A DNA stretch of 64,000 bases. Origin: an uncultured Spirochaetota bacterium. Lineage in GTDB: Bacteria > Spirochaetota > Spirochaetia > JAFGXN01. Below, piece by piece: positions 1 through 64,000 of this stretch (position 1 is its first letter; each line of letters opens with the position of its first letter). The translations under genes were made by a program, and so were the position numbers. The notes under the pieces are model-generated. The model worked only from the letters and a program-made list of their open reading frames with translations. It was not told the DNA's origin and ran no database searches. The DNA lies in assembly GCA_944388995.1 (NCBI GenBank), contig CALXKN010000001.1, positions 248,001 to 312,000 on the forward strand, written 5' to 3'.

Positions 1-170
1 TGTAAAAACTATGTCCGGTTTCCCCGGAAGGATTTTATAGTTTATTCTATAGCGCATATTTTTCTTCCACAACATTGATCTTAAAATCATTTCCGGTTTT
101 GTTTTCTCGGATTTTATGGAAGACATTATTTTATGAGTAACAGTCAAAGAACGCATATATCGGATTGCTT

Positions 171-1214
171 TTAATTAAAATATTGATTCAAAAATTTTTT
201 TACCTGTTCGTATTCCCAAGTATTTTTAAACTGTCCAACAACCAACCGACACCACTGTTTAATTCTGTCGGCAGAAATCTGTTCCCCCCAATGTTCTTCT
301 AAGACTTCCTCGTCTGTTGAATTTATAACTTTTTTGATTTCGTCTTTATATTTACATACGCGTCCCAGTGTAGCGGAAACTGTCGACGTTTCTTCATTCA
401 CGGTCAAGTTTATTTTCCCTCCGGCAGAAAAACCGTCGCGTATATTGGTATTAACGACTCCGTTTCGCACAACAAGCCATAATGCGTAACGATTATATTT
501 TTTACTGCTATCCGAAAACAATTCAGGAAAAAAAGCATACCCTTGGATCACGAGAGACTCTTTTTCCGAAGCAGACAGTGCCGTCCATAATTTTACAGTC
601 GGCGGCACAGACTCATTTTCATTTGCCGTCCACCAAAGACTCTCTCCGTTCTTTAATTTACTTTTGTAATATTTTGACACCGGCGCAATCGGATTTTCCA
701 TTAACCTCAGTGAATCGTAAGGAATTCCGATTTTATCAAATATAGTTTCTCCTCTGCGAAGACGCATATCAATTTGATACCTAGGATAATGAGTAACCGC
801 AATCCCTGACAAGCATTCTTCATACGGTCTTGATAAAAATTTTACAGGACGTCCCAACTTTCCAAATGTCAGATAAATTCGCTCTACACTTTCATTTCTG
901 GTTGATTCAAGTATACTGCTTCCGATAGAAGTCCAATGATTTTTCCCGGTACTTTTGACTTCTATTCCGTAAAATTTATTAATTACAATATCAGGAAAAG
1001 ACGCTCCAGAAACCAAATAAATTGTATTTTCAAATTCCGTACCTCTTGCACATTGACAGACAGCGGAATAAACATCTTCTTCCAATAATCGTCCGTTTCT
1101 TGTAACATAATAATCCTCACGCGACAATGCGTCTTTATTCAGCAGGTCGTCCATATTGTGAATCAGTTTCTGAAACTCCGATTTCGGGGGATTTGGATTT
1201 TCTGAAAAAATCAT
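171..1214 (-). CDS. Type II restriction endonuclease, PD-(D/E)XK fold, partner of the adjacent C5 methyltransferase
   Basis: 347 aa. The sequence shows a PD-(D/E)XK nuclease core: FPDIV with Asp75, followed ten residues later by IEVKST with Glu85 and Lys87, the usual metal-binding D...ExK arrangement. An upstream acidic pair (Glu45-Glu46, LLEED) could be the helix-A glutamate. The start codon overlaps the stop of the cytosine methyltransferase by the ATGA quadruplet (1211-1214), so the two are translationally coupled and almost certainly form one R-M pair, with the methylase translated first. Function inferred: cleavage of unmethylated foreign DNA at the site protected by the neighbour. I do not recognise the subfamily, so the recognition site is unknown. 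Composition is more AT-rich than the housekeeping genes, which suggests transfer. Confidence 0.8.
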   Translation of the reverse strand: MIFSENPNPPKSEFQKLIHNMDDLLNKDALSREDYYVTRNGRLLEEDVYSAVCQCARGTEFENTIYLVSGASFPDIVINKFYGIEVKSTGKNHWTSIGSSILESTRNESVERIYLTFGKLGRPVKFLSRPYEECLSGIAVTHYPRYQIDMRLRRGETIFDKIGIPYDSLRLMENPIAPVSKYYKSKLKNGESLWWTANENESVPPTVKLWTALSASEKESLVIQGYAFFPELFSDSSKKYNRYALWLVVRNGVVNTNIRDGFSAGGKINLTVNEETSTVSATLGRVCKYKDEIKKVINSTDEEVLEEHWGEQISADRIKQWCRLVVGQFKNTWEYEQVKKFLNQYFN

Positions 1215-2440
1215 TTTGATTCCTTAAAAAAAAGATTCCATTTCTTTTCAATGTTTTTGGCTATATTATAAGCCAAAACACACGGAACCGCATTTCCTAT
1301 TAATTTATACGCATCGCTTGCCGAAACATTTTTCTGATCATTTGTTTTCGGCAAAATAAATTCATAATCATCCGGAAAAGTTTGAATTCTGGCGCATTCC
1401 CGGACGGATAAACGTCTTTCTTTCAGCCCTTTGTTTAACTCTTCGAATAGAATTCCGCCGTGATCGGCTCTTAATCGACGGAATTCTATATTTCCGTGAT
1501 GTTCCGATCTTATTGCGGGACTTACGCCATTCATTTTTATTTCAATTTGCCCTTGGCAATGTTTTCCCATGTATTTTGCCTTTGAATAATTCTTTTGCGC
1601 CAAATCAGATGATTTTTCCGGTTCCTCCAACCCGACAAATGCGTCCTGACAAGTAACGAACGGCAACAGTTTTCCGCCATGTGTTTTAGGCGGATAAGGA
1701 TCATACTGATCGGGAATTTCAGATTGCGTAAGCGCACGTAAAGCTTCTGCATTTAACGCATTTTTCTTAAATCCGAAAAAAATGACGCGCTCTCTTGATT
1801 GAGGAACGCCGTATTCAGGAGCATATAATACTTTTGCCGGAACAACAAGATAACCGCCGTTTCCCGCTTCCGCAAAATCCGACTCAATAATTTCTTTTAC
1901 ATTTTCTAAATTCACCAGACCTTTAACATTTTCGGCTATAAACAATTTCGGTTGAACTATGGTTACAACCTCTTTCATCCACATATATAACTGCCCGCGG
2001 CTTTCCATTGAAGGAGCGTCCTGTTTCAGTCTTCCGCCCAAATGGCTTTTTTGAGAATTAAATCCCAACCGTTTTCCGGCAACAGAAAAATCCTGACAAG
2101 GAAAGCCGCCTGTAACAATATCAATTTGACGGGGGAAAATATGAACGCCCAGCTTCTCTTGTTTTACCAAATCAACAATACTATCCACATGATAAATTGT
2201 TCCGGCGTTTTTTTTCCTTCGCTTAAAATAAGAAACCCATGCTGTTTTCGCATCGGGTTTAATGTCATTTGCAAAAACTGTCGTAAATTGTGTCGGTTTT
2301 ACGATTACCCAATCCCCTTTCGATTCTTTTATCCAATCAGAATGAATTTCCGTATTAATGGATTTTCTTAAACACTGAAAATCCCCTTCAAAGCCTATAT
2401 CCATACCTCCGCACCCGGAAAATAAAGATAATAAATTCAC
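1211..2440 (-). CDS. DNA (cytosine-5) methyltransferase of a type II R-M system
   Basis: 409 aa with the C5-methyltransferase motifs in order: motif I LFSGCGGMDIGFEG near the N-terminus (SAM binding), motif IV GGFPCQDFSVAGKR with the catalytic Cys, motif VI ENVKG, motif VIII QSRERV, then a target-recognition region containing HHGNIEFRRL, motif IX RECARIQTFPDDY and motif X LIGNAVP. An insertion of roughly 50 residues between motifs I and IV is longer than in minimal enzymes. It methylates cytosine in the site cut by the overlapping endonuclease. Start chosen because GGGAG lies 6-10 nt upstream of the ATG, and a TTGAAA/TATAAT promoter precedes it. The specificity cannot be read from sequence alone. 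Confidence 0.93.
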   Translation of the reverse strand: MNLLSLFSGCGGMDIGFEGDFQCLRKSINTEIHSDWIKESKGDWVIVKPTQFTTVFANDIKPDAKTAWVSYFKRRKKNAGTIYHVDSIVDLVKQEKLGVHIFPRQIDIVTGGFPCQDFSVAGKRLGFNSQKSHLGGRLKQDAPSMESRGQLYMWMKEVVTIVQPKLFIAENVKGLVNLENVKEIIESDFAEAGNGGYLVVPAKVLYAPEYGVPQSRERVIFFGFKKNALNAEALRALTQSEIPDQYDPYPPKTHGGKLLPFVTCQDAFVGLEEPEKSSDLAQKNYSKAKYMGKHCQGQIEIKMNGVSPAIRSEHHGNIEFRRLRADHGGILFEELNKGLKERRLSVRECARIQTFPDDYEFILPKTNDQKNVSASDAYKLIGNAVPCVLAYNIAKNIEKKWNLFFKESK

Positions 2441-2457
2441 GACAAACTCCCATTCAG

Positions 2458-2487
2458 ATTATATATCAAAACGGAATTGAATTTCAA
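2458..2487 (-). promoter_or_regulatory. Promoter of the first R-M operon
   Basis: On the minus strand TTGAAA (2487-2482), an 18-bp spacer and TATAAT (2463-2458) lead to the methyltransferase ATG at 2440. The -35 hexamer overlaps the edge of the dispersed repeat beginning at 2483, so that repeat contributes part of this promoter. Confidence 0.55.
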
Positions 2488-2554
2488 TACGGTCACTTTC
2501 CCTCCTCCCGCCTTTCCTCACTCCCGGCGGTTTCCGCATTCTGCCGGAACAAAA
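2483..2554. repeat. Dispersed ~72-bp repeat, copy A (direct repeat with 5851-5922)
   Basis: Starts TTCAATACGG and contains CTCCCGCCTTTCCTCA and CCCGGCGGTTTCCG. By eye, about 63 of 72 positions match the copy at 5851-5922 in the same orientation. In both copies the minus strand reads in frame as the last residues of an ORF (here AETAGSEERREEGK), so each repeat supplies the C-terminus and stop of the gene next to it. Copies A and B flank the MmeI-like debris and the NgoMIV-type R-M pair. Confidence 0.8.
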
Positions 2555-3002
2555 GTCCGCCGTTGACATAAGGAAAGGCCGCCAACGCCGGATTGTCGTC
2601 TTTCAGATACGGATTGCGTTTATCCGGCGGCGTGTCAAGAATTTTAAAAAGATCAATCACCGCCCGTCTGATTTTCCGCACGTCAAATTCCTGTAAATAA
2701 TCGTGGAAGATTCCGCGGCGGCCGAAAACGCTGGCATCTTCCGCATAAAGGCAGAACACGTGGCGGACGCAGAGCACGTTGAGACTTTTGAGCGCCGTTT
2801 CGCTTTCGGGATCGGCGTACTGTGCGGCGAAGGCGTCGTAAAGCAGGCCAACGATTTCACCGGCGGCAACGGAAAGTTCCAGTTTGAGGTGTTCGCTTCC
2901 CGTGTCGATGGGAAACCGCAGGCGGTAGAACTCCACAATAATGACGGAAATCTGAACTTCCGGACTTTGCCAAAAACTCAGTGAGTTTTTAAAATTTCTC
3001 AC
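2493..3002 (-). pseudogene. Fragment of an MmeI-like/class I N6-adenine DNA methylase (helicase-spacer region)
   Basis: A 169-codon open stretch resembling only an internal part of the ~900-residue MmeI-type methylase/endonuclease family: FPIDTGSEHLKLELS, AAGEIVGLLYDAF, LCVRHVFCLYAEDASVF, FHDYL, LFKILDTPPDKRNPYL and AAFPYVNGGLLF, which I recognise as the spacer region preceding the methylase domain. The N-terminal nuclease part, the SAM-binding methylase motifs (including NPPY) and the target-recognition domain are absent. The last ~20 codons lie in the dispersed repeat, and the first ~30 codons do not look like the family. It is a truncated relic, not a functional gene. A C-terminal remnant of the same family lies just upstream on the same strand, in the wrong order for a simple truncation. 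Confidence 0.75.
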
Positions 3003-3020
3003 TGAGAAATGAGGCGTTTG

Positions 3021-3227
3021 TCAGTGAGAAATAAAGCGTTTGCCGCCGTCCCAAGCGGGAACAAAGGTTGCAGGAAAAGGCATAAAATACGGCGTTGAGG
3101 GCGGCGGATTCTCAGAAAATTCAAAATCCTGCTTCAAACTGAAACCATAGGCGGCCATGACGGCGCGGTCATTGATCTGGTGCGCCCTGCGCCGCCTGTT
3201 TAATTGCCGCCTTCTGCGCATCGCCAA
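3021..3227 (-). pseudogene. C-terminal remnant of a class I DNA methylase (MmeI/BREX-like)
   Basis: 68 codons containing AHQINDRAVMAAYGF, typical of the extreme C-terminus of large class I DNA methylases (R-x-H-x-x-ND-x-AVM-x-AYGF), followed by a proline-rich tail. No domain precedes it. The stretch between it and the next fragment (about 2999-3043) is a small tandem duplication of CAGTGAGAAATAAAGCGTTT-like sequence. Parts of the tail sequence reappear downstream of the second R-M pair (5409-5560). Not expected to be functional. Confidence 0.6.
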
Positions 3228-3240
3228 ATGGGGAGGGTCT

Positions 3241-3294
3241 ATAAACGGATGTTTATGAGATTATCTTGAATTTTAGTGCCTTTGGTGCTACAAT
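3241..3294 (+). promoter_or_regulatory. Promoter and possible operator of the NgoMIV-type R-M pair
   Basis: TTGAAT (3266-3271), 17-bp spacer, TACAAT (3289-3294). Ten bases upstream of the -35 box is a perfect palindrome, ATAAAC-GGAT-GTTTAT (3241-3256), a plausible operator. No controller-protein gene is present, so if the site is regulatory the methylase itself could be the regulator (speculative). The remaining ~210 bp to the methylase start are AT-rich, with no other supported feature. Confidence 0.5.
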
Positions 3295-3513
3295 AAGAGT
3301 AAATTCGAGAATAAATGAAGATTTTGTTATGCTGATAAGCTATAGAATACTGATAAATAGGGAAATGAATCGGATCAAGAAGAAATGTGATAGAATTAAC
3401 TTTAATGTACTCACACAAATGAGGCGGCCGAGTTCGATTCAAGGGAAATCCCGCATAAAATCTGTTGCCCCTATTTTACGCTATAGGCAAAATTATGGAG
3501 TTTACTGACAGTA

Positions 3514-4560
3514 ATGAACACAAATAACACAAAAGGTTCCCCGTTTTACGAAATTACCAAGAGAGATCAATTTATGTCCTCCCCTTTGACCTGTGTTGAG
3601 ATCTGCGCCGGAGCAGGCGGACAGGCTCTTGGTCTTGCTATGGCGGGCTTTGTTCACGTCGCCCTTGTGGAATATGAAGCTGACTACTGTAAGATTTTAA
3701 AGGAAAACCGTCCGGAATGGAATGTTATTTGTGCCGACGTCCGTGATTTTGACGGGCTCCCATATCGGGGCGTAGATTTACTTGCTGGCGGCGTTCCTTG
3801 TCCGCCCTTTTCTGTTGCCGGCAAACAGCTTGGGAAAGATGATGAACGTGATTTGTTTCCGGAAGCGATCCGGCTTGTTGAAGAAATCAAACCAAGAGCA
3901 GTTATGCTGGAAAATGTGCGCGGATTCTTGGATTCTGGATTTGATGAATACAGGGAGCATATCTTTTCCGAAATCACGAAACTAGGCTATGTCACGCACA
4001 TTAAGTTGCTCAACGCATCCAATTTTGGTATTCCGCAGCTACGCCCAAGGGTTGTAATTGTCGGGATACGGAAAGACCAAATTGGCGCATTTGTATATCC
4101 CGAAGAAAAGCCGAATAGCGCATCTACAGTTGGAAAAGTGCTATATGACTTAATGGCTGAAAATGGATGGGAGAAAGCGAAGGAGTGGGCTGCTCACGCC
4201 AATCGGATTGCCCCTACCTTGGTCGGCGGATCAAAAAAGCATGGAGGCCCCGATCTCGGTCCCACACGAGCCAGAAATGCATGGGCTGAACTTGGAGTTG
4301 ATGGCCGTGGGATTGCCAACGAAGCGCCGACTGCCGGATTCGATGGAATGCCCCGCTTGACAAGCCGGATGATGGCTAGGATTCAGGGATTCCCGGATAC
4401 ATGGACGTTTGGCAATCGGAAAACGGTGGCTTGCCGCATGATTGGCAACGCCTTTCCGCCCCCGGTTGCCCTAGCAGTAGGAGAAAAAATTAAGGAGTGT
4501 CTTGAGTATGGATGCGCTGATTGCAAACGCAAGATTTCACTTTCACAGGCAGTTGTTTGA
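3514..4560 (+). CDS. DNA (cytosine-5) methyltransferase, predicted GCCGGC-specific partner of the NgoMIV-like nuclease
   Basis: 348 aa. C5-methyltransferase motifs: I CAGAGGQALGL, IV GGVPCPPFSVAGKQ (catalytic Cys), VI ENVRG, VIII PQLRPRVVIVG, a short target-recognition region, IX ARIQGFPDTW and X MIGNAFPPPVA. It should methylate a cytosine in the site cut by the next gene, which it overlaps by about 50 bp in another frame. Two starts are possible: ATG 3514, or the internal ATG 3574 (MSSPLTCVE), which has a GAGAG closer by and begins nearer to motif I as in most relatives. The pair is transcribed opposite to the first R-M system and has its own promoter. Specificity is inferred from the endonuclease. 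Confidence 0.92.
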   Translation: MNTNNTKGSPFYEITKRDQFMSSPLTCVEICAGAGGQALGLAMAGFVHVALVEYEADYCKILKENRPEWNVICADVRDFDGLPYRGVDLLAGGVPCPPFSVAGKQLGKDDERDLFPEAIRLVEEIKPRAVMLENVRGFLDSGFDEYREHIFSEITKLGYVTHIKLLNASNFGIPQLRPRVVIVGIRKDQIGAFVYPEEKPNSASTVGKVLYDLMAENGWEKAKEWAAHANRIAPTLVGGSKKHGGPDLGPTRARNAWAELGVDGRGIANEAPTAGFDGMPRLTSRMMARIQGFPDTWTFGNRKTVACRMIGNAFPPPVALAVGEKIKECLEYGCADCKRKISLSQAVV

Positions 4561-5383
4561 AACGAATACACTAACCCTGACATCGGCTGGCGTAGCGTCC
4601 AACGCTGATACCAGCAGCCGGGGATCCAAGGCGATTTCCCGCAGAATTGTTGATATTCTGGTCGATGAGCAGAATCATGCGGTTTCTACGGTGGATAAAA
4701 TTTCCGGACAAACGCTTGGCAAGCAATTTGAGACTTTAACAATGGATTTCTTACAGGAAACTTTTCCGCACTTTCAAAACCTCCGTCCCGGACGTTGGAC
4801 AATACTTCAGCTCGGCAATAATAACAAGCTAAAAACCAGCGATTTTGCACAGTATGAGCATCTGGCGTACTTGAATGAGCTTACAGTACAGAACGCTCAG
4901 TTAGCCGCTGCATTGGGAAACGACTACTTAGTTGCGCCGGATGTGGTCATTTACCGAGATCTATACGAAGATAACGAAATCAACGCTACTCAGTGCATTG
5001 TTGATGACGATGTCAGCAAAATGGCGGATATTCGCAAGTCAAACGGTGGAAAACCACTACTCCACGCCAGCGTATCCGCCAAGTATACCATGCGGAGCGA
5101 CCGGGCGCAAAACAGCCGGACTGAAGCATTGAATTTAATTCGCAATAGAAAAGGACATCTGCCTCATATCGTTGTAGTGACAGCGGAGCCAATGCCAGGT
5201 CGGCTTGCTTCTCTCGCCTTGGGAACAGGTGATATTGACTGTGTTTATCATTTTGCTCTTTATGAACTGATTCGCGCGGTCAAGGAAGTGGCTTCCGAAG
5301 ATGCTACTGAAACTTTAGAAACGCTGGTTCAAGGAAAGCGGCTGAAAGATATTTCCGATCTCCCGTTGGATTTAGCTGTATAA
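4508..5383 (+). CDS. Type II restriction endonuclease, NgoMIV family (predicted G/CCGGC)
   Basis: About 291 aa. The sequence follows R.NgoMIV (286 aa, cuts GCCGGC) as I recall it over nearly its full length: VASNADTSSR, GQTLGKQFE, LRPGRW, LAAALGNDY, APDVVI, HASVSAKYTMRSDRAQNSR, LPHIVVVTAEPMPGR, ALGTGDIDCVYHFALYEL and the C-terminus GKRLKDISDLPLDLAV. Counted from the upstream TTG, catalytic Asp147 and Lys194 are 47 residues apart, as Asp140 and Lys187 are in NgoMIV, and Glu77 corresponds to Glu70. The site-contacting RSDRAQN segment is intact. AAGGAG at 4492-4497 can serve either TTG 4502 (4 nt) or ATG 4508 (10 nt); I chose ATG. All key residues are present, so the enzyme is probably active. 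Confidence 0.93.
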   Translation: MDALIANARFHFHRQLFETNTLTLTSAGVASNADTSSRGSKAISRRIVDILVDEQNHAVSTVDKISGQTLGKQFETLTMDFLQETFPHFQNLRPGRWTILQLGNNNKLKTSDFAQYEHLAYLNELTVQNAQLAAALGNDYLVAPDVVIYRDLYEDNEINATQCIVDDDVSKMADIRKSNGGKPLLHASVSAKYTMRSDRAQNSRTEALNLIRNRKGHLPHIVVVTAEPMPGRLASLALGTGDIDCVYHFALYELIRAVKEVASEDATETLETLVQGKRLKDISDLPLDLAV

Positions 5384-5385
5384 TG

Positions 5386-5850
5386 GCTGATACGATTTCT
5401 TCTGACCAAAGGCACAAAACCCGGCGTTGAAGGCGGCAGATCTTCAAAGACCGTAGCTGCAGCCGAAGTCAAACCGCCGCATTAAAAGACAGCAGACTCT
5501 CAAAAGATTCAAAATCCTGCCGAAGTCAGAATGCCGCGTTAAAAGGCGGCGGATTCGCAAACGTCCGTCAGAGCCGCCGAAGGCGCGAGGGATTGGAGCG
5601 CAAATGAGCGGCCGACGGAAAGGCGGCTCGGGGCAAAGCGGGCAGCTTTGCCGCGGGGGGACGGCGCGGGAGGCCGCGAATTGCAGCGGAAAGCCCGGCG
5701 CCCCGCCTGCGGGGCGCGCGCCCGGAAAACGGAAAGCGTAAACAGTTTTATGCCGATTTAACCGAAGTCATCCGCAACGGGAAGGCGAAGCAAAAATCAA
5801 ACTGAAACGGTCAAAAACGACCGGAACGCTTTTCCCAAACGGAACCAAAG
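5386..5850. other. Non-coding scar downstream of the NgoMIV-type R-M pair
   Basis: 465 bp without a credible gene. The first part (5409-5560) is three degenerate tandem copies of a ~57-bp unit resembling the methylase C-terminal debris at 3058-3140. The middle (about 5578-5735) is very GC-rich with several hairpins, including GGCAAAGC/GCTTTGCC and GCGCCCCGC/GCGGGGCGC. The last ~110 bp is unremarkable sequence leading into repeat copy B. The composition is unlike both the AT-rich R-M genes and the housekeeping genes. Confidence 0.6.
5409..5560. repeat. Degenerate tandem repeat shared with the left flank of the R-M insertion
   Basis: Three diverged units built around CGGCGTTGAAGGCGGC, CCGCATTAAAAGACAGCAG and CCGCGTTAAAAGGCGGCGG. 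The second unit also carries GATTCAAAATCCTGC. The sequence at 3080-3130 (CGGCGTTGAGGGCGGCGG ... ATTCAAAATCCTGC) is a clear relative in the same orientation. The R-M pair therefore sits between related direct repeats. Confidence 0.5.
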
Positions 5851-5922
5851 TTCAATACGGTGACTTTCCGGTCTCCCGCCTTTCCTCACCCCCGGCGGTT
5901 TCCGTATTGCGCTGAAACAAAG
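5851..5922. repeat. Dispersed ~72-bp repeat, copy B (direct repeat with 2483-2554)
   Basis: Begins TTCAATACGG, then CTCCCGCCTTTCCTCA and CCCCGGCGGTTTCCG, matching copy A with roughly nine differences. On the minus strand it encodes the last residues of the MATE pseudogene (TETAGGEERRETGKSPY), so the natural C-terminus of that exporter may have been replaced by the repeat. Confidence 0.8.
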
Positions 5923-7247
5923 GAAGAATTTCTTTTTTGTAAACATGCAAGACAAACGAACCGCAGAGAAGCACCGCTACGGCTTCGGCAATCGGAAACG
6001 CCCACCAAATGTTGTTGACATTTCCCGACAGCGAAAGAAGATAGGCCGCCGGCAAAAGGATGACCATTTGACGGATGAGCGAAACCGTTAAGCTAAGAAA
6101 ACCGTGAGAAAATGCCTGCAAAACGGAGATGCTGACAATACTGAATCCGGCGACCAAAAAGTGCACAGCGATAATGCGCAGCGCCGGCACCCCGATGGAA
6201 ATCATCGTTTCGGAGGCGTTGAAAATTTTCAGCAAAGGAACGGGAATCAGTTGAAAAACAGCAAATCCGATAATCATCAGAATAACCGCATAAACAACGC
6301 TCAATTTAATCGTATGAATAATGCGGTCCGGTTTAGCGGCGCCATAATTGTACGCTAAAATCGGAACCATTCCGTTATTCAAACCGAAAACCGGCAGAAA
6401 AACAAAACTTTGCAATTTAAAGTAAACACCGAAAACGGCAACAGCCGTTGTCGAAAAAAGCGTCAAAATTTTGTTCATGCCGAAAGTCATGACCGAACCG
6501 ATGGCCGCCAAAATAATCGACGGAGTAAATACGGCCGATAATGTGCGCATCAGGCCGATACCCGCGCAGCGAAACGGTAATTTCATGATTGTGAGTTTTA
6601 TTAAAAACAATGGCTAACACGGCGGCGGCAGTCTGTCCAATAACCGTTGCAACAGCCGCTCCGGCGACACCCATTTTTGGAAATCCGATAAGACCGAAAA
6701 TCAAAATCGGATCGAGGATGATGTTTATCACGGCTCCGGTGATTTGCGTAATCATCGTGTAAAAAGTTTTTCCTGTTGACTGCAAAAGCCGTTCCGCCAT
6801 AATCTGAAAAAACATTCCAAAGGAGAAAACCGTACAAATTTGCAAATAAGCGGTTCCGCCATCGACAATTTCTTCTACATCGGTTTGGAATTCGAAAAAA
6901 ATACGAGAGAGAAAAAAGCCTGCCACAGCAAATACAACAGCGCTGCAGAACGCCAGAAAAATCGCATTATTTGCAGCTTTGTTCGCCTGCGCAAAGTTTT
7001 TCTCTCCCAAACTTTTGGAAAGCAGCGCGTTGACTCCGACGCCGGTTCCGGTCGCCACTGCAATCATCAACGATTGAACAGGAAAGGCAAAAGAAACGGC
7101 GGTCAGCGCGTTCTCGCTCAATTTTGCAACAAACATACTGTCGACGATGTTGTAAAGCGCCTGCACCAACATCGAAATCATCATCGGCACAGACATCGAA
7201 ACCAAAAGCCGGTTGACCGGCATCGTTCCCATTTTATTTTCACTCAT
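5852..7247 (-). pseudogene. MATE-family multidrug/Na+ antiporter, frameshifted
   Basis: Two overlapping frames together make one ~460-residue MATE exporter. The N-terminal half (ATG 7247, preceded by AGAGGAAG) has MPVNRLL, NIVDSMFVAKL, ALTAVSFAFPVQ and the helices to about HIIGRIYSV. The sequence then continues in another frame from TPSIILAAIGSVMTFGMNK through FVFLPVFGLNNGMVPILAYNYGA to the C-terminus. The break is near 6515-6530, at TACTCCGTCGATT. The family pattern predicts a few extra codons between two TCCGTCG motifs, so an 11-bp loss between short direct repeats would explain it. The last residues come from the dispersed repeat. Inactive as read, unless the shift is a sequencing error. 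Confidence 0.85.
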
Positions 7248-7373
7248 AACTTCCTCTTGTGCTTCTTCGACTTTCATTCGAATTCTATTAATCGAGAAAA
7301 TTAATGTCAATTATCCGCCGACTTTTTTCCCGCAATTTAAAATCGGAAAAGATTATTTTTTCAGATACCAATA

Positions 7374-7402
7374 TTGAAGAATCCCGTCAAAAACGGTATA
7401 AC
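7374..7402 (+). promoter_or_regulatory. Promoter placing transcription start on the lysC start codon
   Basis: TTGAAG (7374-7379), 17-bp spacer, TATAAC (7397-7402). The expected +1 is 7409, exactly the A of the ATG. No Shine-Dalgarno is visible, so the mRNA is predicted to be leaderless. Confidence 0.6.
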
Positions 7403-7408
7403 AGATTT

Positions 7409-8791
7409 ATGATAGTGATGAAATTCGGCGGAACGTCAGTCAAAACGGCAGATCGTATCCGCGAAGCGTGTGAAATTATTCGAAAAACGGCGCAAGAAGA
7501 CCGAGTAACGGTGGTCGCGTCGGCGATGAAAGGCGTCACGGAAGCTCTGATTTCTTCAGGAAAAACAGCCGAAAAACGGGACGAAAGCTACAGAATGGCA
7601 ATCGAAGAAGTCCGGAACCGGCAGTATGAAGCGATTGAAGAGCTCTTTTCAGGATCCGACAAAGCTTCCGTTAAAGCCGGTATCGACACATTTTTGCAGG
7701 AATGGGAAGAGATTTTGATCGGTGTTTCCCTTGTCAAAAACTGCTCTCCCCGCAGCGCTGATTTGATTGCCGGCATGGGAGAGCGGATGAATAACTACAT
7801 CATCGCCCGCTATCTTGAATCAACCGGCACTCCAGCCGTTTATATCGATGCACGGGAAATCATCAAAACCGATGACAACTACGGAGCCGCCAACGTCCTT
7901 TTTGACGTCTCTGTTCCGCTGATCCGCAGCCGAATCGCCGCCGTCAAAGGCATTCCGGTGGTCACCGGCTTTATCTCATCGACGGTCAACGGTATCTCCA
8001 CAACGCTCGGCCGCAACGGTTCGGACTACACCGCCGGTATTTTGGGGCATGCCCTGGACGCTTCCCGCATCGAAATTTGGACCGATGTCGACGGCGTTAT
8101 GTCGGCTGATCCACGGATTGTTGAAAAAGCGCTCGTTATTCCCGAAATCAGCTCTTTTGAAGCAATGGAGCTCTCTTATCTCGGCGCACAGGTCATTCAT
8201 CCGTCAACCATGGCACCGGCTTTGGAAAAGGGAATCCCGATTTTTATTAAAAATACAATGAATCCGACAGCAGCCGGAACAAAAATCGTCTGTACGCCGG
8301 TTCTGCATGAAACTCCGATTACCGGAATCGCCGTAATGAATGACATTTGTCTGATTAATATTGAAGGAAGCGGTATGATCGGAAAGCCGGGAATCGCCGC
8401 AGAGGTGTTTTCTGCCCTGGCAAAACGGAAAATCAACGTCATCATGATTTCGCAGTGCTCCAGTGAACATTCAATTTGTTTCGCGTGCAGCCGCAAAGAA
8501 GCAGCCGACGCCGCGGACGCCCTTAAATGCGATCTGGCAAAATATCTCGAACAGCGTATCATTTCCGGTATTCAGACCACCGCCGACTGCGTTACCGTCG
8601 CCGTCATCGGGGAAAACATGATCGGCAGTCCGGGAATTGCGGGGAAAATTTTCTCGGCATTGGGCGACGCCTCCGTCAACGTTTTGGCAATTGCGCAGGG
8701 CTCCAGCGAACGCAACGTTTCGGCGATTATTTCAGCCGCGGACAAAGAAGCCGCCGTTAAAGCCGTTCATAAAAAATTTTTCGGAGTATAA
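7409..8791 (+). CDS. lysC: Aspartate kinase, monofunctional with tandem ACT domains
   Basis: 460 aa. Catalyses ATP-dependent phosphorylation of L-aspartate, the first step towards lysine, methionine and threonine. The N-terminus has the family signature MKFGGTSV (Lys in KFGGTS binds ATP and aspartate). The kinase domain continues through TTLGRNGSDYTA and IWTDVDGVMSADPRIV. Two ACT domains follow (about residues 300-460), including GSGMIGKPGIAAEVF and GENMIGSPGIAGKIF, so allosteric feedback control is likely. An in-frame extension upstream to 7304 is rejected: homologues begin at this Met and the promoter predicts transcription starting here. purB follows after 2 nt, probably as an operon, and thrC follows later. 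Confidence 0.95.
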   Translation: MIVMKFGGTSVKTADRIREACEIIRKTAQEDRVTVVASAMKGVTEALISSGKTAEKRDESYRMAIEEVRNRQYEAIEELFSGSDKASVKAGIDTFLQEWEEILIGVSLVKNCSPRSADLIAGMGERMNNYIIARYLESTGTPAVYIDAREIIKTDDNYGAANVLFDVSVPLIRSRIAAVKGIPVVTGFISSTVNGISTTLGRNGSDYTAGILGHALDASRIEIWTDVDGVMSADPRIVEKALVIPEISSFEAMELSYLGAQVIHPSTMAPALEKGIPIFIKNTMNPTAAGTKIVCTPVLHETPITGIAVMNDICLINIEGSGMIGKPGIAAEVFSALAKRKINVIMISQCSSEHSICFACSRKEAADAADALKCDLAKYLEQRIISGIQTTADCVTVAVIGENMIGSPGIAGKIFSALGDASVNVLAIAQGSSERNVSAIISAADKEAAVKAVHKKFFGV

Positions 8792-8793
8792 AA

Positions 8794-10218
8794 ATGAATA
8801 TAATTGAAAATGTTTTGGCGGAACGCTATGCCTCCCCTGAAATGAAGACTATTTGGTCGCCGGAAGGCCGCATTGTCATGGAACGGGAATTTTGGATTGC
8901 CGTAATGAAGGCTCAGAAAAAAGCGGGAGTCGACATTCCGCAGGAAGCAATTGACGCTTACGAACAAGTCAAAAACAAAGTCGACTTGGAATCGATCCGT
9001 GCGAGAGAACAAATCACCCGCCACGACGTCAAGGCGCGCATTGAAGAATTTTGCGATTTGGCCGGTTTCGAGCAGATTCACAAAGGAATGACCAGCCGCG
9101 ATTTAACCGAAAACGTCGAACAAGTTCAGATTTACCGCAGTCTTCTGCTGATTCGAGCGAAAGCGGTGGCGGCGCTGAACCGCATGGCTCAAAGAGCAGA
9201 GCAATACAAAACCCTTGTCATCACGGCACGCACACACAATGTCGCCGCCCAGCCGACGACCTTCGGAAAACGGATTGCCATGTTTGGAGAGGATTTGATG
9301 GCAGCGTTGGAGGAACTCGATTTTCTGATCGATCGCTTCGCCGTACGCGGCATCAAAGGAGCCGTCGGGACCTGCCTCGATTTACAGACGCTTTTCGACG
9401 GAGATGCGGCAAAAATGAGTGCATTTGAAGATGAAATCGCCGCCCATTTGGGAATTCCGCGGACATTAAAGGCTGTCGGTCAGGTTTATCCCCGCAGTTT
9501 GGATTATGCGGCGGTGTCGGCTTTGGTCGCAGCAGCCTCCGCCCCTTCATCGTTTGCCAAAACTTTGCGGCTGATGGCCGGCAACGAAACCGCTTCCGAA
9601 GGATTTGCAAAAGGTCAAGTCGGTTCATCAGCTATGCCTCATAAAATGAACAGCCGTTCCTGCGAACGCATCAACGGGTTTAAAGTCATTCTCTGCGGTT
9701 ATGCAGAAATGGTTTCCGCATTAGCCGGTGATCAATGGAATGAAGGCGACGTCTCATGTTCGGTTGTTCGCCGCGTCGCTTTGCCTGATGCTTTTTTTGC
9801 CGCCGACGGTTTAATGGAAACGTTTTTGACGGTTTTGAATCAAATGGAAGTCTACGAAGCTGCCATCCAAAACGAAAACCGCCGCTACTTTCCGTTTTTG
9901 GTGACTACCACCATTTTAATGGAGGCTGTCAAACACGGTGCCGGCCGAGAAACCGCCCATGAAGCCATCAAAGAGCAAGCGGTCGCCGTCGCCCGCGACC
10001 TTCGTTCCGGAAAAATCGCACACAACGATTTGATTCAACGGCTGGCTAAAGATTCCCGCATCGGGTTGAGTGAAGAGCAGCTGCAAGCGATTCTTGACCG
10101 CGCCGACGAACTGACCGGCTCAGCGGTGACGCAAGTCGACGACTTTGTACAGCGGACTGAGGTTTGGCGAAGCCGTTTCCCGAAAGAAGCGGAATACACC
10201 CCGGGCGCTATTTTGTGA
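8794..10218 (+). CDS. purB: Adenylosuccinate lyase
   Basis: 474 aa. Cleaves SAICAR and adenylosuccinate with release of fumarate, in de novo IMP and AMP synthesis. Family landmarks: RYASPEMKTIW at the N-terminus, the substrate-binding region KGMTSRDLTENVEQ, RTHNVAAQPTTFGKR with the catalytic His, and the fumarase-superfamily signature GSSAMPHKMNSRSCERI. The C-terminal helical domain is complete. GGAG 8 nt upstream supports the ATG. It lies 2 nt after lysC, so co-transcription is likely. Confidence 0.96.
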   Translation: MNIIENVLAERYASPEMKTIWSPEGRIVMEREFWIAVMKAQKKAGVDIPQEAIDAYEQVKNKVDLESIRAREQITRHDVKARIEEFCDLAGFEQIHKGMTSRDLTENVEQVQIYRSLLLIRAKAVAALNRMAQRAEQYKTLVITARTHNVAAQPTTFGKRIAMFGEDLMAALEELDFLIDRFAVRGIKGAVGTCLDLQTLFDGDAAKMSAFEDEIAAHLGIPRTLKAVGQVYPRSLDYAAVSALVAAASAPSSFAKTLRLMAGNETASEGFAKGQVGSSAMPHKMNSRSCERINGFKVILCGYAEMVSALAGDQWNEGDVSCSVVRRVALPDAFFAADGLMETFLTVLNQMEVYEAAIQNENRRYFPFLVTTTILMEAVKHGAGRETAHEAIKEQAVAVARDLRSGKIAHNDLIQRLAKDSRIGLSEEQLQAILDRADELTGSAVTQVDDFVQRTEVWRSRFPKEAEYTPGAIL

Positions 10219-10266
10219 AAACCCGATCGAATCTCTTTCGGATATTAAGCGTAAAAAAGACAAAAA

Positions 10267-10339
10267 ATAACGATGGAAATCGGACTCAGAGCAGCATCGG
10301 TTTTTATAAAAATATGAAGCTCCGACTTTTCATCGTTAT
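10267..10339 (+). promoter_or_regulatory. Long imperfect stem-loop in the thrC leader region
   Basis: Left arm ATAACGATGGAAATCGGA (10267-10284) pairs with right arm TCCGACTTTTCATCGTTAT (10321-10339): about 18 bp with one bulged C and one G-T pair. The 36-nt loop contains the palindrome TTTTTATAAAAA. No T-run follows, so it is not a standard terminator, and no Thr-rich leader peptide or T-box signature is visible. It sits ~30 nt before the thrC start and could be a cis-regulatory structure or a small mobile inverted repeat. Confidence 0.5.
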
Positions 10340-10368
10340 ATGATAAAACAGGTTTTAGGAGGGTACGA

Positions 10369-11673
10369 ATGCGTTTTACGGACACGCGGAATCGAAACGT
10401 TTCGGTTTCTTTTCAACAGGCGATTTTTACCGGATTGGCGGAGAGCGGAGGGCTCTATTACGCCGACAAAAATCCCGATTTATCTCAACTTTTTGATTCA
10501 TTTACGCCGCAGACATCTTTTAACGAAATCGCAACGGCAACCGCCTATGCCTTTCTCGGCGATGAATTAACCGAAACACAGGTCGGAGACATTGTTCAGT
10601 CGGCATTTCACTTTGAACCGAAACTGAACCGCCTCGGAAACAACATCATCCTTCTGGAGCTTTTTCACGGTCCGTCGCTTTCGTTTAAAGACTTCGGCGC
10701 TTCGTTTCTGGCAGCCTCCATGGAAGCGTTTTTGGGCAAGCAGTCGCGCCATGCCGTCATTTTGACCGCAACCAGCGGCGATACCGGCAGCGCCGTCGCT
10801 CAAGCCTTCTATAAAAAAGCCAACATCGACGTTGTCATTCTCTACCCGTCGGAAAAAGTCAGTCCTCTGCAAGAAAAACAGCTGACAACCTTAGGCGAGA
10901 ACATTCATGCTCTCGAAGTGCGCGGCACTTTCGATGACTGTCAGCGGTTGGTAAAAAACGCATTCGGCAATACGAATTTAAAGAAATCTCTCAATTTGAC
11001 AAGCGCCAACAGCATTAACCTCGGCCGCCTGACAGCACAGACATTTTATTACATTTGGGCACGTTCTCAACTGAAAACACCAAAGTCCGAAGCGGATGAT
11101 TTGACTTTTACCGTTCCGAGCGGCAATTTCGGCAACCTGACCGGCGGCGTTTGGGCTCACCTCTGCGGACTGCCGGTTAAAAAATTCATTGCAGCCGTCA
11201 ACGCAAACCGAGTCTTTCTCGACTATCTGGAGACGGGAGAATTTAAACCGCAACCGAGTATTGCTACCTATTCAAACGCGATGGATGTCGGCAATCCGAG
11301 CAACTTCGAACGGCTTCTGGCGATTTATGAATCGGTCGATAATATGCGCAAAGAAATTGAGTCTTATTCGGTCAACAGTCGGGAAACCATCAAAGCAATC
11401 AGTTCCGCTTACGAGAAAACTCAGCAGTTTATCTGTCCGCACACGGCTGTTGGAATCGTCGCTTCCTATCTGCATTTGAAAAAACAACCGGGAAAAATCG
11501 TTTCGCTGGCAACGGCGCATCCCGCCAAATTCGCCGACTTAATTGAAAAGGTGTTGAACATCACCGTTCCGCTGCCGACTTCGCTAAAGAAAGTTCAGGC
11601 TTTGCCGAAAATTGCGGAAAAAATCGATGCCGACGACGAAGCGCTCGCCGCTTTTTTGGAAAGACTGAAATAA
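10369..11673 (+). CDS. thrC: Threonine synthase
   Basis: 434 aa. PLP-dependent conversion of O-phospho-L-homoserine to threonine. Landmarks: ESGGLYYAD near the N-terminus, GPSLSFKDFGASF with the Schiff-base Lys, TATSGDTGSAVA (phosphate loop), FTVPSGNFGNLTGG, NPSNFER, and the terminal segment ATAHPAKFADL. The length fits the long (class II) threonine synthases. TTAGGAGG 7 nt before the ATG is a strong ribosome binding site. It is downstream of lysC-purB with a 150-bp gap containing a stem-loop. A bidirectional terminator separates it from the convergent pheT. Confidence 0.95.
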   Translation: MRFTDTRNRNVSVSFQQAIFTGLAESGGLYYADKNPDLSQLFDSFTPQTSFNEIATATAYAFLGDELTETQVGDIVQSAFHFEPKLNRLGNNIILLELFHGPSLSFKDFGASFLAASMEAFLGKQSRHAVILTATSGDTGSAVAQAFYKKANIDVVILYPSEKVSPLQEKQLTTLGENIHALEVRGTFDDCQRLVKNAFGNTNLKKSLNLTSANSINLGRLTAQTFYYIWARSQLKTPKSEADDLTFTVPSGNFGNLTGGVWAHLCGLPVKKFIAAVNANRVFLDYLETGEFKPQPSIATYSNAMDVGNPSNFERLLAIYESVDNMRKEIESYSVNSRETIKAISSAYEKTQQFICPHTAVGIVASYLHLKKQPGKIVSLATAHPAKFADLIEKVLNITVPLPTSLKKVQALPKIAEKIDADDEALAAFLERLK

Positions 11674-11678
11674 ACGAA

Positions 11679-11709
11679 AAAAGAGGTTCATTTGAACCTC
11701 TTTTTTTCT
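11679..11709. terminator. Bidirectional terminator between thrC and pheT
   Basis: AAAGAGGTTC-ATTT-GAACCTCTTT followed by T8, with a run of A on the other side. It serves convergent thrC (+) and pheT (-). The pheT stop codon begins immediately at its edge. Confidence 0.9.
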
Positions 11710-14132
11710 TATATTTTCAGCGGAAACCCTGCTTTTGCCAATTCGGAAACGACTTTATTCTGAGCCTCTTCCAAAAAAGCACCGTCAAGCGTTTTATCGG
11801 GCGCCGAAAACGCAGCGCGAACCGTCATCAGTTTAACAGCCGGATCTTCAGGATAAAAAATATCGACAATCCGCACCGATTCCAGCTCCTTGTATTTGAC
11901 TCCTTTCAACGCACGTAAAACTTCGGCGGCGGCCGTCTCCCTCGGAACTGTCACCGTGCAATCGAAAATGCTGCCGGGATACTTCGGAAGCGGTTTGTAC
12001 TTCACCTTCTCCTTCGGTTTGATATTTTCAAATTCGGACAAATCGATAAGCGCCAGTGTCAGCTTTCCGCGCATTTTCCATTCGTTCATCAAAGAGGGAT
12101 GAACGGAAAACACAGCGCCGCACGGTTTTCCCAGAATTCTCAAATCAACCGACTCATACGGATGAACACCGTCCCAATCTTTCGGAAGCACCGCCGCTCG
12201 CCCGCCGTTGTCGCCGATAACCGCCGGATAACCGAGATAATCGAGCATTTGTTCAACGGTGTTCAGCAAAGGCAAAAACGAATCCTCTTTACGGTTAAAA
12301 AAACCGATAACGACTTGATTTTTCTCAATCGAAAAAGTGTTCTCATCGGGAAAGTAAGCGCGTCCGAGTTCGAAGAAGCGGAATGAGGGGAAATTTTTCG
12401 CATTTAAAGCCGCCGTCTGCAATGCAGTCGGAATTAAAGACGGCCGCATTCGGTCGTTGTCTTTGCTGACAGCATTTTTCAGAATCAGTCTTTCGTTCAA
12501 ATCCGGCCAATGCGCCTTTTGCAGAAGTTTTTCGCCGATCATCGGATAAGTCATCACTTCAAGCGAACGTCCACGCAGCACCAGAAAATCCTGAATTTTG
12601 CGGTGAAGCTGTTTTGGCAAAGAGAGACGAACGGCCTCAATACGAATCAGCGGAGCCCGGGCGGCAATGTTATCGAATCCGACGATACGGCCGACTTCTT
12701 CGATAATATCGGCGTCGCACTCCACGTCCTTTGTTGCCCTCCAGCTCGGAACAGAAACGGTCAGACTGCCGTTTTGATTCCGCACACCGAAATCCAACCG
12801 CGTCAAAATATCGATAATTTCTTCATCCGCAGGAAAATCGGTTCCCAAAACAGATCGAATTTTATCGCACGAAATTTCGATTTCCGGCGCCCGATACGGC
12901 TGATTGTCTTTTCCGGCAATCACCTGCGTTCCCACCGGCTCAGCTTGCGGGCAAAGCTGTAAAATCAAATCAAGAATCCGCAGCGATGAACGTCGTACCA
13001 AATGAGAATCCAGCGATTTTTCGTAGCGAATTGAGGAATCCGAACGCAAACCGAGCCGCGTCGATGTTTTCCGCACTTCGGAATCCGTAAAATTAGCGAC
13101 TTCAATAAACACATCGGTAGTCGATTCCGTCACTCCCGAATTTAATCCGCCCATGATGCCGGCGATCGCCACCGGTTTTTCGGCGTCGCAAATCATTGTA
13201 TCCTGCGGCAGAATCGCCCGTTCCGTTTCATCCAGTGTTACAAAGGTTTGTTCCGTTCCCGCCCGACGGACATGAATGCGCGCACCGGCAATTTGCGAAG
13301 CATCGAAAATGTGGTTTGGAATTCCTAATTCAAGCATGACATAGTTGGAAATATCGACCAAACTGTTGATGGAGCGTACACCGCAAGCGTTCAGCCGTGT
13401 TTTCATCCAATCGGGACTTTCGCCGACAGTCACGTTTTTGACATACAAGCCGCAGTAAATTTTACACGCCGAATCTTCATCGACCTCAACCGCAATCGGA
13501 GAAGTGCCTTTACCGAGTTTGGCTTCCAACGCTTTCTGCCAATTTTCATCGTACGGATTGCGCAGCGAACTCTTGAAAACAGCCGCAAATTCCCGCGCCA
13601 TACCGTACTGCGCCCATAAATCGGGGCGGTGAGTAATCGATTTGTTGTCAATATCGAAAATGATGTCGACAGGACGGTTCAAATACCGCTCCAAAGATTC
13701 GCCGACAGGAGCATCGGCAGGAAACTCGTGCAAACCGCTGTCATCACTGCCGATTTCCAGTTCGGCAGCACTGCACAGCATTCCTTCTGAAACAACTCCG
13801 CGAATTTCTTTCGGCGTTAAAGTGAATCCGCCGGGTAAAACAGTTCCCGTCGGTGCAAACGGAACTTTCATTCCGATTCGGACATTCGGCGCTCCGCAAA
13901 CCACCCGCTGTGTGTCTTTTCCTTTATTAATCGTCACCAAATGCAGCTTGTCGGAATTCGGATGATTTTCGATTTCGACAATTTCAGCCACAACGACATT
14001 TTGGAGATATTCGTTAACCGTCTTCACCTCTTCGACTTCACAGGTCGAAAGTGTAAATTTCGCGCCCAATTCACTGCCGGTCTCCTGCGGCAAATCAACA
14101 AATTCCCGAATCCAGTTGATTGAAACATTCAT
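11709..14132 (-). CDS. pheT: Phenylalanine-tRNA ligase beta subunit
   Basis: 807 aa, the full bacterial PheT length. Domains in order: an N-terminal EMAP/tRNA-binding domain (about residues 40-150; VVVAEIVEIENHPNSDKLHL, VVCGAPNVR, GVVSEGMLCS), the B3/B4 editing region (THRPDLWAQYGMARE), B5 (CDKIRSVLGTDF), a catalytic-like core (EEVGRIVGFDNI), and a C-terminal anticodon-binding FDX domain (LPKYPGSIFDCTVTV). It forms the alpha2-beta2 synthetase with PheS. GGAG precedes the ATG, and pheS lies 14 nt upstream, making a pheST operon. Confidence 0.97.
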   Translation of the reverse strand: MNVSINWIREFVDLPQETGSELGAKFTLSTCEVEEVKTVNEYLQNVVVAEIVEIENHPNSDKLHLVTINKGKDTQRVVCGAPNVRIGMKVPFAPTGTVLPGGFTLTPKEIRGVVSEGMLCSAAELEIGSDDSGLHEFPADAPVGESLERYLNRPVDIIFDIDNKSITHRPDLWAQYGMAREFAAVFKSSLRNPYDENWQKALEAKLGKGTSPIAVEVDEDSACKIYCGLYVKNVTVGESPDWMKTRLNACGVRSINSLVDISNYVMLELGIPNHIFDASQIAGARIHVRRAGTEQTFVTLDETERAILPQDTMICDAEKPVAIAGIMGGLNSGVTESTTDVFIEVANFTDSEVRKTSTRLGLRSDSSIRYEKSLDSHLVRRSSLRILDLILQLCPQAEPVGTQVIAGKDNQPYRAPEIEISCDKIRSVLGTDFPADEEIIDILTRLDFGVRNQNGSLTVSVPSWRATKDVECDADIIEEVGRIVGFDNIAARAPLIRIEAVRLSLPKQLHRKIQDFLVLRGRSLEVMTYPMIGEKLLQKAHWPDLNERLILKNAVSKDNDRMRPSLIPTALQTAALNAKNFPSFRFFELGRAYFPDENTFSIEKNQVVIGFFNRKEDSFLPLLNTVEQMLDYLGYPAVIGDNGGRAAVLPKDWDGVHPYESVDLRILGKPCGAVFSVHPSLMNEWKMRGKLTLALIDLSEFENIKPKEKVKYKPLPKYPGSIFDCTVTVPRETAAAEVLRALKGVKYKELESVRIVDIFYPEDPAVKLMTVRAAFSAPDKTLDGAFLEEAQNKVVSELAKAGFPLKI

Positions 14133-14146
14133 TTTTCCGCTCCGCT

Positions 14147-15190
14147 TTAACAGGATTTAAATTGACGAATAAAACGCAAATCGCCGCCGTGAAAGTGACG
14201 GATGTCGTCGATTCCGTAGCGCATCATCACCAGACGATCCAATCCCAATCCGAAAGCAAATCCGTTGTAACGCTTAATATCGATGCCGCTGTACGTCAGA
14301 ACATTCGGATGCACCATTCCGCACGGCAGCAGTTCCAACCACCCTTGATGCTTGCAAACAGAACAGCCTTTGCCGCCGCAAATCAGACATTTAATGTCCA
14401 ACTCAAACCCCGGTTCGACGAACGGGAAAAATCCGGGTCTCAGACGCACTTCGACGCTTCGACCGAAAATTTCGCTCAAGAGCGTCTTCATAAAATAAAT
14501 CAAATGGGAAACGGTAATGTTTTCGTCAACCATCATCCCTTCAATTTGGTGAAATACCATTTCATGAGAAGCGTCAGTTGCTTCATTACGGAAAACTTTT
14601 CCCGGACCGACAAACTTAAACGGCGGTTTGCGGCTTTCCATTCCGCGCACCTGAATCGGAGAGGTGTGGGTCCGCAGCAAATGCTTCAGATCGGAAAACC
14701 AGAATGTGTCCTGCATATCGCGGGCTGGATGATGCTTGGGAATATTCAACGCGACAAAGTTGTGGTAATCGTCTTCGATGTGGGGTCCGTCAAGGATTTC
14801 AAATCCCATCGACGTAAAAACGTCTTCGACTTCCCGCTGAATCAACGTTACAGGATGATAACCGGCGTCCGTCAGACCGCGGTCAAAAAGCGATTCGCGC
14901 AGCGAGACATCGATTCTCTCCCGCTTCAGCTTTTCGTTAATCACCGCCGCTTCGATTTTCTTCATTTTATCATCGACGGTCTTTTCGATTTCCGTTTTCA
15001 GCTGATTGACAACCTGTCCGATTTCGCGGATGATTTCAGGCGGCTGACCTTTCATTTCTTTTAAAATTTCGGACAGAACACCTTTTTTTCCGATGAAATC
15101 GGCTTTCAGTTTGGCTAAATCCGGTTGAGTCCGGACGGTTTCAATCGCTTTGAGAAAATCCGCTTTGATTTGCTCCGTCTTTTTCGACAT
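14147..15190 (-). CDS. pheS: Phenylalanine-tRNA ligase alpha subunit
   Basis: 347 aa. Class II synthetase catalytic subunit: N-terminal coiled coil (about residues 1-90), then motif 2 with HTSPIQVRGM and RNEATDASHEMVFHQIEG, a Cys-rich insert CLICGGKGCSVC that may bind metal, and motif 3 GFAFGLGLDRLVMMRYGIDDIR. Start at ATG 15190 because AAAAGGAGA lies 6 nt upstream; an upstream in-frame ATG at 15208 has no such site. The leader AAAAGGAGAA is perfectly complementary to the UUCUCCUUUU stretch of the candidate small RNA at 19892-20079, an inference worth testing. Confidence 0.97.
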   Translation of the reverse strand: MSKKTEQIKADFLKAIETVRTQPDLAKLKADFIGKKGVLSEILKEMKGQPPEIIREIGQVVNQLKTEIEKTVDDKMKKIEAAVINEKLKRERIDVSLRESLFDRGLTDAGYHPVTLIQREVEDVFTSMGFEILDGPHIEDDYHNFVALNIPKHHPARDMQDTFWFSDLKHLLRTHTSPIQVRGMESRKPPFKFVGPGKVFRNEATDASHEMVFHQIEGMMVDENITVSHLIYFMKTLLSEIFGRSVEVRLRPGFFPFVEPGFELDIKCLICGGKGCSVCKHQGWLELLPCGMVHPNVLTYSGIDIKRYNGFAFGLGLDRLVMMRYGIDDIRHFHGGDLRFIRQFKSC

Positions 15191-15266
15191 AAACTTCTCC
15201 TTTTGCATTGTACATCAAATCGGTTTTTTTCGCAACGGAGAAGCTCGGCTTCAAAAGAAAAACGAT

Positions 15267-15590
15267 TTAAAACGAATCATCGAACAGCAGTTTTTCAGCC
15301 GTTTCAAGCCACTCACTGTCACCCTCTTCAAAGAGCGGAATTCCCATTGATTCGCGCATATAAAGAGGCAGTAAAAAATCTCGAAACTCGGCACGCATCT
15401 GCGGCGAAACACAGTCCCACATCGTCTCCAACGCCTGCAGATCTTCCGTCCATTGCGCTTCGCCGCCGCCTCCGTCATAAACCGAAACCGCCGTTTCCGC
15501 AGTCTTCAAACGATCGATAGCGGCTTGAGGATCCGCTCCTGCCGCCGGCAGCGCCGCCGCTAAAAATAAAATCAGACTCATCCGAAACAT
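15267..15590 (-). CDS. Small secreted protein of unknown function
   Basis: 107 aa. The start is fixed by GGAGG just upstream of ATG 15590. The first ~20 residues (MFRMSLILFLAAALPAAGA) form a clean Sec signal peptide with an AxA-type cleavage site. The mature part (DPQAAIDRLKTAETAVSVYDGGGGEAQ...) is acidic and mostly helical, rich in Trp, Glu and Asp, with no motif I recognise. It lies between pheS and a diguanylate cyclase, all on the minus strand, but the gaps (60-76 bp) argue against tight coupling. Probably a periplasmic protein. Confidence 0.65.
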   Translation of the reverse strand: MFRMSLILFLAAALPAAGADPQAAIDRLKTAETAVSVYDGGGGEAQWTEDLQALETMWDCVSPQMRAEFRDFLLPLYMRESMGIPLFEEGDSEWLETAEKLLFDDSF

Positions 15591-15651
15591 AAAAACCTCC
15601 ATTGTTATTAATGAAGATTTTTATCAAAAACAGCGCTTTTTCAAAAAAAAA

Positions 15652-16782
15652 TCAGACAATCAATTCGTCATCGAGCCGCAACGCCAAATCCTTTAAAAAT
15701 TCGAATTCGCCTTCCCAGGCAACCGTCCGATTCCGACCGGCTCTTTTGGCGTGATAAAGGGCAGAATCGGTCATGCGGATCAACTCATCTTGATTAAACC
15801 GATTGTTTTCGTTTGTTGCATAGCCGATACTGACAGTGACTTTTGAAAACGGAGATTCCTCGAATCTGATATTCAGACTTTCGATTTGCATACGAACAGA
15901 CTCACAGACAGAGGGAACATTGATCTGCGAACAAGTTCCGATACCGATAAACTCTTCCCCTCCGTACCGGTAAAACACAATTCCATTACGATCAGCCTCT
16001 TCGGAAAGGACGTTGCCGATCTTCTGAAGAATCAAATCCCCGCTTTGATGACCGTAAGTATCGTTAAATTCCTTAAAAAAATCGACGTCGATCATCACCG
16101 CAAACGCTATCATTTTATTTTCTTTTCTCATTATCGACAAATCGTCAAATAACTTCCGCCGGTTCATCAATCCTGTCAGAAAATCGATAATCCTCTGCGA
16201 CTCCGTTTTCCGCTGCAGTTCAAACTGCTGAAGATGTCCGACCCTCGTATGCGCACCGACGGCAACACCGATCAAAAAAGCTCCAAGAAAATGAATTGAA
16301 TCTTTTAAACCGAAAAACGGATCTTTGACACAAAGCGAAACAATGCTCATCAGAATCGTATTGAAGAGCGAAAAAAACTCAACGCGCTGCGAACGATCCA
16401 AAATCTCGGACGGCAAAACGCATAAAATACAGACGCCGACAACCGCCAACATATTCGGCTGAACAAACGATAAGATCATCGTAAACAGGCAAAAATATTC
16501 GGAAACACCATAGAGACAAATTAAAACTATACTCGGATTTTTCAGTTTCCTGACAAGAAAATAGATGACAACCAGACTGACAGAAAAAACAAAGTCAGGT
16601 ATGCTGCGCATTGGATTACGGAAGAGATAATAAATCCCCGCCCCGGAGAAAACGACAAAACTGACAATCAATCCGATTTTTAATGTCTCCAAATTGGATT
16701 TGGCGATTATCTCCCGATTTCGGGGAATAATACTGTCTTCCAATTTACGTGACAGAAAATAATTATTAATCACATCTATCAT
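15652..16782 (-). CDS. Membrane-bound diguanylate cyclase (GGDEF domain)
   Basis: 376 aa. About six transmembrane helices fall between residues 35 and 185 and form an unclassified membrane sensor region. A cytoplasmic GGDEF domain follows (about 195-365): DFLTGLMNRRKLFDDL, metal-binding Asp232 in MIDVDFFKEFNDTYGHQSGD, and the active-site loop YRYGGEEFIGIG (GGEEF at 274-278), then SIGYA and ALYHAKRAGRNR. It should make cyclic di-GMP. The inhibitory RxxD site expected just before GGEEF reads RNGI, so classical product inhibition appears absent. TTGGAG lies 12 nt before the ATG. Transcribed away from the nitroreductase. Confidence 0.92.
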   Translation of the reverse strand: MIDVINNYFLSRKLEDSIIPRNREIIAKSNLETLKIGLIVSFVVFSGAGIYYLFRNPMRSIPDFVFSVSLVVIYFLVRKLKNPSIVLICLYGVSEYFCLFTMILSFVQPNMLAVVGVCILCVLPSEILDRSQRVEFFSLFNTILMSIVSLCVKDPFFGLKDSIHFLGAFLIGVAVGAHTRVGHLQQFELQRKTESQRIIDFLTGLMNRRKLFDDLSIMRKENKMIAFAVMIDVDFFKEFNDTYGHQSGDLILQKIGNVLSEEADRNGIVFYRYGGEEFIGIGTCSQINVPSVCESVRMQIESLNIRFEESPFSKVTVSIGYATNENNRFNQDELIRMTDSALYHAKRAGRNRTVAWEGEFEFLKDLALRLDDELIV

Positions 16783-16958
16783 TCAAAAACGAGAACTCCA
16801 ATTTTAAAACACTTTATACTAACAAATCGGAAATAATTTTTCAAATTATAATTAGTAAAAAAGAGGTTTAGTGCTTTAATTTTTTGTTATTATTTCTTCT
16901 CTTTTTTCCTTGCTTATTTATTTTAATTTGATTATTTTAATTTAAAAGGGACTTGCTT

Positions 16959-17474
16959 ATGAATACTGTTATTCAAACCATTCTTAGCCGCCGCAGCTGC
17001 CGTTCTTTTACCGAAGCATCCGTTCAAACGGAAGATGTGAAAACGCTTTTGGCGTGCGCGGCGGCTGCACCGAGCGGAAGAAATCAACAACTCGGTCAAT
17101 TTACCGCTCTCACCGACCGCAACAAAATTCAAAAGCTGGCAGCCGCTGTCGGAAAGGCGCTCGGCCGAGAAAATTATGATATGTACAATCCGGCGGTACT
17201 GATTATCACATCCAATGACAAAACCAACGTTTTTCGTGAAGTCGATAACGCCTGCGCCATGGAAAACATTTACTTGGCAAGCGAAGCACTCGGTCTCGGC
17301 TGTGTCTGGATCAATCAGCTGAAAGACTGTTTTGACAATCCGCAGGTACGGACGCTGCTGAACGAATTCGGTATTCCGGAAAATCACGGCGTTTACGGCT
17401 GCGCCGCTGTCGGTTACCGCGCCGACCGACCAGCTGCAAAAGAAAACAAAACAGTCACGAAAATTGTCGACTGA
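16959..17474 (+). CDS. Nitroreductase-family flavoprotein
   Basis: 171 aa. Typical FMN-dependent nitroreductase fold: N-terminal ILSRRSCRSF (FMN phosphate contacts), AAAAPSGRNQQLGQFTAL, a central helix with MENIYLASEALGLGCVWINQL, and a C-terminal GCAAVGYR before a short basic tail. The short form (~170 aa) probably acts as a dimeric NAD(P)H oxidoreductase; the substrate is not predictable. Start at ATG 16959 with AAAAGGGA 7 nt upstream; the in-frame TTG at 16953 is less likely. Convergent with the YjbQ gene. Confidence 0.88.
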   Translation: MNTVIQTILSRRSCRSFTEASVQTEDVKTLLACAAAAPSGRNQQLGQFTALTDRNKIQKLAAAVGKALGRENYDMYNPAVLIITSNDKTNVFREVDNACAMENIYLASEALGLGCVWINQLKDCFDNPQVRTLLNEFGIPENHGVYGCAAVGYRADRPAAKENKTVTKIVD

Positions 17475-17486
17475 ACCGGACTTACC

Positions 17487-17888
17487 TCAGTTCACCTGAA
17501 CAAAAAACCGCCTCCGCCGCGGTCCGTCGAATTCGCAGAAATAAATTCCCTGCCATGTTCCCAAAAGCAGTGAACCGCCTTTGACAATCAGCTGTTCGGA
17601 AACGCCGACGCAGGAACTTTTAGCGTGCGCAGCCGAATTTCCTTCGCTGTGAAGAAATTCCGGCCGATCCGGAAATGCCTTTTCCAATGCAATGAGCAAA
17701 TCGTGCTGCACATCGGGATCGGCATTTTCATTGACGGTAACGGCAGCCGTCGTGTGCGGACAAAAAACCAGACACGACGCCTCCGTCCGCCCTGTTTCTT
17801 CGCAAAACTTCGCAACCGCCGCCGAAACCTGCGCCGTAATATCAAGAAAACCGCCTCGCGGAGTTTGTAACTCGTATTCAAAAACCAT
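17487..17888 (-). CDS. YjbQ/UPF0047 family protein
   Basis: 133 aa. Family landmarks are LVFCPHTTAAVTVNENADPDV with conserved His and Asn, HSEGNSAAHAKSSCVGVSE, and the C-terminal LLLGTWQGIYFCEFDGPR. Members are small trimeric beta proteins; E. coli YjbQ shows weak thiamine-phosphate synthase activity, but the physiological role is uncertain. Start ATG 17888 has GGAGAG 4 nt upstream; the longer form from 17906 is rejected. Confidence 0.92.
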   Translation of the reverse strand: MVFEYELQTPRGGFLDITAQVSAAVAKFCEETGRTEASCLVFCPHTTAAVTVNENADPDVQHDLLIALEKAFPDRPEFLHSEGNSAAHAKSSCVGVSEQLIVKGGSLLLGTWQGIYFCEFDGPRRRRFFVQVN

Positions 17889-17950
17889 TTTTTCTCTCCG
17901 CTTCAATTATACCCCGCACGGCGCTGTTTGTCCAAAAAGAATTTCTTCTA

Positions 17951-17979
17951 TTGTAAAAAAAGCGGAAATTTGATATAGT
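17951..17979 (+). promoter_or_regulatory. Promoter of pckG
   Basis: TTGTAA (17951-17956), 17-bp spacer, TATAGT (17974-17979). Predicted +1 at 17986, giving a ~28-nt leader with GGAGGA before the ATG. Confidence 0.65.
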
Positions 17980-18013
17980 AAGCCGAAATCATTCTTATTT
18001 GGAGGACTTTGAG

Positions 18014-19843
18014 ATGAGTGTAAAATACCTGAACAAAGCTTTAACAAACAACAAAAAATTGCTCGCATGGGTTGATGAATGGGCTTCCATTTGCGAACCG
18101 GAAGGCGTTTATTGGTGCGATGGATCCGCCGAAGAGTACGACCGACTGGCGAATGAAATGGTGGAAAGCGGTTTGGCAACCCGTCTGAGCGAAAAAAAGC
18201 GGCCGCACAGTCTGCTTTTCCGCTCCGACGTCTCCGACGTAGCGCGCGTTGAAGCGAGAACTTACATCGCTTCCGAAAAACAGGAAGACGCAGGTCCGAC
18301 AAACAACTGGATCGATCCGAAAGAACTGAAAAAAACGATGCTGGATCTTTACAAAGGCTGTATGCACGGCCGCATCATGTATGTTATTCCTTATTCGATG
18401 GGACCGCTCGGTTCAAAAATCGCTAAAATCGGCATCGAATTGACTGATTCGGCTTACGTCGTCATCAATATGCATGTAATGACACGCGTCGGCACCCGTG
18501 TTTTGGAAATTTTGGGCGATAACGGCGAATTCGTTCCGTGTATGCACTCTGTCGGAAAACCGTTGGCTCCGGGTGAAAGCGACGGCGGCGTTTGGCCGTG
18601 CGCTCCGATTGAGAAAAAGTATATTGCGCATTTTCCCGAAACCAGAGAAATTTGGTCTTACGGTTCCGGTTACGGCGGAAACGCGCTGCTCGGTAAAAAA
18701 TGTCTGGCTCTGCGGATTGCTTCCGTTCAGGCTCGTGATGAAGGCTGGTTGGCTGAGCACATGCTGATTTTGAAACTGACGAATCCGAAAGGCGAAGTCA
18801 AATACGTCACCGGCGCTTTCCCGTCGGCGTGCGGAAAAACCAACCTGGCGATGCTGATTCCGACCATCCCCGGCTGGAAAGTCGAAACTATCGGCGATGA
18901 CATTGCCTGGATGAAATTCGGAAAAGACGGACGTCTGTACGCCATCAACCCGGAAGCCGGTTTCTTCGGCGTTGCTCCGGGAACATCGATGAGCTCCAAC
19001 CCGAACGCAATGCACTCCATCGAAAAAGACACCATTTTCACCAATGTGGCGCTGACAGAAGACGGCGATGTCTGGTGGGAAGGAATGGAAACCGATCCGG
19101 GTGAAAAACTGATCGACTGGAAGGGCAATGTCTGGGTCAAAGATTCCGGTGAAAAAGCCGCTCATCCGAACGCCCGCTTCACGGCTAAAGCTTCCAATTG
19201 TCCGGCCATTGCCGACGAATGGGAAGATCCCAACGGCGTTCCCATTTCAGCCTTCCTTTTCGGCGGCCGCCGTCCGTCAACAGTGCCCCTCGTCCATGAA
19301 GCGACAAGCTGGAACCACGGTGTTTTCATGGCTTCCATTATCGGATCGGAAATCACCGCCGCCGCGTTGGATCTGAAAGCCGGAACAATCCGCCGCGATC
19401 CGTTTGCAATGCTGCCTTTCTGCGGATACAATATGGGTGATTACTTCAAACACTGGGTCAATCTGGGCGCCAAAGCCGACGCTTCCAAACTTCCGAAGAT
19501 TTTCTACGTCAACTGGTTCCGCAAAACTCCGGAAGGAAAATGGCTGTGGCCCGGATACGGCGATAACAGCCGCGTTTTGAAATGGATCTTCGATCGCTGT
19601 GATAACGCTATCGAAGCGCGGACGACTGCCATCGGTTATATGCCGAACCCCGAAGACATCGATATTTCCGGTATGAAAGACACAACTTTGGACGACATGA
19701 AACAATTGTTGGACGTCGACGTCGACGGCTGGAAAAAAGAAGTCGAAGGCATCAAAGAGCACTACAAGAAATTCGGCGACAAGCTTCCCAAAGAACTGTC
19801 GGCTGAACTGGCAGCGTTGGAAGAGCGCCTGAATAAGGCATAA
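18014..19843 (+). CDS. pckG: Phosphoenolpyruvate carboxykinase (GTP)
   Basis: 609 aa, the GTP-dependent family. Interconverts oxaloacetate plus GTP with PEP, CO2 and GDP. Landmarks: [10 protein letters not shown] and [13 protein letters not shown] (substrate site), [15 protein letters not shown], the kinase P-loop FPSACGKTN with the reactive Cys, metal-binding [23 protein letters not shown], and [14 protein letters not shown]. In anaerobes the enzyme often runs towards oxaloacetate, feeding succinate formation (known of the family, not shown here). Start ATG 18014 lies 8 nt after GGAGGA; an in-frame TTG at 17999 is rejected. A strong terminator follows. Confidence 0.97.
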
Positions 19844-19860
19844 GCATTAAACGCGTACCG

Positions 19861-19887
19861 AAGCCCTCCCATCAAGGAGGGCTTTTT
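19861..19887 (+). terminator. Rho-independent terminator of pckG
   Basis: GCCCTCC-CATCAA-GGAGGGC followed by TTTTT, 17 bp after the pckG stop. Confidence 0.9.
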
Positions 19888-19891
19888 ACAT

Positions 19892-20079
19892 TAAAAAGAA
19901 CCTGCCGCATAAAGGCGCGGCAGGCAAATAAAAAGGAGAAACGGCAACGAATCTTTCCGGAACCGGGACAGCCGACAGGGGGTTCGGCTTTAGCTAACGC
20001 TGTCGGAAGCGTTAATACGGAGAACGAGCTGCCGATCGCGTTATTACGGAACTGAAAGATTCAAACTCTTTAATAGAGA
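19892..20079 (-). ncRNA. Candidate small regulatory RNA with its own promoter and terminator
   Basis: No ORF is present, but the minus strand has a near-consensus promoter (TTGACA-17-TATAAA, 20114-20086) followed ~190 nt later by a GC-rich hairpin CCTGCCGC-GCCTTTAT-GCGGCAGG and TTCTTTTT (19924-19892). The RNA would have a closing helix GAATCTTTC/GAAAGATTC, internal hairpins AACGCT/AGCGTT and AGCCGA/TCGGCT, and a single-stranded pyrimidine tract TTTCTCCTTTTTAT just before the terminator. That tract is complementary to Shine-Dalgarno sequences, as in many trans-acting small RNAs. Size and helix also recall 6S RNA, but I cannot draw its single long hairpin with central bubble. It is not tmRNA or SRP RNA by any motif I can see. 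Confidence 0.6.
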
Positions 20080-20085
20080 TAACTA

Positions 20086-20114
20086 TTTATATTAGATTAA
20101 ACTAAATTTGTCAA
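20086..20114 (-). promoter_or_regulatory. Near-consensus promoter of the candidate small RNA
   Basis: Minus-strand TTGACA (20114-20109), 17-bp AT-rich spacer, TATAAA (20091-20086), followed by no coding sequence. The preceding aminotransferase gene ends at 20175, about 60 bp upstream. Confidence 0.7.
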
Positions 20115-20174
20115 CCGGTTTTTTCTTTTTCGCGGATTTTTTTTCAAAAATTCTTCTTTTTTTGCCGGATTTTT

Positions 20175-21461
20175 CTAAAGCGATTCGGCTGCCTTAAAGA
20201 TTTTCGCGTAAAGCTCTTCAATTCCGTCCAAGTCAACGGCACTGAAAGCAACCCGCAAATATTTATCTTTCACGGAAATCGTTCCGATAGCAAATTCCTT
20301 CAGCAATTTTTGCCTCAGTTTTTCAGCATTTCCGTCGACTTCAAAACACATAAAGTAACCGGAATTAAACGGCAACGCTTTTAATCGGGTTCCTTTGTAC
20401 GCCTCGATTGATTCTTTGACTTTGCGGTAACGAGCTTCAAGAATTTCATCGTAACTTTTGCGGTCCGACTCGTATTCACCGTCTTTCAACGCTGCAATAA
20501 GAATCGATTGTGCTGTCTTCGAGCAGTTAGACACGGAGGCGCGGATACTTCCGGCCGTCTTCATTTCCAACGCTTTCAGGTGATCTTCATTCAGCCCTTT
20601 TGACGCATAAGTCACAAATCCGATTCGAAAACCCCAAACAAAGTGTTCTTTTGTCGCTCCGTCAATTTTGATTGCCATCACATTTTCATGCAAATCGGCA
20701 AAAAGCGAAAACAGAGACTCGGAATAAACATCTTCTTCGTAAAAAAGTCCGAAATAAGCGTCATCAATGATAAAATTCATCTTGTATCCGCTGCAAGCCA
20801 AATCGAGTATGCGGTTTTTCATATCTTCCGCCTCTTTTTTCAAAAGAGTGTAACCGGTCGGATTGTTCGGAAAATTTAAAATCACTGTCACTCTTTTATC
20901 TGAAGCGTTTTCGACAATACAGCGGCAAAATGCATCAATATTGAATTTTCCATCCGGCGTATAAAACGGAAAATGCGCCAATTCGGCATTTCTCATTCCG
21001 TCGACAATCATGTCGTAGTTTTCCCAGTAAAGATCACTGCAAACAACCTTTTCTCCCTCGCCGATAAAAAGCGAAGCAGCCTGAGAAATCCCTCCGGTCA
21101 ACCCGGGAACGACCACAGGAAGAGAAATGAGCGCTTTTCCGAGAGTCGGATTTTTCCGATAAATTTCCGATTTCCACAGCGTGCGCAGCTCCGCTTCACC
21201 GTAAGAGTTGGCATAAGAGACAATTTGTGCTTCAGATAATTCGGTAAACTGTTTTCGGATAAAAGGCACCATAATCGGTTTGCGGTTGTGGACAGCCATT
21301 CCGGTTGTAGCGTTGTACAATTTAGCGTCTTTTCCCGCCTGCGCCGACTGTTCGACGATTCCGTAAACAGGAAAGTACATCCGCCGTCCGTAATCTGAAA
21401 GAAAAACATCCGCAATTGTATTTTTCAAAGTCTGATTCAGTTCGATTGCCAATGAGTCCAT
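20175..21461 (-). CDS. PLP-dependent aminotransferase, class I/II
   Basis: 428 aa. Fold-type I features: a glycine-rich LTGGISQAASLF segment (cofactor phosphate region), NFPNNPTGYTL, FIIDDAYFGLF with the Asp that contacts the pyridine nitrogen, the lysine loop IKIDGATKEHFVWGFRIGF (Schiff-base Lys in ATKE), and the C-terminal substrate Arg in KYLRVAFSAV. The sequence differs from standard AspC/AlaT enzymes, so the amino-acid substrate is not assigned. CGGAG precedes the ATG. It is a single gene, with the small RNA promoter immediately downstream. Confidence 0.88.
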   Translation of the reverse strand: MDSLAIELNQTLKNTIADVFLSDYGRRMYFPVYGIVEQSAQAGKDAKLYNATTGMAVHNRKPIMVPFIRKQFTELSEAQIVSYANSYGEAELRTLWKSEIYRKNPTLGKALISLPVVVPGLTGGISQAASLFIGEGEKVVCSDLYWENYDMIVDGMRNAELAHFPFYTPDGKFNIDAFCRCIVENASDKRVTVILNFPNNPTGYTLLKKEAEDMKNRILDLACSGYKMNFIIDDAYFGLFYEEDVYSESLFSLFADLHENVMAIKIDGATKEHFVWGFRIGFVTYASKGLNEDHLKALEMKTAGSIRASVSNCSKTAQSILIAALKDGEYESDRKSYDEILEARYRKVKESIEAYKGTRLKALPFNSGYFMCFEVDGNAEKLRQKLLKEFAIGTISVKDKYLRVAFSAVDLDGIEELYAKIFKAAESL

Positions 21462-21500
21462 AGCCGTCTCCGTTTGATTTCGATGAAGATTCTGTTAAGA

Positions 21501-22421
21501 TTACCGCAAAAGGGGCGGAATGTCAACCGAAAGGAGTTGTGAAAATTCGTTTTTATACTGACGGCAAACGCGTTTGGTCTCTTCGTTGAAAATTCCCAAA
21601 CGGCGGCTTAAAATCACAGCGTTTCGCAGCAGCGCCCGCTTATCAATCCACGACATCGCCAGCGCCGTCCCTTTGAAACGGGCGCAAAACGCTTCTTCGC
21701 TCTCCGCCGCCGTTTGCAGCCATTCGCCGATCGTTTCGCTTTCATCGATTTCTCCGCGGTGATGCGCGACGCCGCCGAGGTTAAACCGGCTGTACGGACA
21801 GGCGTCGCGGCAGCGGGAACAACCGTAAAGAATATCCCAATGCGGCAGCAGTTCCGCGGGAACCGCTCCGGAACGGGAAGCAAGACTTTGCAGACAGCGG
21901 CTGCGGTCAACGCCGTTTTCACCGATAGCGCCGACGGGACAAGCGTCTATACACCTTCGACAGGCACCGCAGCGTGCAGCCGACGAAGGCGGCGCGCCGT
22001 CGAAGCGGGAAAGGCCGTCCGCCGCCGGCAAAGAAATCAGTATTCCGCCGATAAGGGTGTTAACGCCGTACAATGGAGAAATCAACAGTGTGGATTTGCC
22101 GCAAAAACCGATGCCGGCAAAGGCGGCCGCAGCCTTTTCGGGCAAAGACGAATTGACAAAAATCCGAACTTCGCTTTTGTTTAAACCGGCCGCTTTTCTT
22201 ATTTTGACTGCAGCCGTTTTCAGCCGAGCTGCCATTTCCCGATAATTGTTGCGCAGCGCAAACGGATCGATATACGAAGCAGCCGCCGAAACCGCCGTCG
22301 GTCTTTCCAACCGATACGGAAACAGCGCCGTCACTGCCGTTTTTTCACCGAATCCGATTGCCGCCGCATCACAGAAACCGTCCTCTTTCAACCATTCGAC
22401 TGTTTCCCGAAAATCAATCAT
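21501..22421 (-). CDS. queG: Epoxyqueuosine reductase-like iron-sulfur protein
   Basis: 306 aa. QueG reduces epoxyqueuosine to queuosine in tRNA with cobalamin and two [4Fe-4S] clusters. Visible here: the DUF1730 region (FPYRLERPTAVSAAASYIDPFALRNNY), GFCGKSTLLISPLYG, and a ferredoxin pair CGACRRCIDACP and CSRCRDACP. The C-terminal HEAT repeats of longer QueG proteins are missing, as in the short form. The ATG overlaps the purU stop (TGATG), so it is translationally coupled to purU. A queuosine-precursor transporter of the YhhQ family lies at 51834-52514, which supports a queuosine salvage role. Confidence 0.85.
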   Translation of the reverse strand: MIDFRETVEWLKEDGFCDAAAIGFGEKTAVTALFPYRLERPTAVSAAASYIDPFALRNNYREMAARLKTAAVKIRKAAGLNKSEVRIFVNSSLPEKAAAAFAGIGFCGKSTLLISPLYGVNTLIGGILISLPAADGLSRFDGAPPSSAARCGACRRCIDACPVGAIGENGVDRSRCLQSLASRSGAVPAELLPHWDILYGCSRCRDACPYSRFNLGGVAHHRGEIDESETIGEWLQTAAESEEAFCARFKGTALAMSWIDKRALLRNAVILSRRLGIFNEETKRVCRQYKNEFSQLLSVDIPPLLR

Positions 22422-23290
22422 CAGTAATCGAAAACAACGGTTTTATTCGAATAAGAAAGGACTTTGTGCTCCAAATGCAGTTTCACCGCTCTCGCCAAAA
22501 CCTCTTTTTCAAGATTTTTTCCTTTTCGAATCAAATCCCGAATCGAATCGCGGTGAGAAATACGCACAACGTCCTGCTCGATGATCGGTCCTTCATCCAA
22601 ATCGCCGGTGACGTAATGCCCCGTTGCGCCGATGAGCTTAACACCGCGTTTATACGCCTGATGATACGGTTTGGCACCGATAAACGCCGGCAAAAACGAG
22701 TGATGAATATTGATAATTTTATTGCGATAACGCTCAACAAAAACAGGGGAAAGAATTTGCATATAACGCGCCAAAACAATCAAATCGACCTTCTTCTCCT
22801 CCAAAAGCGCCAGTTCTTCCGCTTCGGCGGCCGCCTTCGTTTCAGGCGAAATCGGAATACAGACAAAAGGAATCCCGAAGTACTCAGCGATTTTCCTCGT
22901 ATCTTCATGATTGCCGATAATTTGAACAATATCGCACGGCAAATCGCCTTCCTTGTAGCGAATCAGAAGTTCATACAGACAGTGATCGAATTTCGAAACG
23001 AAAACCGCCACTTTTGCCCGCTCGTTTCCGAACTTCAGCTCCCAATCCATTTTATATTTGAGCGCAATCGGTTCAAACGCAGAAAAAATTTTCTCTTTCG
23101 GAATGGCAAAATCGGTTAGCGACCATTCGATGCGCATGAAAAAAATTCCTTCGTCATCATCTTTATGCTGACTTGAATGGATGATATTTCCGTTGTAAGT
23201 GCTGACAAAATGTGCCGTTTCCGCAACAATCCCCCGCCTATCGGGACAAGAAAAAAGGATGACAGCCCGATCTTCGTCATTGATTTTCAT
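22421..23290 (-). CDS. purU: Formyltetrahydrofolate deformylase
   Basis: 289 aa. Hydrolyses 10-formyl-THF to THF and formate, balancing one-carbon pools and supplying formate. An N-terminal ACT domain (residues ~8-85; LFSCPDRRGIVAETAHF, HSSQHKDDDEGIFFMRIEW) precedes a formyltransferase-type hydrolase domain with VFVSKFDHCLYELL, HHSFLPAFIGAKPYHQAY, and GATGHYVTGDLDEGPIIEQD, holding the Asn/His/Asp catalytic set (NIHHSF, DLDEGP). Start at ATG 23290 with GGGAG upstream, overlapping the end of the SPOR gene by 14 bp. The operon order is SPOR protein, purU, queG. Confidence 0.95.
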   Translation of the reverse strand: MKINDEDRAVILFSCPDRRGIVAETAHFVSTYNGNIIHSSQHKDDDEGIFFMRIEWSLTDFAIPKEKIFSAFEPIALKYKMDWELKFGNERAKVAVFVSKFDHCLYELLIRYKEGDLPCDIVQIIGNHEDTRKIAEYFGIPFVCIPISPETKAAAEAEELALLEEKKVDLIVLARYMQILSPVFVERYRNKIINIHHSFLPAFIGAKPYHQAYKRGVKLIGATGHYVTGDLDEGPIIEQDVVRISHRDSIRDLIRKGKNLEKEVLARAVKLHLEHKVLSYSNKTVVFDY

Positions 23291-24935
23291 ATTCAATCTC
23301 CCATATCTGCAAATCCAAAGCAAGTTTTAAAATTTCGTTGTAATCAAAAAGCGCATTTTCCAAACGGGTGGAACCGACGGCAACGATGTACGGTCCGAAC
23401 GAAAAACTCAATTCATTTTTATCATCCGCCTCCAAAAACCACCCCGGCGCTCCGTTGACGGACTTCTCTTCACTGATGTTCCAATACCAACTGGCAACAT
23501 CTTCCCTATGCGATTTCATAAACAATCCGTGCGTTTCTCGGGCATTTAAATCGTAATCAAGGTTGAAAAACGAAACGGATGTCAGCACGTTCCGACAATC
23601 GAAAACGATTGCCGAACTCCAATGACCGACAATCCGGCGCGACCACAACACGTTTCCTCTCTCTTCAGCGTAAGACTGACCAACGCGCGACAATTCAAAC
23701 GCAAGGAAGCGGCGGCCGCTGTCTCCGGTTTTCGGCAGAATGAAGAGCGTTTCCCGGATTTCGGGATAAATAAAACGGTCGCTATCATACCACGAGCGGG
23801 AGATGAAATCTTCCCACTCTTCATCAGTAAACGGATGGGCATTCAGGAAAATCACATGCTTCCGGTCGCCCGAAACGCCGGCCAGCGTGTCGGAATCCGT
23901 CCGGTAAAAATTCAAAAGACCGTACTTGCCTTTGTACGGAAGCCTTGCTTCGGAGTCTTCCTCAAAATAAAACGTCTGCTCCGTCGGATTTTCACCGGAA
24001 AAAATCATCACGGTTACGGTTTTTCCGAAAAGCGCGTTCTCATAGACGGCAAGCGAACAGACGTCCCGCCGGCCGATCTCTTCCGTTATTTCACTGAGCT
24101 GCCGAAAAATCTCGTTGTCGAAGTCGTAAACCAGGCCGGCGATGTTGTTTATATCGAAAAGACAGAGCGAAGAGAGAGCGTAATCGGCGTGCAGCGGAAA
24201 ATAGCTCAGCTGCTCGATTAAAACCGGCGGAAGCTCCTCCGGAATCCGGTAATTTTCCCTGAACCGGACAATCTCTTCTTCATCCGTCAGTTTATCAAAT
24301 TTTTCGGCCGCCCCGCGGAATTCATCCAAGTGGCTAACCTCTTTCGCTTCGACGCCTTTTTCCGTCAACTGCCGACGGTACGCTTCCGCCTCCTCTTCCG
24401 AAGAAAAGGCCCCTGAATGCAAATCGAAACTCATCAGCGTTTCATCATCGTACTTTTTCACGATGTACGAATCGATTCCCTGCGCTTCAAGACGGGATTC
24501 GGCATTTTCAGCACGGGATTCTTCTTTATATCTTTCAAGAAAAACCGAATAAGGAAGTTCTTCCGTCAGCGGAAAATCGTTTTTTTGCACAGCTACCGCG
24601 CTTTTGAATTCGTAAAAAACGGGGTCTTTAAAAACTACTGTACGCGGTTCGCCGGCGCCCGCTTTTTCAATCACTCTGTCAGCTTTGAGTTTCCGGATTT
24701 CGGCAGCAGCGGCTTTCTCAGAAGCGAACTCCTGCGAAACGACAAAAAGGTAGACCGAACCGGGATAACGCTCTTCCTGAATGATTTCGGCTTCGACCCC
24801 TTCGTCCGCCAGCGTTGCCGCCAACGCTTCGGCAAAATTTTCGTTCAGAAAGGTCCCGAAACAAATTCGTGTCTGGGCAAACCCGGAAAGAGAACAAAAA
24901 AGAACAACCGCCGCAAATATTTTTCCGAATGGCAT
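23277..24935 (-). CDS. Secreted SPOR-like repeat protein of unknown function
   Basis: 552 aa. A signal peptide (MPFGKIFAAVVLFCSLSGFAQ) is followed by two SPOR-like ~75-residue units: TRICFGTFLNENFAEALAATL and YSVFLERYKEESRAENAESRL ... SGAFSSEEEAEAYRRQL. SPOR domains bind denuded peptidoglycan. The C-terminal ~330 residues are unassigned beta-rich sequence with many aromatic residues. TGAGGT 7 nt before ATG 24935 fixes the start. It is the first gene of a run with purU and queG, functionally unrelated. Two other envelope proteins of similar style lie immediately beyond. Confidence 0.75.
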   Translation of the reverse strand: MPFGKIFAAVVLFCSLSGFAQTRICFGTFLNENFAEALAATLADEGVEAEIIQEERYPGSVYLFVVSQEFASEKAAAAEIRKLKADRVIEKAGAGEPRTVVFKDPVFYEFKSAVAVQKNDFPLTEELPYSVFLERYKEESRAENAESRLEAQGIDSYIVKKYDDETLMSFDLHSGAFSSEEEAEAYRRQLTEKGVEAKEVSHLDEFRGAAEKFDKLTDEEEIVRFRENYRIPEELPPVLIEQLSYFPLHADYALSSLCLFDINNIAGLVYDFDNEIFRQLSEITEEIGRRDVCSLAVYENALFGKTVTVMIFSGENPTEQTFYFEEDSEARLPYKGKYGLLNFYRTDSDTLAGVSGDRKHVIFLNAHPFTDEEWEDFISRSWYDSDRFIYPEIRETLFILPKTGDSGRRFLAFELSRVGQSYAEERGNVLWSRRIVGHWSSAIVFDCRNVLTSVSFFNLDYDLNARETHGLFMKSHREDVASWYWNISEEKSVNGAPGWFLEADDKNELSFSFGPYIVAVGSTRLENALFDYNEILKLALDLQIWEIEYENQ

Positions 24936-25034
24936 AGTCAACCTCATAATACGCCCATTGTAGACGCTCTAATTTTGTTTGTCAATCTTTTCTTTTAAAG
25001 CCGATTTTGAAAAACAAAATCTCCCGGAAAACTC

Positions 25035-25063
25035 TTGCAATAGAAATCAAACGTCATTATAAT
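25035..25063 (+). promoter_or_regulatory. Promoter placing transcription start at the GTG of the PEGA-like gene
   Basis: TTGCAA (25035-25040), 17-bp spacer, TATAAT (25058-25063). Predicted +1 is 25070, one base before the GTG. No Shine-Dalgarno is visible. Confidence 0.6.
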
Positions 25064-25070
25064 AACAGCG

Positions 25071-25814
25071 GTGCGAAAGTTTGCATTCTTGTTTTTGTTG
25101 CTGAGTTTTTCTTCTCATTTACAAGCGGCCGGAAACATCGAAGTTCAAACGGTTCCGTCCGGAGCACGCATTTATTTACAGTATCTGGACGATGGCGACA
25201 TAAAAATTCCGAAAGATCAATCCGGGCTGCGGACGCAGGATCCCCGTTTTCAAAACGGTCCGGCATATGCGGGAAATTCACCGCTGCGAATCGACATGAT
25301 CGGTATCGGACGGTTCCGAGTCGTTGCCGAACTGGACGGTTACGAAAAGGCTTCGGAAGAGGCTTTGGTTTATGACGAACAGACGACAACCGTTCGATTG
25401 GAATTGAACCGTAAACTGCATAACCCAGAATGGAGCGGTGACGCCTCACCGACAGACGGAGAGCCGCAGTTCACGGTGGAAATTTCCATGAAAACGGATG
25501 CCGGTCCGGTTCCCGTGTTTACCAATATTTCCGAAATCATCTATCAGGGACCGGACAACCGAAAAAACATTATCGACAAAACCGCCGTCATTGAAAATAA
25601 AACGCCGCCCTCGTTTTCAGGCGGCATTACGGATACGAAATTTTACATCCGCAACCTCAGCGGAAACTGGTATGTCATCGCTCAGATGGACGAAGAGCCG
25701 TCGTTTACCCTTGAACTAAAGGTTTACGATGCGGCTCAAAATGTCGTTCATTCGGACAGAACGACAGGCGCTTACGAAATTCTCTCCGTTTACAACTGGG
25801 AAATCAGTCGATAA
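25071..25814 (+). CDS. Secreted PEGA-like domain protein
   Basis: 247 aa from a GTG. A signal peptide (RKFAFLFLLLSFSSHLQA) is followed by IEVQTVPSGARIYLQY and, after an insert, FRVVAELDGYEKASEEALVY, the carboxypeptidase-regulatory/PEGA pattern seen in bacterial surface proteins (VPSGAxV...GY). The rest (FTVEISMKTDAGPVPVF ... YIRNLSGNWYVIA) is beta-rich. No other start codon fits the signal peptide, and no SD precedes it, consistent with a leaderless mRNA. The 3' end overlaps the convergent SPOR-repeat gene by 11 bp. Confidence 0.75.
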   Translation: MRKFAFLFLLLSFSSHLQAAGNIEVQTVPSGARIYLQYLDDGDIKIPKDQSGLRTQDPRFQNGPAYAGNSPLRIDMIGIGRFRVVAELDGYEKASEEALVYDEQTTTVRLELNRKLHNPEWSGDASPTDGEPQFTVEISMKTDAGPVPVFTNISEIIYQGPDNRKNIIDKTAVIENKTPPSFSGGITDTKFYIRNLSGNWYVIAQMDEEPSFTLELKVYDAAQNVVHSDRTTGAYEILSVYNWEISR

Positions 25815-27273
25815 AATAAAGATACGAATTTTCGGCAATCACTTCACCGTTAAAAATCAGCTCGATGGTGTATTCACACGTCCGCGTTACGTCATTAAAC
25901 ATCGCTTCAGGAAAGGTCTCCGTGATGCTGAATTTATTGAGATTGGGAATGAAATCACCGGTTTTCGAAGCGACCCGTTCCCGATCGCGGTAAAGATTAA
26001 CGGTAAAATCAACCGGCACTTTTCCTCTTGTCAGCTCCTCGGGAATGACGGCGTAAACTGCCGCAGGCGAATCAAACAAAGTTTTGTAAACAGATTGATT
26101 TTTTAAAGTAAAGCGAATCTCGGAAACTGCCGCTTTACCACCCTCTTCGGCAAGCGCTTCATCGTCCTCTTCAACCGTCAGCTCTTCGGAAACTTCGCTG
26201 TCGACCGCCTCTTCGGCAAACGTTTCATCGCCCTCCTCAACCGTCAGCTCTTCGGAAACTTCGCCGTCAGCTGCCTCTTCGACAAGCGTTTCATCGCTCT
26301 CCTCAACCGTCAGCTCTTCGGAAACTTCGCCGTCGGCCGCCTCTTCGGCAAGCGTCTCATCGCCCTCTTCAACCGTCAGCTCTTCGGAAACTTCGCCGTC
26401 GGCCGCCTCTTCGGCAAGCGCTTCTTCGTCCTCTTCAACCGTCAGCTCTTCGGAAACTTCGCCGTCGGCTGCCTCTTCGGCAAGCGCTTCTTCGTCCTCT
26501 TCAACCGTCAGCTCTTCGGAAACTTCGCCGTCGGCTGCCTCTTCGGCAAGCGTCTCATCGTCCTCTTCAACCGTCAGCTCTTCGGAGACTTCGCCGTCGG
26601 CCGCCTCTTCGGCACCTTCGACGTCAAATTTATCGGAAGCTTTTTCAGCAAACGCATCTCTTCGTACTCTTTGCGCAATTTCCTCTTCCGACTTTTCGCT
26701 GTCAGCGGAAGAATTGCCGCTCTGCTCGTTATTTGAAATCTCCGTTACATTTTCATTCGAAGATTCTAAATCCGCAGCAACCGCTTCATCTGAATTTTCG
26801 GAAATTTCTCCGTCAGCTGTCTCTTCCGCAATGACTTCATTCGTCTCTTCGACTGCCGATTCATCGGTCAATTCGGCACCACTCGCTGCATCAACCGACA
26901 AATCATCGTTCATCTCTGCTGCTTCCTTGACTGCTGTATCGGTTTGCACAACCGTTTTCGGTGCATCGACCGATTCAAACACCCAGAACGACTCTTGTGT
27001 CGGATACGGAGACTCCAGTTCGGCAACAATGTACTTTATTTTCCATTTTGCGGAATCGCTGTCCGCATAACCTTTTGGATGAATCACTCGATAAAGAACG
27101 GCACCGTCGGTTTTCATTTCGACTACTGCCGATTCGATTCCGGCGGCCTGTAATGCTGCGCTCTCCGCAAACGCATTGTCCTGATTACGGAACGAGCCGT
27201 AACAAATGTAGTAATCGGCAAAAACGGAGATACTCAATCCGGAAAAAATCAACATCAATAAAGTTTTTTTCAT
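25804..27273 (-). CDS. Secreted SPOR-like protein with a tandem acidic 22-residue repeat
   Basis: 489 aa. Signal peptide (MKKTLLMLIFSGLSISVFA), then a SPOR-like unit (DYYICYGSFRNQDNAFAES ... GIESAVVEM). A long acidic region contains seven near-identical 22-residue units of the form EEAADGEVSEELTVEEDDET plus a partial eighth, and a C-terminal beta domain (SEIRFTLKNQSVYKTLF ... CEYTIELIFNGEVIAENSY) follows. The acidic region is predicted disordered and could span the periplasm or bind cations. GAGGGGC precedes ATG 27273. The C-terminal beta domain resembles that of the convergent PEGA-like protein (paired endings IYNWEI-like and YLYF), which I note only tentatively. Confidence 0.8.
   Translation of the reverse strand: MKKTLLMLIFSGLSISVFADYYICYGSFRNQDNAFAESAALQAAGIESAVVEMKTDGAVLYRVIHPKGYADSDSAKWKIKYIVAELESPYPTQESFWVFESVDAPKTVVQTDTAVKEAAEMNDDLSVDAASGAELTDESAVEETNEVIAEETADGEISENSDEAVAADLESSNENVTEISNNEQSGNSSADSEKSEEEIAQRVRRDAFAEKASDKFDVEGAEEAADGEVSEELTVEEDDETLAEEAADGEVSEELTVEEDEEALAEEAADGEVSEELTVEEDEEALAEEAADGEVSEELTVEEGDETLAEEAADGEVSEELTVEESDETLVEEAADGEVSEELTVEEGDETFAEEAVDSEVSEELTVEEDDEALAEEGGKAAVSEIRFTLKNQSVYKTLFDSPAAVYAVIPEELTRGKVPVDFTVNLYRDRERVASKTGDFIPNLNKFSITETFPEAMFNDVTRTCEYTIELIFNGEVIAENSYLYFID
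26147..26608 (-). repeat. Seven tandem 66-bp repeats within the SPOR-repeat gene
   Basis: The unit on the plus strand is CTCTTCAACCGTCAGCTCTT followed by ~46 bp. The copies are almost identical and differ mainly in the DDETLA/DEEALA/GDETLA codons. Such arrays change copy number by slippage, and 66 bp keeps the reading frame, so length variation between strains is expected. Confidence 0.85.
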
Positions 27274-27348
27274 TTTTATGCCCCTCTGCGTTTTTATCGG
27301 CATTTTTGAAATCTTCCTTTATTGAGTTTTCTTTCTTTAAAACTGCAG

Positions 27349-28656
27349 TCAGCGTGAAACGTCGAATCCGTAGTCGGGACCGCTGCGGGCCAATCGGAAT
27401 CCGACCAGATTAGAACGCAGCTGCGGATTGTTGGAAAGACGATTAAATGTAAGACAAATCATCGGCGGACTGAACCACGAACCGCCGCGATAAACGCGGT
27501 AAGCACCTTCGCTGGGACCGGTCGGATCCGCAGCCCAAGACGATTCGCCGTAATAATTTTCGCCGTAAATATCCCAGCACCATTCAAAAACGTTCCCGCT
27601 CATGTCATAGAGTCCCAATTCGTTCGGCTCTAAACTGCCGACAACGGCAGGCGCACCGTTGCTGTTGGCGGCGTGAACCGCTACTGAAGCGATATTGTCC
27701 GAACCGGCAAAAATTCGCGTCCGCTGCGGCTTTCCCCCGGAAGCGGCGTATTCCCATTCGGCTTCGGTTGGTAAACGGTAACCGTCCGCATTACGATTCC
27801 AACGAACGCCTTTTTCGTCAATCTCGTAACACGGCGTCAGTCCGCGTTGAAGGCTCTTCCAGTTGCAGTAGTGAAGCGCATCGATCCAGGAGACGCAGGA
27901 AACCGGCTGTCGGTCAGAAACGGCGTAGCCCGGATTTCCAAAATTCAAAGAACGTTCAAACCCCATCTGCATTTGTTCATTGTGGATAAACGCACCTTGA
28001 GCAATATAGTAACCGGTGTCTTCGACGAATTTTCGAAACTCAAGCACCGTTACTTCATACGGATCCATCCAAAAATCGGAAATCTGAACCTCATGCTGAG
28101 GACGATTGTCGGCTTTGTGGTAATCTTCCCCCATTTTGAAAAAACCGCCGGTAATTTTGATCCAATTGCGTTCGACATATTCAACCGTCTCTTTCGGTTC
28201 TTCGGCAGGCGTTTTCCACTTTGAAACCAAATCTTCGACGGCAGGAAGAACAGCCGCAAAAATATCATATCGGGAACGGTAATCACCGCGTCCTTCCGCT
28301 TCGCTCTCTTTTTCGGCGTCCAAAATGAAAATTCTAAGCACAGACTTTTTGCCGTCCGTTTCCGGCCAGGCAAATACTCCGTATCGGCTCTCCCGGTTTC
28401 TCAGAAATTCATAAAATTTTCTTTTGACGTCGATTAAGTCAGCCGGCATTTCAACGCTTTCGGTCGAATGCAAAAGCGTCACTTCACCCCGATCCTCGAT
28501 ATTTTGCAGGATCGTTTTTTCGAGAGCGGAGCGCTGTAAATCGGTCAGAGATTCCGTGTCGGAATAAACGCCGAACCAAACAATTTCCGCCGGGCGCACC
28601 AATTCGAACGAAAGCAGCAAAAGGCAAAAAAACACAAACCATCCTTTTTTTCTCAT
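27349..28656 (-). CDS. Secreted formylglycine-generating-enzyme (FGE/SUMF1) domain protein
   Basis: 435 aa. Signal peptide (MRKKGWFVFFCLLLLSFELVRP), then an unassigned ~140-residue domain (IVWFGVYSDTESLTDLQRSALEK...), then an FGE-sulfatase domain (about residues 170-432): IKITGGFFKMGEDY, QHEVQISDFWMDPYEVTVLEF, DRQPVSCVSWIDALHYCNW, YRLPTEAEWEYAASGG, LGLYDMSGNVFEWCWD, YRVYRGGSWFSPP and LVGFRLAR. I do not see the Cys pair of true sulfatase-activating enzymes, so it may be a lectin-like or structural FGE relative. GAGGAGC precedes ATG 28656, which overlaps the glycosyltransferase stop by ATGA. Confidence 0.88.
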   Translation of the reverse strand: MRKKGWFVFFCLLLLSFELVRPAEIVWFGVYSDTESLTDLQRSALEKTILQNIEDRGEVTLLHSTESVEMPADLIDVKRKFYEFLRNRESRYGVFAWPETDGKKSVLRIFILDAEKESEAEGRGDYRSRYDIFAAVLPAVEDLVSKWKTPAEEPKETVEYVERNWIKITGGFFKMGEDYHKADNRPQHEVQISDFWMDPYEVTVLEFRKFVEDTGYYIAQGAFIHNEQMQMGFERSLNFGNPGYAVSDRQPVSCVSWIDALHYCNWKSLQRGLTPCYEIDEKGVRWNRNADGYRLPTEAEWEYAASGGKPQRTRIFAGSDNIASVAVHAANSNGAPAVVGSLEPNELGLYDMSGNVFEWCWDIYGENYYGESSWAADPTGPSEGAYRVYRGGSWFSPPMICLTFNRLSNNPQLRSNLVGFRLARSGPDYGFDVSR

Positions 28657-29486
28657 CCGTCGCTCCTCTTCAAATTTCCGGCAATTCTCTCCCATTCGAG
28701 AGCTTCGTCTGTTCGCCCCCGTTTCCGGCAACCGAGCGCATAGACCTCCGCTTTGCGCGCCGCCTCCTCCGCTGCCTGAAAGCAATGCTCCTCCGACAAC
28801 ATCCGCTTTTTTAATAAAAGCAGAAGCGCCCGCAGACGGAAAATTTCGATTTGCCCGTAACGGGTTGACAGCTGGGGCCAATTGCCGGCACGTTTGACAA
28901 TCAACGGTTCATCGCAGTAAACAACCGGAAAACGATCGGTCCAGCGCAGCCAAAACTCGTAATCTTCGGCAATTTCCAATGTTTCATCGAAACCGCCAAG
29001 CTCTTTGAAGACCGAACGGCGCAGCAAAACAGTCGACGGTCCGATAATGCACTTTTTCAGCGAATCATGAAAAAGATCGCCTTCACGGCGGTGTTTTTGC
29101 TTTTTTTGGCTGACCGTCACCCCATTTCGCAGCCAAATTTCCCGCGTGTGACACAATGCTGTTTCGCCATCGCGTTCCAAACGCAGCCGCTGCGTTTTCA
29201 GTTTTTCAGGAAGCCACAAGTCATCGGAATCCGCAAACGCAATCCACTGCGAAACGGCCGCCTCAACGCCGCGGTTACGAACTGCGCCGGGTTTGCCGGT
29301 GTGAGGGATTGAAAGCAGCTGTGCGCCGAAGCGGCGGCAGACCGACTCGGGCGGCCGCCGGCTTCCGTCGTCGACAACGATGATTTCCGCAGGCGGCTCG
29401 CTTTGACCGGCGATTGACTCCAGCGTCTGCGCCAACAATTCTTCCCGTTCGAAATGCGGAATGACAGCCGAAACCTCAAACGCCAT
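28653..29486 (-). CDS. Family 2 glycosyltransferase
   Basis: 277 aa. GT-A fold of family GT2: N-terminal VSAVIPHFEREELLAQTLESI, EIIVVDDGSRRPPE (nucleotide-binding Asp pair), GAVRNRGVEAA, WIAFADSDDLWLPEKL (DxD motif), and FKELGGFDETLEIAEDYEFWLRW (acceptor/catalytic ED). It transfers an unknown sugar, probably to an envelope glycan. Start ATG 29486 has GAGG upstream and overlaps the RbgA gene end by 11 bp. It is followed by the FGE-domain gene through an ATGA overlap, so rbgA, GT2 and FGE form one operon. Confidence 0.9.
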   Translation of the reverse strand: MAFEVSAVIPHFEREELLAQTLESIAGQSEPPAEIIVVDDGSRRPPESVCRRFGAQLLSIPHTGKPGAVRNRGVEAAVSQWIAFADSDDLWLPEKLKTQRLRLERDGETALCHTREIWLRNGVTVSQKKQKHRREGDLFHDSLKKCIIGPSTVLLRRSVFKELGGFDETLEIAEDYEFWLRWTDRFPVVYCDEPLIVKRAGNWPQLSTRYGQIEIFRLRALLLLLKKRMLSEEHCFQAAEEAARKAEVYALGCRKRGRTDEALEWERIAGNLKRSDG

Positions 29487-30339
29487 CAGCCGCCTCAAAC
29501 GCCGGCACTTCTTCAACGCGGTCGAAGGTCAGCCGCCCGACTTTTCCGGATCTGACTTCGCGTAAAAAAACCGACGCCGCCTTTTCCCGGTCAACGACGC
29601 CGCCTTTAGCCGTACACCCTCGTTTCAAGGCGATTTTATCTAATATCGCCAAAGGCGCGTCGCCGACAGCGCCGCCCAACGCAAACCGCTGCGCAAACGG
29701 ATCGCGGTAGCGGTTTTGCAAAAACTCAATCGTATATAACGCAATGTCCGGCAAATTCAAAACCTCATCCCGAACCGCTCCGGTCGCCGCCAATCGGTAT
29801 GCCGCATCCCGATTTTCGAATTTATGCCATAAAATACCCGGCGTGTCATACAAATCCAAACCGCCCGGCGTCAAAATCCGCTGCAGCGTTTTGGTCACCG
29901 CCGGTCGGTCGCCGGTTTTTGCTTTGGCAGCTCCGCACAGCGTGTTGATTAATGTCGACTTTCCCGCGTTCGGAATGCCGGTAATCAGCACCCGCACTCC
30001 GCGGCGGCCGGTTTTGGCCTCCGGGCACAGCGCGAAACAGGCGGCTGTCACTTTTTTTGCGTCCTGCGGGCGGACAGCGCAACAAACCACCGCCGCTGCA
30101 TCTTTCCTTTTTTGAAAGTAAGAGAGCCACCGCCTTGTCTCACTCTCGTCAGCTAAGTCAGCCTTATTCAAAACATATAAAACCGGTTTCCGAGAGACAA
30201 TTTCTTCAACAAACGGATTCAGTCCCGACAACGGAATGCGGGCATCCAACACTTCGACAGTCAAATCGACGCGGGCAATGTTCGTCTTCAGCAAATCGCC
30301 GGTCTTTTTCATATGCCCGGGAAACCAATTGATATTCAC
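29476..30339 (-). CDS. rbgA: Ribosome-biogenesis GTPase RbgA/YlqF
   Basis: 287 aa. Circularly permuted GTPase with motif order G4 NKADL, G1 GIPNAGKSTLIN, then G3 DTPGIL; the N-terminus INWFPGHMKKT is the family hallmark. The C-terminal ~100 residues form the RNA-binding helical domain. Known role: assembly of the 50S subunit. The start is GTG 30339: the family begins MxIxWFPGHM and the promoter puts +1 exactly on this GTG, with no SD. It heads an operon with a GT2 glycosyltransferase and an FGE-domain protein, and is divergent from lptC. Confidence 0.94.
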   Translation of the reverse strand: MNINWFPGHMKKTGDLLKTNIARVDLTVEVLDARIPLSGLNPFVEEIVSRKPVLYVLNKADLADESETRRWLSYFQKRKDAAAVVCCAVRPQDAKKVTAACFALCPEAKTGRRGVRVLITGIPNAGKSTLINTLCGAAKAKTGDRPAVTKTLQRILTPGGLDLYDTPGILWHKFENRDAAYRLAATGAVRDEVLNLPDIALYTIEFLQNRYRDPFAQRFALGGAVGDAPLAILDKIALKRGCTAKGGVVDREKAASVFLREVRSGKVGRLTFDRVEEVPAFEAADGV

Positions 30340-30345
30340 CGTTTT

Positions 30346-30374
30346 ATTTTAAACGATAAAAATCAAATAGGCAA
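30346..30374 (-). promoter_or_regulatory. Promoter placing transcription start on the rbgA GTG
   Basis: Minus-strand TTGCCT (30374-30369), 17-bp spacer, TAAAAT (30351-30346). Predicted +1 is 30339, the G of the GTG. No SD. Confidence 0.6.
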
Positions 30375-30402
30375 CACGCAAAAAAGATTTTCGGAAAGAA
30401 TG

Positions 30403-30431
30403 TTGCCGCAAGCGGCGGGATTTGTTATACT
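30403..30431 (+). promoter_or_regulatory. Promoter placing transcription start at the lptC GTG
   Basis: TTGCCG (30403-30408), 17-bp spacer, TATACT (30426-30431). Predicted +1 is 30438 and the GTG starts at 30437. No SD. Divergent from the rbgA promoter, with 28 bp between the -35 boxes. Confidence 0.6.
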
Positions 30432-30436
30432 GAATT

Positions 30437-31066
30437 GTGAGAATTTCGGCGATTTTGATGATTTTTCTATCGTTTTTCTCGTGTAAAATCAGAACGATGT
30501 CAGACGAAGAACTCAATGCGCTGTATGATTCCATTCCCGCTGTCCGCATTTACGACATGGAATACAACGACATTGTCCGCGGAAAGGTCCGTTACCGGGC
30601 ACAGTCGGCGGACGCCGAGATGTTCGATTCGGACGAACGGAACGAAATCGTCATTCATTCGATGAAATTCGAACAGTTCAACAACAAAGGCGAACTGTCG
30701 GCGACAGGCGAAGCGGGAAAGGCGGTCCGTTTCAACGCGACCGGCAATGTGGAAATCACCGACAACATTCAAATCAATTCAAAAGAAGAAGAAGTTTTAA
30801 TTGAAGGAAACTACCTGCTTTGGCAGGACAAGGACCGCATTCTTTCCGGAAACATTACGGACGAAATCCGTATCACAAAAGAAGACGGCACATTTTTTGC
30901 CGGGAAAGGTTTTTATGTCGATTCGAAACAGAATAAAGCGGAATTCAGAAACGGCGTCCGCGGCGAGTACATCTCCGAATCTTCCGGCGGTGAAACCGAA
31001 ACCGACGAAGCGGCGGCCGACCCGATCCGTCCGGCAGATTCCGTAACGGAGGCCGCCGGTGAGTAA
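30437..31066 (+). CDS. lptC: LPS export system component LptC-like lipoprotein
   Basis: 209 aa. The N-terminal hydrophobic segment ISAILMIFLSFFSCKI ends in a relaxed lipobox (FFSC), suggesting a lipid anchor instead of the usual LptC transmembrane helix. The mature part is a beta-jellyroll of the OstA/LptC type (YDMEYNDIVRGKVRYRAQ, ADAEMFDSDERNEIVIHSM, GEAGKAVRF, GNYLLWQDKDRILSG). Position directly before lptA and lptB supports the assignment. LptC hands lipopolysaccharide from LptB2FG to LptA. Translation is predicted to start on a leaderless GTG. Confidence 0.8.
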   Translation: MRISAILMIFLSFFSCKIRTMSDEELNALYDSIPAVRIYDMEYNDIVRGKVRYRAQSADAEMFDSDERNEIVIHSMKFEQFNNKGELSATGEAGKAVRFNATGNVEITDNIQINSKEEEVLIEGNYLLWQDKDRILSGNITDEIRITKEDGTFFAGKGFYVDSKQNKAEFRNGVRGEYISESSGGETETDEAAADPIRPADSVTEAAGE

Positions 31067-31715
31067 AATCCGTTTTTGGCCGCTGCTGCTTTTGGCCGCG
31101 CTGACCTTCCCGGTGTTTGCAGCCGAAGAAGAGGAAGAAAAGGAATCCGCCGACAAATTCGAATTCAGCAGCAACAAAACTTCGATTGAACTGAGCAAAG
31201 GAAAGGAGATGACCGTCTTGGAAGGAAACGCCCGCATTCTCTCGGGACAGACGCTGATCAACGCCAACCGGATCGAACTGTTCGGGGAGAACTTCCGCTA
31301 CGCCCTTTGCTCGGGGCAGGTACGCGTCCGCGACTCGAAACAAGGCATCTACCTCAAATGCGAAAATCTCTTCTTCGACCGCGAAAAAAAGATCAGCCGC
31401 ATCGAAGAGTATGCGGAAATGGTCGACAAAAAAAACAATCTGGTCGTTAAAGGCAACTTTCTCGAAGATTCACAGGAATCGGAAACCACGATCATTCAAA
31501 TCGGCGTCCGGATCATCAAAGACAACATCGTCTGCCGGAGCGAAGCGGCCGTCTACAACCGCAAAACAAAGGAACTTGAGCTTTCCAGCTCGCCTTATGT
31601 CATCAAAGACGGAGACGAATACCGCGCCACAAGAATCATTATCAATATCGATACGGACGAAATCCGTCTGGAAGGACGCGTGCGCGGCACCATTCAACAG
31701 GAAGAGTCGGCATGA
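31059..31715 (+). CDS. lptA: LPS transport periplasmic protein LptA/OstA-like
   Basis: 218 aa. Signal peptide (SKIRFWPLLLLAALTFPVFAAEE), then an OstA-type beta-jellyroll: FEFSSNKTSIELSKGKEMTVLEGNARIL, INANRIELFGENFRYALCSGQVRV, YLKCENLFFDREKKISRIEEYAEM. LptA proteins bridge the periplasm and carry LPS to the outer membrane, which implies an LPS-like glycolipid here. GTG start with GGAGG upstream overlaps the lptC end by 8 bp. The end overlaps lptB by ATGA. Confidence 0.88.
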   Translation: MSKIRFWPLLLLAALTFPVFAAEEEEEKESADKFEFSSNKTSIELSKGKEMTVLEGNARILSGQTLINANRIELFGENFRYALCSGQVRVRDSKQGIYLKCENLFFDREKKISRIEEYAEMVDKKNNLVVKGNFLEDSQESETTIIQIGVRIIKDNIVCRSEAAVYNRKTKELELSSSPYVIKDGDEYRATRIIINIDTDEIRLEGRVRGTIQQEESA

Positions 31716-32440
31716 AATCGGTTTTAGGCGTCGAAAATCTGAGAAAAACCTTCGGGAAAAAGGTCGCCGTTCAGAAAGTTTCGTTCAGTATGCAGGAAGG
31801 CGAAGTCGTCGGTCTGCTGGGACCGAACGGCGCAGGCAAAACGACGATTTTTTACATGATCGTCGGATTCATCAAACCGACGTCGGGGCACATTTATCTC
31901 AACAGCACCAACATCTCCAACGAGCCGATGTACAAGCGGGCGCGGCGCGGCATCGCCTATCTGCCGCAGGAAGCGTCGGTTTTCAAACAGCTGACGGTCG
32001 AACAGAATATCTGGGCGATTTTGGAAACGCGCAACGATCTGAACAAAGCCGAGAAAAAAGAAAAACTGGAGTTTCTTCTTGAAGAACTGAAAATCACCCG
32101 GCTGCGCACACAGAAAGCGTACACCCTTTCGGGCGGCGAACGGCGGCGGACGGAAATTGCCCGCTCTCTGGCGATTGAGCCGAAATTCCTGCTGCTTGAC
32201 GAACCGTTTGCCGGAATCGACCCGATTGCCGTTTCGGAAATCAAAGGCATCATTTCGGAATTGGCGCAAAAAGGAATCGGTATTCTGATTACCGACCATA
32301 ACGTCCGCGACACGCTGGAAATCACCGACCGCGCCTACATCATCCATTTGGGCGACATTTTGGTCGACGGCGATAAAACGCACATCCTTAAAAACGAAAT
32401 GGCGCGCAAAATTTACCTCGGCGAAAACTTCCGTATGTGA
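31712..32440 (+). CDS. lptB: LPS export ABC transporter ATPase LptB
   Basis: 242 aa. Complete ABC ATPase: Walker A GLLGPNGAGKTTIFYM, Q-loop LPQEASVF, signature LSGGERRRTEIARSLA, Walker B FLLLDEPFAGIDPIAV and switch His in ITDHNVRDTL. The family-specific C-terminus (YLGENF) matches LptB. It powers LptB2FG; lptF and lptG are not in the window. Last gene of the lptCAB operon, with rpoN following from its own promoter. Confidence 0.95.
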   Translation: MKSVLGVENLRKTFGKKVAVQKVSFSMQEGEVVGLLGPNGAGKTTIFYMIVGFIKPTSGHIYLNSTNISNEPMYKRARRGIAYLPQEASVFKQLTVEQNIWAILETRNDLNKAEKKEKLEFLLEELKITRLRTQKAYTLSGGERRRTEIARSLAIEPKFLLLDEPFAGIDPIAVSEIKGIISELAQKGIGILITDHNVRDTLEITDRAYIIHLGDILVDGDKTHILKNEMARKIYLGENFRM

Positions 32441-32450
32441 CAAAAAAGAT

Positions 32451-32479
32451 TTGACTTATCCGTTTCCGCGTGTGATAAT
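32451..32479 (+). promoter_or_regulatory. Promoter of the rpoN-hpf operon
   Basis: TTGACT (32451-32456), 17-bp spacer, GATAAT (32474-32479), starting 10 bp after the lptB stop. Predicted +1 is 32486. Confidence 0.6.
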
Positions 32480-32499
32480 GAGATGAACGGAGAGTCCTT

Positions 32500-33882
32500 T
32501 TGGCACCTGCAGCTTCGACAATGAAACTCACCCAACGGCAAACAGCGGCCTTAAAACAAATTCCCAGACAAACGGCGCTTTTAAAACTGCGCGGCCGCCT
32601 TTTTTCCGCACCGTCCGGCGAATTTGAAGAGTTTCTGCTGCGTTTTACCGAAGAAAACCGCTTTCTGACATATTCTTCCGATTTGCCTTCCGCCGACCGG
32701 TTGTTTTTCCCGGCTCTTTCAGACCGAAAGAGTCCGCGGCGGACCTTTTACGCCGATCCGTCGTCCGTCACCGATATTCTGGAGGCAACCGCCTCCCAAC
32801 CGTCAACCCTGAAATCGTCTTTAACCGAACAGCTGCGGTGGGAGCGTCTGTCGGAAAAAGAAACGGAGATCGGAGAACTGCTGATCAGCGGGTTGGACGC
32901 AAACGGCTACTGGATCCGGGATCCGCGGACCGGCGAAACTTTCCCGGAGAGCGAGAAGAACCGGCAGCCGCAAAACGCGGCGCTTATCGACAAAATGACT
33001 GCGCTCATCCGCCGCCTCGACCCGCCGGGAGCGGCAACCAAAAACCGTTTTGAAGCCGCCGCCGTCATCGCCGCGGATGATCCCGGCTATCCGCCGGAGG
33101 CCAAGGCTTTTTACGCCGAACTGTTTGAGCTGACCGAAAGCGGAGAGGATTGGAACGAAATCCCCCGGATTCTCAGAGAAAAATTCGGAGAGGAGACGGT
33201 CGAATCGGTTTCGCGGCTGCCGGTTCCGGCCTCCCCCGGAAGCAGTCAGCCGCAGCCGGACGGGGCCGCTCCCGACGCAACGGCCGTCATCGCCGGTAAA
33301 AAGATCGTTTCCGTTTCCGTTCCCGCAGACCGTATTCTGGACGGGCTGAATCTGGCCGAACCGGAAGACGGTCGCTCTTCGGCGGGCGAACGAAGCCTGG
33401 CCGAGGCGGTGCTTTACGCCGCCGGAGAGCGGTGCAGGCTTTTGAAGGCGGCTGTGCGCAAACTGACCGAAACCCAAATCGGATACCTGACCGGCGCAAC
33501 CGCCGCCAAGAGCCGCCTCACTCAATCGCAAATTGCCGCCGCTATCGGCACTGACCCGCCTAAACTCTCCCGACTGCTTAAAAACAAGATAATCGAAATT
33601 AAACTGAAAGGGACAAAAGACGGCGCGCCCGTCCGCTCTTTTACCGTGCCGGCAGCCGCGCTGCTTGACCGGAGCGGAAGCGGCAGTCTCAGCCGCACGG
33701 AAATTGAAGCCGCCATGAGCGCGCTGCGCAAAGAGTACGGCGAAATCAGCGACTCACAAATGAGCCGCCTTTTAAAAACGCGGGGAATCGGTATCTGCAA
33801 ACGGACTGTGTGCAAATACCGCTCTCAAATAAACCGTTCAGGAGGAAAAAATGGAACGTTTCATTCAGGGAATTCATTATGA
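32500..33882 (+). CDS. rpoN: RNA polymerase sigma-54 factor, divergent
   Basis: 460 aa. Region I at the N-terminus (LTQRQTAALKQIPRQTALLKL) is recognisable but degenerate compared with the usual LxQxLxxTPQL. A core-binding region follows, then the promoter-contact HTH (LTQSQIAAAIGTDPPKLSRLLKN) and the RpoN box, here CKRTVCKYRSQ in place of ARRTVAKYRE. Start at TTG 32500 because GGAGAG ends 5 nt before it; ATG 32521 lacks such a site. It overlaps hpf by 32 bp. Target promoters cannot be identified from this window alone. Confidence 0.88.
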   Translation: MAPAASTMKLTQRQTAALKQIPRQTALLKLRGRLFSAPSGEFEEFLLRFTEENRFLTYSSDLPSADRLFFPALSDRKSPRRTFYADPSSVTDILEATASQPSTLKSSLTEQLRWERLSEKETEIGELLISGLDANGYWIRDPRTGETFPESEKNRQPQNAALIDKMTALIRRLDPPGAATKNRFEAAAVIAADDPGYPPEAKAFYAELFELTESGEDWNEIPRILREKFGEETVESVSRLPVPASPGSSQPQPDGAAPDATAVIAGKKIVSVSVPADRILDGLNLAEPEDGRSSAGERSLAEAVLYAAGERCRLLKAAVRKLTETQIGYLTGATAAKSRLTQSQIAAAIGTDPPKLSRLLKNKIIEIKLKGTKDGAPVRSFTVPAAALLDRSGSGSLSRTEIEAAMSALRKEYGEISDSQMSRLLKTRGIGICKRTVCKYRSQINRSGGKNGTFHSGNSL

Positions 33883-34144
33883 ATTAAGCAACCCGGCGCA
33901 GGAGTACATCAACAAAAAACTCCAAAAACTGGAAGTTTTAAAAGACGACATTGTCGATTTTAAAATGCTGGTGCTTCACGAAAAAAGCGGTTATACCGTC
34001 AAAATCGATACCCATACGAAATGGGGCGGCATCTCGCACATTGCGTGCGGTTCGTCGAAACTTTACAAAGCCGTCAATCAGGCAGTCGACAAGACGGTAA
34101 AAAAAATAAAAAAAGAAAAAGAAAAGATTGCCGAACACAAATAA
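33851..34144 (+). CDS. hpf: Ribosome hibernation-promoting factor, short HPF/RaiA family
   Basis: 97 aa. S30AE domain: FIQGIHYELSNPAQEYINKKLQKLE, then GYTVKIDTHTKWGG and the helix LYKAVNQAVDKTVKKIKKEKEKI. The short form lacks the C-terminal dimerisation domain of long HPF. It binds the 30S decoding region to store inactive ribosomes. GGAGG 5 nt before the ATG. Position after rpoN is the classical rpoN-hpf arrangement. The highly basic C-terminus is typical. Confidence 0.92.
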   Translation: MERFIQGIHYELSNPAQEYINKKLQKLEVLKDDIVDFKMLVLHEKSGYTVKIDTHTKWGGISHIACGSSKLYKAVNQAVDKTVKKIKKEKEKIAEHK

Positions 34145-34161
34145 ATAATATAGAATAAATT

Positions 34162-35145
34162 ATGAACGTTCTCACCGTGCTCGATTTATTGGGTCTGAAC
34201 TGCAGGTCCAATAAAGATTTGAAACTGTCTGTTGCGGCGGGTCGGAAAGGTCTTTCAAGGGAGATCGGAACCTCTTATGTCAACCGACCGGGTCTTGCTC
34301 TCAGCGGATTTTTTGATCAGTTTGCGCACGACCGTATTCAGATTTTCGGGCGCGGTGAATTGGCTTATCTGAAAAAGATGAGCCGGGACGAAAGAAAGAC
34401 GGCGCTTGAAAAGCTTTTCGCCTTCCCGATTCCGTGCTGCATCATCACTTCGGAGTACGACAGCGAAACGGATATTGTCGAAATCGGCGAAAAACACAGC
34501 GTTCCGATTTTAAAAACCGAACTGAACTCTTCCGATTTTTCACAAAGGATTGTCACCGTATTGGGCGACTATTTTGCTCCGTCGGAAATCATCCATGCGA
34601 CGTTGGTAGAAGTTTACGGCATCGGGGTTCTGCTGCAGGGCGACAGCGGAATCGGAAAAAGCGAAACGGCGTTGGAGCTGATTTCCCGCGGCCACCGGCT
34701 GATTGCCGACGACGCGGTAAAACTGTTTGCCCTCAGCGGCGAAATTTTGATGGGAGCCGGCGCCAATGAAGTCACCCGCCACCATCTGGAAGTCCGCGGA
34801 CTGGGAATTTTAAACATCAACCACCTCTTCGGCGTCGGCGCCATCCGCGAAAAAAAACAAATTCAGCTGATTATCCACCTTGAAGAGTGGAATTCGCAGA
34901 AAAATTACGACCGGTTCGGAGCCCAGGACGTCACAAAAACGTATTTGGGCATCGATACGCCGTTTATTGAAATGCCGGTCAAATCGGGGCGCAACATTCC
35001 CGTTTTGGTGGAAATTGCCGCCATGAACGAACGGCTGAAAAAATTGGGATACAACTCGGCCAGGGAATTCAATGAAAATATGCTGGAATGGCTGGAAAAC
35101 AAACGCACGCGCGACTTGTATTTCAAAAACGAAGATCAATTTTAA
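34162..35145 (+). CDS. hprK: HPr kinase/phosphorylase
   Basis: 327 aa. N-terminal domain (about 1-130), then the bifunctional catalytic domain: Walker A GDSGIGKSETALEL, catalytic IADDAVKL, and the HprK signature LEVRGLGILNINHLFGVGAI, ending in the conserved C-terminal helix. It phosphorylates and dephosphorylates a serine of HPr in response to ATP, fructose-1,6-bisphosphate and phosphate. HPr is encoded 10 nt downstream. No SD precedes the ATG; TATAGA at 34149-34154 hints at a further leaderless start, but no -35 box fits well. Confidence 0.96.
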   Translation: MNVLTVLDLLGLNCRSNKDLKLSVAAGRKGLSREIGTSYVNRPGLALSGFFDQFAHDRIQIFGRGELAYLKKMSRDERKTALEKLFAFPIPCCIITSEYDSETDIVEIGEKHSVPILKTELNSSDFSQRIVTVLGDYFAPSEIIHATLVEVYGIGVLLQGDSGIGKSETALELISRGHRLIADDAVKLFALSGEILMGAGANEVTRHHLEVRGLGILNINHLFGVGAIREKKQIQLIIHLEEWNSQKNYDRFGAQDVTKTYLGIDTPFIEMPVKSGRNIPVLVEIAAMNERLKKLGYNSAREFNENMLEWLENKRTRDLYFKNEDQF

Positions 35146-35155
35146 GGAGCGGAAA

Positions 35156-35422
35156 ATGGAAGTTCGGGATGTAATCGTTTTAAACCGGGCCGGGATACAT
35201 GCGCGCCCCGCAACCATGATTGTCGATACGGCCAACCGTTTCAAATCCCAGATTTTTTTAAAAAAAGACGATCTGCAAATCAACGCGCGGTCGATCATGA
35301 TTATTCTGACTTTGGGAGCGACCTATAAAACGCCGCTGCGCATCATTACGGAAGGAGAGGATGAAAAAGAGGCCGCCGACGCCATGGCGGCTCTCTTCGA
35401 TTCAAAATTCGAGAACGAATGA
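35156..35422 (+). CDS. ptsH: Phosphocarrier protein HPr
   Basis: 88 aa. Catalytic His in NRAGIHARPA and the regulatory serine in INARSIMIILTLGA, the region HprK modifies, are both present. The acidic tail is slightly longer than usual. AAGGAG is well placed. No PTS enzyme I or EII gene is in the window, so sugar uptake cannot be inferred; HprK-HPr may be purely regulatory, as proposed for other spirochaetes and proteobacteria. The end overlaps the sensor kinase by ATGA. Confidence 0.95.
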   Translation: MEVRDVIVLNRAGIHARPATMIVDTANRFKSQIFLKKDDLQINARSIMIILTLGATYKTPLRIITEGEDEKEAADAMAALFDSKFENE

Positions 35423-37170
35423 GCGAGCGAATCAAAGGATCTTCAAAACTCAGTTTAATCACACTCTCTGTCAGCTACCTGTTTTTTATCATTCTGATTT
35501 ATATGCTGGTCTCAAGACTGCTTTCCGGGTTGGACTACGCCCAAAAAATCGCGCCGGCGCTGGTACTTTTTTCAATTCTGGTTCCGCTGACGTTTGTCGG
35601 AATCATCGTCGGAAAAATTGTCCAACTGTATGCGGACGCCAAGCGGGGCAACTCGGGACAGCGGTATAAAGCAAAAATTGTTTTCGGCTTTGTCATTCTG
35701 ATTATTCTCGTCATTCTGCCGCAAACCGGCCTGACGCTCATCTTTATCCAAAAAACCGCAAACACCTGGCTTCCCGACGAGACCATTCCCGTCCTGCAGG
35801 AGAGCAGCAATCAGATTCTTGAATCGTACAGAAGCGAAGTCCTTCAGTTTCAGGATTTCTGCGAAAACGGCTATCTGATTTCCGAACTCCGCACCGTTTT
35901 TACCAATCCGGAAGCGGCCTGGGGCGTTATCTCGTTTTCCAATCCGTCGGTAAAGGCGGTTCAAATCTATCAGGGCAACACTCAGATTCACGCATTGGGA
36001 GACGAAACGTTTTTTTACAGCGGCGCCTCATTGCCGGCGGAGGAGATGCTGGCGCGCGTCAACATGGGCAACGAAACGCTGATCCGTTACAACCGTCCGT
36101 TTTCATACAACGGAATTCCGTACTCGGCGCTTTTAACCGCTGCGTTGTCCAATCATTTGATTAATACCGCTGCTCCGTTATCAAACCTTCATACCTATTA
36201 TGTAGAGTTGGATTTCTACAAAAACAACATCATCATTTATTTTACGATGATACTGGCGATTATTTCGTTTCCGCTGCTTTTGGTCATCATTTTTCTGGCC
36301 ATTTTCCTGTCCGAAAGCATCACAAGACCGATTCTGGCAATAGAAAACGCTTCCCAAAGCATCATGGAAGGCGATTTGTCCGTCCGTATCATTGAAAAAG
36401 AGAACAGGGACTTCAATAAAATCATTAACAGTTTCAATAAAATGCTGTCAACGGTCGAGCGGAAGAACGAAGAAAAATACGAGAGCACAAAAATGCAGTC
36501 GTGGTCGGAGTTCGCCCTCATTCTCAAAAACAATCTGAGCGGAAAGGTCGAAGAGCTGCTGAAAAGTGTCGATACCGTCATAAAAGCGGAAAAAAGCAAA
36601 AAAGAGGACGGCGCTGATATTGTTCACCGGCTGGAACACCTCAGAACCCAGTGTTCCGCTTTTTCGGAAAAAATCGATTCGCTTTACAAATCACTTGACT
36701 TGCCGAGCGTCGAAAATCCTTTGCCCTGCGATTTACGGGCCTGTCTCGACGAGGCCGTCCGCAACGTTCCGATTCCCGAGTCGAAGAACATCGGAATTTC
36801 GATGAATTATTTAAGCGACGAATATCTGGTTTCCGGCGACGCGTCGATGCTGGTCAATCTCTTTACCCAGCTGCTGAAAAACAGCGTGGAAGCAATCGGC
36901 GAAAGAGGACGGATTATCTGGGATATTGACCGCATCCGCAAAAACGAAAACCGCTACTGGCGCATTGTCATTCAGGACGACGGAAAAGGCGTCGCCCCCG
37001 AAATTCAGGACAAAATTTTCCAGCCGTATTTTACGACAAAAATCGATCACGACGGGATGGGGCTTTGTCTGGCGGAAAGAATCGTCTTCCTTCACTACGG
37101 GCAAATCCGTTTTCTGAACCCGAAAAAGAAAGGCGCCGCGTTTTATGTCGACTTACCGGCCGCTAACTGA
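35419..37170 (+). CDS. NtrY-like membrane sensor histidine kinase homologue lacking the phosphoacceptor His
   Basis: 583 aa. Three N-terminal transmembrane helices (about 12-100), a periplasmic domain (~105-270), another helix (~275-297), a HAMP segment (ESITRPILAIENASQSIMEGDLSVRI), a dimerisation helix, and a HATPase_c domain with N box LLKNSVEAI, G1 DDGKGV, F box IFQPYFTT and G2 GMGLCLA. Where NtrY proteins have W-x3-A-x3-AHEIKNPL, this one reads WSEFALILKNNL: the segment carrying the His is one helical turn shorter and has no His. It may be a non-autophosphorylating sensor, or may use His residues in IVHRLEHLRTQ. It overlaps ptsH by ATGA, so it is in the HprK-HPr operon. Confidence 0.85.
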   Translation: MSERIKGSSKLSLITLSVSYLFFIILIYMLVSRLLSGLDYAQKIAPALVLFSILVPLTFVGIIVGKIVQLYADAKRGNSGQRYKAKIVFGFVILIILVILPQTGLTLIFIQKTANTWLPDETIPVLQESSNQILESYRSEVLQFQDFCENGYLISELRTVFTNPEAAWGVISFSNPSVKAVQIYQGNTQIHALGDETFFYSGASLPAEEMLARVNMGNETLIRYNRPFSYNGIPYSALLTAALSNHLINTAAPLSNLHTYYVELDFYKNNIIIYFTMILAIISFPLLLVIIFLAIFLSESITRPILAIENASQSIMEGDLSVRIIEKENRDFNKIINSFNKMLSTVERKNEEKYESTKMQSWSEFALILKNNLSGKVEELLKSVDTVIKAEKSKKEDGADIVHRLEHLRTQCSAFSEKIDSLYKSLDLPSVENPLPCDLRACLDEAVRNVPIPESKNIGISMNYLSDEYLVSGDASMLVNLFTQLLKNSVEAIGERGRIIWDIDRIRKNENRYWRIVIQDDGKGVAPEIQDKIFQPYFTTKIDHDGMGLCLAERIVFLHYGQIRFLNPKKKGAAFYVDLPAAN

Positions 37171-37227
37171 AACGGCGGACCGTATTTTGAGAAAATTTAA
37201 AAGACCGATTCTTTATGTGGAGGGAAA

Positions 37228-38739
37228 ATGATTTTAATCCTGGCCGTTTTACTGTTGGCAGGTACTTTTTCGACAAAACTGACGGGAAAGTTGGGCGTTC
37301 CCGTGCTGCTGCTTTTTTTGGCGCTCGGAATGACCGTCGGAAGCGACGGACTGAACCTTATTGACTTCGGCGCGACGGTCGAAGACAAGACGCTGGCGGG
37401 AAATATCGCCAACCTTGCGCTCGCCTTCATTCTCTTTGAAAGCGGATTCGGAACCAAACGCAGCGCTCTGAAAAAGTATTTCGGCCCGTCGCTTTCGCTG
37501 GCAACGGCCGGCATTGTACTGACGGCGCTCGGTCTCGGCGTGCTGATTTTCTTCTTACTCGGCATCGACTTTAAAACGGCGCTGCTGATCGGTTCGATTA
37601 TCTCCTCCACCGACGCGGCGGCGGTCAACGCGATTCTGAAGCAGCGTCCGGTCCGGGAAAAGGTCGCCTCCACGCTTCAAATCGAATCGGCGGCCAACGA
37701 TCCGATGGCGATTCTGCTGACGCTGCTGATGATCAACATCATGAACGGCGGTACCGGAAACCCCGCGCTGTTCACCGCCGAGCTGATTTGGCAGTTCGGC
37801 GGCGGGATTCTGCTCGGTTACATCATGGCGCAAATCGGCATTTTTCTCTTCCGCAAGCTGAACAGCGACAACAAAGGCTACTACTATGTTCTCAGCGCCG
37901 CCGTTGTCCTGCTCATTTACGGCGTCGGCATCGAAACGAAGGTCAGCGCTATGCTGGCGGTCTTTTTTGCCGGTTACTGGATGGGGAACAGCAACTTCAT
38001 TTTCAAACGGGGATTCAGCTTTATGATCGACGGAATGTCGACTCTGGCAAACACCATCGTCTTCCTTTTATTGGGAATCCTGGTTTTTCCGTCGCAAATG
38101 ACGGGAATTTGGAAAGAGGGTCTCATTATCGCCGCCGCGCTGATTTTTATTGTGCGGCCGCTGACGGTTTGGATTTGCACCGCTTTCTTTAAATTTAATT
38201 GGAGGGAGCGCACCATGATCACGTGGGGAGGAGTGAAAGGGGCGGTTCCCATCGTTTTGGCAACTTATCCGAGTCTCTACCTGAACCCCGATTCGCCATA
38301 CTTCAACGAAACAGCCGCTATTTTTAACATCGTCTTTTTTGTCGTCGCCGTTTCATGCCTTTTGCAGGGAACTACGCTTTCATCCGTCGGAAAAGCACTG
38401 AAGCTGATGATTCCGCCGAAACCGCAGTCGTTTTACTCAGTCGAACTGCTGACAATGAAGGAAACCGAATACGATATGTTTGAGGTCCAGCTCGATGAGG
38501 CAAGCGATTTGGAAGGAAAGAAAATTTCCGAACTGCCGCTGGAGCAAGATATGCTTATCACCGTTATCATTCGTAAAAACAAAATGATTCCGCCGCGGGG
38601 CGGCACCGTTCTGCGCAAAGAAGACACGCTTTTCATTTTGGCACCGCGCAACCGAGAACAGGAACTGACAAACTACTTCAGCAATATCAAACACGCCGAT
38701 ATGGACGCTCCCGCGCTCAGCGGCTCGGAACAAAACTGA
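37228..38739 (+). CDS. Monovalent cation/proton antiporter, CPA1 (NhaP2/CvrA type)
   Basis: 503 aa. About twelve membrane helices (residues ~3-395) with the conserved LLIGSIISSTDAAAVNAIL (Asp for ion binding) and IESAANDPMAILLT (the ND motif). A cytosolic TrkA-C domain follows (about 410-490; YDMFEVQLDEASDLEGKKISEL, IIRKNKMIPPRGGTVLRKEDTLFIL), typical of K+/H+ exporters of the NhaP2/CvrA group. It probably exports K+ or Na+ for pH and volume control. GGAGG lies just before the ATG. trmH follows after 1 nt. Confidence 0.93.
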   Translation: MILILAVLLLAGTFSTKLTGKLGVPVLLLFLALGMTVGSDGLNLIDFGATVEDKTLAGNIANLALAFILFESGFGTKRSALKKYFGPSLSLATAGIVLTALGLGVLIFFLLGIDFKTALLIGSIISSTDAAAVNAILKQRPVREKVASTLQIESAANDPMAILLTLLMINIMNGGTGNPALFTAELIWQFGGGILLGYIMAQIGIFLFRKLNSDNKGYYYVLSAAVVLLIYGVGIETKVSAMLAVFFAGYWMGNSNFIFKRGFSFMIDGMSTLANTIVFLLLGILVFPSQMTGIWKEGLIIAAALIFIVRPLTVWICTAFFKFNWRERTMITWGGVKGAVPIVLATYPSLYLNPDSPYFNETAAIFNIVFFVVAVSCLLQGTTLSSVGKALKLMIPPKPQSFYSVELLTMKETEYDMFEVQLDEASDLEGKKISELPLEQDMLITVIIRKNKMIPPRGGTVLRKEDTLFILAPRNREQELTNYFSNIKHADMDAPALSGSEQN

Positions 38740-38740
38740 A

Positions 38741-39424
38741 ATGGAGATAGAACAAAAAATCGAACTGCTGTCCCGCCATCTAACACCTCAACGGTTAGAG
38801 AAAATTATGCGCGTTTCTGCCGACCGCACCCGTTATGTGACTGTCGTTTTGGAAAACATTTTTTATACACAAAACTTCAGCGCCGTTACCCGCACATGCG
38901 AATGTCTCGGTATTCAAGACTTGTACCAAATCGGAACAGCAACGCAGGGACGGCTGAACAGTGACGTCGCCAAAGGCGCTTCCCTCTGGGTCGACATTCA
39001 CCGAAAAACCAATCAACCCGCCGCTCAGGCCGCTGCCGCGTTAAAAGCCGCCGGTTACCGCATCGTCGCCGCTATGCCGACTGCAGACGCTAAACCGTTC
39101 ACCGAATTGAATCTCTCTGAGGGAAAAGTGGCCGTCGCCATGGGAAACGAAACCGACGGCACAGGGGAGGAAATCAAAAATCTTGCAGATGAGTTCATTA
39201 CAATTCCCATGTACGGCTTTACCGAATCGTTTAATGTTTCTGTTTCCGCCGCGCTGATTCTTTACGATTTGACGAAGCGGCTGCGGGTCTCCGACATCGA
39301 CTGGCGCCTTTCCGCCGGAGAGTTGGCGCAACTGCGCTACCGTTGGATCCGCCGCTGTATCAGACAGGGGGATAAAATTGAAGCCGAATACGAAGCCCGG
39401 TTGGGGCATCCGAATTTGCAGTAG
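38741..39424 (+). CDS. trmH: TrmH-family tRNA 2'-O-methyltransferase (SpoU)
   Basis: 227 aa, close to the ~229 of E. coli TrmH. The N-terminus LTPQRLEKIMRVSADRTRYV, then VVLENIFYTQNFSAVTRTCECLGI and the SPOUT knot motifs VAVAMGNETDGTGEE and IPMYGFTESFNVSVSAALILYDL are family-specific. Predicted to methylate the 2'-OH of G18 in tRNA. It has no clear SD and follows the antiporter after one base, so it relies on coupling. The 3' end overlaps the next gene by 47 bp. Confidence 0.9.
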   Translation: MEIEQKIELLSRHLTPQRLEKIMRVSADRTRYVTVVLENIFYTQNFSAVTRTCECLGIQDLYQIGTATQGRLNSDVAKGASLWVDIHRKTNQPAAQAAAALKAAGYRIVAAMPTADAKPFTELNLSEGKVAVAMGNETDGTGEEIKNLADEFITIPMYGFTESFNVSVSAALILYDLTKRLRVSDIDWRLSAGELAQLRYRWIRRCIRQGDKIEAEYEARLGHPNLQ

Positions 39425-40103
39425 ACTCGCCGTCATCGGCGCGCTGTCGCTTTCAACCGCGCTGTTTGCCCAAGCGCAGCCGACGCCGTTACCGGCGGCC
39501 GAAAACCCCTTTGCCGGAACCGCCGCCGAAAAACCGGTTCCGGACCGGGATACCGCAACCTATATTCCGGTTGACGGCCGCGTTAAAGACGGTCTTTACG
39601 GATTCTCCAAAACCGTCACCATGGGCGTAACCCTTCCGCTCATGCTGACCGTCAACGCGGCGCCGTTCGGCAACCCGCTCTCTGCCGCTAATCAAGGTGT
39701 TTACGAATTTTTTTCACGGCAATGCCATCAACTTCCTCAACGAACTTTTACCGCCTCAAACGGGCGTCTTTTTCCGCTGTGCGCCCGCTGTCAGGGAATG
39801 TACATCGGCTATTTTCTCGGCACTTTCGATTTTCTGATTTGGGACGCGTTCGAAATCCCCGGACTCCAGCGGTGGGAACAGGGCCTTCTGCACATCGGCT
39901 CCTACGCCGCGCTTTTTCTTCCGCTGATTATCGACGGCACCGTTCAGTATTTTTCATTTGACTATGAAAGCAACAATGCATGGCGAATGACCACCGGCAT
40001 CCTGTTTGGTTACGCCCTGACGGCGATTATCGACGAAATCGTTCAGCTGATTCTCGACTATCCCGGCGTTTACCAAAACCGGCGTCGCTCAACCGTCGGT
40101 TGA
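39378..40103 (+). CDS. DUF2085 membrane protein
   Basis: 241 aa. Signal-like N-terminus, then a Cys-rich motif CHQLPQRTFTASNGRLFPLCARCQGMYIGYF characteristic of DUF2085 (given here in part; key residues Cys-His and CARC at about 114-142), followed by about three membrane helices (GTFDFLIWDAFE, GLLHIGSYAALFLPLIIDG, FGYALTAIIDEIVQLIL). The function of the family is unknown. The start is a TTG at 39378 with AGGGGG 6 nt upstream, within trmH. A strong terminator overlaps its stop codon. Confidence 0.82.
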   Translation: MKPNTKPGWGIRICSRLAVIGALSLSTALFAQAQPTPLPAAENPFAGTAAEKPVPDRDTATYIPVDGRVKDGLYGFSKTVTMGVTLPLMLTVNAAPFGNPLSAANQGVYEFFSRQCHQLPQRTFTASNGRLFPLCARCQGMYIGYFLGTFDFLIWDAFEIPGLQRWEQGLLHIGSYAALFLPLIIDGTVQYFSFDYESNNAWRMTTGILFGYALTAIIDEIVQLILDYPGVYQNRRRSTVG

Positions 40104-40134
40104 GCGGTTCCAACCGACGGTTTCTTGTTTTTTC
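40091..40134 (+). terminator. Rho-independent terminator after the DUF2085 gene
   Basis: AACCGTCGGTTG-AGCGGTTC-CAACCGACGGTT, then TCTTGTTTTTT. The left arm contains the DUF2085 stop codon, and the T-run overlaps the -35 box of the next promoter. Confidence 0.85.
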
Positions 40135-40153
40135 TGATACGCTTTTTTATAAT
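40125..40153 (+). promoter_or_regulatory. Promoter of the XRE regulator
   Basis: TTGTTT (40125-40130), 17-bp spacer, TATAAT (40148-40153). Predicted +1 is 40160, 10 nt before the ATG, with CAGGAG spanning the start region. Confidence 0.55.
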
Positions 40154-40169
40154 AAGGCAGGAGCTGAAA

Positions 40170-40571
40170 ATGAAAGCAAAATCCATCGGAGAAACCATCT
40201 GCCGGCTGCGCAAGGAAAAAGGAATGACGCAGGCCGGTTTGGCAAAAAAAATGAACGTGAGCGAACAGGCTGTTTCCAAGTGGGAGCGCGACACCGCCTA
40301 TCCCGACATCACAACACTTTCGGCGCTGGCGGAAATTTTGGAGACTTCCGTCGATTCGCTGCTGAAATGCGAAATTAAACGGACGCCGAAACCCGGCGGA
40401 CCGCGATTGGCGGCGGAGTTGGCTCCGTTGGCCGTTGCGCTGGCAATGGGAGTCTGCCTCATCGTAACGTCGACTCTCAACGCAATCGATTGGCAAAGCG
40501 GGCTGACGCTTGCCGGCATCGGTCTCGTTGGCACCGCACTTTACCTGTTCCGCCGCCGCTTTCCCAATTAA
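40170..40571 (+). CDS. XRE-family DNA-binding protein with C-terminal membrane anchor
   Basis: 133 aa. An N-terminal lambda-repressor-like HTH (residues 3-62: IGETICRLRKEKGMTQAGLAKKMNVSE, AVSKWERDTAYPDITTL) is followed by two predicted membrane helices (LAPLAVALAMGVCLIVTST and LTLAGIGLVGTALYLF). A membrane-tethered HTH protein of this layout is common in Firmicutes and other anaerobes; targets are unknown. GCAGGAG supports ATG 40170. Convergent with the hemerythrin gene, with 8 bp between stops. Confidence 0.88.
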   Translation: MKAKSIGETICRLRKEKGMTQAGLAKKMNVSEQAVSKWERDTAYPDITTLSALAEILETSVDSLLKCEIKRTPKPGGPRLAAELAPLAVALAMGVCLIVTSTLNAIDWQSGLTLAGIGLVGTALYLFRRRFPN

Positions 40572-40579
40572 CAAAAACG

Positions 40580-41035
40580 TCACGCTCCGTTTCGGCGGCA
40601 AAACTCAAGAACGGCAGACACATACTGTTTGTCAGAAACAGCAATGTGGTGAAGAATCCAGTTGTAAAGAAATTTGACGAATTCAATAGCGTCCTGAAAG
40701 GTTGTTTGATGAAATGTTTTCAGCGTGCGGGCGATTTGTGCGGTAAACGCCCTGTGTTGACTCTTTTGCGAGTCGAGTTCCGCATAACCGACAGCGCTCA
40801 GCAGCTTCTCCTCATCGGAAAAATGAGTAGTGATATAGTCAACGGTCGCCCTCAACGCATCTGAAAACGCTTCCTGCCACTCGGGCTGCATCGCCCGATA
40901 CTTGTTGCGGACAATCGTCAAATACAAGTCGTTGCACAGCGCCACCAGCCGTTTATGCTGAGCATCAATAACGGGAATTCCCAATTCAAAACGCTTCTCC
41001 CATTTAATAAAATCTTTTTCGAAATCCGCCGTCAT
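40580..41035 (-). CDS. Bacteriohemerythrin
   Basis: 151 aa. Di-iron O2-binding four-helix bundle with the ligand pattern H...HxxxE...HxxxH...HxxxxD: IDAQHKRL, HFSDEEKLL, SQHRAF and ILHHIAVSDKQY. Single-domain proteins of this type bind oxygen, for sensing or detoxification in anaerobes and microaerophiles. GGAGG precedes the ATG, and a TTGAAA-17-TAGAGT promoter lies upstream. The C-terminus ends CRRNGA. Confidence 0.93.
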   Translation of the reverse strand: MTADFEKDFIKWEKRFELGIPVIDAQHKRLVALCNDLYLTIVRNKYRAMQPEWQEAFSDALRATVDYITTHFSDEEKLLSAVGYAELDSQKSQHRAFTAQIARTLKTFHQTTFQDAIEFVKFLYNWILHHIAVSDKQYVSAVLEFCRRNGA

Positions 41036-41050
41036 AATACCTCCTCAACC

Positions 41051-41079
41051 ACTCTATCCGATCCTTTTTCCTTTTTCAA
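41051..41079 (-). promoter_or_regulatory. Promoter of the hemerythrin gene
   Basis: Minus-strand TTGAAA (41079-41074), 17-bp spacer, TAGAGT (41056-41051). A GAGGAGG follows before the ATG at 41035. Confidence 0.5.
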
Positions 41080-41092
41080 GTTTCTCAGTAAA

Positions 41093-41121
41093 AAAAAACC
41101 GCTCCTTACGGAGCGGTTTTT
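41093..41121 (-). terminator. Terminator of the 41.1-kb lipoprotein gene
   Basis: On the minus strand AAACCGCTCC-GTAA-GGAGCGGTTT followed by eight T. The opposite strand has a T5 run, so it may act in both directions. Confidence 0.85.
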
Positions 41122-41133
41122 GAACCGCGGCGG

Positions 41134-41793
41134 TTACCAGGTAAACCCGACCATCAAACCGCCGTCGGCCAGCTCTTCACCGTTGATTTTGGCATACGCA
41201 TCGGCTTCGCCTTCGATACCGTCGGCAACCGAAGCCCCGAGCTTGTAGGAGGTCGTGAACCGGAATGTCACATTTTTATCCAAAATCGTTTTGCTGCCGT
41301 CTTTAACGGTTAAACGAAGTCCGCTGACATTCGGATTGTAAAATTTAAAACTCCAGGCTGCGGATGCACCCAAATTTTCAATATCTTCCAGACTGCCGGA
41401 CTGTTTTTCTTTCATAACAACATCCAATTTGGCTTTTCCCGAAACCGAAACGGCACAGCTGCGGGCCACCGCGTTGTCGCCGTATTTAATATTCACTTTC
41501 GAGGAAAAAGTTTCATCAAAAGCCGCATCAATGGTCATGCGATATTTAACCGTATTACCGATTTGATTATTGACCAAACGATAACCCAATGTCAAACCGG
41601 CAAGATCGACACTGTCGGAAGAAACATCGCGGGCTCCCGACATTGACGGGACATTGCCGTTAACGGTCGGAATCACGCCGACCAGAGCCTGCTCGGCAAT
41701 CGAACGTTCCTCTTCACTCATCTGATCGCCGCCGACACCGCCGCATCCGGCAAAAAGAGAAAGAACAACTAAACCCAAAAGAATCTTTTTCAT
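41134..41793 (-). CDS. Lipoprotein of unknown function
   Basis: 219 aa. Lipoprotein signal peptide MKKILLGLVVLSLFAGC, with a perfect lipobox LFAGC. The mature part begins GGVGGDQMSEEERSIAEQAL, then a beta-rich domain (LTLGYRLVNNQIGNTVKYRMTIDAAFDETFSSKVNI ...) without a known motif. AGGAGA 7 nt before ATG 41793 fixes the start (a longer in-frame start at 41844 is rejected). A TTGAAA-17-TATCTT promoter lies upstream, so it is separate from the protease operon, with a strong terminator behind. Confidence 0.75.
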   Translation of the reverse strand: MKKILLGLVVLSLFAGCGGVGGDQMSEEERSIAEQALVGVIPTVNGNVPSMSGARDVSSDSVDLAGLTLGYRLVNNQIGNTVKYRMTIDAAFDETFSSKVNIKYGDNAVARSCAVSVSGKAKLDVVMKEKQSGSLEDIENLGASAAWSFKFYNPNVSGLRLTVKDGSKTILDKNVTFRFTTSYKLGASVADGIEGEADAYAKINGEELADGGLMVGFTW

Positions 41794-41894
41794 AAATATA
41801 TCTCCTATGAAAACAAAGATACACCCCGCATACAAAAATTTCAATCTTTTTTTTATTTATTTAATCGAAATTTCATTTTCGCCTTTAATGCTCT

Positions 41895-43154
41895 CTATTC
41901 CGTCACCATGTAACCGGCCAACCCGTAACGGGCGAACGCCAGTCCGTTGTAAGCGGCATTAATTTCCGGTTCGGAGTCAATCGGAAAATAAAAACTCAAA
42001 CCCTTCGGAGCCGGCATTGTATTTAGAATTTTTTCGGTCGAAACCATTTCAAATCCGGCCGGATTTTCTCCGGTAAACGGCGAAGGCAGCTCCAGTGCCG
42101 TATAAAGACCTTCCATATCGAAAAGAAGACTCTTTTCTCCAGAAGCGGTATCGGCTGCCGCTGTCGGCTGCAAACCGTCGTACAGTGTTTTCAAAAACCC
42201 GGAATCGGTCTGAAGACGGCTCTCCAACGCTGTCCGGAAAACGGTATCGTCCCGAGCAAAAGAAAATTGATTTGTCCGAATCGACAGAAAACAGAAACTC
42301 TGCTTCTCGGGCGTCGGCTGCTGCGCATAATAATCCCGGCTGACCCGAAACAAATCTCCGAACAGAGAAAGATCATAATCATAGTTTTCGGCATCGAAAT
42401 CGTATTCGCCGTCGGGATTCAGAAATTCGTAACGCAAACCCTCCGCCGGCATCTCCGTCGGACTGGCGGCAAAAAACCGGCAGCACTCTTTCAGCTCCTC
42501 GTAAACCTCTGCCGTTGCCATGTGACAGCTGTCGAAAATCACGGAATAAAAATTCAAATCGCCGATCACCCATTTAAAATCTCTCAGGTTCATAAAACTG
42601 CGGCCGCCGAAACCTTCGTCCCAACCGAGGGAGCGGGAACCGATTTTCGGCAACGGCGACGCTGTCGTCTTCGGTGCCGTCACTTCCTTTTCTCCCGGAA
42701 AGAACGAGGAACCGTGTCCCCACACCACCAGATGAAAAACCGGCAGATATCGGGAATCCCGGGGAAGCGACTGCCAGGCAAGAGATTTCATATCCTGCAA
42801 AACGCGGTACATCACATTCCGGTCGAGACTGTTCTGCTCCGGGTAGGATTTGACAACCGGGGAAACAATTTCCGCCGAATCGTCTTTGGTGATTTGCATA
42901 ATAAACGGAGCGGAAGTCACCGCCGAATCGGCGAGATCGCAATAGACCCATGCGCCGGCCGCCCCTTTTTCCAAACGGTTCAAAACATCGACGGCATAGG
43001 GAGACAGATCGTTATCTGCCGTCATGTAAATCAGCAAAAAATTGAACTTATGATCATTGTATCCTGTTTCTTCGGCCAAATACCGCTCCTCAATTTTTTT
43101 GCACGCCATCGGCACGGCACAGAGGGCGGCAATAAGCATCAGCATCTTTTTCAT
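41895..43154 (-). CDS. Clostripain-family (C11) cysteine peptidase lipoprotein
   Basis: 419 aa. Signal peptide with lipobox-like VPMAC (Cys18). The C11 fold is shown by FLLIYMTADNDLSPYAVDVL, catalytic His147 in FHLVVWGHGSSF and catalytic Cys210 in YSVIFDSCHMATAEVYEEL. Family members cleave after Arg or Lys and are often secreted by gut anaerobes. GGAGG lies 7 nt before ATG 43154, which overlaps the upstream lipoprotein stop (ATGA). Third gene of an operon led by an astacin-like protease. Probably anchored on the surface or in the periplasm. Confidence 0.88.
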   Translation of the reverse strand: MKKMLMLIAALCAVPMACKKIEERYLAEETGYNDHKFNFLLIYMTADNDLSPYAVDVLNRLEKGAAGAWVYCDLADSAVTSAPFIMQITKDDSAEIVSPVVKSYPEQNSLDRNVMYRVLQDMKSLAWQSLPRDSRYLPVFHLVVWGHGSSFFPGEKEVTAPKTTASPLPKIGSRSLGWDEGFGGRSFMNLRDFKWVIGDLNFYSVIFDSCHMATAEVYEELKECCRFFAASPTEMPAEGLRYEFLNPDGEYDFDAENYDYDLSLFGDLFRVSRDYYAQQPTPEKQSFCFLSIRTNQFSFARDDTVFRTALESRLQTDSGFLKTLYDGLQPTAAADTASGEKSLLFDMEGLYTALELPSPFTGENPAGFEMVSTEKILNTMPAPKGLSFYFPIDSEPEINAAYNGLAFARYGLAGYMVTE

Positions 43155-43720
43155 TGACACACCTCCGATGCGTTTTTCAGCGACAGCCGCAGAATTTCCA
43201 ACCGGGAGCGGCTGCTTCCGCCGCCGCAGCGGATAAACAGCGGCGGACGCTCATCGGTCGGCACAATTTCGCTTTCCTCAAAAACGGTATGAAACAGCGA
43301 TTCCGCCGGATATTCGTCGCCGACGACATAACTTAAAATCCGATCGCCGACCGAAAACGATTTTTCGCTGTTGACGCAAATGTAGGCGAACAGATCCTCT
43401 TTTGTCTCGGCATGAAACACCACGGAAACAAATTTGCAGTAACCGGTCGTTGACGTGATAAAGGAAACCGTCACATAAAGCGGCAGACGAACCGTCTGCT
43501 TTCGTTCAATTGTCAGCCGCCCTTCGTAACGGGAAGCTTTCACTTCTTCGATATTGTCCGCCCGACGGTCCGTCCTTGTATACAAATCAGCCGTCATGTC
43601 CGAATCCGACACATTTGTCAGCTCGACCATAAAAAACCGGTCCCCCGAGCGCACATAGTCCGGCTCACAGGCTGCTAAAAGAACGAAACAAAACAATGCA
43701 GGGAAAAAGACTGGTTTCAT
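43151..43720 (-). CDS. Lipoprotein between two protease genes
   Basis: 189 aa. Lipobox LLAAC after MKPVFFPALFCFV. The mature sequence (EPDYVRSGDRFFMVELTNVSDSDMTADLY ... RLTIERKQTVRLPLYVTVSFITSTTGY) is predicted all-beta, with no recognised domain. It starts 1 nt after the astacin stop (TAATATG) and overlaps the C11 gene by ATGA, so the three are made together. It could be an inhibitor, chaperone or partner of the proteases, which is inference from position only. Confidence 0.72.
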   Translation of the reverse strand: MKPVFFPALFCFVLLAACEPDYVRSGDRFFMVELTNVSDSDMTADLYTRTDRRADNIEEVKASRYEGRLTIERKQTVRLPLYVTVSFITSTTGYCKFVSVVFHAETKEDLFAYICVNSEKSFSVGDRILSYVVGDEYPAESLFHTVFEESEIVPTDERPPLFIRCGGGSSRSRLEILRLSLKNASEVCQ

Positions 43721-43721
43721 A

Positions 43722-46628
43722 TTATTCTCCTGTATAAAAAACCGGAATTTCGGTTATCGGAAATTTGTTCGATCGATAGTCTTCTCCGGCAATTCCGTAT
43801 TCAAAAAATGAAAGCCGAATATTATCGTCAGGATCACTTCCCGGACGATCTGCATTCCATGGTGCTGTAAATTCTATATTTTGTTTTCGAAGCCCTTTAT
43901 TACCACCCGAATAACCTTTTAAATATTCAGCTGTTTTTTTACTGTGGATAAAAGCTAACGAATATTGCCAGTTAGCCATTTTTTCACTTTTTTCTATTAT
44001 TGCTGACAGAACATGATTCTTCCCTTTTAAAAAATACAGTTTTCCGCCGACAAATGCAACACCATTACGATTATTTGCGCGTAGGGAAAAACTGTAATAA
44101 TTATTCCCATTTAATGGGGCAACCGTTACCCATCCTTGAATCCTGTCATATCCGGAGGGGAAATAATCGATATAGAAAGAATCATTGTTTTCAATATTCT
44201 CATATTGATAAGAAAATCCTCCTCTGAATTTCACTTCATTGACAGGTTTTGGAGATTGATCATAATTAACCAAATCTCTGCAAATTTTGGGTACAAACCC
44301 TGTTACTTCCGGAATTTCAAACTGAAACTGACCGCCTTTTTCTACACGAAAAGAAGTTGTGTTTGTGTACTTCTTGCCGTCTGCAATAAAGCATCCCGAA
44401 CGGTCCAAATTAACCGTCAATGTAACCATTGGAATGTATTCAATATTAAATTGATAGATAAAATACATTTCCCCTTTACTGACTTTGATAAACAATGGAT
44501 TACTTCCTTCCACCAATCCCAATTTGAGCTCATTTTCATATTGATCGGTAATCATATTTCTATCCAATCCGTAAAAAACCGTCTGATCTGGTTTAGAAAA
44601 AACAGATATGTATATTTCGTCATTTTGAATTTCATCTTCATTAAAACGAAGATGATTAATTCCCGACAAATCCTTTGCAGCAATATTCAGCAATATATCA
44701 TTTTCTGTATTTTTAAACTCAAATCTCTCAGGAAAAAGAGAACTGTCAATTTTGTAAAAATTCAACTCGTAGATTTTTTCAAGTTGTTTGGCTTTTTTTA
44801 ATGTTACTTTAATATACTTACGTGTCAAAATATTGTTATTAAACCCCGTAATAAAATCGGGAAGAGTTTCAAAATTGATCCCGTCATGAGAAAATGTTAT
44901 TTCCTGTACTGACGGGTCATCAACCACAGCTTTTAAATCAATTTTATCTCCGGAAAATCCGCTAATTTGAATGATATTTTCTATCGGATAATCTTTTGAA
45001 CATAAAATTTGTCCGGTCTGACTATCTGTCAAAGTTATATTTTTTATTATGGGATGATACATATTAACAGTAAATAAATATTTTTCCGGTTTGCTTTTAT
45101 CTTCCGGAACAGACTCAATATGAAATGAATTTTTTCCATAATGCAAAGGAATTTGAATCGAATCTTCAAAAGGATATTGATCTCCATCTGTTCCAAAACC
45201 GTATTTGACTGTTTGTCCGTAAAATTTTTTTATTCGAATCAAACAATATTCCTCATAAGAAAAAATATCTTTTGTCAGAATCGGACTGGTCAGTATTTTT
45301 TCTTGTAGTGTATCTTTTTCTTTTGTATAGACATATGAATAATAATTTTTCCCATAAAAATTAATAATTCTTAATCGCCCATTCGAGGATTTCCACTGAT
45401 AACCGTACATTTGTGCCAAGAAACGCAAATCCTCATCGGTTGGTTCATCATTACGTATGGATTCACGTCTATCTATTGACTCTTGCGCCAATAAATCATC
45501 TGCCTTGCCGGTTAAATCTTTTCGCAAATAACGTATCGGGTAATGCATAATTGACATATAATCATATTCTTTTGTCATATAAAAATTAAGATGAGAGAAC
45601 TTTCCCATATTGAAAGGAACAAATTTCCAATTAGGACTCTTTTCGATGTAGTCATCCCGATCCGGTCTTTGATGTTCATGAACCAATCCGAGCAAGTGTC
45701 CCGTTTCATGTGCTATCGTACTTATCGATGCATCCTGATAAATATTGACCTTTGAATGAAGCGAATAAGCAATCGGTAAATTATAAGAATAGGATCCTCC
45801 TACTGCCTTTGTAAATAAAGTACCATTAAATCGTCTCCAGGCAAGAGCATATTCTGTTAAATTTTTCCCATCATAAGGACGATACTCGAATTTCAAAAAC
45901 TCTTTTAACGGATCTGACCACAATTTAAGTGCACTGTCAATTTCTTGTTTTATATTATTACAATTCTTCGTTAAAAGAGGACTGATCATATACCGGACAG
46001 ATTTCCCTTTCGGCCACAGTCTGTAAAAAATTCCGTGATGAGCGCCCTTCGACACGACCAAATTCTCCCTTTCACCGGCAAAATATTTGATGATGTCCGC
46101 ATTTTGAGTATCGAATTTATCGATTGTCACTCCTTCCGTGTAAAAGTACCGTTCGTCTTCGGTGACAGACCCTTTAAACGAATCATCCAAAAGAAAACCG
46201 TTGTAACGGGGAATGCCCGCTTCGGTTTCTTCCATATATGCTTCCAACTCGCTGATGTAACGCTGCTCGGCTTCCGGGGAAACAAACTCCAATTTCCAGT
46301 CCCATCCGGTTTCAAAGCAGGCCGGACTCAAAAAGAATTGACGAAAACATTCAAGCAACGTGCACGTACTGCAGCCGTTATTATACACCGTGATCACTTT
46401 GACCTCTCCGTCCGTATAATAACGGTTAAGATGAAGATCAACCCATTCCGATTTTCTTTTGAAAAACCAGTCATCGATTTCCGCCAGTTTCAAATCAATC
46501 TGCTTTTCCTTTTCACTGCGCTGCTCGGGCAGAAACGAAGTCTGCGTTTTGTCGGGTTGATCAAAATAAGGCTGCTGACAGGCAAAGATCAAACATAAAA
46601 ACAAAAGAAAATAACTCCCGATTTTCAT
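43722..46628 (-). CDS. Astacin-like (M12A) zinc metallopeptidase lipoprotein
   Basis: 968 aa. Lipobox LIFAC (Cys17). A ~200-residue N-terminal part precedes the protease domain (~205-410). This has the full astacin zinc motif, HETGHLLGLVHEHQRPDRD with His307, Glu308, His311 and His317, and the Met-turn SIMHYP (Met359, Tyr361). The C-terminal ~550 residues are beta-sandwich-like tandem units (HYGKNSFHIESVP, EGSNPLFIKVSKGEMYFIYQF, TLTVNLDRSGCFIADGKKY), probably adhesive or structural. AAGGAGG precedes the ATG, with a strong TTGACA/TATAAT promoter upstream. The gene is clearly AT-rich compared with its neighbours, suggesting acquisition. First gene of the protease-lipoprotein operon. Confidence 0.9.
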   Translation of the reverse strand: MKIGSYFLLFLCLIFACQQPYFDQPDKTQTSFLPEQRSEKEKQIDLKLAEIDDWFFKRKSEWVDLHLNRYYTDGEVKVITVYNNGCSTCTLLECFRQFFLSPACFETGWDWKLEFVSPEAEQRYISELEAYMEETEAGIPRYNGFLLDDSFKGSVTEDERYFYTEGVTIDKFDTQNADIIKYFAGERENLVVSKGAHHGIFYRLWPKGKSVRYMISPLLTKNCNNIKQEIDSALKLWSDPLKEFLKFEYRPYDGKNLTEYALAWRRFNGTLFTKAVGGSYSYNLPIAYSLHSKVNIYQDASISTIAHETGHLLGLVHEHQRPDRDDYIEKSPNWKFVPFNMGKFSHLNFYMTKEYDYMSIMHYPIRYLRKDLTGKADDLLAQESIDRRESIRNDEPTDEDLRFLAQMYGYQWKSSNGRLRIINFYGKNYYSYVYTKEKDTLQEKILTSPILTKDIFSYEEYCLIRIKKFYGQTVKYGFGTDGDQYPFEDSIQIPLHYGKNSFHIESVPEDKSKPEKYLFTVNMYHPIIKNITLTDSQTGQILCSKDYPIENIIQISGFSGDKIDLKAVVDDPSVQEITFSHDGINFETLPDFITGFNNNILTRKYIKVTLKKAKQLEKIYELNFYKIDSSLFPERFEFKNTENDILLNIAAKDLSGINHLRFNEDEIQNDEIYISVFSKPDQTVFYGLDRNMITDQYENELKLGLVEGSNPLFIKVSKGEMYFIYQFNIEYIPMVTLTVNLDRSGCFIADGKKYTNTTSFRVEKGGQFQFEIPEVTGFVPKICRDLVNYDQSPKPVNEVKFRGGFSYQYENIENNDSFYIDYFPSGYDRIQGWVTVAPLNGNNYYSFSLRANNRNGVAFVGGKLYFLKGKNHVLSAIIEKSEKMANWQYSLAFIHSKKTAEYLKGYSGGNKGLRKQNIEFTAPWNADRPGSDPDDNIRLSFFEYGIAGEDYRSNKFPITEIPVFYTGE

Positions 46629-46651
46629 GATTTCCTCCTTGTTTGCGAATC

Positions 46652-46681
46652 ATTATACCACGCTATTTTCCGAACTGTCAA
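46652..46681 (-). promoter_or_regulatory. Promoter of the astacin/C11 operon
   Basis: Minus-strand TTGACA (46681-46676), 18-bp spacer, TATAAT (46657-46652), both perfect hexamers, followed by AAGGAGG and ATG 46628. Confidence 0.75.
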
Positions 46682-46702
46682 ATTTTTTTCACATAACCGG
46701 AC

Positions 46703-46731
46703 TTGCCGATAGAGCCGGAATTGATTATATT
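46703..46731 (+). promoter_or_regulatory. Intact promoter in front of the htpG relic
   Basis: TTGCCG (46703-46708), 17-bp spacer, TATATT (46726-46731). AAGGAG follows at 46737. It is divergent from the protease operon promoter. Confidence 0.55.
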
Positions 46732-46748
46732 GATTCAAGGAGAAAATT

Positions 46749-46863
46749 CTGTCCAAAACATTTAAAACCGAAGTTTCGCAACTGCTGAATCTGCTGATTC
46801 ACTCGCTCTGCTCCCATAAAGAAATTTTTCTGAGGGAACTGATTTCCAATGCTTCCGACACCC
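46749..46863 (+). pseudogene. htpG: 5' relic of htpG (Hsp90)
   Basis: Too short for a normal gene, but translating from 46752 gives [20 protein letters not shown] followed by [16 protein letters not shown], the invariant N-terminus of bacterial Hsp90 ([34 protein letters not shown]). The expected start codon reads CTG. After about 37 codons (near 46860) the homology stops abruptly, at the point where ALDKLR should follow, and no other htpG sequence is seen up to 47078. Promoter and Shine-Dalgarno remain. This is a decapitated fragment; a full htpG may exist elsewhere. The remaining 46864-47020 holds nothing I can support. Confidence 0.8.
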
Positions 46864-47021
46864 CTTACCCGCGCATGCGGCAAAGCTGCCTCTTCTTTGA
46901 CTGAATCTTATTCCTTTGAACCGCTTATCTGCGCTTCAATCCAATGCGCCTTCGGCAGACGTCCGCCCCTTTCTTAAATTCCGGAACCGGCAAGGGCTAA
47001 AATCACAACACAAAATTTTTA

Positions 47022-47048
47022 ATGAAAATGCCCCGCAAAAGCGGGGCA
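47022..47048 (-). terminator. Terminator of the 47-kb InlB/Fn3 lipoprotein gene
   Basis: On the minus strand GCCCCGC-TTTT-GCGGGGC followed by ATTTTC, 31 bp after the stop codon. Confidence 0.65.
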
Positions 47049-47078
47049 AGGAAGAAAGAAAAATGAAACTTTTTGTCT

Positions 47079-48905
47079 TTATTGCACTGCGTAGAACGCA
47101 ATCCAATCGATTTTAATGGTATTTTCTTTACTAATACCGGTTTCCTGACCGATGTAAAGATAATACGTGCTCTGACCGATAAGGGTATTGCCGTTACTTT
47201 GCGTGCCTTTTGAAATTCCGTTCACATAACACGTCTTTCCGGAATCCTGAAAGTCGATACCGGAACGCATCCACATTTCCGATTGATGACCTCCGTTTCC
47301 GAGATTATAGGCAACAATTCCCCCGCCGATTCTGAAGTAAAGCGTACCGAGGGAAGCGCCTGAGGTGGCATTCGTATAAAGGAATTGATCTTTCCAGCCG
47401 CGCTGGTCGTTTTCATTGCCGATTCCCAATCCGATGCTGCCGGCCGGCTGCGTAGAGCTGTCGGAAGTGATGTATTGGAATTTGACTTCGGCGTAAACGA
47501 CAGACGAATCTGACCCGCCAATCTCCAGCGGATACTGAAAATCTTTAGAAGAGGGATTTGCCGTTGTTCGGAACGAAAAGTAACCGTCTTCGGAATAATC
47601 CGGCGTAATCGGTGTTCCTTCACTTTCATTATTGTTAGTGTTTTTGTTGCCGTCCATTGCGTCTAAAAATTCCTTGTCGAAGTCAAACCCTTTCACCAGC
47701 GTCAGCGTTTTGCCGCCGCGGGTAATGGTCGTCGGGATGTTGGGCAGCGCGGCTTCAACCGTTGCGCCGGCGGAAGTTTCTCCGTCAACAACGGCGCACA
47801 CCGTAAACGTATAAGTGCTGCCGTTCTGCAGACCGGTTACGGTCGCTTTTGTTCCCTCAATATTGATGGCAGTAACGGATTCGTCGGCGCATGTCACCGT
47901 ATATGTTGCATTTTCAGTACCGGAGGGCGCCGTCCATGTCAGAACCGCATTTTCATCGCCCGCGGCTGCCTGCAAATCCGTCACCTGCGGCACTCTGCCG
48001 TAAGAAACCGCCACCGTTCCGTAAGTCAGGGTTTTTTCCGCATAACCGTCGGCACTCAAAACCGCTTCAACCGAAACGTAAACGCCTTCTTTCAGAGTTT
48101 CGCCGTCGGCGGCAACGGTCAGCTTATCCGCACCGACGCTTGCCGTCAAAGTCAACGCAGGCGTTCCGGCTTCTTCAGCATAAAGCTTAACGGTTGCGCT
48201 TGTATTTCCCGGTACGGAAAAGCTGTTGTTTGCCGTAAACGTCAGCGTCAGACCGGCCGTTTCGTCAAAAGAGACAGTGCCGGCTGTCAAATCAAATTCC
48301 TTTTGTTCGGGTTCCGGTTCGGGCGTCACAGTACCGCTGCCGTCGTCTTTCGGCGTCTGCATAACGGAAACCGGTTTGCTTGAGGCCGTTGTATTGTACA
48401 GCGTCACATAAAAAGTATACGTCGTCCCGTTTGTCAGACCGGTAACGGTATATTCGCTTGGAGCCTCGGCGTAGGAAAATTCAACCGGATCCAAACCTTC
48501 GCAGGTAATGACCAAGCGGTCCCACACGTCAAACCCGTTGTTTTCCCAGCGAAGCGTCACGCTGCCGTTGCCGGCGTCCGCCTGTAAGCCTTGAACTCCG
48601 GAGGGAGCATTCGGAATCCACTTCGCATACAACTTCAAGTCAGCCGTCAGCGTCACCTCGTCGCCTTCAGCGTACCCGGTTCCCGAACCGTCGGCCTTGG
48701 TATTCCAACCGGCAAAGGTAAAGCCCGGACGATCAAGAACGACGCCGCTTGAAAGCTCGGCCGCCGCGCCGCCGTCAACAGTCTGCTCAACCGCCTTTCC
48801 GTCGGCGCCGTTGGGATCAAACGTAATTTTGAACTGCTGCGGTACCTCTTCGCACGCAAAAAGAGCACCGAGAATCAACATAACCGTCAACATTTTCCAT
48901 TTCAT
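47079..48905 (-). CDS. Surface lipoprotein with InlB B-repeat, fibronectin type III domains and C-terminal lectin-like domain
   Basis: 608 aa. Lipobox LFAC at the end of MKWKMLTVMLILGALFAC. An InlB B-repeat/Flg_new unit follows (~25-95: FKITFDPNGADGKAVEQTV, FTFAGWNTKADGSGTGY, LKLYAKW), then a Fn3 domain (~105-185), a ~100-residue module FDLTAGTVSFDETAGLTLTF ... KTLTYGTVAVSYG shared with the next gene, a second Fn3 (VPQVTDLQAAAGDENAVLTW), and a C-terminal ~210-residue beta domain resembling LamG/concanavalin-type lectins (FDFDKEFLDAMDGNKNT ... IKIDWIAFYAVQ). AGGGGG precedes the ATG. Probably exposed on the outer membrane; the ligand is unknown. Confidence 0.82.
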   Translation of the reverse strand: MKWKMLTVMLILGALFACEEVPQQFKITFDPNGADGKAVEQTVDGGAAAELSSGVVLDRPGFTFAGWNTKADGSGTGYAEGDEVTLTADLKLYAKWIPNAPSGVQGLQADAGNGSVTLRWENNGFDVWDRLVITCEGLDPVEFSYAEAPSEYTVTGLTNGTTYTFYVTLYNTTASSKPVSVMQTPKDDGSGTVTPEPEPEQKEFDLTAGTVSFDETAGLTLTFTANNSFSVPGNTSATVKLYAEEAGTPALTLTASVGADKLTVAADGETLKEGVYVSVEAVLSADGYAEKTLTYGTVAVSYGRVPQVTDLQAAAGDENAVLTWTAPSGTENATYTVTCADESVTAINIEGTKATVTGLQNGSTYTFTVCAVVDGETSAGATVEAALPNIPTTITRGGKTLTLVKGFDFDKEFLDAMDGNKNTNNNESEGTPITPDYSEDGYFSFRTTANPSSKDFQYPLEIGGSDSSVVYAEVKFQYITSDSSTQPAGSIGLGIGNENDQRGWKDQFLYTNATSGASLGTLYFRIGGGIVAYNLGNGGHQSEMWMRSGIDFQDSGKTCYVNGISKGTQSNGNTLIGQSTYYLYIGQETGISKENTIKIDWIAFYAVQ

Positions 48906-49062
48906 AAAAACCCCCTGTATAAAATTCTTTTTCTTATTCGTATCTTCCCTTCGAAAGATTTAATTTTAATTATTACATTTTTTATTCAAATAAAAAATAA
49001 TTCTTTAACCAATTTATCATACCCTGCTTTCTGTCCGTCTGCAACTTTTTTTATTTTTTACA

Positions 49063-49098
49063 GAAAAAAGCGGCCCGCCCGCCAAAGGGCGGACCGCA
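49063..49098 (-). terminator. Terminator of the 49-kb lipoprotein gene
   Basis: On the minus strand GCGGTCCGCC-CTTT-GGCGGGCGGGCCGC followed by TTTTTTC, 12 bp after the stop codon. Confidence 0.85.
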
Positions 49099-49109
49099 GA
49101 GGAGAAAAT

Positions 49110-51014
49110 TTATTCGGCTTCGATGTAAAAATTGACGGTGCGAACCGTAGCGCTTCCGTTTGATCCGCCGCTGAATTCCAACTTAAGAGGAGACAGATCA
49201 TCTAACTTGGTCGTTGTTCCTTCAGGTAATGTAAAATGATGAACATCTCCGTTGTTGACCCGCGCCGACCGCTCGCTTCCATTATCGTAAACATAACTCT
49301 TTGTAAAATTCGTTGGAGTAACCTGTGACGAATTATTCCAATATGTTCCTTCTGCTCCGGGATTCCAAGAATTCAGTAACCAAAACGACTGCTTATCGGT
49401 TTTAGCCGCAGCAGAGTGAATATTAAAGAAAGTAAATCCGTAACTTTGTCCGCTATGTACGATAACATTCGGAGTTGCGCTATTTTGCGAAACTTTCCAA
49501 TCCACCATCATTAATGTAAATCCGTCAACCGACGCAAACTCCCAAAGACGATCAAGGTCATACATAGAAAAGTAGCTCCCGTCTCCATTTGTACCCGCAG
49601 AATGGCTCGTCCCCCCAGTCGCTCCGGCATGCCACCCTTCGCTATTTTTATCACGGTAAAAAATCTTTGCTTCGCCCGGCTCGTGATTATTTCTGAAATC
49701 AAACCCTTGCACCAATTTAAACACCTTGCTGTCGTAACGCACATGAGTGGAAGACGGACAAACATTGTCGCGCTGGACACTTGCTGTTGTTGTTCCGATA
49801 TCAATGCCACTTCCTAAATCTTTTCCGTAAGTAAAGAGCAACGTCTTTGTTCCTTCCGTGTCGACATCGGGAACAGTAATTGTCCATGTATTGTCGTCTC
49901 CTTTACTCACAGTTCCTTTTTTGTCATCGATGGAGACCCCTTTCAGAACAATCGCTTCGTTTTCGGGAAGGGTTGTAAAGGTCACCTCAACGGACTCCCC
50001 GCCGACAATCAACCCGTCCGGACCTACTTGCGTAACCGTCACCACCGGCAGAATATCGATGAGAACGTCGGTGTATGTAAGTGTCAGATCAAAATAGTCG
50101 TCCGCCGAGAAGGTTACGTCAATGTCGGGAGTGCCTTCATGCGCCGTCAGCAGGTTGCTCGAAATCCTCACCTCGTTTCCGGCCTTGCCGATCCCACTGC
50201 CCGTTACCGGAACGCTCTCGCCGCCGTCTTTTTTAACCGCTACCGAAAGCCGGACATTGGAAGGCATCTGAAAACCGTCTCCCAATGTAAACGGCAGCTT
50301 CAGCACATCCTGTTTAAAGTCGGGCGTTCCCGCTGTCAAATCAAATTTTTTCGTCGGCTCCGGTTTGTCCTCTTCCCCCGGATCAACAACAGAGGGGTCG
50401 TCCTCCGCTTCCTGAATTGAAGGCGTCGCCGTCACGGCGGCGGCCTGACTCTCCTTTCCGTCTGTCATTGTTATCACGGAAAAGGTGTACTCAATTTCGT
50501 TTTCAAGGTTGTTAAATGTATAAGTGCTTACCGCCGGAATGAGCGTTACCGGCTGCGAATATTTTTCGTCGCGGCTGTAACTCACTTTTACGCCTTCGGC
50601 GCCGTCCGGAAGCGCCCATGTCAGAACGACGCTGCGATCAGCCGGAGCGGCTGCCAGATCGGAAACCGAGGCCGGCTCCCACTGAGCGTAAAGCGTCCTT
50701 ACTCCCTCCCCCATATCATTTTCATATTTAAAGACGGCGCCGTCTTCAAAGGCATAACCCGAACCGTCCGGCTCCGTGTTCCAGCTTGTAAAGACCCAGC
50801 CCGAGCAGGTAAACCGATTCGGAGTCAGTTTAAAATTTTCGAGATCGGACATATCCGAGCTCCAGAGCTGATCCGCCATCTCGCCGCTGCCGCCGTTTGC
50901 ATCATATCTAAAGATAATCTGAATCGGGTCGGTGATAGGAGGCGGACACCCGATCAAAAACAAAAGGGAAACGACCGCTGTCAGACAAACCGATAAAACA
51001 ACATTCTTTCTCAT
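49110..51014 (-). CDS. Surface lipoprotein, paralogue of the InlB/Fn3 lipoprotein downstream
   Basis: 634 aa. Signal peptide MRKNVVLSVCLTAVVSLLFLIGC with lipobox LIGC. It has the same plan as the 47-kb gene: an InlB-type unit (QIIFRYDANGGSGEMADQL ... VFTSWNTEPDGSGYAFEDG, RTLYAQW), an Fn3 domain (ASVSDLAAAPADRSVVLTWALP), a conserved module beginning KKFDLTAGTPDFKQDVLKLPF, an Ig-like segment (VTVTQVGPDGLIVGGESVEVTF), and a C-terminal ~230-residue beta domain (VFKLVQGFDFRNNHEPGEAK ... ATVRTVNFYIEAE). AAAGGAG precedes the ATG. Sequence identity to the paralogue is low outside the shared modules, so the duplication is old. Probably surface exposed. Confidence 0.82.
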   Translation of the reverse strand: MRKNVVLSVCLTAVVSLLFLIGCPPPITDPIQIIFRYDANGGSGEMADQLWSSDMSDLENFKLTPNRFTCSGWVFTSWNTEPDGSGYAFEDGAVFKYENDMGEGVRTLYAQWEPASVSDLAAAPADRSVVLTWALPDGAEGVKVSYSRDEKYSQPVTLIPAVSTYTFNNLENEIEYTFSVITMTDGKESQAAAVTATPSIQEAEDDPSVVDPGEEDKPEPTKKFDLTAGTPDFKQDVLKLPFTLGDGFQMPSNVRLSVAVKKDGGESVPVTGSGIGKAGNEVRISSNLLTAHEGTPDIDVTFSADDYFDLTLTYTDVLIDILPVVTVTQVGPDGLIVGGESVEVTFTTLPENEAIVLKGVSIDDKKGTVSKGDDNTWTITVPDVDTEGTKTLLFTYGKDLGSGIDIGTTTASVQRDNVCPSSTHVRYDSKVFKLVQGFDFRNNHEPGEAKIFYRDKNSEGWHAGATGGTSHSAGTNGDGSYFSMYDLDRLWEFASVDGFTLMMVDWKVSQNSATPNVIVHSGQSYGFTFFNIHSAAAKTDKQSFWLLNSWNPGAEGTYWNNSSQVTPTNFTKSYVYDNGSERSARVNNGDVHHFTLPEGTTTKLDDLSPLKLEFSGGSNGSATVRTVNFYIEAE

Positions 51015-51197
51015 AAAGACTCCTTTTTTAATCCGGCTTTAATCGGTTCCTTCCGTTAAAATTGAACCGATACAAACTTTTTCTCCTCCCGCTTTTTATT
51101 ATCAGGCATGATTTTCCAAAATGCAACCTTTTCTTTAAAAATTTTTATTAAATTTTTATTTTTAAGGCAGAAAATAAATAAAATTCGGTATTCAGGC

Positions 51198-51236
51198 AAA
51201 AAAACGGCGGCGTTCCTTTCGGAACGCCGCCGTTTG
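51198..51236 (-). terminator. Terminator of the small lipoprotein gene
   Basis: On the minus strand CGGCGGCGTTCC-GAAA-GGAACGCCGCCG followed by T7. The 228-bp gap down to the next gene holds nothing else I can support. Confidence 0.88.
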
Positions 51237-51242
51237 AAGCGG

Positions 51243-51701
51243 TTACATGAGCGGTTCAAGGTTTGTTCCGGTCCCATCCGGAGCCGCCGCGTCTGCCGGC
51301 GCCGCAGACGAATTGCCCGCAACCGCCTCTCCGTAAACGGCGTAAACCATCAGAAACGCCAGTCCGACGGAAAACGCATTGTCGGCCGTATCTCCGCCGG
51401 CTGACACCGCAACCGGTTCCCAAATGCCGGATTCGGCATTTTTCGCAAAGGTGAACGTTGTTTCGGCCAAACCGCCGCCGTTCTGCCAATCGAACAACCC
51501 GGTAACTGTTACGGTTTCGGCTCCGGCTTCGTCCGAACCGGCTTTCCACGAGGCGTTCTGCAGCGCCGTGTCAAACACATCGCCCATTGTAACGCCGTTC
51601 TGCGTATCGGGAACCGCCGTCGCCTTCACCTCTTTCACAGCCGCCGCTTCACACCCGATCAGCAGCGCACAGACAGCAATCAACATCGGTATCTTTTTCA
51701 T
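51243..51701 (-). CDS. Small lipoprotein of unknown function
   Basis: 152 aa. Lipobox LLIGC (MKKIPMLIAVCALLIGC). The mature part holds VTVTGLFDWQNGGGLAETTFTF and GIWEPVAVSAGG, a single beta unit, and ends in an Ala/Pro/Gly-rich tail (NSSAAPADAAAPDGTG). No family recognised. GGAGGGAAAG lies directly before the ATG. Same strand and style as the two InlB/Fn3 lipoproteins, separated from them by its own terminator. Confidence 0.72.
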   Translation of the reverse strand: MKKIPMLIAVCALLIGCEAAAVKEVKATAVPDTQNGVTMGDVFDTALQNASWKAGSDEAGAETVTVTGLFDWQNGGGLAETTFTFAKNAESGIWEPVAVSAGGDTADNAFSVGLAFLMVYAVYGEAVAGNSSAAPADAAAPDGTGTNLEPLM

Positions 51702-51833
51702 CTTTCCCTCCGTTTTTTATTATATATAAAACTGCCGGATTGTCAAACCGTTTTTGACGAGGTGATTTTTTTCAGCGGATGTGTTAAAATGAGCCGCGGT
51801 GCCGGAAAACCCGCACAAAACCGGAGGTTTTAT

Positions 51834-52514
51834 ATGAATGAAATTCTCGGCTTGACGATGATTGCCGGCTGTTTTGCGGCGTTGCTGCTGACTTACCGTC
51901 TTTTCGGGAAAGCGGGATTGTTCGCTTGGATCCCAATTTCGGTGATTGTTGCGAACATTCAGGTTCAAAAAACGGTGGAGCTGTTCGGGCTGACGTGTAC
52001 GCTCGGCAACGTCCTTTACGCATCATCGTTCACGGTGACTGATATTCTTTCGGAAAATTACGGCAAACGGGAGGCTCAGAAAGCAGTCGCCGTCGGTTTT
52101 TTTGCCCTGATCTTTTCGACTTTGGTTTTTCAAACGACGCTTTTGTTTGAGCCGGCGCCGACGGACGCCGCGCAAAGCTCCATGGAGGGACTGTTCACGC
52201 TGATGCCGCGTCTGATTGCGGCATCGCTGTGCGCGTTTGCGGTGTCGCAGACGCACGACGTTTGGGCCTACCACTTTTGGAAGCGGCTTTTACCCGCCAA
52301 GCGGTGGATTTTTGTCCGCAACAACATGAGTTCGCTTGTCAGTCAGGCACTGGATTCGGCGGTTTTCGTCTTTGTCGCGTTTTTCGGACTGTACGAAACG
52401 GCGACGGTCTTTGAAATTTTTCTGACAACGTATCTTATCAAAGCGTTTGTAACGCTGTGCGATACACCGGTTGTGTACGCAGCCGTACGCATTCAGAAAT
52501 TCGAAAAACCGTAA
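51834..52514 (+). CDS. yhhQ: Queuosine precursor transporter, YhhQ/QPTR family
   Basis: 226 aa. Six membrane helices with family motifs IPISVIVANIQVQKTVELFGLTCTLGN, SFTVTDILSENYGKREAQKAV, SQTHDVWAYHFWKRLLP and VRNNMSSLVSQALDSAVFV. YhhQ imports queuosine precursors (preQ0/preQ1). With the QueG homologue in this window it points to queuosine salvage, since no de novo queuosine genes are seen. GGAGG 7 nt before ATG 51834; the upstream in-frame extension is rejected. The 3' end overlaps the convergent gene by 22 bp. Confidence 0.92.
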   Translation: MNEILGLTMIAGCFAALLLTYRLFGKAGLFAWIPISVIVANIQVQKTVELFGLTCTLGNVLYASSFTVTDILSENYGKREAQKAVAVGFFALIFSTLVFQTTLLFEPAPTDAAQSSMEGLFTLMPRLIAASLCAFAVSQTHDVWAYHFWKRLLPAKRWIFVRNNMSSLVSQALDSAVFVFVAFFGLYETATVFEIFLTTYLIKAFVTLCDTPVVYAAVRIQKFEKP

Positions 52515-53380
52515 TCGGTCTGCAGTGCAGTTCGGACGCCGTCGCGGCCGTTGATGATGACCGCTTGAATAAAAGGCCGTCCAATGAGAACCCGTTCGGC
52601 GCCGAGCGCGGCGGCTTTTTTGAGGTGAACGCCCGTGCGCAGTCCGCCGTCAACCCAGACGGCGCCGCTTTGTTTGCGCACGGCCGATGCGAAACGCTGC
52701 AGGAGGAAGGCTGTTCCTTCCGGCGGCGAAGCGACGCGGCCCCCGTGATTGGAAATCACGGCCGCGTCGGGCCGCACTTCTTCCAAAAGGGCGGCAGTTT
52801 CGCGGTCGCAAATTCCTTTGATGACAAACGGCGACTTGATGCTTTTTTTCAGCGTTTTAAGTTGGGCGGCGGTTTTTCGTTCCATGACGGTTTGTCCCGC
52901 CATGGTGGCGATTTGCCATGAGTCGATGTCGATTCCGATGAAGCCGGCGATAGAAGCAGCGCGTTCGGCACGTTCCAGCCACTGTCTGTCGGGATACGGT
53001 TTAATGAAAACGTCAGCTTTCAGTTCGAACCGTTCTGCCGCTGCAATTCCCGATTCAAGTTTGATGTCGGGAAATCCGTCGCCGATACAAAAACCGATGC
53101 CGGCTGCCTTTGCGCTTTCGGCCGCTGCGAAGTAAAACGGAGCTTCTTCACTCAAACCGAGATTTTGAACAGCTCCCGTTACGGGAGCAAAAGCGACAGC
53201 GGGAAACTCCGCGGCGGGTTTGACGGCAATTTCATTCCATGAACGGACATTGGCGGCAAACCGGCTGCCGCCGTCAATGCCGCCCCAGCCGGGAAGTTCT
53301 CCCGCGCACAAAAGACCGTCGCATACGGGACAGCCGCGGCAGAGTCCGTTTGTCAGTCGATACAAATCCTGTTTTTCCAT
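52493..53380 (-). CDS. FMN-dependent alpha-hydroxy-acid dehydrogenase-like protein with N-terminal Cys cluster
   Basis: 295 aa. TIM-barrel of the lactate oxidase/glycolate oxidase family, with VISNHGGRVASPP (active-site His), VWVDGGLRTGVHLKKAAALGAERVLIGRPF (FMN phosphate site; quoted motif spans about residues 242-271) and FVIKGICDRETAALL (the Lys contacting FMN). The N-terminal CRGCPVCDGLLCAGELPG cluster is typical of the shorter anaerobe subgroup and may bind an Fe-S cluster. The substrate is unknown. It starts 2 nt after the ABC gene stop, so it belongs to that operon. Confidence 0.85.
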   Translation of the reverse strand: MEKQDLYRLTNGLCRGCPVCDGLLCAGELPGWGGIDGGSRFAANVRSWNEIAVKPAAEFPAVAFAPVTGAVQNLGLSEEAPFYFAAAESAKAAGIGFCIGDGFPDIKLESGIAAAERFELKADVFIKPYPDRQWLERAERAASIAGFIGIDIDSWQIATMAGQTVMERKTAAQLKTLKKSIKSPFVIKGICDRETAALLEEVRPDAAVISNHGGRVASPPEGTAFLLQRFASAVRKQSGAVWVDGGLRTGVHLKKAAALGAERVLIGRPFIQAVIINGRDGVRTALQTDYGFSNF

Positions 53381-53382
53381 AT

Positions 53383-54849
53383 TTATCTCGTTAACAGACG
53401 ATAAACGCCGCCTTTCTCCATTTCTAAAATGCGGCGTTCACACGGCAGAATTTCATCCGGTTCGTGCGTGACGTGCAGCAGCGTCGTCATTTTCTTTTCG
53501 GCAATTTTTTCCAGCAAAGAGAGCACTTTCGCGCGGTTGGCTTCGTCCAAGCCGTGACACGGCTCGTCCAGAATCAGCAGCGGCGGGGATTTGACCAGCG
53601 CCCTCAGTATCAGTAGCAGTCTCTGTTCGCCGTAAGTGAGAGCCGAAAACGGTTCGCTTTCCCGTCCCTGAAAGCCGCCGAACGCCAGCCAAACGGCGGC
53701 CGCTTCCCGCTCGCTGTCGGTACGCAGGCAGTACAGTCCGACGGAATCGTGAAAACCGGAGATGACGACCGCTTCCAGATCGCATCCGCCGACCATGCGG
53801 TATTCGAGGTGAAGACGGTACGAAACGACACCGATTTTTTGCTTGACCTCCCAAATCGATTCGCCTGTTCCGCGTTTCCGTCCGAAAAGAGTGATGTCGT
53901 TTGCGTAGAGCTGCGGATTGTCTCCGGTAATGAGCTCCGTCAGCGTTGTTTTGCCGCAGCCGTTGGGACCGCGAATCAAGGTATGTTCTCCCGCGCGCAC
54001 CGTCCACGTCAGGTTTTTCAGGACCGTTTCGCCGTCCCAGGAAACCGTGACATTCTTCATTTCGATCAACACGGCCGGCGGTCGATTTTCTCCGCTGTCG
54101 TTTTTCAACCGCAGAACGGCGGCTTCGTCGACTGTTTCGCTGTTATTTTCGGCAACGGTTCGCGTTTCGTAACGGCTGCGGGGACCGCTGAAGGCGACCG
54201 TTCCGCCGGAAAGTTCCAGTACGCAGTCGACGGAAGCGGGAACTTCACAATATCTTTCCATAAAAAGAAACGGACAGACATCACTGCGGCCCTCTTTCCA
54301 GGCAGCCGCCGCCGCTTCAATAAATTCGGCGACTGTCCGACGCGAATCGGCGTCCAATCCGGCAAACGGATCGCTAAAAATCAGAAATGTCTTATCGGAA
54401 AGGAACGCTTTTGCCAAGAGCGTCCGCCGAATTTCTCCCGTCGACAGATATTTCAGTCCGCGGTTGGCTAACGGTTCCAGTCCAAGCAGGGAGATAATCC
54501 GCTGCGCCCGATCGGAGACTGTCTCTTTGCAGCCGAGGAAACGGTAAACGGTGCGGCCGATGTCAACGCCGCCTTCGACAAAATCAGAGTCGTCGTTTTT
54601 GCGTTCCTCTTCAATCAACGCCGACGCCGCTTCCAATGAGACGACCGCCGTTTTTTCCGCTTGAGGCAGCCGAGCGCCGCCAACCGTCGCCGCCCCGGAA
54701 AGGGCGTCCGCCAAAAACGACTTTCCGCCGCCGTTCGGTCCGATAATCAGCCACACTTCCCCTCTGCGCGGTTTCCACGTCAGGTTTTCGATTAGTATCC
54801 GTCCGCCTTTTTCAATGCGGCTGTTTTCAAATGACGGCATCTCTTCCAT
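53383..54849 (-). CDS. Tandem-domain ABC ATPase, ModF-like
   Basis: 488 aa. Two ABC modules: the first (~5-215) has Walker A IIGPNGGGKSF, signature LSTGEIRRTLLAKAF and Walker B FLIFSDPFAGLD; the second (~245-480) has IRGPNGCGKTTLTEL, LTYGEQRLLLILRALV and LLILDEPCHGLD, then HVTHEPDEI. The order and the YGEQR signature match ModF/PhrA. No permease lies nearby, so transport is not implied; the ModF role itself is unclear. Start at ATG 54849 because the predicted +1 (TATAAT then six bases) is exactly this ATG; an extension to 54924 is rejected. The mRNA is predicted leaderless. Confidence 0.88.
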   Translation of the reverse strand: MEEMPSFENSRIEKGGRILIENLTWKPRRGEVWLIIGPNGGGKSFLADALSGAATVGGARLPQAEKTAVVSLEAASALIEEERKNDDSDFVEGGVDIGRTVYRFLGCKETVSDRAQRIISLLGLEPLANRGLKYLSTGEIRRTLLAKAFLSDKTFLIFSDPFAGLDADSRRTVAEFIEAAAAAWKEGRSDVCPFLFMERYCEVPASVDCVLELSGGTVAFSGPRSRYETRTVAENNSETVDEAAVLRLKNDSGENRPPAVLIEMKNVTVSWDGETVLKNLTWTVRAGEHTLIRGPNGCGKTTLTELITGDNPQLYANDITLFGRKRGTGESIWEVKQKIGVVSYRLHLEYRMVGGCDLEAVVISGFHDSVGLYCLRTDSEREAAAVWLAFGGFQGRESEPFSALTYGEQRLLLILRALVKSPPLLILDEPCHGLDEANRAKVLSLLEKIAEKKMTTLLHVTHEPDEILPCERRILEMEKGGVYRLLTR

Positions 54850-54855
54850 AACTCG

Positions 54856-54884
54856 ATTATACAAAAAACCGCGGTTTCTGTCCG
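54856..54884 (-). promoter_or_regulatory. Promoter placing transcription start on the ATG of the ModF-like gene
   Basis: Minus-strand CGGACA (54884-54879), 17-bp spacer, TATAAT (54861-54856), expected +1 at 54849, which is the A of the ATG. No SD. Confidence 0.55.
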
Positions 54885-54995
54885 CAGTTGAGGGAAAGAA
54901 AAACCGGATGAAAGAAAAGAACAATTTTATAACTTTTTGTTATTTAAAGATGGCCTTCACATATGATCTTACCATGATGTTAGGAGGGTATTGAT

Positions 54996-56348
54996 ATGAA
55001 ATATTTAATTTCTTTAATTTTTATCTGTTTGATGTCTTGTTCATTAAATGAAAACATCACATCTTCTTTTTCCTACCCCGTTGCGACTGAAACACAAGCA
55101 AAATTATGTACAACTGAATTAAAACCGGACTTAGCAAGAGCCTTAGCAACTTCCGAATACGCTCAACGATTTTCAGAAAAAGACTTTTATCTTGCAAAGA
55201 CACCTGTTTTCATTTACAGTGATTCAGAATTAAAGTATTTCGAATTCCTTGTTTTTGACGCCTCAACAAATATTCCGTATGAAACCGTTACTACAAAAAC
55301 AAAAAAAACTGGAACAAGTGTTATTCTTTATGTTCTGCCATTCATTCAAAATTATCCTGTTGTAAAAGAAGGAAAAAAAATTTTTATTGACGGAACCTAC
55401 CCTAATTTAAAGTCGACTTCAATATCAGCAAGAGGAGAAATAGATACGCCTAACGGAATTATCGACGTAGATCTCAGTACAGACTCCAAACAATTAGAGT
55501 TTTTGCAAAATCTTACCAACAAAGATCTGCTTGCTTTGAATATTCAAAATAAAAATGAATTAATTCAATCTATGCTTTCTGAAATTCAGCAAGAACAGAA
55601 AAAAGAAAAGCAATTCTGGGATTCGATTGATGAAAAGGATCTTTTATTAAAATCGGATAAACAGTTAAAAAGTGTCATTAAAGCAAGAGCTGTTGGTACG
55701 TATCTGGTTTCTTCTTGCACCACCTCGTCTATGTTAAATACAAGGTGGAATGGATGGTGTGCTCCGAGCGCTATCAGTTGGGTCGCCACCGGATTAATGC
55801 CTAATTTTAATGGATTCCAAGTTCCGTTATTTGGTCAATCTGGATTTGAAACAAATACAAAAATAAACGGAACTCTTTTTCTTGGGAGAGTCTCAAACTC
55901 TCCAAGCGGAAAAGGATTCTACAATTATAACGATACGGGAGATCTTGATAATGATTCGATTATCAATATGACAGACAACAACTGGGTTTTGGCTCAAAGC
56001 ATATTGCTTGACGGACTGCGTTATTATGAGGCATTTATCACTGGTAATTGCCAAGAAAATGGTGGCGGAACTTCTATTTCAAAAATAAACAACATGATGA
56101 AAGCGGCCACTGATGGTGAATTTTCAACAATATATACCAGTACTTATTTATTGGTGCATAGTCGGCTAAAAAACAAAAATCTTCCTGTCTTTTTAACAAT
56201 GCCTTCGCACATTGTTGTTGCCATAGGATCAAAAGACGATGATTATTACTATATTCACGATAACGGATATACAACCAGCGATCATAACTATTCTGCCTAT
56301 TGGGCGCACGAAAGCGAATTTGATAGAGGAGGTTTTTATGTTTTTTAA
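54996..56348 (+). CDS. Lipoprotein with C39/papain-like cysteine peptidase fold
   Basis: 450 aa. Lipoprotein signal MKYLISLIFICLMSC (lipobox LMSC). A ~230-residue N-terminal region with a coiled, charged stretch near 185-230 leads into a protease-like domain: WNGWCAPSAISW with Cys255, then LPVFLTMPSHIVVAIGSKDDD with His405 and a following HDNG (Asn423), the Cys-His-Asn order of papain-fold enzymes such as C39 and C10 (streptopain). The N-terminal region could be a propeptide. The gene is strongly AT-rich, like the astacin gene, suggesting transfer. TTAGGAGGG lies before the ATG. It overlaps the following lipoprotein by 11 bp. Confidence 0.75.
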   Translation: MKYLISLIFICLMSCSLNENITSSFSYPVATETQAKLCTTELKPDLARALATSEYAQRFSEKDFYLAKTPVFIYSDSELKYFEFLVFDASTNIPYETVTTKTKKTGTSVILYVLPFIQNYPVVKEGKKIFIDGTYPNLKSTSISARGEIDTPNGIIDVDLSTDSKQLEFLQNLTNKDLLALNIQNKNELIQSMLSEIQQEQKKEKQFWDSIDEKDLLLKSDKQLKSVIKARAVGTYLVSSCTTSSMLNTRWNGWCAPSAISWVATGLMPNFNGFQVPLFGQSGFETNTKINGTLFLGRVSNSPSGKGFYNYNDTGDLDNDSIINMTDNNWVLAQSILLDGLRYYEAFITGNCQENGGGTSISKINNMMKAATDGEFSTIYTSTYLLVHSRLKNKNLPVFLTMPSHIVVAIGSKDDDYYYIHDNGYTTSDHNYSAYWAHESEFDRGGFYVF

Positions 56349-56823
56349 ATTTTTTTTTCTGCTTCTGCCGGCGATTTTGTGCGGCTGCCCGACGGTCGGT
56401 CACGGCGAATTCGACGTCGCCGCGTATTTGGACGGCGCTCCGGGAACGAAAGTCCGGCTTTCGTACACCGAACAGGACGGCGCTTCCGAGGACGGACGCT
56501 CCAACCGTCTGACTGAAAAAGAGGCGGAACTTCCGCTGATTGTGGTTTACCCGTTTTACCTTTTGGCTGTCGACGGCGGACAGCCGTATTTTCAGGCCGA
56601 ATTCGCGGCGGGAAGCGGCGTCCGCATTTATTTGGAGACCGTTGCGCGCAAAGAAAGCGACTCCATCCGCTCTCTGAACGGAACGTCCGATCCGCAGACC
56701 GTCAGAAAGCTGCTTGACGGGCGGCTGGCCGAAGACGCGGAATCCGGCCGCGATTCTTCGAGCCGTTTCAAGGAAGCGGCTGCCGGAGAGACCTTTATCC
56801 GGTTCGGCAATCCGCCGGAGTGA
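56338..56823 (+). CDS. Small putative lipoprotein downstream of the papain-like gene
   Basis: 161 aa. Signal MFFKFFFLLLPAILCGC with a relaxed lipobox. The mature sequence (PTVGHGEFDVAAYLDGAPGTKVRLSYTEQ, then a Ser/Arg-rich tail) has no recognised domain. GAGGAGG precedes ATG 56338, inside the last codons of the protease gene; the longer frame from 56239 is rejected. Its GC content is like the genome average, unlike the AT-rich protease gene it overlaps, so the pair may be a junction between old and acquired DNA. Confidence 0.65.
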   Translation: MFFKFFFLLLPAILCGCPTVGHGEFDVAAYLDGAPGTKVRLSYTEQDGASEDGRSNRLTEKEAELPLIVVYPFYLLAVDGGQPYFQAEFAAGSGVRIYLETVARKESDSIRSLNGTSDPQTVRKLLDGRLAEDAESGRDSSSRFKEAAAGETFIRFGNPPE

Positions 56824-56847
56824 GACTGCGGTAACGGAGAGCGCCTT

Positions 56848-56877
56848 AAACGGAGGCTCCGGCTTCCGTCTGTTTTT
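56848..56877 (+). terminator. Probable terminator after the small lipoprotein gene
   Basis: ACGGAGG-CTCCGG-CTTCCGT followed by CTGTTTTT, just upstream of the next promoter. The T-run is interrupted. Confidence 0.45.
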
Positions 56878-56888
56878 GCGGTTCAAAC

Positions 56889-56917
56889 TTGACAGACGAT
56901 GAATCCCGTGTGATAAT
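56889..56917 (+). promoter_or_regulatory. Promoter placing transcription start on the ATG of the FGGY kinase
   Basis: TTGACA (56889-56894), 17-bp spacer, GATAAT (56912-56917), expected +1 at 56924, the A of the ATG. The six intervening bases are TTTATT, with no SD. Confidence 0.65.
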
Positions 56918-56923
56918 TTTATT

Positions 56924-58489
56924 ATGGAAAAAATGATTTTGGCCGTCGATTCGGGCGGGCGCAGTCTTCGCTCATTATTGTTTAACAGAAAGGGAGAAAT
57001 TGTTTTTCGAGCTTCCGTGCCGACGCCGTCGGTATCGACTGAACCGGGAGCGCAGGAGCATGATCCGCAAATGATGTTCGACGCTTTTGTCAAAGCCGTC
57101 CGCGATGTGATGCAAAAGGCGAACTGCTCAGCCTCAGATATTGCCGGCATCGGTATCAGCGCACAGAGGGCGTCGTTTATGTTATGGGAAAAAGCGACGG
57201 GAAAACCGCTGACGCCGCTGATCAGTTGGGCCGATGTACGCGCCGCCGATCAGGTCGACGCAATGAACCGCTCCCTGAAATGGAAGCTGCTGCAAATTGT
57301 CGCAGCGGCGGGCGCGTTTGTGACGCGCGACACCATGCTCACCGCGGCTTCTATGCTGAAGTTCACAACCGATCACGCCTCAACCCGCCTTTTGTGGTTG
57401 TTAAACAGGCGCCCCGATTTACGCAAACGGTGCAAAGCCGGCGAAGTTGCCTTCGGCACCACCGACTGCTGGTTTCTCTACCGTCTCACCGGCCGCCACG
57501 TTACCGATGTTTCTCAGGCCGCCGCCACTTCGATGTACAACCCGTTCCAAATGAAGTGGAATCCGATTATCTGCAAAACCTTCTGCATTCCGATGGAAAT
57601 TTTCCCCGAAGTGATTGATTCAAACGGCCGCTTCGGAGAAACCGACGCTTCGTTTTTCGGCGCTCCGATTCCCGTTTGCGGCAGCCTCGGCGATCAGCCG
57701 GCAGCGCTTTTCGGACACTGCTGCTTTCATACCGGTGAAGTGAAAATTTCACAGGGCTCGGGCGCCTTTGTCGATTTAAACGTCGGAGCAAAAGCAAAAC
57801 TCTCCCGCCGCGGACTTTTTCCGCTCATTGCTTGGGTCATTGACGGCAAACCGGTTTATATGCTGGAAGGATATGTCGCCACTGCCGGAACCCTCATCGA
57901 TTGGCTGGGACAGGGAATCGGGCTCTCCTCCGACGGAAAAGAACTGGATGCTCTCGCCGCACAGTGCAAAGACACCGAAGGAATCACGGTGGTGCCGACC
58001 GCTTCGGGAATCCGTTTTCCTTACTTCAACCCGCGGACAAGAGCCGCCATTTTCGGACTGTCGTTGGCAACGCATCGATCCAACGTCGCCCGCGCCGTCC
58101 TGGAAGGTTTGGCTTTACGGCTCAATGACATTCTGACGGGAATGGAAAAAGATACAAAAACCGTCATCAAAGCGGTCAACGTCGACGGCGGCGTCAGCAA
58201 CTCCGATATTTTGATTCAGTATTTAGCCGATTTTTCTTCAATTCCTGTTGTTCGTTCCGTAGAACCGGATATGTCGGCGACAGGCGCCGCTTACATGGCG
58301 GGAATCGGCTGCGGATTCTGGAAAGACGAAAACGAATTGCGCTCCCTCAAAGGCAATGCGGCAACGTTCATCCCGTCGATGGACGAAACAACGCGTCAAA
58401 CTAAACTGAAGCGTTGGAACCGAACCATCCGCTGCCTTTTAAAACTCGACAAAAAACCGATGATGGGCTTCCGTCCGTATCAAGACTGA
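56924..58489 (+). CDS. FGGY-family carbohydrate kinase
   Basis: 521 aa. Actin-like ATPase fold of sugar/polyol kinases: N-terminal phosphate-1 LAVDSGGRSLRSLLF, GAQEHDPQMMF, GIGISAQRASFMLWE, PLISWADVRAADQ, phosphate-2 KISQGSGAFVDLNVG, adenosine motif VDGGVSNSDILIQYLADF, GAAYMAGIGCGFW. It is closest in pattern to glycerol/xylulose kinases, but the diagnostic substrate residues do not let me choose, so the substrate is unassigned. Predicted leaderless mRNA. Its 3' end overlaps the convergent inositol-phosphatase-family gene by 10 bp. A second sugar kinase (PfkB) lies at 62.3 kb. Confidence 0.88.
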   Translation: MEKMILAVDSGGRSLRSLLFNRKGEIVFRASVPTPSVSTEPGAQEHDPQMMFDAFVKAVRDVMQKANCSASDIAGIGISAQRASFMLWEKATGKPLTPLISWADVRAADQVDAMNRSLKWKLLQIVAAAGAFVTRDTMLTAASMLKFTTDHASTRLLWLLNRRPDLRKRCKAGEVAFGTTDCWFLYRLTGRHVTDVSQAAATSMYNPFQMKWNPIICKTFCIPMEIFPEVIDSNGRFGETDASFFGAPIPVCGSLGDQPAALFGHCCFHTGEVKISQGSGAFVDLNVGAKAKLSRRGLFPLIAWVIDGKPVYMLEGYVATAGTLIDWLGQGIGLSSDGKELDALAAQCKDTEGITVVPTASGIRFPYFNPRTRAAIFGLSLATHRSNVARAVLEGLALRLNDILTGMEKDTKTVIKAVNVDGGVSNSDILIQYLADFSSIPVVRSVEPDMSATGAAYMAGIGCGFWKDENELRSLKGNAATFIPSMDETTRQTKLKRWNRTIRCLLKLDKKPMMGFRPYQD

Positions 58490-59265
58490 ATATCGCTGTT
58501 TAAAACTTTCGACACCTCAGCGCAAATCCAATCGGCCAGCGGCGGATGAGCGGCGACAATCTGCGCCGGCAGCTTCCCCGTTCCCCCGGAAAAATCACAC
58601 ACCTTCGCACCCGCTTCACGGGCGATCAAAATTCCGGCAGCCACATCGTAACTGTTCAGATTCATCTCCCAAAAGCCGTCAACCTCGCCGCACGCCGTAT
58701 AACACAAATCGAGGGCTGCCGAACCGAAACGCCGCGTCGCCAAAATCTTCGGCAAAACCGCCGAAAAGACCGGAATATTGTTCTTTTCCAAACCGCTGCG
58801 AATGCAGGCAAAACCGGTTGTCAGCAGCGCCTTCGAAGGATTTTCCGTTCGGCGGCAGTGAATCGGCTTTCCGTTGACCGTTGCGCCGCGGCCGGCTTCG
58901 GCATAAAACAACCGTCCCGATTCGGGAGCGTAAACAGCCCCCGCCTTCAAAACGCCGTCCTCTTCAAACGCCATTGAAACGCAGTAATGCGGTTGACCGT
59001 ACAAAAACGAGATGGTTCCGTCAATCGGGTCGATTTGCCACCGTTTGCCGCTTCCTGCTTTCGGAGCAAATTCCTCGCCCGCTATCGCGTGATCGGGAAA
59101 TCGTTTCTCGATTCGGGAACGAATTAACCGTTCGACAGCACGGTCCGCCTCGGAGACCAAATCCTTTTCCGATTTTTCTTCAATTGTCAAATCCGTCAAA
59201 TGCCGCCGGTAACGGCGTGCCAATCGGCCTGCCTTCAAAATCGTTGAACAAATGAATCTTTTCAT
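58480..59265 (-). CDS. Inositol monophosphatase-family phosphatase
   Basis: 261 aa. Li+-sensitive Mg2+-dependent phosphatase fold: AIAGEEFAPK (Glu metal ligand), WQIDPIDGTISFLYG (motif DPIDGT), and a C-terminal DGFWEMNLNSYDVAAGILIAREAGA (the Asp of the WDxAAG-type site, here SYDVAAG). Family members dephosphorylate inositol, histidinol or sugar phosphates, or 3'-phosphoadenosine compounds; the substrate here is not predictable. Start ATG 59265 has AGGGAGGAG immediately upstream; the long extension to 59421 is rejected. That site's GGAGAAA is partly complementary to the candidate small RNA. Confidence 0.9.
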   Translation of the reverse strand: MKRFICSTILKAGRLARRYRRHLTDLTIEEKSEKDLVSEADRAVERLIRSRIEKRFPDHAIAGEEFAPKAGSGKRWQIDPIDGTISFLYGQPHYCVSMAFEEDGVLKAGAVYAPESGRLFYAEAGRGATVNGKPIHCRRTENPSKALLTTGFACIRSGLEKNNIPVFSAVLPKILATRRFGSAALDLCYTACGEVDGFWEMNLNSYDVAAGILIAREAGAKVCDFSGGTGKLPAQIVAAHPPLADWICAEVSKVLNSDIQS

Positions 59266-59414
59266 TTCTCCTCCCTTTTTGCGCGAAACAAGGAGTCTGT
59301 CCGCACAGTTTTTATTTCTATTTTCAGGAAAAACGGAACGCTTCGCGTTCCTTCGGTGGTGAGCCGATCTCTCTTGCCGTAAAAGAGCGCCGCGAAAATC
59401 TCTCCCGACGCTTC

Positions 59415-59443
59415 TTGACAAATTGCCGCAAAAGCACTACAAT
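59415..59443 (+). promoter_or_regulatory. Promoter of tRNA-Pro(GGG)
   Basis: TTGACA (59415-59420), 17-bp spacer, TACAAT (59438-59443), expected +1 at 59450, three bases before the mature tRNA. Confidence 0.75.
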
Positions 59444-59452
59444 GCAACCGTT

Positions 59453-59525
59453 CGGGTAGTGGCGCAGTGGTTAGCGTACAAGTCTGGGGGACTTGGGGTC
59501 CCCGGTTCAAGTCCGGGTTACCCGA
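59453..59525 (+). tRNA. tRNA-Pro (anticodon GGG)
   Basis: 73 nt. Acceptor CGGGTAG/TTACCCG with one G-T pair, D-stem GCGC/GCGT, anticodon stem CAAGT/ACTTG with loop CTGGGGG (anticodon GGG at 34-36), T-arm CCCGG-TTCAAGT-CCGGG, discriminator A. CCA is not encoded. Own promoter and terminator. Confidence 0.95.
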
Positions 59526-59528
59526 TAA

Positions 59529-59553
59529 GGCGGTTCGAAAGAACCGCTTTTTT
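59529..59553 (+). terminator. Terminator of tRNA-Pro
   Basis: GCGGTTC-GAAA-GAACCGC followed by TTTTTT. The T-run reaches the stop codon of the convergent DUF4954 gene. Confidence 0.92.
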
Positions 59554-61672
59554 ATTGATGCGAAAACCGCTCGTTGATTTTTCGGCACAGCTCCCGCGTT
59601 TCACTCTTCAGCTGCCGCAAAAAAACGTCGTCTTCGAATTTTCCTAAAACTGCAGCCGCTTCTTCTTTCGTTCGGTAAACCGACCGCCGAAAAACGTCGC
59701 TGAAATCTTTTCGCCTCGAATCGGCTGCAGCCCGGTAAACGCTTTCGGCCGCTTCAAGCGCCTCCGTTTTGACCGCCTCCCGTTCCGCCGCCGTCATCTG
59801 TGACAGCGGTTTGCCGTAAAAGCGAACAATGAGCTGTTCGGACATCCTGCATTTTTGTTCCGTATAACGGGCGGCGCATTCGCCGTAAAAGCGGTGCACC
59901 TCTTCCCACCGCGAAAAACGCCCCTCTTTCACCGCCGTTTTCAGCTGTTCGACGTCCGACGCTGTCATCAGCTGACCGCCGGCGTTTTCCCAAGCGCCCG
60001 GCCGCAGCAAATCCTCTTCGCCGGGTCCGGCGGCCGCCTCACTCTCTGAAAGCGTCCGCGCCGCAAACAAAATCACCTGCCGCCTGTAAGCGCGGTACGC
60101 CCGCCCCGGATTGACAATGCGGGCGCCGTAACGTTTTTGAGCGCCGCGATCAAACAGTTCAAACGGTTCCCGCTGCGGATCGAGCAGAAGCATCGTCGGT
60201 TCTTCGCCATCCGACTGCTGCTCAGCCGTCAGTCGTTCCAAACGATCCATCGCTTCAAGCATTTCGGCAACCGTATCGGGAGCGATCGGATCGACTTCCA
60301 AAAACAGCGCCTTTACTCGCCGTTTGTCGCGAGCTGTAAACTTCGATTTGTTGCGGGCGACGGCGTACATATTGGATTCGAACCAAAACGCAGGAAAAAC
60401 TGACAGTTTGTTGTCTTCCTCGACGGAAATCAACGCAAACGGATAACGAATATCCAGCGGATGACGATAACTTCCGCGCGTTGCCAAACAGAACGACGCA
60501 AAACGACTGTTGTGCGTAAATGACGACGACAGTCCCGGCCAAAAACCGCGGCCGGCGATCAATTCGCCGTCGGGACTGCGGGAGTTGTGGTTAGAGCCGG
60601 CCGTCGCACCCGCTGCCAAATTCGACTGTCCCATCACTTCGGCAGCAATCAAAAACGAAGTATTGTGGTGCTGTTCATGGAACGGAAAAATCAGATTGTT
60701 GAGAATTTCACAGCAGGAGACTGTCGAATTAGCTCCGAGAACTGAATGTAAAAGCCGCGCGCCGTATTTTAGGCAGCAGTTGCGTCCCAAAACAAAACGC
60801 ACCGCCGTCGCCTGATAAAAAACGCGGCTTCCGTACCCCATAATGCCGTTGACCATTTCGACGCCCTCTCCGATTTGCGACGGCTCTTCAAATGATGACA
60901 AAACGGTGATGTTTTTTAACTTCAGTGCGCCTTTGATGTAGGCGCCGTCAGTGACCTTGACGTCTTTGATCAACCGCGTGTTTTTGATAACGCATTTTTC
61001 ACCGATGGTTCCGAACTCGTTTTGACGGCGGCTGTGTGCGGCGGTGGTCATTTCAAACAGCCGTTCCTGAAGGCGGACATCTCCACGGAACTGCGACCAA
61101 AGCCAAGCGTCGGCAGTCAGCATTCCTTCAAACGGAAGAACGCGGCGGCCGCCGTTTTCGTTTCTCACATCAATCCAAATGCGCACCGACTCTTCTTCAC
61201 CCTCTTTCACAATGCCGTTTCCGAATTTCGCATGCGGCGTACAACTCATTTCTTCAATATTGAATAAAATCGTCTGTGAACCGATGTCGTAGTTCGAAAG
61301 GTAGCGGACGTTGCGAACGACGCAATGATCACCGATACGGCAGTTTTCGATTCGCGACGCAAAGATGCCGGTTTCTAAATCCAAATCATGAAAATGCAGC
61401 CGCCCTTCCGTCAACCGCCCCACAATCACTGTTCCCAGAAATTCGCAATCGCGGATACGGCCGGCATCAAACGCTCCGTCACGGCTGTCGACAAAAAACG
61501 AGTTTTCGGCGCCGTTTAAAAACCGGTTACCGTTTTTTAAGAGCGTTTCCTTTTCCGCTTCCGTTAAAGGACGGCGGTTCTCAAAAAAACGTTCCGGGAA
61601 AAAGTGCGGCGGACGGGGAAATTCATTCCCGGAAATAAAGACAACGGATTCACCGAAAACATGGCTTGACAT
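59552..61672 (-). CDS. DUF4954-type protein with left-handed beta-helix (hexapeptide-like) core
   Basis: 706 aa. The N-terminal two thirds shows imperfect hexapeptide-like turns (FLGTVIVGRLTEGRLHF, IENCRIGDHCVVRNVRYL, GTIGEKCVIKNTRLIKDVKV, DGAYIKGALKLKNITV) and a family-typical stretch LAAGATAGSNHNSRSPDGEL with GRGFWPGLSSSFTHNSRFASF. I recognise this as the DUF4954 family of spirochaetes and Bacteroidetes, related in fold to sugar acyl/nucleotidyl transferases. The C-terminal ~230 residues are helical and charged. No nucleotidyltransferase signature is present and the function is unknown. AAAGGAAAC precedes the ATG; the tRNA-Val promoter overlaps its start region. Confidence 0.75.
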   Translation of the reverse strand: MSSHVFGESVVFISGNEFPRPPHFFPERFFENRRPLTEAEKETLLKNGNRFLNGAENSFFVDSRDGAFDAGRIRDCEFLGTVIVGRLTEGRLHFHDLDLETGIFASRIENCRIGDHCVVRNVRYLSNYDIGSQTILFNIEEMSCTPHAKFGNGIVKEGEEESVRIWIDVRNENGGRRVLPFEGMLTADAWLWSQFRGDVRLQERLFEMTTAAHSRRQNEFGTIGEKCVIKNTRLIKDVKVTDGAYIKGALKLKNITVLSSFEEPSQIGEGVEMVNGIMGYGSRVFYQATAVRFVLGRNCCLKYGARLLHSVLGANSTVSCCEILNNLIFPFHEQHHNTSFLIAAEVMGQSNLAAGATAGSNHNSRSPDGELIAGRGFWPGLSSSFTHNSRFASFCLATRGSYRHPLDIRYPFALISVEEDNKLSVFPAFWFESNMYAVARNKSKFTARDKRRVKALFLEVDPIAPDTVAEMLEAMDRLERLTAEQQSDGEEPTMLLLDPQREPFELFDRGAQKRYGARIVNPGRAYRAYRRQVILFAARTLSESEAAAGPGEEDLLRPGAWENAGGQLMTASDVEQLKTAVKEGRFSRWEEVHRFYGECAARYTEQKCRMSEQLIVRFYGKPLSQMTAAEREAVKTEALEAAESVYRAAADSRRKDFSDVFRRSVYRTKEEAAAVLGKFEDDVFLRQLKSETRELCRKINERFSHQ

Positions 61673-61694
61673 TCTGTTTCCTTTCTTTTATACT
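61666..61694 (+). promoter_or_regulatory. Promoter of tRNA-Val(CAC)
   Basis: TTGACA (61666-61671), 17-bp spacer, TATACT (61689-61694), expected +1 at 61701, four bases before the tRNA. The -35 box lies on the first codons of the divergent DUF4954 gene. Confidence 0.75.
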
Positions 61695-61704
61695 TGATCT
61701 GTTC

Positions 61705-61778
61705 GGAGGCATAGCTCAGTCGGTCAGAGCGCCTGTTTCACATACAGGAGGTCATAGGTTCAAGTCCTATTGTCTCTA
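61705..61778 (+). tRNA. tRNA-Val (anticodon CAC)
   Basis: 74 nt. Acceptor GGAGGCA/TGTCTCT with two G-T pairs, D-stem GCTC/GAGC, anticodon stem CCTGT/ACAGG with loop TTCACAT (anticodon CAC), T-arm ATAGG-TTCAAGT-CCTAT, discriminator A. CCA is not encoded. The last three bases (CTA) are the complement of the TAG stop codon of the MarR gene on the other strand. No terminator is visible downstream. Confidence 0.93.
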
Positions 61779-62231
61779 TATTTTAACATCGTCAAGAGAA
61801 ATCCGAAGCGCTTTCAGAAAATCTTCGATTAACTCCTGAAACTGATCAAACCGTTCGAGACCAAAACGGTTGCGGGCTTCTTTTTCCATTTCGCGGCCGG
61901 CCAAAATCACCTTTTGCGCCGATTCGACGCCGATTTCTGTCAGCCGGATGATTTTTCCTCTCCTGTCTTCCGTATTAACGTAAAATTCAATCATTCCCCA
62001 TTGTTCGAACTGTTTTAAAACCGAATCGACAAGACGGGACGGCATCAAACGTTCCCTGACTATATCTTTATGCGAACACCGTTCCTGATGATCGTAAATG
62101 TAACTCAGAATAACATATTCATAAAGATTGATTCCGTAACTCCGGCTCCATTCTTCATAAATTCCCAATAATTTAAATAATGAAGAGTGATACGCTTCAA
62201 TCCACGGCGAGGGCTTCTTTTCTTCGGGCAT
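61776..62231 (-). CDS. MarR-family transcriptional regulator
   Basis: 151 aa. Winged-helix MarR fold: YHSSLFKLLGIYEEWSRSYGINLYEYVILSYI, the recognition helix SHKDIVRERLMPSRLVDSVLKQFEQWGMIEF (residues ~52-84) and the wing NTEDRRGKIIRLTEIGVESA. MarR proteins are dimeric, usually repress nearby genes and respond to small ligands; a divergent target is not obvious here. GGAG precedes the ATG. The stop codon is formed by the antisense of the tRNA-Val 3' end, so both overlap by 3 bp. Confidence 0.9.
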   Translation of the reverse strand: MPEEKKPSPWIEAYHSSLFKLLGIYEEWSRSYGINLYEYVILSYIYDHQERCSHKDIVRERLMPSRLVDSVLKQFEQWGMIEFYVNTEDRRGKIIRLTEIGVESAQKVILAGREMEKEARNRFGLERFDQFQELIEDFLKALRISLDDVKI

Positions 62232-62281
62232 ACAATCTCCTTGGAGGTCTCCTTTTAATTTCGGCTGAAAAAAGCGGCGGC

Positions 62282-63250
62282 TTAACGGTTTTCCGCGCGG
62301 CTTTGCAAAGCGCCGGACGGCGGGTCGGGAAAAGCGCCTTTACGGGCGGCGGTTTCCCCCGCAATTTGCACCGCAAAACGGACAATCTCCTCTGTTTCGG
62401 CAACGTCCGCCCCGCGGCGGAACCTTTCCGTTCCGACGGCGGCTGCCCGCGAAAGCGCCGCGGCGGTAAACGAATCGCCGGCGCCGGTTGAGTCGACGCA
62501 CGGATGATCGGAGGCGGGAACAAATCCGCCGCCGCCTTTAACGCGGAAACAGGCTCCTTTCTTCCCCAGCGTAACAAAAACCGCTGCGATACCGCGTTCC
62601 GTCAGCGCGGCGGCCGCTTTTTCGGGAGAGCGTTCGCCGGTCAGCAGAAACGCTTCTACTTCGGAAACTTTGATCATATCAACATAATCAAGAACGGAAA
62701 AAATGCGGGCGCGCGCTTCGTCCGCGGATTTCCAAAGCGCCGGACGGAAATTGGGATCGAAGGAAATCAGGCAGCCGCCGGCTTCGGCTTCTTTCAGCGC
62801 GGCGAAGGTCGCAGAACGGGCCGGTTCGCCGGTCAGAGAAAGGGAACCGAAATGAAAAATGCGGGAATTCCGGATAATCTCTCCGTCGACTTCGTCCGCG
62901 CAGAGGTTCGCGTCGGCGGTCTGTCCGCGGTAAAACGAAAAGCTCCGTTCGCCGTCATCCGAAAGCGAAACCGCCGCAACCGTCGTCGGCAGACGGCCGT
63001 CAAAAACCAAACCCTGCGCAGCGACTCCGCAACGCTCAAGGGTTTTTTTCAGATACAAACCGAAGGCGTCGTTCCCCGCTTTGCCGATAAATGCGCTGCG
63101 CACTCCCAACCGGGCGGCCGCCACCGCCGCGACGTTGGCCGGCGCGCCGCCCGCGCTGACCGTCAGCCGCGGACGTCCGTTTGAATCAAAACCGTCCGGC
63201 AGCAAGTCGACCAAAATCTCGCCGAACGCCGTCAAATCCCACCGCTTCAC
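62282..63250 (-). CDS. PfkB-family carbohydrate kinase, fructokinase-like
   Basis: 322 aa. Ribokinase fold: N-terminal DLTAFGEILVDLLPDG, GGAPANVAAVAAARLGVRSAFIGKAGNDAFG (substrate and Mg region), IISFDPNF-like SFDPNFRPALW, VSEVEAFLLTGE, FVTLGKKGACFRVKG, and the catalytic DSTGAGDSFTAA with the base Asp. It phosphorylates a sugar such as fructose. The start is GTG 63250 with GGAGG 5 nt upstream; the in-frame extension to 63325 lies within bioA and is rejected. It follows bioA directly on the same strand. Confidence 0.9.
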   Translation of the reverse strand: MKRWDLTAFGEILVDLLPDGFDSNGRPRLTVSAGGAPANVAAVAAARLGVRSAFIGKAGNDAFGLYLKKTLERCGVAAQGLVFDGRLPTTVAAVSLSDDGERSFSFYRGQTADANLCADEVDGEIIRNSRIFHFGSLSLTGEPARSATFAALKEAEAGGCLISFDPNFRPALWKSADEARARIFSVLDYVDMIKVSEVEAFLLTGERSPEKAAAALTERGIAAVFVTLGKKGACFRVKGGGGFVPASDHPCVDSTGAGDSFTAAALSRAAAVGTERFRRGADVAETEEIVRFAVQIAGETAARKGAFPDPPSGALQSRAENR

Positions 63251-63251
63251 C

Positions 63252-64000
63252 TTAACCTCCGGAGGGAAGCTCTTCGCACACCGCTTCCCGCGCAAGGGCG
63301 ACAGCCTCTTCGCATTGATTTTCATCGATCACCAACGGCGGATTGAAGTACAATACGTTGCCGAGAGGTCTCAGCAAAAGCCCCTTTTCAACGACGCGGC
63401 GGTAAATTCGGTAACCGATACGTTTTTCAGACGGAAACGGCGCCTTTGTCCTTTTGTCGGCTGTCAGTTCAATGGCGTGAATCAAACCGATATGACGAAT
63501 TTCACCGACATTCGGATGAGATCCCAACGCTTCGTTCAACAGTGCGGTCAGTCGGGGCGCCGTTTCAGCCGCTTGTTCCAAAATTTTATCGCCGCGTAAA
63601 ATATCCTGAACCGCCAGCGCCGCCCGGCAGCCGAGCGGGTTGCCGCTATAAGTGTGCGAATGCATAAATGCCTTGCCTTCATTGTAATCGGCATAAAAAG
63701 CGTCAAACACCGCCTGAGTAGTGACTGTCAACGCCATCGGTAAATAACCGCCGGTGAGGCCTTTTGATAAACACATGATGTCAGGCGTGATTCCGGCGTG
63801 GTCGCAGGCAAACATTTTTCCCGTTCGCCCGAATCCGGTCGCAATTTCATCGGCAATCAGCAGAACGTCGGAACAGTCGCACAGTGCCCGCAGTTTCTTC
63901 AAATACAGCGGCGGATAAATACGCATACCGGCGCTGCCTTGCAGCAGCGGTTCGACAATCACGGCGCACGTCTCTTCGGCATACTGTTCGAAACACCGTT
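63252..64000 (-). CDS. bioA: Adenosylmethionine-8-amino-7-oxononanoate aminotransferase (partial at window edge)
   Basis: About 250 C-terminal codons are present and the 5' part lies beyond the window. Class III PLP aminotransferase features: AVIVEPLLQGSAGM, LLIADEIATGFGRTGKMFACDHAGITPD (cofactor Asp; spans about the first quarter of the fragment), MCLSKGLTGGYLPMALTV with the Schiff-base Lys, FMHSHTYSGNPLGCRAAL, LLRPLGNVLYFNPPLVI. BioA makes DAPA for biotin. The reading frame stays open to base 64000, so the GTG at 63962 is internal. No other biotin gene is in the window. Confidence 0.93.
   Translation of the reverse strand, partial: RCFEQYAEETCAVIVEPLLQGSAGMRIYPPLYLKKLRALCDCSDVLLIADEIATGFGRTGKMFACDHAGITPDIMCLSKGLTGGYLPMALTVTTQAVFDAFYADYNEGKAFMHSHTYSGNPLGCRAALAVQDILRGDKILEQAAETAPRLTALLNEALGSHPNVGEIRHIGLIHAIELTADKRTKAPFPSEKRIGYRIYRRVVEKGLLLRPLGNVLYFNPPLVIDENQCEEAVALAREAVCEELPSGG

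Follow-up and report, generated by a model that had tools for sequence, protein, structure and literature searches.

A putative Hfq-independent small RNA with an anti-Shine-Dalgarno tract downstream of a spirochaete aminotransferase gene

The locus and its predicted RNA

The 64-kb stretch of genomic DNA analysed here (the window) comes from an uncultured spirochaete and carries, at 20114-19890 on the minus strand, a putative small RNA (sRNA) gene composed of a promoter, a transcript of ~190 nt and a terminator. Upstream of it and in the same direction lies a class I/II aminotransferase gene (20175..21461, minus strand; Pfam PF00155), which ends 60 nt before the promoter of the RNA. From the other side, a gene for GTP-dependent PEP carboxykinase (17999..19843, plus strand, start probably 18014; Pfam PF00821/PF17297) converges on the locus and has its own terminator in the sequence at about 19862-19888. 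The terminator scan revealed no terminator belonging to the aminotransferase gene before the RNA promoter, so the aminotransferase mRNA probably reads through to the terminator of the RNA, and the two transcripts may share it.

The promoter is of the sigma-70/A type (20086..20114, minus strand), with TTGACA at 20114-20109, a 17-nt spacer and TATAAA at 20091-20086. The pattern TTGACA-(16-18 nt)-(at least five of the six bases of TATAAT) occurs at 10 sites in the window versus 0.275 per dinucleotide-preserving shuffle (~36-fold enrichment), suggesting that most sites of this type in the window are likely to be real promoters. On the same strand, an intrinsic terminator (19890..19925, minus strand) consists of a G+C-rich stem of 10 bp (19925-19900; GCCUGCCGCG/UGCGGCAGGU) and a U tract that extends to 19890, the letters directly 3' of the hairpin being UUCUUUUUAAU. 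When a strict terminator was defined as a stem of at least nine pairs, seven of them G-C, with a T-rich tail, a 2-kb scan found one, versus none in 60 shuffles. From the promoter and terminator geometry, the transcript (19892..20080, minus strand) would start near A20080 and end in the U tract. It contains no plausible open reading frame, since its start codons open only peptides without support. An earlier note on this DNA had described a non-coding stretch with a near-consensus TTGACA-17-TATAAA promoter and a strong terminator ~190 nt apart on the same strand; all of these elements are present, and the strand, which the note had not named, is the minus strand.

The predicted fold is built on a 9-bp closing helix, in which 20062-20054 (5' arm GAAUCUUUC, 20054..20062, minus strand) pairs with 19957-19949 (3' arm GAAAGAUUC, 19949..19957, minus strand) with pair probabilities of 0.98-0.99. 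The helix opens into a multiloop with two hairpins, both of which appear in the minimum free energy (MFE) and centroid structures: UAACGC..GCGUUA with an inner stem (19995..20043, minus strand) and AGCCGA..UCGGCU (19970..19989, minus strand). The closing helix of 9 bp and the internal hairpins drawn in the earlier note are thus recovered. The whole transcript has an MFE of -60.2 kcal/mol and a folding z of -4.5, and the z of the core alone (114 nt, enclosed by the two arms of the closing helix) is -3.6, but about 4% of the same-length segments of the window reach z <= -3, so the significance of the fold alone is modest. Folding does not tell the strands apart (z -3.7 for the opposite one), and the strand assignment therefore rests on the promoter and the terminator. 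Taken together, the promoter, the terminator, the predicted fold and the lack of an open reading frame give good support to a stand-alone non-coding RNA gene, whose RNA is likely to be transcribed.

We compared the RNA with known families. The covariance search against Rfam, 6S RNA included, which the earlier note had proposed as a check, assigned it to no family: the only match in the window at the curated threshold was a tRNA (61705-61778), and the 6S model (RF00013) did not match the RNA at the gathering threshold or at E up to 10. Weak Rfam hits at E up to 10 (ncr1175, Arrc14, Phe_leader, Hrs13, IR_84 and others) fell far under the curated scores, involved mainly terminator hairpins and were rejected. 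RNase P RNA (282.7 bits), tmRNA (138.6 bits) and SRP RNA (61.5 bits) were all found above their cut-offs elsewhere in the genome, and a diverged copy of any of the three was rejected on that ground. A search for the Hfq family (PF17209) in this 98.1%-complete genome found nothing at E up to 10, which argues against an Hfq-dependent sRNA; the same search detected the family in 7 of 14 control genomes.

The open tract and matching ribosome-binding sites

Between the closing helix and the terminator lies a tract of 23 nt, GUUGCCGUUUCUCCUUUUUAUUU (19926..19948, minus strand), that is complementary to Shine-Dalgarno sequences and predicted to be single-stranded, with P(unpaired) of 0.81-1.0 at every base but the first (0.37). 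The shorter tract singled out in the earlier note (UUUCUCCUUUUUAU, 19941-19928) falls inside this stretch, and its description there as an unpaired sequence before the terminator, complementary to ribosome-binding sites, agrees with our prediction. Shine-Dalgarno sites pair with any tract that contains CUCCUU. The target statistics were computed on a larger set than the window: 440 kb, or 23% of the genome, in which a crude gene caller supplied 362 genes whose ribosome-binding sites were compared with the tract.

The two targets that had been named for the tract do not stand out by these statistics. The pheS ribosome-binding site (AAAAGGAGAA, 15195..15204, minus strand) does pair with it over the ten consecutive bases reported, and the inositol-phosphatase-family gene (Inositol_P), credited with seven, has a match of 8 nt (AGGAGAAA, its final A opening the ATG). 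At least seven consecutive bases are paired with the tract in 15 of the 52 window genes, however, so both pairings are no more than a Shine-Dalgarno complement gives. Among the 362 genes, a match of 10 nt is found at pheS and five others and a longer one at five more, and pheS ranks 210 of 362 by accessibility-corrected energy. We did not retain either gene as a target.

The longest match among the 362 genes, 16 nt, is to the ribosome-binding site of a LamB/YcsF gene (pxpA-like, 5-oxoprolinase subunit A; C4:25998), and the second longest, 15 nt, lies before the gene for a surface protein of 1810 aa with bacterial Ig-like domains (C1:228466). Only three exact copies of the 15-mer complement of the tract, AAATAAAAAGGAGAA, are found in the 1.93-Mb genome: one in the RNA gene and two that stand a few nucleotides before the ATGs of the LamB/YcsF and Ig-like genes. 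With flanking U.G and G-C pairs, the pairing read from the sequence reaches about 18 bp at both sites. Markov models predict 0.03-0.06 occurrences of the 15-mer, and a model of AAGGAG-type sites with independent positions predicts 0.01-0.03 such sites, but these small probabilities are overstated because the matches overlap a Lys-TAA stop and the positions are not independent, and the test was picked once the matches had been seen. One of 300 flank-shuffled tracts retaining the CUCCUU core reached a longest match of 16 nt among the 362 genes.

The overlap is the same at both sites: the match covers the last Lys codon and the TAA stop of the upstream gene (AAA TAA AAAGGAG), so ordinary operon layout accounts for part of both matches. 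A TAA is found at that position in 4 of 50 AAGGAG sites. When each ribosome-binding site was used as the query instead of the tract, 4% reached a longest match of 16, these being the LamB/YcsF and Ig-like genes matching each other. The accessibility-corrected energies of the tract were no better than those of flank-shuffled, core-retaining tracts (best -16.0 versus a null median of -17.0), and neither a 12-mer search (108 versus 115) nor a 15-mer search with two mismatches (39 versus 33) gave a clear enrichment over the reversed pattern. The LamB/YcsF and Ig-like sites would be the strongest candidate targets, as leads rather than findings.

The LamB/YcsF gene stands in an apparent operon (L093:3680-9534, contig C4) with parts of D-glutamate cyclase and the 5-oxoprolinase-type subunits CT_C_D, LamB_YcsF and CT_A_B. 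By sequence, these are followed by genes for a class IV aminotransferase-like protein and an alanine-racemase-like protein. The operon possibly serves a D-glutamate/5-oxoproline pathway. At the Ig-like locus (L091:3034-13079, contig C1), co-directional genes for very large proteins of 1810 aa and 1532 aa adjoin each other; the 1810-aa protein has, besides its bacterial Ig-like domains, a lipoprotein-like N-terminus.

Interpretation and alternatives

From the promoter, the terminator, the predicted fold, the predicted open tract and the complementarity, all read in the sequence, we propose with a probability of roughly 0.5 that the RNA is an orphan, Hfq-independent, trans-acting sRNA that lies in the 3' flank of the aminotransferase gene and blocks ribosome-binding sites. 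An RNA of ~190 nt would be transcribed from its own promoter, and its folded body (the closing helix and two hairpins), together with the terminator, would hold the 23-nt pyrimidine-rich tract open. The tract would then pair in trans, without Hfq, with the ribosome-binding sites of a few mRNAs, and the pairing would block translation initiation, the candidate mRNAs being those of LamB/YcsF, in the D-glutamate-cyclase/oxoprolinase operon, and of the large Ig-like gene. The earlier note had seen in this locus the layout of a trans-acting repressor; we keep the RNA gene and its anti-Shine-Dalgarno layout, and drop pheS and Inositol_P as its targets. Probably the RNA is an ordinary regulatory small RNA. 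A more ambitious version, in which a lineage-specific Hfq-independent sRNA controls translation inside operons, including that of D-glutamate cyclase/5-oxoprolinase, by forming ~18 bp with coupled genes in a region that spans the stop codon and the ribosome-binding site, appears quite doubtful.

A real, transcribed and structured RNA might instead do other work, such as binding or sequestering a protein or acting in a 6S-like manner on another protein, with the pyrimidine tract being incidental. The structured core is larger than the tract and folds significantly, and the interaction energies of the tract do not exceed those with shuffled flanks, both of which would fit such a role; the tract, however, is long and open and has two matches of 15-16 nt at ribosome-binding sites, and no protein partner can be named, so we regard this explanation as rather unlikely. 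Another candidate identity is a 6S RNA, perhaps as a second copy; the general resemblance consists of a length near 190 nt and a closing helix. Some bacteria, such as B. subtilis, do have two 6S RNAs. The alternative, which the earlier note had also raised, is nevertheless highly improbable, since the covariance model gave no match even at E up to 10, the MFE and sampled structures have a closing stem that opens through a multiloop into two hairpins instead of a rod-like fold around a large central bubble, and the genome encodes a separate 6S RNA above the cut-off (C4:89330-89501, minus strand; 52.8 bits, cut-off 46.4).

The locus might also contain no sRNA at all: the aminotransferase mRNA would simply end here with its 3' UTR and terminator, and the promoter-like match would be weak or silent. 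The proximity of the upstream gene on the same strand, with no other terminator seen in the 60 nt before the promoter, is what this explanation would predict, and A-rich DNA yields promoter-like strings. Against it, shuffled sequence hardly ever yields a promoter of this class (0.275 per 64 kb, versus the 10 observed), and 190 structured nucleotides behind a near-consensus promoter exceed what a terminator needs; we consider it unlikely.

Comparison with known small RNAs and distribution

Several known systems resemble the proposed sRNA in part, and we claim membership in no named family. The CiaR-dependent csRNAs of streptococci are trans-encoded regulators believed to pair at ribosome-binding sites, and the blocking of these sites is given as the general mode of such trans-encoded RNAs (PMC8186281). 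They too are trans-encoded and have their own promoter and terminator, and the pairing at ribosome-binding sites is what we propose for the spirochaete RNA. The bacteria are unrelated, we claim no CiaR box or multiple copies, and target repression is reported for the csRNAs and predicted here. RsaE/RoxS are Hfq-independent, C/U-rich anti-Shine-Dalgarno sRNAs; the present RNA likewise has a pyrimidine-rich tract, predicted to be unpaired, with complementarity to Shine-Dalgarno sites, in a genome in which the Hfq search found no match, but it differs in size, fold and tract sequence and has no Rfam match to such families. sRNAs located in 3' UTRs with an internal promoter are also a known kind. 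The RNA follows closely on a co-directional gene whose terminator it probably shares, as these do, whereas its promoter follows the stop codon and is hence intergenic, and there is no sign of processing from the mRNA.

The spirochaete sRNA papers that we found are largely on Borrelia. A comparative survey that looked for structured RNAs in 26 bacterial genomes, spirochaetes among them, used a method that by its own account does not suit sRNAs well (PMC8632094); that this RNA is missing from published lists therefore does not count against it. If the proposed function is correct, a free-standing sRNA without Hfq in a little-studied order of uncultured spirochaetes would extend this largely Borrelia-based record, with a weight limited to that of a single orphan RNA with a putative function, of a kind, the anti-Shine-Dalgarno sRNAs, that is already familiar.

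We also searched for homologues of the RNA. None was detected outside the genus in 395 genomes of the class scanned with a covariance model, which gave chance-level hits only; the model was built from a single sequence (effective sequence number 0.79), so that diverged homologues could be missed. Weak hits appeared in 19 further genomes (best E 7.7e-4), and those inspected aligned mostly to coding sequence, leaving out the core, or to unrelated intergenic DNA; the hits that recurred within one genus (g61) did not represent one homologous locus. Of two DNA matches, L004 proved to be coding sequence and L005 an ordinary ribosome-binding site. No copies were found in the phage, plasmid and viral collections, the viral contigs being scanned with one exact 20-mer only.

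The order is represented by three genomes in the collection. In the only other member of the family (G002), the covariance model and DNA comparison both failed to detect the RNA, and the two neighbour genes, for the aminotransferase (53% identity) and the PEP carboxykinase (64%), are on different contigs. The only homologue is an identical sequence of 223 nt in a metagenome-assembled genome of the same genus (G001; 'uncultured Spirochaetes bacterium isolate BRZ_M__bin37'). Over 9.3 kb around the RNA, the two genomes are 97.8% identical and many 200-bp bins have 0-3 differences, so the identity of the RNA says little about conservation or covariation. The differences between them cluster in patches, as compared at window positions 19584-19633 and 23400-24800, and in the patch inside the PEP carboxykinase gene the identity falls to 76% over 50 bp. 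This patchiness looks as if it had arisen by recombination.
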